17,202 nt of DNA from Gemmatimonadota bacterium (GTDB lineage Bacteria > Latescibacterota > UBA2968 > UBA8231): NCBI GenBank assembly GCA_002712305.1, contig PATE01000128.1:1-17202 (forward strand), given 5' to 3'. Shown piece after piece: positions 1 to 17,202 of the stretch. A model generated the notes under the pieces. It made no database searches. It was given only the letters and a program-made list of their open reading frames with translations, and was not told where the DNA came from. The position numbers were made by a program, and so were the translations under genes. The stretch's first letter is position 1, and each line of letters begins with the position of its first letter.

Positions 1-357
1 CTCGCCGTTCGCGGGAGCTTCCTCCTCCTCCTCTTCTTCTTCTTCTTCAAGGCTGTTCAGCCCCAATTCTTCGGCCCGTTCGTGCGCCTCGTTGTCGAGT
101 TCATCCACGAGATTGGCCGCAAAGTCGGCACTATGGGTCGTGTCGGCGATCTTTTCATCGACCTTCTCCAGGCTTTCTGCAGTTTTGGTCTGCACCTTCT
201 CGGACAGTTCGTCCAAGGCCTGCCTGTGTTGCTCGATGCGCTTGAGGATCGGCGCACGGGCGATTTTCAGACGATTCCCGCGCATCTGAAAGTTCAGCAT
301 GAGTTGGGTGAAGATGACGACTTCACAGACAAGGACGACGAGGATCACCCAGATCAT
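1..357 (-). CDS. Membrane-anchored coiled-coil protein with poly-Glu tail (3' end outside window)
   Basis: I do not recognise this family. The frame opens at ATG 357-355, 6 bases after the sulfatase stop, and stays open for 119 codons to the window edge, so the C-terminus is missing. The first ~20 residues (MIWVILVVLVCEVVIFTQLM) are strongly hydrophobic and look like a signal anchor or single membrane helix. Residues ~30-95 are highly charged and Lys/Glu/Leu-rich, probably a coiled coil. Ten consecutive Glu codons follow at 19-48, then Ala-Pro-Ala-Asn. The short gap suggests cotranscription with the sulfatase gene, but nothing in the sequence links their functions. The likely topology is N-in with a long acidic domain in cytoplasm or periplasm; which side is not clear. 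Confidence 0.7.
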   Translation of the reverse strand, partial: MIWVILVVLVCEVVIFTQLMLNFQMRGNRLKIARAPILKRIEQHRQALDELSEKVQTKTAESLEKVDEKIADTTHSADFAANLVDELDNEAHERAEELGLNSLEEEEEEEEEEAPANGE

Positions 358-363
358 CTCACG

Positions 364-1917
364 CTACCGATCGAAATCCGCGTCGATGTCTCGACTCACG
401 ACATCGGCGTCATAGAGGGGAGCGTCCGCTTCGACGAGCAAGCCATCTCCACGCAGGACCTGGTTCGGTGTACTACCTTCTGCCCTCAGGGGGAATCGGT
501 CCTTCAGGTCCTGCGTCTGCGCCAATCTGGTCTGCTCGACGTCGTCAAAATCGAAGCCTTCGAGCAGATGTGCGCGCAGGGCATCGGTTTCATCTTTCGC
601 CTCACCATGCGCGAGCAGGTTGCGCTGTTCACATGGGTCCTGTTCCAGATCAAAAGCCAGGTCCGGTGCATCGCGGAAGGCGACGTATTTGTGTCGTCGT
701 GAGCGCAGGACACGGAACTCAGTGCCCTCGCCCCAGCGCGGTGTCATGGCCTCGGTGATCACGCCGAGCCGATTCTGCAGGGCGGAGCTGACGTCACCAC
801 GGCAGGGGCCCGAAAGGTCGAGTCCATCGAGACTGTCGGGCGTCTCCGCGCCGGCGAGGCCACAGAAGGTGGGAAACAGATCGGCCAGACCCACTGGATC
901 ATCGACGACCTGCGCAGCCACGTCACCACCGCGATGCTCGGGTGTTGAAACGATGAGGGGTACACGCACCGACGACTCATGCCATGTGTTTTTCCACCAC
1001 AGCCCATGTTCGCCACACATCTCGCCATGGTCGGATGCGTAGACGATGACCGTGTTGTCGAGGGCGCCGTCCCGCTCGAGTCGAGCGAGAAAGTCTCCCA
1101 GCAATTCGTCGAGAAAGTCGACGCAGGCGAAGTACGCGGCACGAGCCCTCATACCCTCTTCCCGCTCGATCTCGTCCGTGCGAAAACCGGCGATGGCACC
1201 ACGCGTCATCGGATGATCTGCGCTGTCACCGCTGCCAGCTGCGATTCTCGGCTCGTTCACTCCATGTGGCCAGTAGCGATCAAAGTGCCGACTCGGGGCG
1301 GTGAGGGGGAAGTGGGGCCGGCTGAAGGAGGCCATCAGCATCCACGGCACACTGGGAGCTGCCTGCTGATGGTTTCTTATCCAGGCGACCGATTCAGCGG
1401 TGACGGCCGCTTCCTGCAGTTGGGATTCGGGGATCTGCATCAGGCCCGCATCGACGGTCCGGGAGCGCAGGTCAGAGCCTGGGCGAGGTTTACCGGCTTC
1501 GTAGGAACTGAGTGGATCGAATTGGTGGGCGCAGGGCCCACCAAAATCCCCGTACGGGCGATGCTGGAAACCTGCGAATTGCCGGGAGCCGCCCAGATGC
1601 ATCTTACCCACGGTGCAAGTGGAATAACCCGCCTCGCTGAGTTGAGAGGCGAAGGTCGACAATTCGGGGGGTAACACGGAGTTGTTGTTCCAGGCGCCGG
1701 CTTGATGCGAATGGCGACCGGCGAGCATGGCGATGCGGCTGGGTGTGCACAGTGGCATCTGACAGGATGCTTGCCTGAAAAATACCCCCTGGCGGATGAG
1801 CCCATCCAGGGTTGGTGTGTGGCACGGCTCACCACCCTCTTCACCGGATCGTGCTGAAAGAAACCGGTAGGAGTGCTCGTCGGAGAGCAAGAAGAGGATG
1901 TTGGGTCGCTCGGTCAC
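364..1917 (-). CDS. Sulfatase (formylglycine-dependent, alkaline phosphatase superfamily)
   Basis: This 517-residue protein should hydrolyse a sulfate ester. The sulfatase signature C-T-P-S-R begins at Cys57, the residue that formylglycine-generating enzyme would oxidise. The N-terminal metal site is seen as SDEH (12-15), and the C-terminal one as ASDHG with Asp296 and His297. Lys105 in GKMH, His202 in RPHFP and Lys309 in WWKN fit the other catalytic positions of the family. There is no obvious signal peptide, so it may act in the cytoplasm, as choline-sulfatase-like enzymes do. The start is GTG at 1917-1915; no strong ribosome binding site is seen. No formylglycine-generating enzyme is in the window. 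The substrate is unknown. It lies downstream of a dehydrogenase and aldolase cluster, which hints at a small organic sulfate rather than a polysaccharide, but that is inference. Confidence 0.93.
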   Translation of the reverse strand: MTERPNILFLLSDEHSYRFLSARSGEEGGEPCHTPTLDGLIRQGVFFRQASCQMPLCTPSRIAMLAGRHSHQAGAWNNNSVLPPELSTFASQLSEAGYSTCTVGKMHLGGSRQFAGFQHRPYGDFGGPCAHQFDPLSSYEAGKPRPGSDLRSRTVDAGLMQIPESQLQEAAVTAESVAWIRNHQQAAPSVPWMLMASFSRPHFPLTAPSRHFDRYWPHGVNEPRIAAGSGDSADHPMTRGAIAGFRTDEIEREEGMRARAAYFACVDFLDELLGDFLARLERDGALDNTVIVYASDHGEMCGEHGLWWKNTWHESSVRVPLIVSTPEHRGGDVAAQVVDDPVGLADLFPTFCGLAGAETPDSLDGLDLSGPCRGDVSSALQNRLGVITEAMTPRWGEGTEFRVLRSRRHKYVAFRDAPDLAFDLEQDPCEQRNLLAHGEAKDETDALRAHLLEGFDFDDVEQTRLAQTQDLKDRFPLRAEGSTPNQVLRGDGLLVEADAPLYDADVVSRDIDADFDR

Positions 1918-1969
1918 GGGGGAGATCTACGAAGCGCCAGGTCGAAAAAGGTTCTTAGGTACAATAATT

Positions 1970-1997
1970 AGAGTAACAAAAATAACTGGTTACGCAA
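1970..1997 (-). promoter_or_regulatory. Candidate sigma70-type promoter for the sulfatase gene
   Basis: In the 296-base gap upstream of the sulfatase (1918-2213) a distinctly AT-rich patch lies at about 1945-2000. Read on the minus strand it contains TTGCGT (1997-1992), a 16-base spacer and TACTCT (1975-1970), about 50 bases upstream of the GTG start. A short perfect palindrome, TCTCT-C-AGAGA (2009-2019), sits just upstream of the -35 and could be an operator. The rest of the gap shows no gene. Matches to consensus are partial, so this is tentative. Confidence 0.3.
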
Positions 1998-2213
1998 TTC
2001 CGGAAGAATCTCTCAGAGACGATGACGCACAGGGGTTTTTGCAGCTGCGGGGGCCGAATCTCGTCCGGCCCGGCGTCGAATCGGGCTCAGTGGACCATCG
2101 CAGACCTCAGAACGGCAAACGCCTCGTCAGCGATGTGCTGGCGAGACGAGAATCACATCTCTTACCGGAGCAGAAGGATCGGTCCTGGTGAATCATCGAT
2201 CGGCGACGGAAGG

Positions 2214-2651
2214 TCAGACGGCGGCGGCCCCGTTGGTCAGCCCCGTATCTTCGATAGGCTCTTCAGCAGCCACTGCCGCCGATGCTGCCTTAGACTCAGT
2301 GTCCTCTTTCTTGTCAATGCCCGCTGCCTCTTCCAGCGCCGCCAGGCGATGGAACATTCCCGTCAGCTGCGTCGAGGTGCGTAAGGAGAACTTCGACTCG
2401 TCCACGACGGGGGTCTCGATCTCCTTTTCCTTCTCCAGAAGACCTAATTCACGCTCGATCTGTGCCATAAGATTCTGCGCGTAGAACAGGCTCTGGCTCA
2501 GGCGGTACAGATTGTGCAATGCGAGTCGGGGATTCCGCGGGACCATCGGCTCGAGGCGTTCGACGAGTTCCGACAAGGCGCGTCGTTTGCGCTCAAGAAT
2601 CCTGAAGAGCGGATTGCCGGTCTCCGTAAGAGATGATACACCCTTCGTCAT
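2214..2651 (-). CDS. Hypothetical charged, helical protein
   Basis: This 145-residue protein belongs to no family I recognise. Residues ~14-75 are rich in Arg, Glu and Leu and probably form two helices or a coiled coil. The middle (~80-110) is mixed, and the C-terminal ~35 residues are Ala/Glu-rich, low complexity and probably disordered. There are no cysteines, no membrane segment and no signal peptide. The ATG at 2651 overlaps the last 59 bases of the DUF393 gene in another frame, which is long for a bacterial overlap; the true start may be a later TTG. It follows the DUF393 gene and is probably cotranscribed with it. Coding is supported by a sensible amino-acid pattern, not by homology. 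Confidence 0.55.
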   Translation of the reverse strand: MTKGVSSLTETGNPLFRILERKRRALSELVERLEPMVPRNPRLALHNLYRLSQSLFYAQNLMAQIERELGLLEKEKEIETPVVDESKFSLRTSTQLTGMFHRLAALEEAAGIDKKEDTESKAASAAVAAEEPIEDTGLTNGAAAV

Positions 2652-3018
2652 CGCAGGCCAGAGCAGGATCGATCCTGCCGAGATGATGGCGATAGCGAGC
2701 GATGAACCAGTAGCCGAGACGGAACACGTGGTGCAGAAGGGGTAGGCGGTAGACCCACGCGATCAACTGGTAGGGAGGGAGGGTCCGATAGATCTGATAG
2801 ACGGCGTTGGCACCCACATCGATCCGGCCATCCAGGTGAATGAGGCGAAGCCCGGTGTTGAAGTCAGACTGCGTCAGAATAGGAAAACGATAATCGAGAC
2901 CGGGCTGCTGGCGAGGCAGAACCTCGAAGGACTCGCGTCGATCGAGTTTGCGAATGCGATCGGCGCTCCACGTGCAGAAGCGGCATTCGCCGTCGTAGAT
3001 GATGGTGGGTCGTGTCAT
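2593..3018 (-). CDS. DCC-family (DUF393) thiol-disulfide oxidoreductase-like protein
   Basis: This 141-residue protein starts IIYDGECRFC, the DGxCxxC motif (Cys12 and Cys15) that defines the DCC/DUF393 family, a predicted thioredoxin-fold thiol-disulfide oxidoreductase. The family's usual length is about 110-150 residues, so this one is complete. The central and C-terminal part is rich in aromatic and hydrophobic residues (residues ~75-110, including the PLLHHVFRLGYWFIARYR stretch), as in relatives thought to associate with membranes. Two further cysteines lie near the C-terminus in the CDDEGC segment. The ATG at 3018 follows AGGAA at good spacing. The substrate and redox partner are unknown. 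Confidence 0.85.
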   Translation of the reverse strand: MTRPTIIYDGECRFCTWSADRIRKLDRRESFEVLPRQQPGLDYRFPILTQSDFNTGLRLIHLDGRIDVGANAVYQIYRTLPPYQLIAWVYRLPLLHHVFRLGYWFIARYRHHLGRIDPALACDDEGCIISYGDRQSALQDS

Positions 3019-3067
3019 GGCTTCCTAATGAATCCGTTGCAGCCGATCTCGCAAGGGTGACACCTTC

Positions 3068-3087
3068 CTGAGTCGGTGATGACTCAG
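3068..3087. repeat. Perfect inverted repeat in the gap between dioxygenase and DUF393 genes
   Basis: CTGAGTC (3068-3074) and GACTCAG (3081-3087) form a 7-bp perfect inverted repeat around a 6-base loop. It lies downstream of the dioxygenase stop codon on the minus strand. No T-run follows on that strand, so it is not a convincing intrinsic terminator; it could be an operator or an mRNA 3'-end hairpin. Confidence 0.35.
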
Positions 3088-3146
3088 AATCTGCACAGCA
3101 AGCCTCTGTCCAAAACCGAGGGTTTCGGTGGAGCTCGTCGCGCAAG

Positions 3147-3989
3147 TCATTCGTCGTGCCACTCGTCCTGGTCGGCTTCCTCGATGCTGAGATGCTCACG
3201 GATCAGGCGGCCATACTGTTCTGTCGGCACGGTGCCGACCGGATTGTGCCGGAAGGTATCTGTGCCGCGCATCAGGTAACTCTTGAAGTGCGGATTCACA
3301 GCCAGATCACACTTCACATCTGTACCTGAGTATCGGACGGTGAGCCCGACCCGCGGCCTCGATGATGGATTGCCAGGCGACCCATGGATGATGCGGTCAT
3401 CGTGCAGAGAGATCTCGCCAGCTTTCAACGCGATGGGTACCGCATCGTCTGTCGACACCGATCCCTCCTTCAACTCAAGGGTCAGCACTGACTCGGTGTC
3501 AGTAGAGCGCTGATGTTTGATCAGTCCTGTCGCGTGGGTCCCGGGGATCACACGCATGGCACCATTGGCTTCGTCTGAATCGGTGCAGGCGATCCACACG
3601 GTGACCGAATGATGCGGACTCAGGGGCCAGTAGAACCCGTCCTGATGCCAGCCCACAGTCGACGGCGAATTCGGTTCCTTGGCGAAATAGTTCGAGGCCC
3701 AGAGGTAGAAATCGGGGCCCAGAATGTCTTCGACATAGTCGAGGATCTGCACATGTCGGCAGATGTCGAACAACCACAGACTCGATTCATGCCACTCGCG
3801 AATCTCTTTGCTGTCTTCGCCCTCGTCGAGAAGATCACACAGACGAGAGAACCCCGCGTTGAGATCGGCCACCTCCGCCGCTGAGAACACGGGCGGCAGC
3901 CCTGTGAGATATCCGCGCTCGTGGTATTGCGCCTTCTGTGCATCCGTCAGGCGAGGCCCACCCTGCGCGGTAGCGGCCGAGTCACTCAC
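3147..3989 (-). CDS. Phytanoyl-CoA dioxygenase (PhyH) family Fe(II)/2-oxoglutarate oxygenase
   Basis: A 280-residue protein of normal length for the PhyH superfamily, which hydroxylates small molecules using Fe(II), O2 and 2-oxoglutarate. The iron-binding triad is visible: His115 and Asp117 in VGWHQDG and the distal His202 in IIHGSPGN. Arg213 in SSRPRVGL is well placed for binding 2-oxoglutarate. The C-terminus (DEWHDE) is acidic. The start is GTG at 3989-3987 (MSDSAATAQ). The gene follows the MDR dehydrogenase gene after a short gap containing a 15-bp tandem repeat, so it probably belongs to the same transcript. The substrate is unknown. Such genes are greatly expanded in Poribacteria and Latescibacterota, which is one reason for the lineage guess. 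Confidence 0.92.
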   Translation of the reverse strand: MSDSAATAQGGPRLTDAQKAQYHERGYLTGLPPVFSAAEVADLNAGFSRLCDLLDEGEDSKEIREWHESSLWLFDICRHVQILDYVEDILGPDFYLWASNYFAKEPNSPSTVGWHQDGFYWPLSPHHSVTVWIACTDSDEANGAMRVIPGTHATGLIKHQRSTDTESVLTLELKEGSVSTDDAVPIALKAGEISLHDDRIIHGSPGNPSSRPRVGLTVRYSGTDVKCDLAVNPHFKSYLMRGTDTFRHNPVGTVPTEQYGRLIREHLSIEEADQDEWHDE

Positions 3990-3997
3990 GGTGCTGT

Positions 3998-4027
3998 CTC
4001 ATGATTCTGGCACTCATGATTCTGGCA
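3998..4027. repeat. Perfect 15-bp tandem direct repeat between two genes
   Basis: CTCATGATTCTGGCA occurs twice back to back at 3998-4012 and 4013-4027, filling most of the gap between the MDR dehydrogenase stop (4028-4030) and the dioxygenase GTG start (3989). It looks like a recent slippage or duplication event. It lengthens the leader of the dioxygenase gene but shows no ribosome binding site of its own. Confidence 0.9.
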
Positions 4028-5149
4028 TCACGGTTCGACGACGACCTTCATGGAGCCTTCGCTACCCGTCACGTCAATCCCCTCTTCCGTCTGCGCCAGA
4101 CTCACTCGGTGGGTGATGAAGTCATCGAGTGGGGCGGTGGTGTTCTTGAGGAAGGAGAGGGCCGTCTTGAACTGAATCGCGGGGTAAGCCCACATGCCGC
4201 GGATGTCGAGATCCTTAAAGCAGACCACGTTGGGGTGGATGTCCACACCCCCCGGATCGGTGAAGTGGCCGACCTCAACCACGATCCCACCGCGACGTAC
4301 GTAGTCCAGTGATTCCTTGAATACGATAGGGACTCCGGCCGTTTCGATCACGATATCAGGTCCGACCCCGTCGGTCAGTGCCTTGGCCGCCTCCAGTCTG
4401 TCTTCGAGGGCGGCTCCTGCATCGAGTGTATGATGAGCCCCCATGTTCTTGGCCATCTCGAGTCTTGAGGCGGACAGGTCGGTGGCGATGATGCAATCGA
4501 CACCCACATGCGCCAACGCGGCCACGACCAGCTGACCGATGGGGCCGGCACCCAATACGAGGACCGACTTGTCCATGCCGAGACCTTCGCCGATATGTGG
4601 AAGCCCTGGGCCGAAGGCACGTTCGACCGCACGCGTGGCCACTGCGGCTGGTTCGGTCAGCACGGCGTGTTCGCTCGACAGGCCATCGGGAATCTTGAAG
4701 ACCCACGAGCGGGGTCCCAGATGCATGACCTCGGAGAATCCACCGCGGGGGGTCGGCGCTACATCGCTGGAGACGAAACCGTGCACGTATCGATTGGCGC
4801 ACAGCGTCGGACGCTGTGGTTGGTGCAGGCAATACCAGCACTTTCCACAAGCCTGCGAACTGGGTGTCGTCGTCACACGGTCACCAACGGCCAATGGGCC
4901 GCCGACGATGGCCATCTCGTCGTGGGCACGAGAGCCGAGCTCCTCGATGACACCCACCAGTTCATGTCCGGGAATGATGGGGAACTGCAGGGGCATGTGC
5001 CCCGCATACATGTGTTTGTCACTGCCGCAGATTCCGGTCCGCTCGATCTTCAGCAGGATGTCATCATGGCCGATGGCGGGGCGGGGGAATTCGCGGATCT
5101 CCATCTTTCCCGGCGCCGTCATCACGGCGGCCTGGACTGTGCTGGACAT
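4028..5149 (-). CDS. Zinc-dependent MDR alcohol/polyol dehydrogenase
   Basis: A 373-residue medium-chain dehydrogenase, close to sorbitol and threonine dehydrogenases in layout. Catalytic zinc ligands are Cys41 (ICGSDKH), His62 and Glu63 (PGHE). Cys101, Cys104, Cys107 and Cys117 form the structural zinc lobe, with the last spacing two residues longer than the usual x7. A Rossmann motif follows (VLVLGAGPIGQ), and ATDLS at the end of the second strand favours NAD(H). I chose ATG 5149 because GAGAGGAA lies just upstream; the frame stays open further upstream but gives an Arg/Pro-rich extension with no homology character. It is 41 bases from the aldolase-like gene, and both very likely share a transcript. 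The expected reaction is oxidation of a secondary alcohol or polyol; the substrate is unknown. Confidence 0.93.
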   Translation of the reverse strand: MSSTVQAAVMTAPGKMEIREFPRPAIGHDDILLKIERTGICGSDKHMYAGHMPLQFPIIPGHELVGVIEELGSRAHDEMAIVGGPLAVGDRVTTTPSSQACGKCWYCLHQPQRPTLCANRYVHGFVSSDVAPTPRGGFSEVMHLGPRSWVFKIPDGLSSEHAVLTEPAAVATRAVERAFGPGLPHIGEGLGMDKSVLVLGAGPIGQLVVAALAHVGVDCIIATDLSASRLEMAKNMGAHHTLDAGAALEDRLEAAKALTDGVGPDIVIETAGVPIVFKESLDYVRRGGIVVEVGHFTDPGGVDIHPNVVCFKDLDIRGMWAYPAIQFKTALSFLKNTTAPLDDFITHRVSLAQTEEGIDVTGSEGSMKVVVEP

Positions 5150-5190
5150 GGGGATTCCTCTCGTCGGTCGGTTGCTGCTCGGTAAAGGGG

Positions 5191-6339
5191 TCAGCGGACT
5201 TTGCCGCGTGCTGCAATCGGCCAGATCGCCTCGAGGCGACCGTCGCGTACGGCGTAGATGTGGTCGTGGAGATTTATGGTCGTGCAGCCGTGCCCGGGGA
5301 TGAACTCGATCAGATCTCCCACTTCGAGGTGGCAGGGGCCATCCACGGCGCGCAGGCGTCCGTGCTCTTCGGACAGGGCGTGGCACTCAAGAAAACGAAG
5401 GCCCTTTGGATCCCAGCCGACATCGATGCCCTCCTTGGAGGGCAGGCGGACGTCGGGCATCCCATGCTCAGGTGTGACGCTCTTCAGTCCGGCGTCGGTG
5501 ATCACCTGATCTTCGGCGGGGCGGCTCGTGACCGTGGTCAGAACGGACAGAGCGTGGGCAAAGCCCAGATCCAGCCGGCCATAGGCGGCGTCCATCAGTG
5601 CATACGACCCAGCTTGCACTTCCGTCACGACATCGTACGTGGTGGAGATGTAATAGTCGCCCGTGGCGGATGTGCTGACGATCTCCACATCGATCCCCGC
5701 ACCACGAATCCGGGCCACACAATCGGAAAGTCGTTGAAGACACTCGTTGGCACCTGTCTCACGGGCCTGCTTGTCCTCCAGGTCGACCACATGCCCCTGA
5801 TAACCCATGACACCGGCAAATCGCAGGTGTTTCGCTTGAGCTGCTTCGCGGCACAACTCGACCACATCGGCCGACTCTGCTTCTACACCACAGCGGTTGT
5901 GGCCGATGTTGATCTCTACGAGGATCCGTGGATTCACGCCGGCTGCACCAGCCGCCTGGTCGAGATCGTCGAGATTGTCCGGGTGATCGACGGCGACCAT
6001 GATGTCGCATCGACGAGCCAACTCCATCAGTCGTTCGATCTTGCGGCGACCGATGACCTCGTTGGCGATGAGGATGTCATCGATGCCGGCATCAGCCATC
6101 ACTTCCGCCTCACCCAGTTTGGCACAGGTGACGCCGATGGCACCTGCGGCCATCTGCATGTTGGCGATGGCCGGCGTCTTGTGTGACTTCGTGTGGGGTC
6201 GAAGCTGCTTGCTGGAAGCCGCGAAGTGTTCCGCCAGCTTCTGGATGTTGTGGTCGAGGGCATCGAGGTCGCACAACAGCACAGGCGTGTCGATCTGGTC
6301 GACGGCCATGCCGATGTGTTCGTGGTCGGGGCTCACCAA
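5191..6339 (-). CDS. DSD1/D-threonine-aldolase-like PLP enzyme
   Basis: A 382-residue fold-type III PLP enzyme (alanine-racemase-like barrel). The PLP lysine is expected at Lys51 in RPHTKSHK. The C-terminal metal site is PGHGCTTINLHD with His350 and Cys352; a His-x-Cys pair is typical of the zinc-dependent D-serine dehydratase branch, whereas D-threonine aldolases usually have His-x-Asp. The natural reaction is therefore either dehydration or retro-aldol cleavage of a D-beta-hydroxy amino acid. The TTG start at 6339 lies 10 bases after GGAG and overlaps the stop of the LarA-like gene, implying translational coupling; GTG 6336 or ATG 6309 are alternatives. Its neighbours (racemase-like, dehydrogenases) fit a pathway for beta-hydroxy amino acids or hydroxy acids. 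Confidence 0.9.
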   Translation of the reverse strand: MVSPDHEHIGMAVDQIDTPVLLCDLDALDHNIQKLAEHFAASSKQLRPHTKSHKTPAIANMQMAAGAIGVTCAKLGEAEVMADAGIDDILIANEVIGRRKIERLMELARRCDIMVAVDHPDNLDDLDQAAGAAGVNPRILVEINIGHNRCGVEAESADVVELCREAAQAKHLRFAGVMGYQGHVVDLEDKQARETGANECLQRLSDCVARIRGAGIDVEIVSTSATGDYYISTTYDVVTEVQAGSYALMDAAYGRLDLGFAHALSVLTTVTSRPAEDQVITDAGLKSVTPEHGMPDVRLPSKEGIDVGWDPKGLRFLECHALSEEHGRLRAVDGPCHLEVGDLIEFIPGHGCTTINLHDHIYAVRDGRLEAIWPIAARGKVR

Positions 6340-7589
6340 GTTAATAAATCTCCCTGATCGTCCAGTTCCATCGGTGCGGCGTCAGTGACGACGCTCAGAT
6401 CTTCTCGTTTTTCGACTTCATCGGCGTAGGCCTCCGCGACCCACAACTCACCGAGTTGAAGAGTGTTGCGAATTCGCAGGACCCGGGCGTTTTCGGGCGC
6501 GACATACCCGACCGTCTCCAGGGCCTTTTCCATGCACTCCCGATCGGTGGGAAAGGCGATGGGGATCGCTGCACCGGAGGGGGCATTGCCCGTCATGCAG
6601 TTAATGACCGTCGATTCCACATCCATCTTGTCGATGACACGCTGGTGGATGTATTCGGATGTACCCACACCGGCCGCATTGCCATGGGTCTCCGGTGTCA
6701 GGTCACGAACCAGAATCCGCGTCACCTTCGGAAACTCCTTTTCGGCAGCGCAGTGTTCGTAGAACTTTCGCCCCACCACGTTGGAGTCGAGTCCCGAGCC
6801 TGAAATGTTCTTGCCGATCTCGTCGATGACGAGCAGGTCGACGCGATCGAAGGGAAGTCTTGGCATCCACTTCTTGGCCAGCACGAGCAATTCCCGCTCG
6901 CGCTCGGCGAAGTTCTCTGGCGCCACAGCTTCGATCATCGCCGTGTGGTCATACTGATTCTCCACGATGGCCAGCCCAAACAGGATCCCACACTTGTCGA
7001 TCACTTCAGAGGCGACGGCGCGGATAATGCGATCGAAGGAATACTGGACGATGGCCTGATGATAGAGGGCGGCCCCTTTGTGTTTGCCGAGGCCGATCAA
7101 CATCATCTTGTGAAGCCCGGATTCGATTTCACCGACGAACCCTGTGTGAGGCTTGATTCTGCCCGCAACCACGACGTGATCCGCTTCGGCGGCATACTTG
7201 TCGAAATAGACCGGCACTTCGCCCTCGACGGTACCGACCTGCACGACGTCCATCGTGGCGCGGATCTCGCAGCCCACATATTCGGCTGTGACGCCGTAAC
7301 TCTCGACGATTTGCTGTTGTCCCTCAGCAGTACCGCCACCATGGCTCCCCATGGCTGGCACGATAAAGGGCTCGCCCCCAAGATCCTTCACGGCGTCGAC
7401 GATGGATTTCGTGATCAAAGCGATCTCGTTGATACCACGACTGCCCACGGTAATGGCGACCGAGTCACCTGTCTTCACCCTGGACTGCAGATTCAAGCCA
7501 GCGATCTGTGCCTTCACAGTGCCGGCGATGTCGTCCACCTCCGGTGCCTCGAAGTGCTGGCGGATGCGGATCATATTAGGTAGGGCCAT
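6333..7589 (-). CDS. DUF2088 / LarA-like (nickel-pincer racemase superfamily) protein
   Basis: A 418-residue protein of the size of lactate racemase LarA and its homologues, which racemise or epimerise 2-hydroxy acids with a nickel-pincer nucleotide. His83 in MGSHGGG and His148 in RIKPHTGF match conserved histidines of the family. The region after His148 reads GFVGEIESGLHK; the lysine that carries the cofactor in LarA seems not to be at its usual spacing, with Glu there and Lys161 three residues further on. The TRP-type motif near residue 50 is replaced by GSRGI. It may thus bind the cofactor differently or do other chemistry. ATG 7589 follows CGGAG. No larB, larC or larE is in the window. 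The stop overlaps the start of the aldolase-like gene. Confidence 0.85.
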   Translation of the reverse strand: MALPNMIRIRQHFEAPEVDDIAGTVKAQIAGLNLQSRVKTGDSVAITVGSRGINEIALITKSIVDAVKDLGGEPFIVPAMGSHGGGTAEGQQQIVESYGVTAEYVGCEIRATMDVVQVGTVEGEVPVYFDKYAAEADHVVVAGRIKPHTGFVGEIESGLHKMMLIGLGKHKGAALYHQAIVQYSFDRIIRAVASEVIDKCGILFGLAIVENQYDHTAMIEAVAPENFAERERELLVLAKKWMPRLPFDRVDLLVIDEIGKNISGSGLDSNVVGRKFYEHCAAEKEFPKVTRILVRDLTPETHGNAAGVGTSEYIHQRVIDKMDVESTVINCMTGNAPSGAAIPIAFPTDRECMEKALETVGYVAPENARVLRIRNTLQLGELWVAEAYADEVEKREDLSVVTDAAPMELDDQGDLLTW

Positions 7590-7696
7590 GGAATGCTCCG
7601 GAATGGCGGACGGGAATCTCGGAAGACAGAAAGATGGGACGAACCACCCCTCGTGTCACTTTCGTACAGGCCGGCGTGAATCTGTGGCGAGATCCT

Positions 7697-8464
7697 TCAC
7701 CCCGCCAACCAGCCACCGTCTACGGGAAACAGCTGCCCCGTGATGTAGGCGGCTGCATCAGAGCCGAGAAAGACGTAGAGTCCAGCCATGTCCTGGGGAG
7801 TGCCCCATCGTTTCATCGGGATGCGGCTGAGGATCCAGGCATTCTTCTCTTCATCTTCTCTCAGCGGCTGGGTCAGGGGGGTGGCGATGTACCCTGGGCT
7901 CACGCCGTTGACGGTGATCCCTTCCTGAGCCCATTCCACGGCCATGACCTTGATGATCATGCCAACTCCGCCCTTGCTCGCGGCATAGGCAGACAGACCT
8001 GGTACGCCCATGTGACTGGCCAGGGATGTGGTATTGATGATACGACCACCGTCGCCCTGAGCCTGCATCTGCCTGGCCGCCTGCTGCGACAGATACCAGA
8101 CGCCACGCAGGTTCACGTCGATGATCTTGTCGAATTCCTCGATGGGAAAGTCCACTGTCGGCGCTCGATGGTTGATCCCCGCATTGTTGACGAGGATATC
8201 CAGCCGGCCAAACTCGCTCACCGTCTCCCCGATGGCCTGATCAATCTGCTCGGCGTCAGCCACATCCGTGGGTATGGGTAACGCTCGAACCCCAAGCCCA
8301 CGAATCTCATCTGCGACTTCGTTGAGTTGATCCTGAGAGCGGCTGATCACGGCCACATCAGCTCCGGCTTGTGCATAGGCCACGGCCACGCCACGCCCGA
8401 TCCCACGGCTGGCGCCGGTGACCAGCGCCGTTTTGCCCTTCAGGTTCATCGAATCGAGAATCAC
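7697..8464 (-). CDS. Short-chain dehydrogenase/reductase (SDR)
   Basis: A 255-residue classical SDR that should oxidise or reduce a hydroxyl/carbonyl pair with NAD(P)(H). The glycine-rich motif TGASRGIG is at 16-23, NNAG at 93-96, and the catalytic set is Ser147, Tyr160 and Lys164 (YAASK). SPGYIATPL and the GQLFPVDGGW end are typical of gluconate-5-dehydrogenase/KduD/FabG-like members. SRS at the end of the second strand with Arg20 in the glycine loop leaves NADP(H) possible. The start is GTG 8464-8462, placed by AGGAG six bases upstream. Only 15 bases separate it from the iron-type dehydrogenase gene, so they are surely one transcript. The substrate is unknown; a sugar acid is a reasonable guess. 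Confidence 0.93.
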   Translation of the reverse strand: MILDSMNLKGKTALVTGASRGIGRGVAVAYAQAGADVAVISRSQDQLNEVADEIRGLGVRALPIPTDVADAEQIDQAIGETVSEFGRLDILVNNAGINHRAPTVDFPIEEFDKIIDVNLRGVWYLSQQAARQMQAQGDGGRIINTTSLASHMGVPGLSAYAASKGGVGMIIKVMAVEWAQEGITVNGVSPGYIATPLTQPLREDEEKNAWILSRIPMKRWGTPQDMAGLYVFLGSDAAAYITGQLFPVDGGWLAG

Positions 8465-8479
8465 GTCATCTCCTGGTTT

Positions 8480-9634
8480 CTATAGGGCTGTGCGAAACAG
8501 TGTCTGCATGTCGGCGAGGGTGGTCTTGCGCGGGTTGATGGTCACATTGCCACTCTGCATCGCCGTACGTGCGAGTTTGCTCAACCCGCTGGCTTTCACG
8601 CCGGTTTCTTTCAACATAGAGGGGATTCCCAGATCATCGTTGAGCTGTCGCACAGCCTCGACGGACAGACAGGCCGCGTCGTAGTCGGACAGACCCTCGG
8701 TCTGTTCACCGAGGGCACTGGCAATCTGCGCGAATTTGCCCAGCCGCGATTGCAGGTTGAAGTCCATCACATGAGGAAGTAGAACCGCATTGGCCAGGCC
8801 GTGATGCACGCCAAACTGGGCGCCCACAGGATGGGACATGGCGTGCACATTCCCCAATCTCGTCTGGGCGAAGGCGACGCCGGCCATGCAACTGGCCAGC
8901 AGCATCTGCTCGGTCGCCTCCGTCTCGTGGTCGTTGGCGCAGGCGACGCGAAGATGCTCGCCGATCATCTCAATGGCCGTCAGCGCGATCCCGTCTGTGA
9001 AGGGCGCGGCAAGCAGGTTCGTGTAGGACTCGATGGCGTGAGTGAGGGCATCCATCCCCGTCGTGCCCCCCAGGCCGATGGGCAGGGCGACGGACAGATT
9101 CGGATCCAGGATCGCGGCGGACGGTGCGATCTTCCAGCTGATCACGGGATCTTTGTTCTGCGTCTTTGGATTGGTGAGCACCGCAAAGGGTGTCACCTCG
9201 CTCCCCGTACCGTAGGTGGTCGGAATACACACAAGAGGAGGCAGGTCGGCCGCCACCTTTCCCGCGCCCAGGTACTGGTCGATGCGCCCCCCGCCGGTGG
9301 CCACGACGCCGATCATTTTGGCCACATCCATTGGTGAGCCGCCGCCAAGGCCCACGATGGCACTGCACGAACCCTTGGCATAGGTCCTGGCGCCGGCGCT
9401 GACATTGCGAGCGACAGGATTGCCGACCACGTCGGTAAACAGGGTCCACTTCATGCCTGCATCGTCAAGAACGGCCGTCACCTGGGAAACGATACCTGCC
9501 TCAACGAGGCCAGCATCGGCGACGATGAGCGGTTGAGCGTCGGCGTTGAGCAGATTTGCCAATCGCGCGATCGACCCGGCGCCATGAACGACGTGGGTGG
9601 GCATGCGGAAATCGAAGAAAGACTGGAAAGCCAT
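8480..9634 (-). CDS. Iron-containing (group III) alcohol dehydrogenase
   Basis: A 384-residue protein of usual length for the Fe-ADH family. GLGGGSPMD (95-103) is the NAD-binding loop. The metal ligands Asp195, His199 (GMDALTHAIESY), His264 and His278 (GNVHAMSHPVG...VHHG) are all present with normal spacing. It should interconvert an alcohol and an aldehyde or ketone with NAD+. ATG 9634 follows AAGGG. It is the first gene of the probable catabolic operon; the 85-base gap upstream (9635-9719) separates it from the HAD gene and contains a 9-bp direct repeat (TGCGTGAGC at 9652-9660 and 9676-9684) that could be a regulator site. Confidence 0.95.
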   Translation of the reverse strand: MAFQSFFDFRMPTHVVHGAGSIARLANLLNADAQPLIVADAGLVEAGIVSQVTAVLDDAGMKWTLFTDVVGNPVARNVSAGARTYAKGSCSAIVGLGGGSPMDVAKMIGVVATGGGRIDQYLGAGKVAADLPPLVCIPTTYGTGSEVTPFAVLTNPKTQNKDPVISWKIAPSAAILDPNLSVALPIGLGGTTGMDALTHAIESYTNLLAAPFTDGIALTAIEMIGEHLRVACANDHETEATEQMLLASCMAGVAFAQTRLGNVHAMSHPVGAQFGVHHGLANAVLLPHVMDFNLQSRLGKFAQIASALGEQTEGLSDYDAACLSVEAVRQLNDDLGIPSMLKETGVKASGLSKLARTAMQSGNVTINPRKTTLADMQTLFRTAL

Positions 9635-9651
9635 CGTCTTGCCCTTCAGGC

Positions 9652-9684
9652 TGCGTGAGCTCGTGCCTGCAGTTGTGCGTGAGC
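9652..9684. promoter_or_regulatory. Paired 9-bp direct repeat upstream of the catabolic cluster
   Basis: TGCGTGAGC occurs at 9652-9660 and 9676-9684, a centre-to-centre distance of 24 bases, in the short gap before the iron-type dehydrogenase gene. Two half-sites in this position could bind a regulator, but no promoter hexamers are clear and chance is possible. Confidence 0.2.
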
Positions 9685-9719
9685 GTCGTTTGGACTGGGC
9701 TCTCGAGAAAGTACGAGGG

Positions 9720-10292
9720 TCACTCGGACAGGTCGAGAAGGGGCAGCAATTCTGTCAGGTGATAGAAGGTCTCTTCCTGCTCTGGTTGATCTCGGTCGTG
9801 GGACAGGTGCACATAACGCACACCCGCAGCAGCACTGGCGACGCGATCGTAACGACCATCCCCCACAAACACGGCGGCCTCCGGATCGATGTCGAAATGA
9901 CGTAGCGCGATCAGCAATAGGTCGGGTGCCGGCTTGAGCACGCCATCCTCGCGACTCAAGCACAGGTCGAAGGAAAGCTCGTAGCGCTCGACGACCAGAT
10001 TCATGGCGGCACGATGGTTGTTGGTTATCAGGGCTCTCCGGAGGGGAAGCTCGTCGAGACGGGTGAACAACTCGGCCAGACCTGGATTGGCAGGCGCCAG
10101 ACGGGCAGCGTCCATCTCGAACTCCCGGACCACGGCCTCGGCCTGTTCCTGCTGCGGCGGAGGAAGCGTCTCGACGTAGTCGATGATGCCCAGGCCATCG
10201 GTGGCTCCGATGGCAGTACGAAGCTTTGTCCAATCGATCCAGGGGGCGGTGAGAGTACCGTCCATGTCAAAGAAAATGGACTTCAGCGTCAT
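9720..10292 (-). CDS. HAD-family phosphatase (HAD-IA type)
   Basis: A 190-residue haloacid-dehalogenase-superfamily hydrolase. Motif I is FFDMDGTL with nucleophile Asp9 and acid/base Asp11, motif II is ITNNH (Thr90), motif III is Lys120 in KPAPD and motif IV is VGDGRYD with Asp145 and Asp149. The span between motifs I and II holds a helical cap (~15-80), as in phosphoglycolate-phosphatase-like enzymes. Start and stop of the neighbours overlap as ATGA (10289-10292) with the AIR-synthase-like gene, so it is translationally coupled to the heme operon. The substrate is a small phosphate ester, unknown; a phosphorylated side product of the upstream enzymes is possible. Confidence 0.92.
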   Translation of the reverse strand: MTLKSIFFDMDGTLTAPWIDWTKLRTAIGATDGLGIIDYVETLPPPQQEQAEAVVREFEMDAARLAPANPGLAELFTRLDELPLRRALITNNHRAAMNLVVERYELSFDLCLSREDGVLKPAPDLLLIALRHFDIDPEAAVFVGDGRYDRVASAAAGVRYVHLSHDRDQPEQEETFYHLTELLPLLDLSE

Positions 10293-11329
10293 GAGGTCTC
10301 AGTGAACAGTCTAGCGATCTCATCGACGGAGAATTGTGGCAGTGCTTCCCACGAATCATCGCGGCGCAGTCGCACCTCAGATGAACGCCCTTCTACGTGG
10401 CCGCTTCTGACGGTGCCGATCTGCGCGGCCACGATGCCCCGCGTCGCAAGGGCGTCGACGATCGTTCTGGTCGTCCCCGCCGTGCAGCCAATCAGGAGTG
10501 CGCCTGAAGAAATCGCCCCGAAGGGGTCGATGCCGACATCGTCGCACAATCGTTGGGAGAGGGGGGAGATCGGCAGCGTATCCGCGTCGATGTCCAGGTC
10601 GACGCCAGATGCGGTGGCGATTTCTACGAGTGCCGTTGCCACGCCGCCTTCCGTTGGATCGTGCAAGGCGTGGATCTCTCCGGCGGCTTGAGCGATGCGA
10701 GCATCCTCGACCACACTGATTCCGGGTTGGGTCAGATAGTTGGCTGCTTCGGCCAGATCCCGATCACTCCAACCCTTGCCACGCAGCGTGTCCGGCATTT
10801 CCCGCGCGACGATGCTCGTCGCCTCGATGGCCAAGCCCTTGGTCAGCAACAGAGCATCTCCCGGCAGCAGGCCCGACGATCGAATCACTTCGTTCGAGTT
10901 GACCTCGCCGAGCATCTGGCCGATGACCAGGGGCCGGTCGAGTCCCGTCGTGACTTCAGAATGTCCGCCCGCCACACTGACACCAAGCTGACTACACGCG
11001 TCAGCAATCTGTGCGAAGATCTCCTCAAACAGGGATTCCGTTGCCAGGTGCTCAGGGACGATCACGGTGGAGAGGAACCACTTCGGCGTGGCGCCCATGG
11101 CTGCGATGTCGTTCGCATTCACATTCACCGCATACCAACCGACTCTGTCTGTGGCGAAAGTGATGGGATCCGTCTTGGCCACCAGAGATGTCTCGCCAAA
11201 GTCGATGACCGCTGCATCCTCCCCGACACCCGGACCGACGCGCAGTCGCGGATCAACGTGTGCGGCGTGGGTCTGAAGCAGTCGCGCAAGGACGTGGTGA
11301 GGGACTTTTCCCGGTGGGAAGGTCGTCAT
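10289..11329 (-). CDS. AIR synthase / HypE-like protein (PurM-type ATP-binding fold)
   Basis: About 346 residues with the two-domain PurM/HypE/ThiL/SelD architecture. The N-terminal domain carries GPGVGEDAAVIDFG followed by KTDPITFATD, the usual acid-rich nucleotide and metal loop. NVNANDIAAMGATPKW, VAGGHSEVT and the C-terminal-domain motif ALHDPTEGGVATAL are diagnostic. The family activates a carbonyl oxygen with ATP. The closest named relatives are hydrogenase maturation factor HypE and archaeal AIR-synthase-related proteins, but HypE's terminal Cys is absent (it ends FTETS), so a carbamoyl-to-cyanide role is unlikely. ATG 11329 overlaps the cobA-hemD stop as TGATG; a GTG one codon upstream is also possible. 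Its role in a heme operon is unknown. Confidence 0.85.
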   Translation of the reverse strand: MTTFPPGKVPHHVLARLLQTHAAHVDPRLRVGPGVGEDAAVIDFGETSLVAKTDPITFATDRVGWYAVNVNANDIAAMGATPKWFLSTVIVPEHLATESLFEEIFAQIADACSQLGVSVAGGHSEVTTGLDRPLVIGQMLGEVNSNEVIRSSGLLPGDALLLTKGLAIEATSIVAREMPDTLRGKGWSDRDLAEAANYLTQPGISVVEDARIAQAAGEIHALHDPTEGGVATALVEIATASGVDLDIDADTLPISPLSQRLCDDVGIDPFGAISSGALLIGCTAGTTRTIVDALATRGIVAAQIGTVRSGHVEGRSSEVRLRRDDSWEALPQFSVDEIARLFTETS

Positions 11330-12882
11330 CACGCCTGTTCAATCTGCCGATAGTGAGCGGAAATGGCGGCGACGAGATCTTCTACGCTACTCGAGGCTGG
11401 TTGAATCTCGGGCTTCAGTCCCAGATCGATGATGGCGCCGGCCGTGGTAGGACCGATGACGGCGATATCAGCTTTCTCAAGATGTTGCAGCGCGTGGGCC
11501 CTCCCAAGGACGGTGCAGAAATGGTCGACGGCAGAGGGGCTCGCGAAGACGACACAATCGATGGCATCGTCGGTCAATTCCTCCGGGATCGACACCGACT
11601 CCGGCACGGGCGGCAGGTTTTCGTACGCCGTGACACGCGCAACTGTGGCACCGCGACGCTCGAGTTCCTGATCCAGTTCGGTCGCTCCGAGGGCCGATGA
11701 AGGAATCAGCACACGGGCACCTTCCAGGTCGATCTGTGCGAAGGCTTCGGCCAATCCCGCCGCTGAGTGAGATGTCGGTGTGAGATCGGGGACGATGCCC
11801 ACTTCGCCGAGGCGTGAAGCCGTGGCAGATCCGATAGCGGCTACCCTGCAATGACCAAGTGCGCGCGCATCTCGCCCGGATTCCTGCAGGGGGTCGAAGA
11901 AGAACCGGACCGCATTCGGACTGGTGAACACGACCCAGCCATAGTGCTCTAACTCCGAGAGTGCAGTCTCCAAGGGGGCTGGGTTCTCCGGCCCGGTCAG
12001 ATGCAGAAGGGGCAACTCGAAAACCTCGCCGCCTTCGGCTTCGAGCATCAACCGCAGCGGACGGGATTGCTCGCGGCTTCTTGTGATCAGAACTCGTCGT
12101 CCGAAAAGCGAGCGGCCTTCAAACCATTCCAGGGCTTCTCGTTGCTCCACGACGTCGCCGACCACCATCAGGATGGGCGAGCGTAAGTCTGCCTCGCTCA
12201 TCCTGTCTTCGAGCGTTCCCAGTGTGGCCAGCAGCGTGTGCTGCTGGGGGCGCGTGCCCCATTGAATGGCTGCTGCTGGAGTTTCAGCTTGTCGACCACC
12301 TGCCACCAGCGCTTTGGCAATGGCACCGGCATTCCGGCTGCCCATGAAGATCACGAGTGTGCCACCCAGTTTGGCGAGTGCGGCCCAGTCGACCTCGGTA
12401 GCTTCGGGGTCTTCGTGACCGGTGACCAGAGTCGCGGTCTGCGAGAGGCCGCGATGGGTGAGGGGAATCCCTGCATAAGCCGGCACCGCCATGGCCGCCG
12501 ACACACCGGGCACGACCTCGAAGGGGATGCCCGCGTCGCGCAGGGCGATCGCCTCTTCACCGCCGCGGCCAAAGACATATGGGTCGCCTCCCTTGAGTCG
12601 GACAACCCGCCGACCTGCTCTGGCGGCCTCGACCAATTGCTGGTTGAGTTCATCCTGGCGTCGTGTTGAGTCGGCAGGACGTCCGCCGCGATGGCCGGCG
12701 TAGACGCGTTCGCAGGTCCCGGGAGCCAACTCGAGTAACCGAGGATCGAGCAGGTCGTCGTAGAACACGACATCGGCTTCGCTTAGGAAACGGGCGCCCT
12801 TCGTCGTCAGCAGTCCCGGGTCACCGGGGCCGGCCCCCACGATATAGACGCAGCCGCCCGTCGCATGGGGCAGGTGTTCCAT
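11329..12882 (-). CDS. cobA-hemD: Uroporphyrinogen-III C-methyltransferase / uroporphyrinogen-III synthase fusion
   Basis: A 517-residue bifunctional protein. Residues ~10-250 form the SAM-dependent methyltransferase (SUMT): GAGPGDPG (16-23), RLKGGDPYVFGRG (95-107) and PGVSAA (125-130) bind SAM and substrate, making precorrin-2 for siroheme or cobalamin. Residues ~262-517 are the HemD domain (RVLITRSREQ, VFTSPNAVRFF, VFASPSAV, IGPTTA), which closes hydroxymethylbilane into uroporphyrinogen III. The fusion follows hemC, a common arrangement in several phyla, and places consecutive steps together. I chose ATG 12882 (MEHLPH), 7 bases after the hemC stop; the frame upstream lies inside hemC and lacks family character. 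The downstream gene overlaps its stop by TGATG. It acts in the cytoplasm. Confidence 0.95.
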   Translation of the reverse strand: MEHLPHATGGCVYIVGAGPGDPGLLTTKGARFLSEADVVFYDDLLDPRLLELAPGTCERVYAGHRGGRPADSTRRQDELNQQLVEAARAGRRVVRLKGGDPYVFGRGGEEAIALRDAGIPFEVVPGVSAAMAVPAYAGIPLTHRGLSQTATLVTGHEDPEATEVDWAALAKLGGTLVIFMGSRNAGAIAKALVAGGRQAETPAAAIQWGTRPQQHTLLATLGTLEDRMSEADLRSPILMVVGDVVEQREALEWFEGRSLFGRRVLITRSREQSRPLRLMLEAEGGEVFELPLLHLTGPENPAPLETALSELEHYGWVVFTSPNAVRFFFDPLQESGRDARALGHCRVAAIGSATASRLGEVGIVPDLTPTSHSAAGLAEAFAQIDLEGARVLIPSSALGATELDQELERRGATVARVTAYENLPPVPESVSIPEELTDDAIDCVVFASPSAVDHFCTVLGRAHALQHLEKADIAVIGPTTAGAIIDLGLKPEIQPASSSVEDLVAAISAHYRQIEQA

Positions 12883-12889
12883 GGGTCGA

Positions 12890-13810
12890 TCAGGCCGCGT
12901 CGGCAAGCAACGAGGCGGCGCCTTCGGCCTTGAGTTGGTCGCCGAGCTGCACACCCAGGTCGGCCGCCTCTGCGGGAGAGCCGGAAACAACGCCGTGACA
13001 GGCCGTGGTGCCATCGGCGCTAAGGACGGTGCCATCTATCTGGAGTTTGTCGCCCGACATGCGGCCCCACGCGGCGATGGGTGCCCGACAACCCCCACCG
13101 AGGCTGGCGAGAAAGGCGCGCTCGGCCGTCACGCTCGCATGCGTTTCGTCATGGTCGAGAGCAGCCACGATTCGGTGAGACTCGGTGTCGCTGACCAACG
13201 TCTGTAGCCCCAGGGCGCCTTGGCCAGGTGCCGGAAGAACCTGCATGGGATCGAGATAGGCGCTGATCCGATCGGAGTAGCCCAGTCGATGCAGGCCGGC
13301 CGCCGCCAGGACCACGGCATCGAGTTCTCCCTCTGAGACCTTTCGAAGTCTCGTATCCACATTACCGCGAAGATCCGAGAATCGCAGGTCGGCTCGTAAG
13401 GCAAGCAGCTGAGCCTGACGACGTGTGCTGCCCGTACCGACGCGGGCACCATCGGGCAGTTGTTCGAGTCCACCACCGTCGGAGGTGACCAGAACGTCTC
13501 GCGTGTCTTCGCGGGTTGGAATGGCCGACAAGCGAAGCCGTTCGTCCATCTCGGTGGGCAAGTCCTTCAGGCTGTGTACGGCCAGTTGCCCCTGGCCCGC
13601 CAGCAAGGCTCGCTCAATTTCTCGCGTGAAGACGCCCTGACCGCCGATCTGGCTCAGGGACTGCCTGTCCACATCTCCTCTCGTGGAGATGATTTCAAGC
13701 TGAACGTCGATCTCCTGCTGCCAGTGGGCGGCAAGGTGATCCCGAACCATCCCCGACTGCGTCGTGGCCAGCTGACTGCCTCGGGTACCGATGAGAATCT
13801 TCGTGGACAA
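12890..13810 (-). CDS. hemC: Hydroxymethylbilane synthase (porphobilinogen deaminase)
   Basis: A full-length 306-residue HemC that polymerises four porphobilinogens into hydroxymethylbilane. IGTRGSQLA (7-15), LKDLP with catalytic Asp83, GTGSTRRQAQ, LRGNVDTRL and LPAPGQGALG are all present, and Cys241 in GGGCRAPI carries the dipyrromethane cofactor. The start is TTG at 13810-13808, fixed by alignment with the start of the hemC fragment at 15378; an ATG slightly upstream is in another frame. It is transcribed from its own promoter after the glnA terminator and leads the operon with cobA-hemD, the AIR-synthase-like gene and the HAD gene. A diverged copy of its first 88 codons lies at 15114-15378. 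Confidence 0.96.
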   Translation of the reverse strand: MSTKILIGTRGSQLATTQSGMVRDHLAAHWQQEIDVQLEIISTRGDVDRQSLSQIGGQGVFTREIERALLAGQGQLAVHSLKDLPTEMDERLRLSAIPTREDTRDVLVTSDGGGLEQLPDGARVGTGSTRRQAQLLALRADLRFSDLRGNVDTRLRKVSEGELDAVVLAAAGLHRLGYSDRISAYLDPMQVLPAPGQGALGLQTLVSDTESHRIVAALDHDETHASVTAERAFLASLGGGCRAPIAAWGRMSGDKLQIDGTVLSADGTTACHGVVSGSPAEAADLGVQLGDQLKAEGAASLLADAA

Positions 13811-13845
13811 AGTCTGCCATCTTCGATGCGTGGAATGAGGATTGG

Positions 13846-13874
13846 AATATGCGTGGGCCCTGAGGAAGGAGCAA
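13846..13874 (-). promoter_or_regulatory. hemC operon promoter (sigma70-like)
   Basis: On the minus strand TTGCTC (13874-13869), a 17-base spacer and CATATT (13851-13846) make a -35/-10 pair about 36 bases before the hemC start. The same hexamers with the same 17-base spacing and flanking bases (GGTTGCTCC and CGCATATTCC) lie before the divergent hemC fragment, while the spacer sequence has drifted. Conservation of just these blocks is good evidence that they are functional. Confidence 0.6.
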
Positions 13875-13892
13875 CCGACCTCGCTTCATCGT

Positions 13893-13933
13893 ACAAAAGA
13901 AGAAGGGCGTGGATCCTGATGGATCCACGCCCT
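13893..13933 (-). terminator. Intrinsic terminator of glnA
   Basis: A 13-bp perfect stem (13904-13916 with 13921-13933) around the loop TGAT is followed on the minus strand by TTCTTCTTTT. It lies about 22 bases after the glnA stop codon and before the hemC promoter. The palindrome contains GGATCC twice. Confidence 0.9.
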
Positions 13934-13955
13934 CCCAGACAGCTGATCGACTGGC

Positions 13956-15074
<1,119 letters not shown>

Positions 15075-15077
<3 letters not shown>

Positions 15078-15113
15078 GACTACAAGTTCGTCGACTTTCC
15101 CGGCACCTGGCAG
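15075..15113 (+). pseudogene. glnA: glnA pseudogene, inverted 13-codon piece
   Basis: On the plus strand these bases encode VDYKFVDFPGTWQ, the second beta-strand region of GSI (compare VDLRFxDFPGxWQHF in relatives). It is in opposite orientation to the rest of glnA and directly abuts it, sharing GTC/GAC at 15075-15077. In the rebuilt gene it follows codon 35 of the 5' piece (GVKM) and precedes the HFTTPITEF of the piece at 16774. Confidence 0.88.
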
Positions 15114-15378
15114 ACATCTGAGTGGGGAGATCTTTCAGGCTGTGAACGGCCAACTGAACGCGACCATCGAGGAGGGCCCGCTCGATCTTGCGGGTAAAAG
15201 CGCCCTGTCCACCGATCTGACTCAACGACTGTTGATTGACGTCTCCCTTGGTCGAAATGATCTCGAGCCGGACGTTGATTTCTTCACCCCACGCAGCGGC
15301 GAGCTGGTCGCGGATCATCCCGGATTGGATCGTGGCCAACTGGCTGCCGCGCGTGCCAATCAGGAGCGTCGTGTGCAC
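15114..15378 (-). pseudogene. hemC: Truncated second hemC (5' 88 codons)
   Basis: A GTG start at 15378 opens a frame matching HemC for 88 residues (LLIGTRGSQLA, LEIISTKGDVNQQSLSQIGG, FTRKIERALL, VHSLKDLPTQM). I count 68 of 88 residues identical to the native HemC at 13810, so it is a copy from a relative or an old paralogue, not a recent duplicate. Similarity stops at the Met codon 15117-15115, exactly where the glnA piece begins; the frame then runs through antisense glnA into an unrelated short tail. It lacks the catalytic-core remainder and the cofactor cysteine and cannot work. Confidence 0.9.
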
Positions 15379-15413
15379 AGGTTGCTTTCTTCACGAGGAG
15401 GAGATAAGCGGGG

Positions 15414-15442
15414 AATATGCGAGGGGGTCAAGGTCGGAGCAA
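15414..15442 (-). promoter_or_regulatory. Promoter of the hemC fragment
   Basis: TTGCTC (15442-15437), 17 bases and CATATT (15419-15414) on the minus strand match the native hemC promoter in hexamers and spacing. It probably still fires and transcribes the hemC remnant into the glnA remnant. Confidence 0.55.
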
Positions 15443-15462
15443 CCATCGATGTGCAGAGGTGA

Positions 15463-15491
15463 AAAGGAGCCGTGAAGCCTTCACGGATTCC
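15463..15491 (-). terminator. Second terminator upstream of the hemC fragment
   Basis: CCGTGAA (15470-15476) pairs with TTCACGG (15480-15486) around a 3-base loop, with outer GGA/TCC pairing possible. On the minus strand CTCC and then TTTT follow. It occupies the same place relative to the hemC fragment as the glnA terminator does to native hemC, so it probably ended the donor's upstream transcript. Confidence 0.55.
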
Positions 15492-15574
15492 ACGCTTTCC
15501 AAGAGCTGTAATGGGGCAAACGTGCTGCAGTCCCGTGATCGAGACCCGCTTCTGAAGAAACGTCAGAACAGGAA

Positions 15575-15604
15575 ACGGGGCGACGCCGTTCGGCATCGCC
15601 CCGT
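15575..15604 (-). terminator. Intrinsic terminator of glnII
   Basis: A 13-bp stem (15575-15587 with 15592-15604; one G-U pair in the minus-strand RNA) around a 4-base loop lies about 29 bases after the glnII stop. On the minus strand TTTCCTGTTCT follows, a moderately T-rich tail. Confidence 0.75.
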
Positions 15605-15632
15605 CCGTATGTCAGCCCACAGGTCGATCGTT

Positions 15633-16649
15633 TCAGGCGAGAGCCTTCTTCGTTGACTGGATGATGACGGCAGCGACTTTGTAGGGGTCGGCGTTGGAAG
15701 CAGGGCGGCGGTCTTCCAAGCGGCCCTTCCACCCGTCTTCGATAGTGTTGACGGGGATACGGATCGAAGCGCCACGGTCGAGGGCGCCGTAACTGAACTT
15801 ATCGATCGATTGAGTCTCGTGCAGACCCGTCAGGCGCTGGTCGTTGTCGGCGCCGTAGACAGCAATGTGCTCGGGGATATTCTTGCCGAACTCTTCACAA
15901 ATCCTGGTGAAGGTCTCTTCCTTGCCTGACTCGCGCATGGCGCCGCAGGAGAAGTTTGCGTGCATACCTGACCCGTTCCAATCTCCCTTGATCGGTTTCG
16001 GGTGCAAGTCAATGACGAGGCCGTATTTTTCGGCAGTGCGCTCGAGCAGGTAGCGGCCGACCCACATTTCGTCACCCGAGCGACCGGCGCCCTTGGCGAA
16101 AATCTGAAATTCCCACTGCCCCATCATCACTTCCGAATTGATTCCCTCCACGTTAAGACCCGCTTCAAGGCACAGGTGCAAGTGCTCATCAACGAGGGCG
16201 CGACCATGGGCGTTCTGGCTACCGACTGAAGTGTAATACGGACCTTGAGGAGCAGGATAGCCTCCCTTCGGGAAACCGAGGGGAAGGCTAGTGTCCGGAT
16301 CGATGATGGTGTATTCTTGCTCGAAACCGAACCAGAAGTCATCGTCATCGTCTTCTATCGTCGCCCGGCCATTGGAAGCGTGCGGTGTGCCGTCGGGGTT
16401 GAGGACTTCCGACATCACCAACCAGCCATCGCCACCAAAACGGTCCGGATCGGGGAAGACGGCGACCGGCTTCAGCAGACAGTCAGAGGAGTCCCCTGCA
16501 GCTTGCTCTGTCGATGAACCATCAAAGTTCCAGACTTTTGCATCCTCGACAGAACCCGAAAAATCCTTCTGGATCCTTGTCTTACTGCGAAGGCTCTGCG
16601 TCGGCTCGTAGCCGTCGAGCCAGATATACTCCAACTTCGATTTGGACAT
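15633..16649 (-). CDS. glnII: Glutamine synthetase type II (eukaryotic-like GSII)
   Basis: A complete 338-residue GSII, the short decameric form typical of eukaryotes and of some bacteria (rhizobia, actinomycetes). Signatures are YIWLDGYEPTQSLRSKTR (8-25), WNFDGSST (40-47), GFEQEYT (108-114), INSEVMMGQWEFQI, GDWNGSGMHANFS, GADNDQRLTG and DRGASIRIP. Catalytic Glu and substrate-binding residues appear intact and the frame is clean, so it should be active. GSII lacks the adenylylation tyrosine loop of GSI, so it would escape GlnE-type control. ATG 16649 follows AAGGAAGG at about 10 bases. It sits inside the broken glnA and is the only intact glutamine synthetase in the window. Confidence 0.96.
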   Translation of the reverse strand: MSKSKLEYIWLDGYEPTQSLRSKTRIQKDFSGSVEDAKVWNFDGSSTEQAAGDSSDCLLKPVAVFPDPDRFGGDGWLVMSEVLNPDGTPHASNGRATIEDDDDDFWFGFEQEYTIIDPDTSLPLGFPKGGYPAPQGPYYTSVGSQNAHGRALVDEHLHLCLEAGLNVEGINSEVMMGQWEFQIFAKGAGRSGDEMWVGRYLLERTAEKYGLVIDLHPKPIKGDWNGSGMHANFSCGAMRESGKEETFTRICEEFGKNIPEHIAVYGADNDQRLTGLHETQSIDKFSYGALDRGASIRIPVNTIEDGWKGRLEDRRPASNADPYKVAAVIIQSTKKALA

Positions 16650-16698
16650 AGGGGATTAACCTTCCTTTTTCATTTCTGGTAGTGACTTAGTGACGCAG

Positions 16699-16762
16699 CG
16701 GGCGCTTTTGCCTCGAAGGCACCGCTACGAAAACAAAAATCCAATTTGGAGACAAGCGCCCG
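16699..16762. promoter_or_regulatory. Nested palindromes upstream of glnII
   Basis: CGGGCGCTT (16699-16707) and AAGCGCCCG (16754-16762) form a 9-bp perfect inverted repeat around 46 bases. Inside are TGCCT-CGA-AGGCA (16709-16721) and TCCAA-T-TTGGA (16740-16750). The block is AT-rich between the arms and sits 50-113 bases before the glnII start. It could fold as a leader RNA or hold operator sites controlling glnII; alternatively the outer arms are the remains of a terminator of the donor's upstream gene. I do not recognise a known glutamine riboswitch here. Confidence 0.4.
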
Positions 16763-16773
16763 ATTTTCCGGAG

Positions 16774-16983
16774 CATTTCACGACGCCGATCACCGAGTTT
16801 TAAGAAGACTGCTTCACAGATGGTCTCGGTTTTGACGGGTCCAGCATCCGTGGCTGGCAGGCGATCAACGAGTCCGACATGCTCGTCATGCATGATCCAT
16901 CGACGGCGGTCATGGATCCATTCACCGAGGTGCCCACACTCTCGTTGATCTGCGACATTGTCGACCCGATCACGCGCGAAGAC
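16774..16983 (+). pseudogene. glnA: glnA pseudogene, inverted 70-codon piece
   Basis: The plus strand encodes HFTTPITEF, a TAA at 16801-16803, then [39 protein letters not shown] and [20 protein letters not shown]. This is the GSI N-terminal domain; [18 protein letters not shown] contains the conserved latch and Asp50 loop that completes the neighbouring subunit's active site. The strand is opposite to the rest of glnA. In the rebuilt gene it joins VDYKFVDFPGTWQ upstream and YGRDPRAVSKR downstream without loss of frame. The TAA is a second disabling mutation. Confidence 0.93.
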
Positions 16984-16984
16984 T

Positions 16985-17089
16985 CATCTTGACACCGTCA
17001 CGTTTGGCCTGAGCAACGACGGATTTGGCGCTGGCCTTGCTGGAAGCGGCGGCCTTGGCCTTCGGCTTCCTGGTGGTACTCTTTGCCAT
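16985..17089 (-). pseudogene. glnA: glnA pseudogene, 5' end with start codon
   Basis: ATG 17089-17087, preceded by GAGGA, opens 35 codons: a 20-residue Lys/Ala/Ser-rich leader (MAKSTTRKPKAKAAA...) and then [13 protein letters not shown], the first helix of GSI. The frame then enters antisense glnA and stops three codons on. Joined to VDYKFVDF at 15075 it gives the normal GSI start. The basic leader is an unusual extension for GSI. The upstream 110 bases (17090-17202) would hold the glnA promoter; I see no convincing hexamers there. Confidence 0.85.
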
Positions 17090-17202
17090 TGATTCCTCAT
17101 AGCGGGGATCGGGTGGGATCGACGGTGGATGGATAAAGTTTTCTGGCGTCGCGCAAGCGAGCCGGGCATGTCTTGAAGCGGCGTAGTATGAAAGAAATCC
17201 CC

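Follow-up and report, generated by a model that had tools for sequence, protein, structure and literature searches.

When an essential enzyme has been displaced by an unrelated one, this is as a rule deduced only once the event lies far in the past; does the locus described here hold such a displacement while it is still in progress? The window, by which we mean the whole stretch of 17,202 bp that was analyzed, is the entire contig C128 of a 4.77-Mb assembly in 146 contigs that is 90.9% complete. An earlier note had claimed that a block at 15114-16773 interrupts glnA, the gene for type I glutamine synthetase (GSI), destroying it and supplying an intact glutamine synthetase of the unrelated type II (GSII) at the same site. 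We consider it probable that this is a real event, in which GSII is taking the place of GSI at its own site and the transition is still visible.

The native glnA lies on the minus strand (17089-13956), complete in content and broken in structure. Read along that strand, it begins with codons 1-35 in native orientation (16985-17089, placed by alignment to the glnA of the relative G015), followed by a single extra base at the inversion junction (16984), codons 49-118 inverted onto the plus strand (16774-16983), the inserted block of 1,660 bp, codons 36-48, also inverted onto the plus strand (15075-15113), and finally codons 119 to the stop in native orientation (13956-15074). The insert separates codon 48 from codon 49, with a 2-bp (AG) ambiguity in its position, and it forms, together with codons 36-118, an inverted stretch of about 1.9 kb (15075-16983). 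When re-ordered, the pieces yield a complete gene that aligns to the G015 glnA at 83% identity without a break at the joints, and no codon has been lost across any of the four junctions. The block had thus been delimited exactly to the base and the gene is indeed broken, but not by one simple insertion: besides the insert, the intact reading frame expected of a GSI-beta GlnA is lost to the inversion and to two in-frame TAA codons, at codon 58 in the inverted segment (16801-16803) and at codon 257 in the last piece (14660-14658). Upstream of glnA the contig extends for a further 113 bp; downstream of it follow, all on the minus strand, a terminator-like hairpin (13904-13933), the intact native hemC (12890-13810) and a fused cobA-hemD (11329-13035), which is next in the conserved order.

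Sequencing error was considered as the source of the stop codons and rejected: internal stops are absent from 11 other genes of the window, albeit selected as open frames, and likewise from hemC, P-II, glnII and two other glutamine synthetase genes, which were found by homology. The window glnA has also changed at sites that do not vary among 14 relatives (P to H, P to L, S to N and A to S) and shows a slight excess of changes relative to the G015 glnA, from which it differs by 146 synonymous and 39 non-synonymous single-base codon differences. The TAA codons and conserved-site changes occur in a gene that overall still looks constrained, and its loss is, to judge from these substitutions, recent. 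Its C-terminal piece keeps the tyrosine of the IYDL/LYDL motif (in a segment of 11 residues), which we take to be the adenylylation target of GSI-beta.

The insert contains an intact glnII of 338 codons and a stop (15633-16649, minus strand), its terminator-like hairpin (15575-15604, minus strand), a hemC upstream region and codons 1-88 of a further, diverged hemC, here hemC' (15114-15378, minus strand). Hence, the description of an intact GSII within a destroyed GSI gene stands, and has to be amended by the hemC fragment, which, like the inversion and the two stop codons, goes unmentioned in the earlier note. The enzyme is identified by full-length matches to both a GSII profile and a solved enzyme. 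The NCBIfam GlnII model NF041605 is by far its best model (404 bits, E 4e-121, residues 5-336 of 338), yet the score falls under the curated equivalog cut-off of 500 bits, so that the protein represents a diverged GSII branch; the nearest solved structure by sequence is PDB 4bax (337 bits, E 1e-99). With the GlnII proteins of Rhizobium, Streptomyces and Verrucomicrobiota it shares the sequence motifs and the full-length match, and differs from them in its divergence and sub-threshold score. In the glnII tree the copies of the window's family (f1) form one supported clade (97/93), the clade enclosing them also holds Verrucomicrobiota and Planctomycetota copies, and the window copy is nearer to those of genera g6 and g7 and of some marine MAGs than to those of g5. 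A type II glutamine synthetase, 58-67% identical, is also present on six IMG/VR viral contigs (L205-L210); a search of viral contigs for the junction word gave no match and is uninformative.

Insertion of a transposon or integron was rejected, as there are no terminal inverted repeats, no recombinase and no target duplication beyond the 2-bp AG: the insert lacks any transposase or integrase gene, and the repeat listing contained no terminal repeats, leaving at most that AG repeat. A related alternative is that the inverted stretch constitutes a phase-variable switch turning glnII on and off, as might be suggested by the insert it holds and by the short, imperfectly matching inverted sequences on either side of it (ATGGTC / GACTAT). 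We regard such a switch as scarcely credible, because long inverted repeats were not found at the ends, no recombinase gene was seen in the window, and glnA would be lost in either orientation.

The source of the block is indicated by hemC', which is about 75% identical to the intact hemC of the window (13810-12890) and groups in the hemC tree with the hemC genes of the window and of G001, both of genus g1 (support 96/89). On this phylogenetic evidence, the block probably derives from the corresponding locus of a closely related donor near genus g1. The donor genome was not found among the genomes compared, and neither a further copy of the insert nor the remainder of the donor hemC was found in the assembly.

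The same kinship of the two loci would also be expected if the arrangement were a chimera of the assembly or library, in which the organism's own glnA-hemC locus had been spliced with the glnII-hemC locus of a co-occurring congener. The evidence comes from a single MAG contig of one metagenome assembly, both loci belong to one genus by their hemC genes, contigs of relatives also break in glnII, and there are other odd joins in the assembly (involving a porin gene on C59 and, on C97, a terminal GlnD-like fragment). Such an artefact would, however, require four joins without long repeats in which no base of glnA was lost or doubled, an exactness that allows for one added base and the 2-bp ambiguity; elsewhere in the assembly a contig end shares an exact overlap of 91 bases, which suggests that the joins made in this assembly are long-word joins. 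Furthermore, neither the stop codons nor the glnE remnant described below has anything to do with the joins, the assembly lacks the remainder of the donor hemC, and about 60 orthologs compared with G001 include none with a clear interior break. Among 51 close matches of G001 proteins in 1.19 Mb of the genome, 45 were full-length, three were cut by contig ends, and the remaining three lacked an N-terminal stretch only, most likely on account of over-long query starts; at a looser threshold 55 of 63 were full-length. Given the predominance of full-length orthologs in this sample we reject genome-wide scrambling of the assembly, and a chimera at this one locus appears to us unlikely, with perhaps one chance in a handful. 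Several contigs of the assembly (L183, L214, L217, L219) carry many single N bases, and the window has none.

If the displacement is real, the relatives should be informative on the states that preceded and followed it. Their conserved order is P-II, a porin in some cases, glutamine synthetase, hemC and cobA/hemD, and the genes on the far side of the window hemC are ordered as in G001 and G012. Within this order the glutamine synthetase slot holds glnA in G004, G008, G011, G014, G015, G016 and G017, with the 3' end of glnA in G010, and holds glnII contiguously in G005, G009 and G012, by contig ends in G007 and G013, and also in the record L035 (SZUA-1027). Hence, relatives carry either glnA or glnII at the same flanked position. 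The earlier note had proposed looking in relatives for an uninterrupted glnA-hemC locus, which is present, and had held that a full glnA together with glnII in all of them would count against displacement; the slot instead holds one or the other, and tblastn found no glnA remnants beside glnII in other relatives. G001, of the window's own genus, has no glnA, a slot without any glutamine synthetase and a long GSIII-like gene elsewhere. On the hemC tree the slot content changes about six times, with the window scored as glnII, and G006 scored likewise despite its glnII not adjoining hemC. The slot may be easy to exchange, since a terminator-like hairpin follows each glutamine synthetase gene examined and hemC is preceded by an upstream region of its own. 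Contigs of G005 (L009/L031), G013 (L010/L032), G012 (L011) and G007 (L006) end in or just after glnII, as if this gene were hard to assemble or common to co-occurring genomes. In the window's own assembly, the porin gene that lies between P-II and glutamine synthetase in relatives is found on C59 (L214 4819-5466) in an unrelated gene neighborhood; contig C37, which carries P-II, matches this part of C59 exactly over its first 91 bases (L183 1-91), the two diverging just upstream of the ribosome-binding site, and the shared stretch may be a duplicate, a translocation or an assembly branch.

Displacement further implies that no functional ortholog of glnA persists elsewhere. A search with the PF00120 profile gave matches in four places, namely glnA itself, glnII and two further genes that share 33% and 28% identity with glnA. 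The assembly, 90.9% complete, thus yielded no second glnA ortholog, in agreement with what the earlier note had anticipated, though at this completeness another glnA or glnE could be missing. One of the two further genes, on C117, is a GlnT-like type III ligase (TIGR03105, 671 bits, cut-off 470), and the other, on C101, lies below every glutamine synthetase equivalog cut-off. Because the GlnT-like gene passes its cut-off, it could also supply glutamine, so that GSII may perhaps not be the sole glutamine synthetase. In G015, a second glnA, 55% identical to that of the window, lies beside a second glnE (C44:27433-30991).

GSII is not a target of adenylylation, and the fate of GlnE is therefore pertinent. 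The genome yielded no PF03710 match; a PF08335 search led to C96:1943-2366, which on comparison with relatives represents the last ~135 residues of GlnE in two frames, indicating a frameshift, with the rest of the protein missing and a truncated DegT aminotransferase abutting in front (L216 1528-2366). The genome search for glnE that had been called for thus turned up a frameshifted C-terminal remnant alone. As to the prediction that nitrogen control would change, no full GlnE was found and the adenylylation tyrosine motif of GSI was located; P-II is retained, in three copies. No full GlnD was found in the genome, and a GlnD-like fragment of 48 residues lies at the end of C97 (L215 3396-3818), fused to an unrelated C-terminal fragment. 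Across 18 genomes of the family, GlnE is present in all eight with an intact glnA (that of G010 being cut by a contig end) and full-scoring in none of the other ten (G002 and G006 having weak matches). This association is strong when genomes are counted regardless of kinship (Fisher p 2e-5), and an independent-pairs test gave two supported pairs, both in the expected direction, which are too few for significance.

Although glnA would be expected to die first, glnE looks the more decayed of the two, and its remnant looks older than the break in glnA; its loss may have preceded that of glnA, or may have been due to a single large deletion. This reversal of the expected decay has to be weighed against a reversed order of events, in which glnII was in use and GlnE already lost when a glnA-hemC segment arrived later and was scrambled. 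The same-genus G001 without glnA could be read in the same manner, but it is glnII that lies within glnA, the genus order is kept in the intact hemC and the genes following it, with G001 as closest match, and the relationship of glnA, with G015 nearest, fits descent. We therefore consider the reversed order very improbable.

Under the preferred reading, that GSII is displacing GSI in place, the ancestor would have had P-II, porin, glnA, hemC and cobA/hemD in this order, with GlnE regulating GlnA. DNA of a close relative, whose same locus read glnII-hemC, would have entered the cell, and a 1,660-bp piece of it would have been end-joined into glnA after codon 48, all of the glnA sequence being retained. 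Inversion of codons 36-118 along with the insert, whether later or in the same complex repair, would have left glnII on the strand of hemC. The end state of the join and of the inversion is observed directly in the contig, whereas the mechanism of joining and the order of the events are inferred. With GSII, which offers no adenylylation target, making glutamine, both glnA and glnE are proposed to have become dispensable, the former then acquiring its two stops and the latter being cut down to a frameshifted tail.

The in situ displacement of genes in operons, whether xenologous or non-orthologous, has an established name (Omelchenko et al. 2003, as cited in PMC1779527). The present case resembles it in that a gene in a conserved place is replaced by one of other origin and the same role, and differs in that the old gene persists in pieces around the new and in that the two enzymes are of different glutamine synthetase types. 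Among marine bacteria GSII is frequent and in many cases lies close to P-II, and adjacent GSI and GSII genes were recorded in 19 cases in Global Ocean Sampling data and in one in Frankia alni (PMC1821046). Those pairs resemble the window in having GSI and GSII at one locus, with linkage to P-II, in marine bacteria; in them, however, the two genes are neighbors and apparently both functional, whereas here GSII lies inside a dead GSI. Our literature search, which covered open-licence papers, found no paper describing a GSII inserted inside a broken glnA.

On a narrow balance, we favor the broader view that exchange recurs in the family at the slot preceding hemC, where a GlnE-regulated GSI has repeatedly been swapped for GSII, which is no adenylylation target, and that this genome is an intermediate, in which the remnants of glnA and glnE give the order of displacement and the structure of the join. 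Here the old gene lies in pieces around the new one and a remnant of its regulator survives, while near relatives show the states before and after. Taken together, these make testable both the course of such swaps, with insertion first and loss after, and their cost, which, throughout a family of uncultured bacteria, would be that glutamine synthetase is no longer under covalent control.
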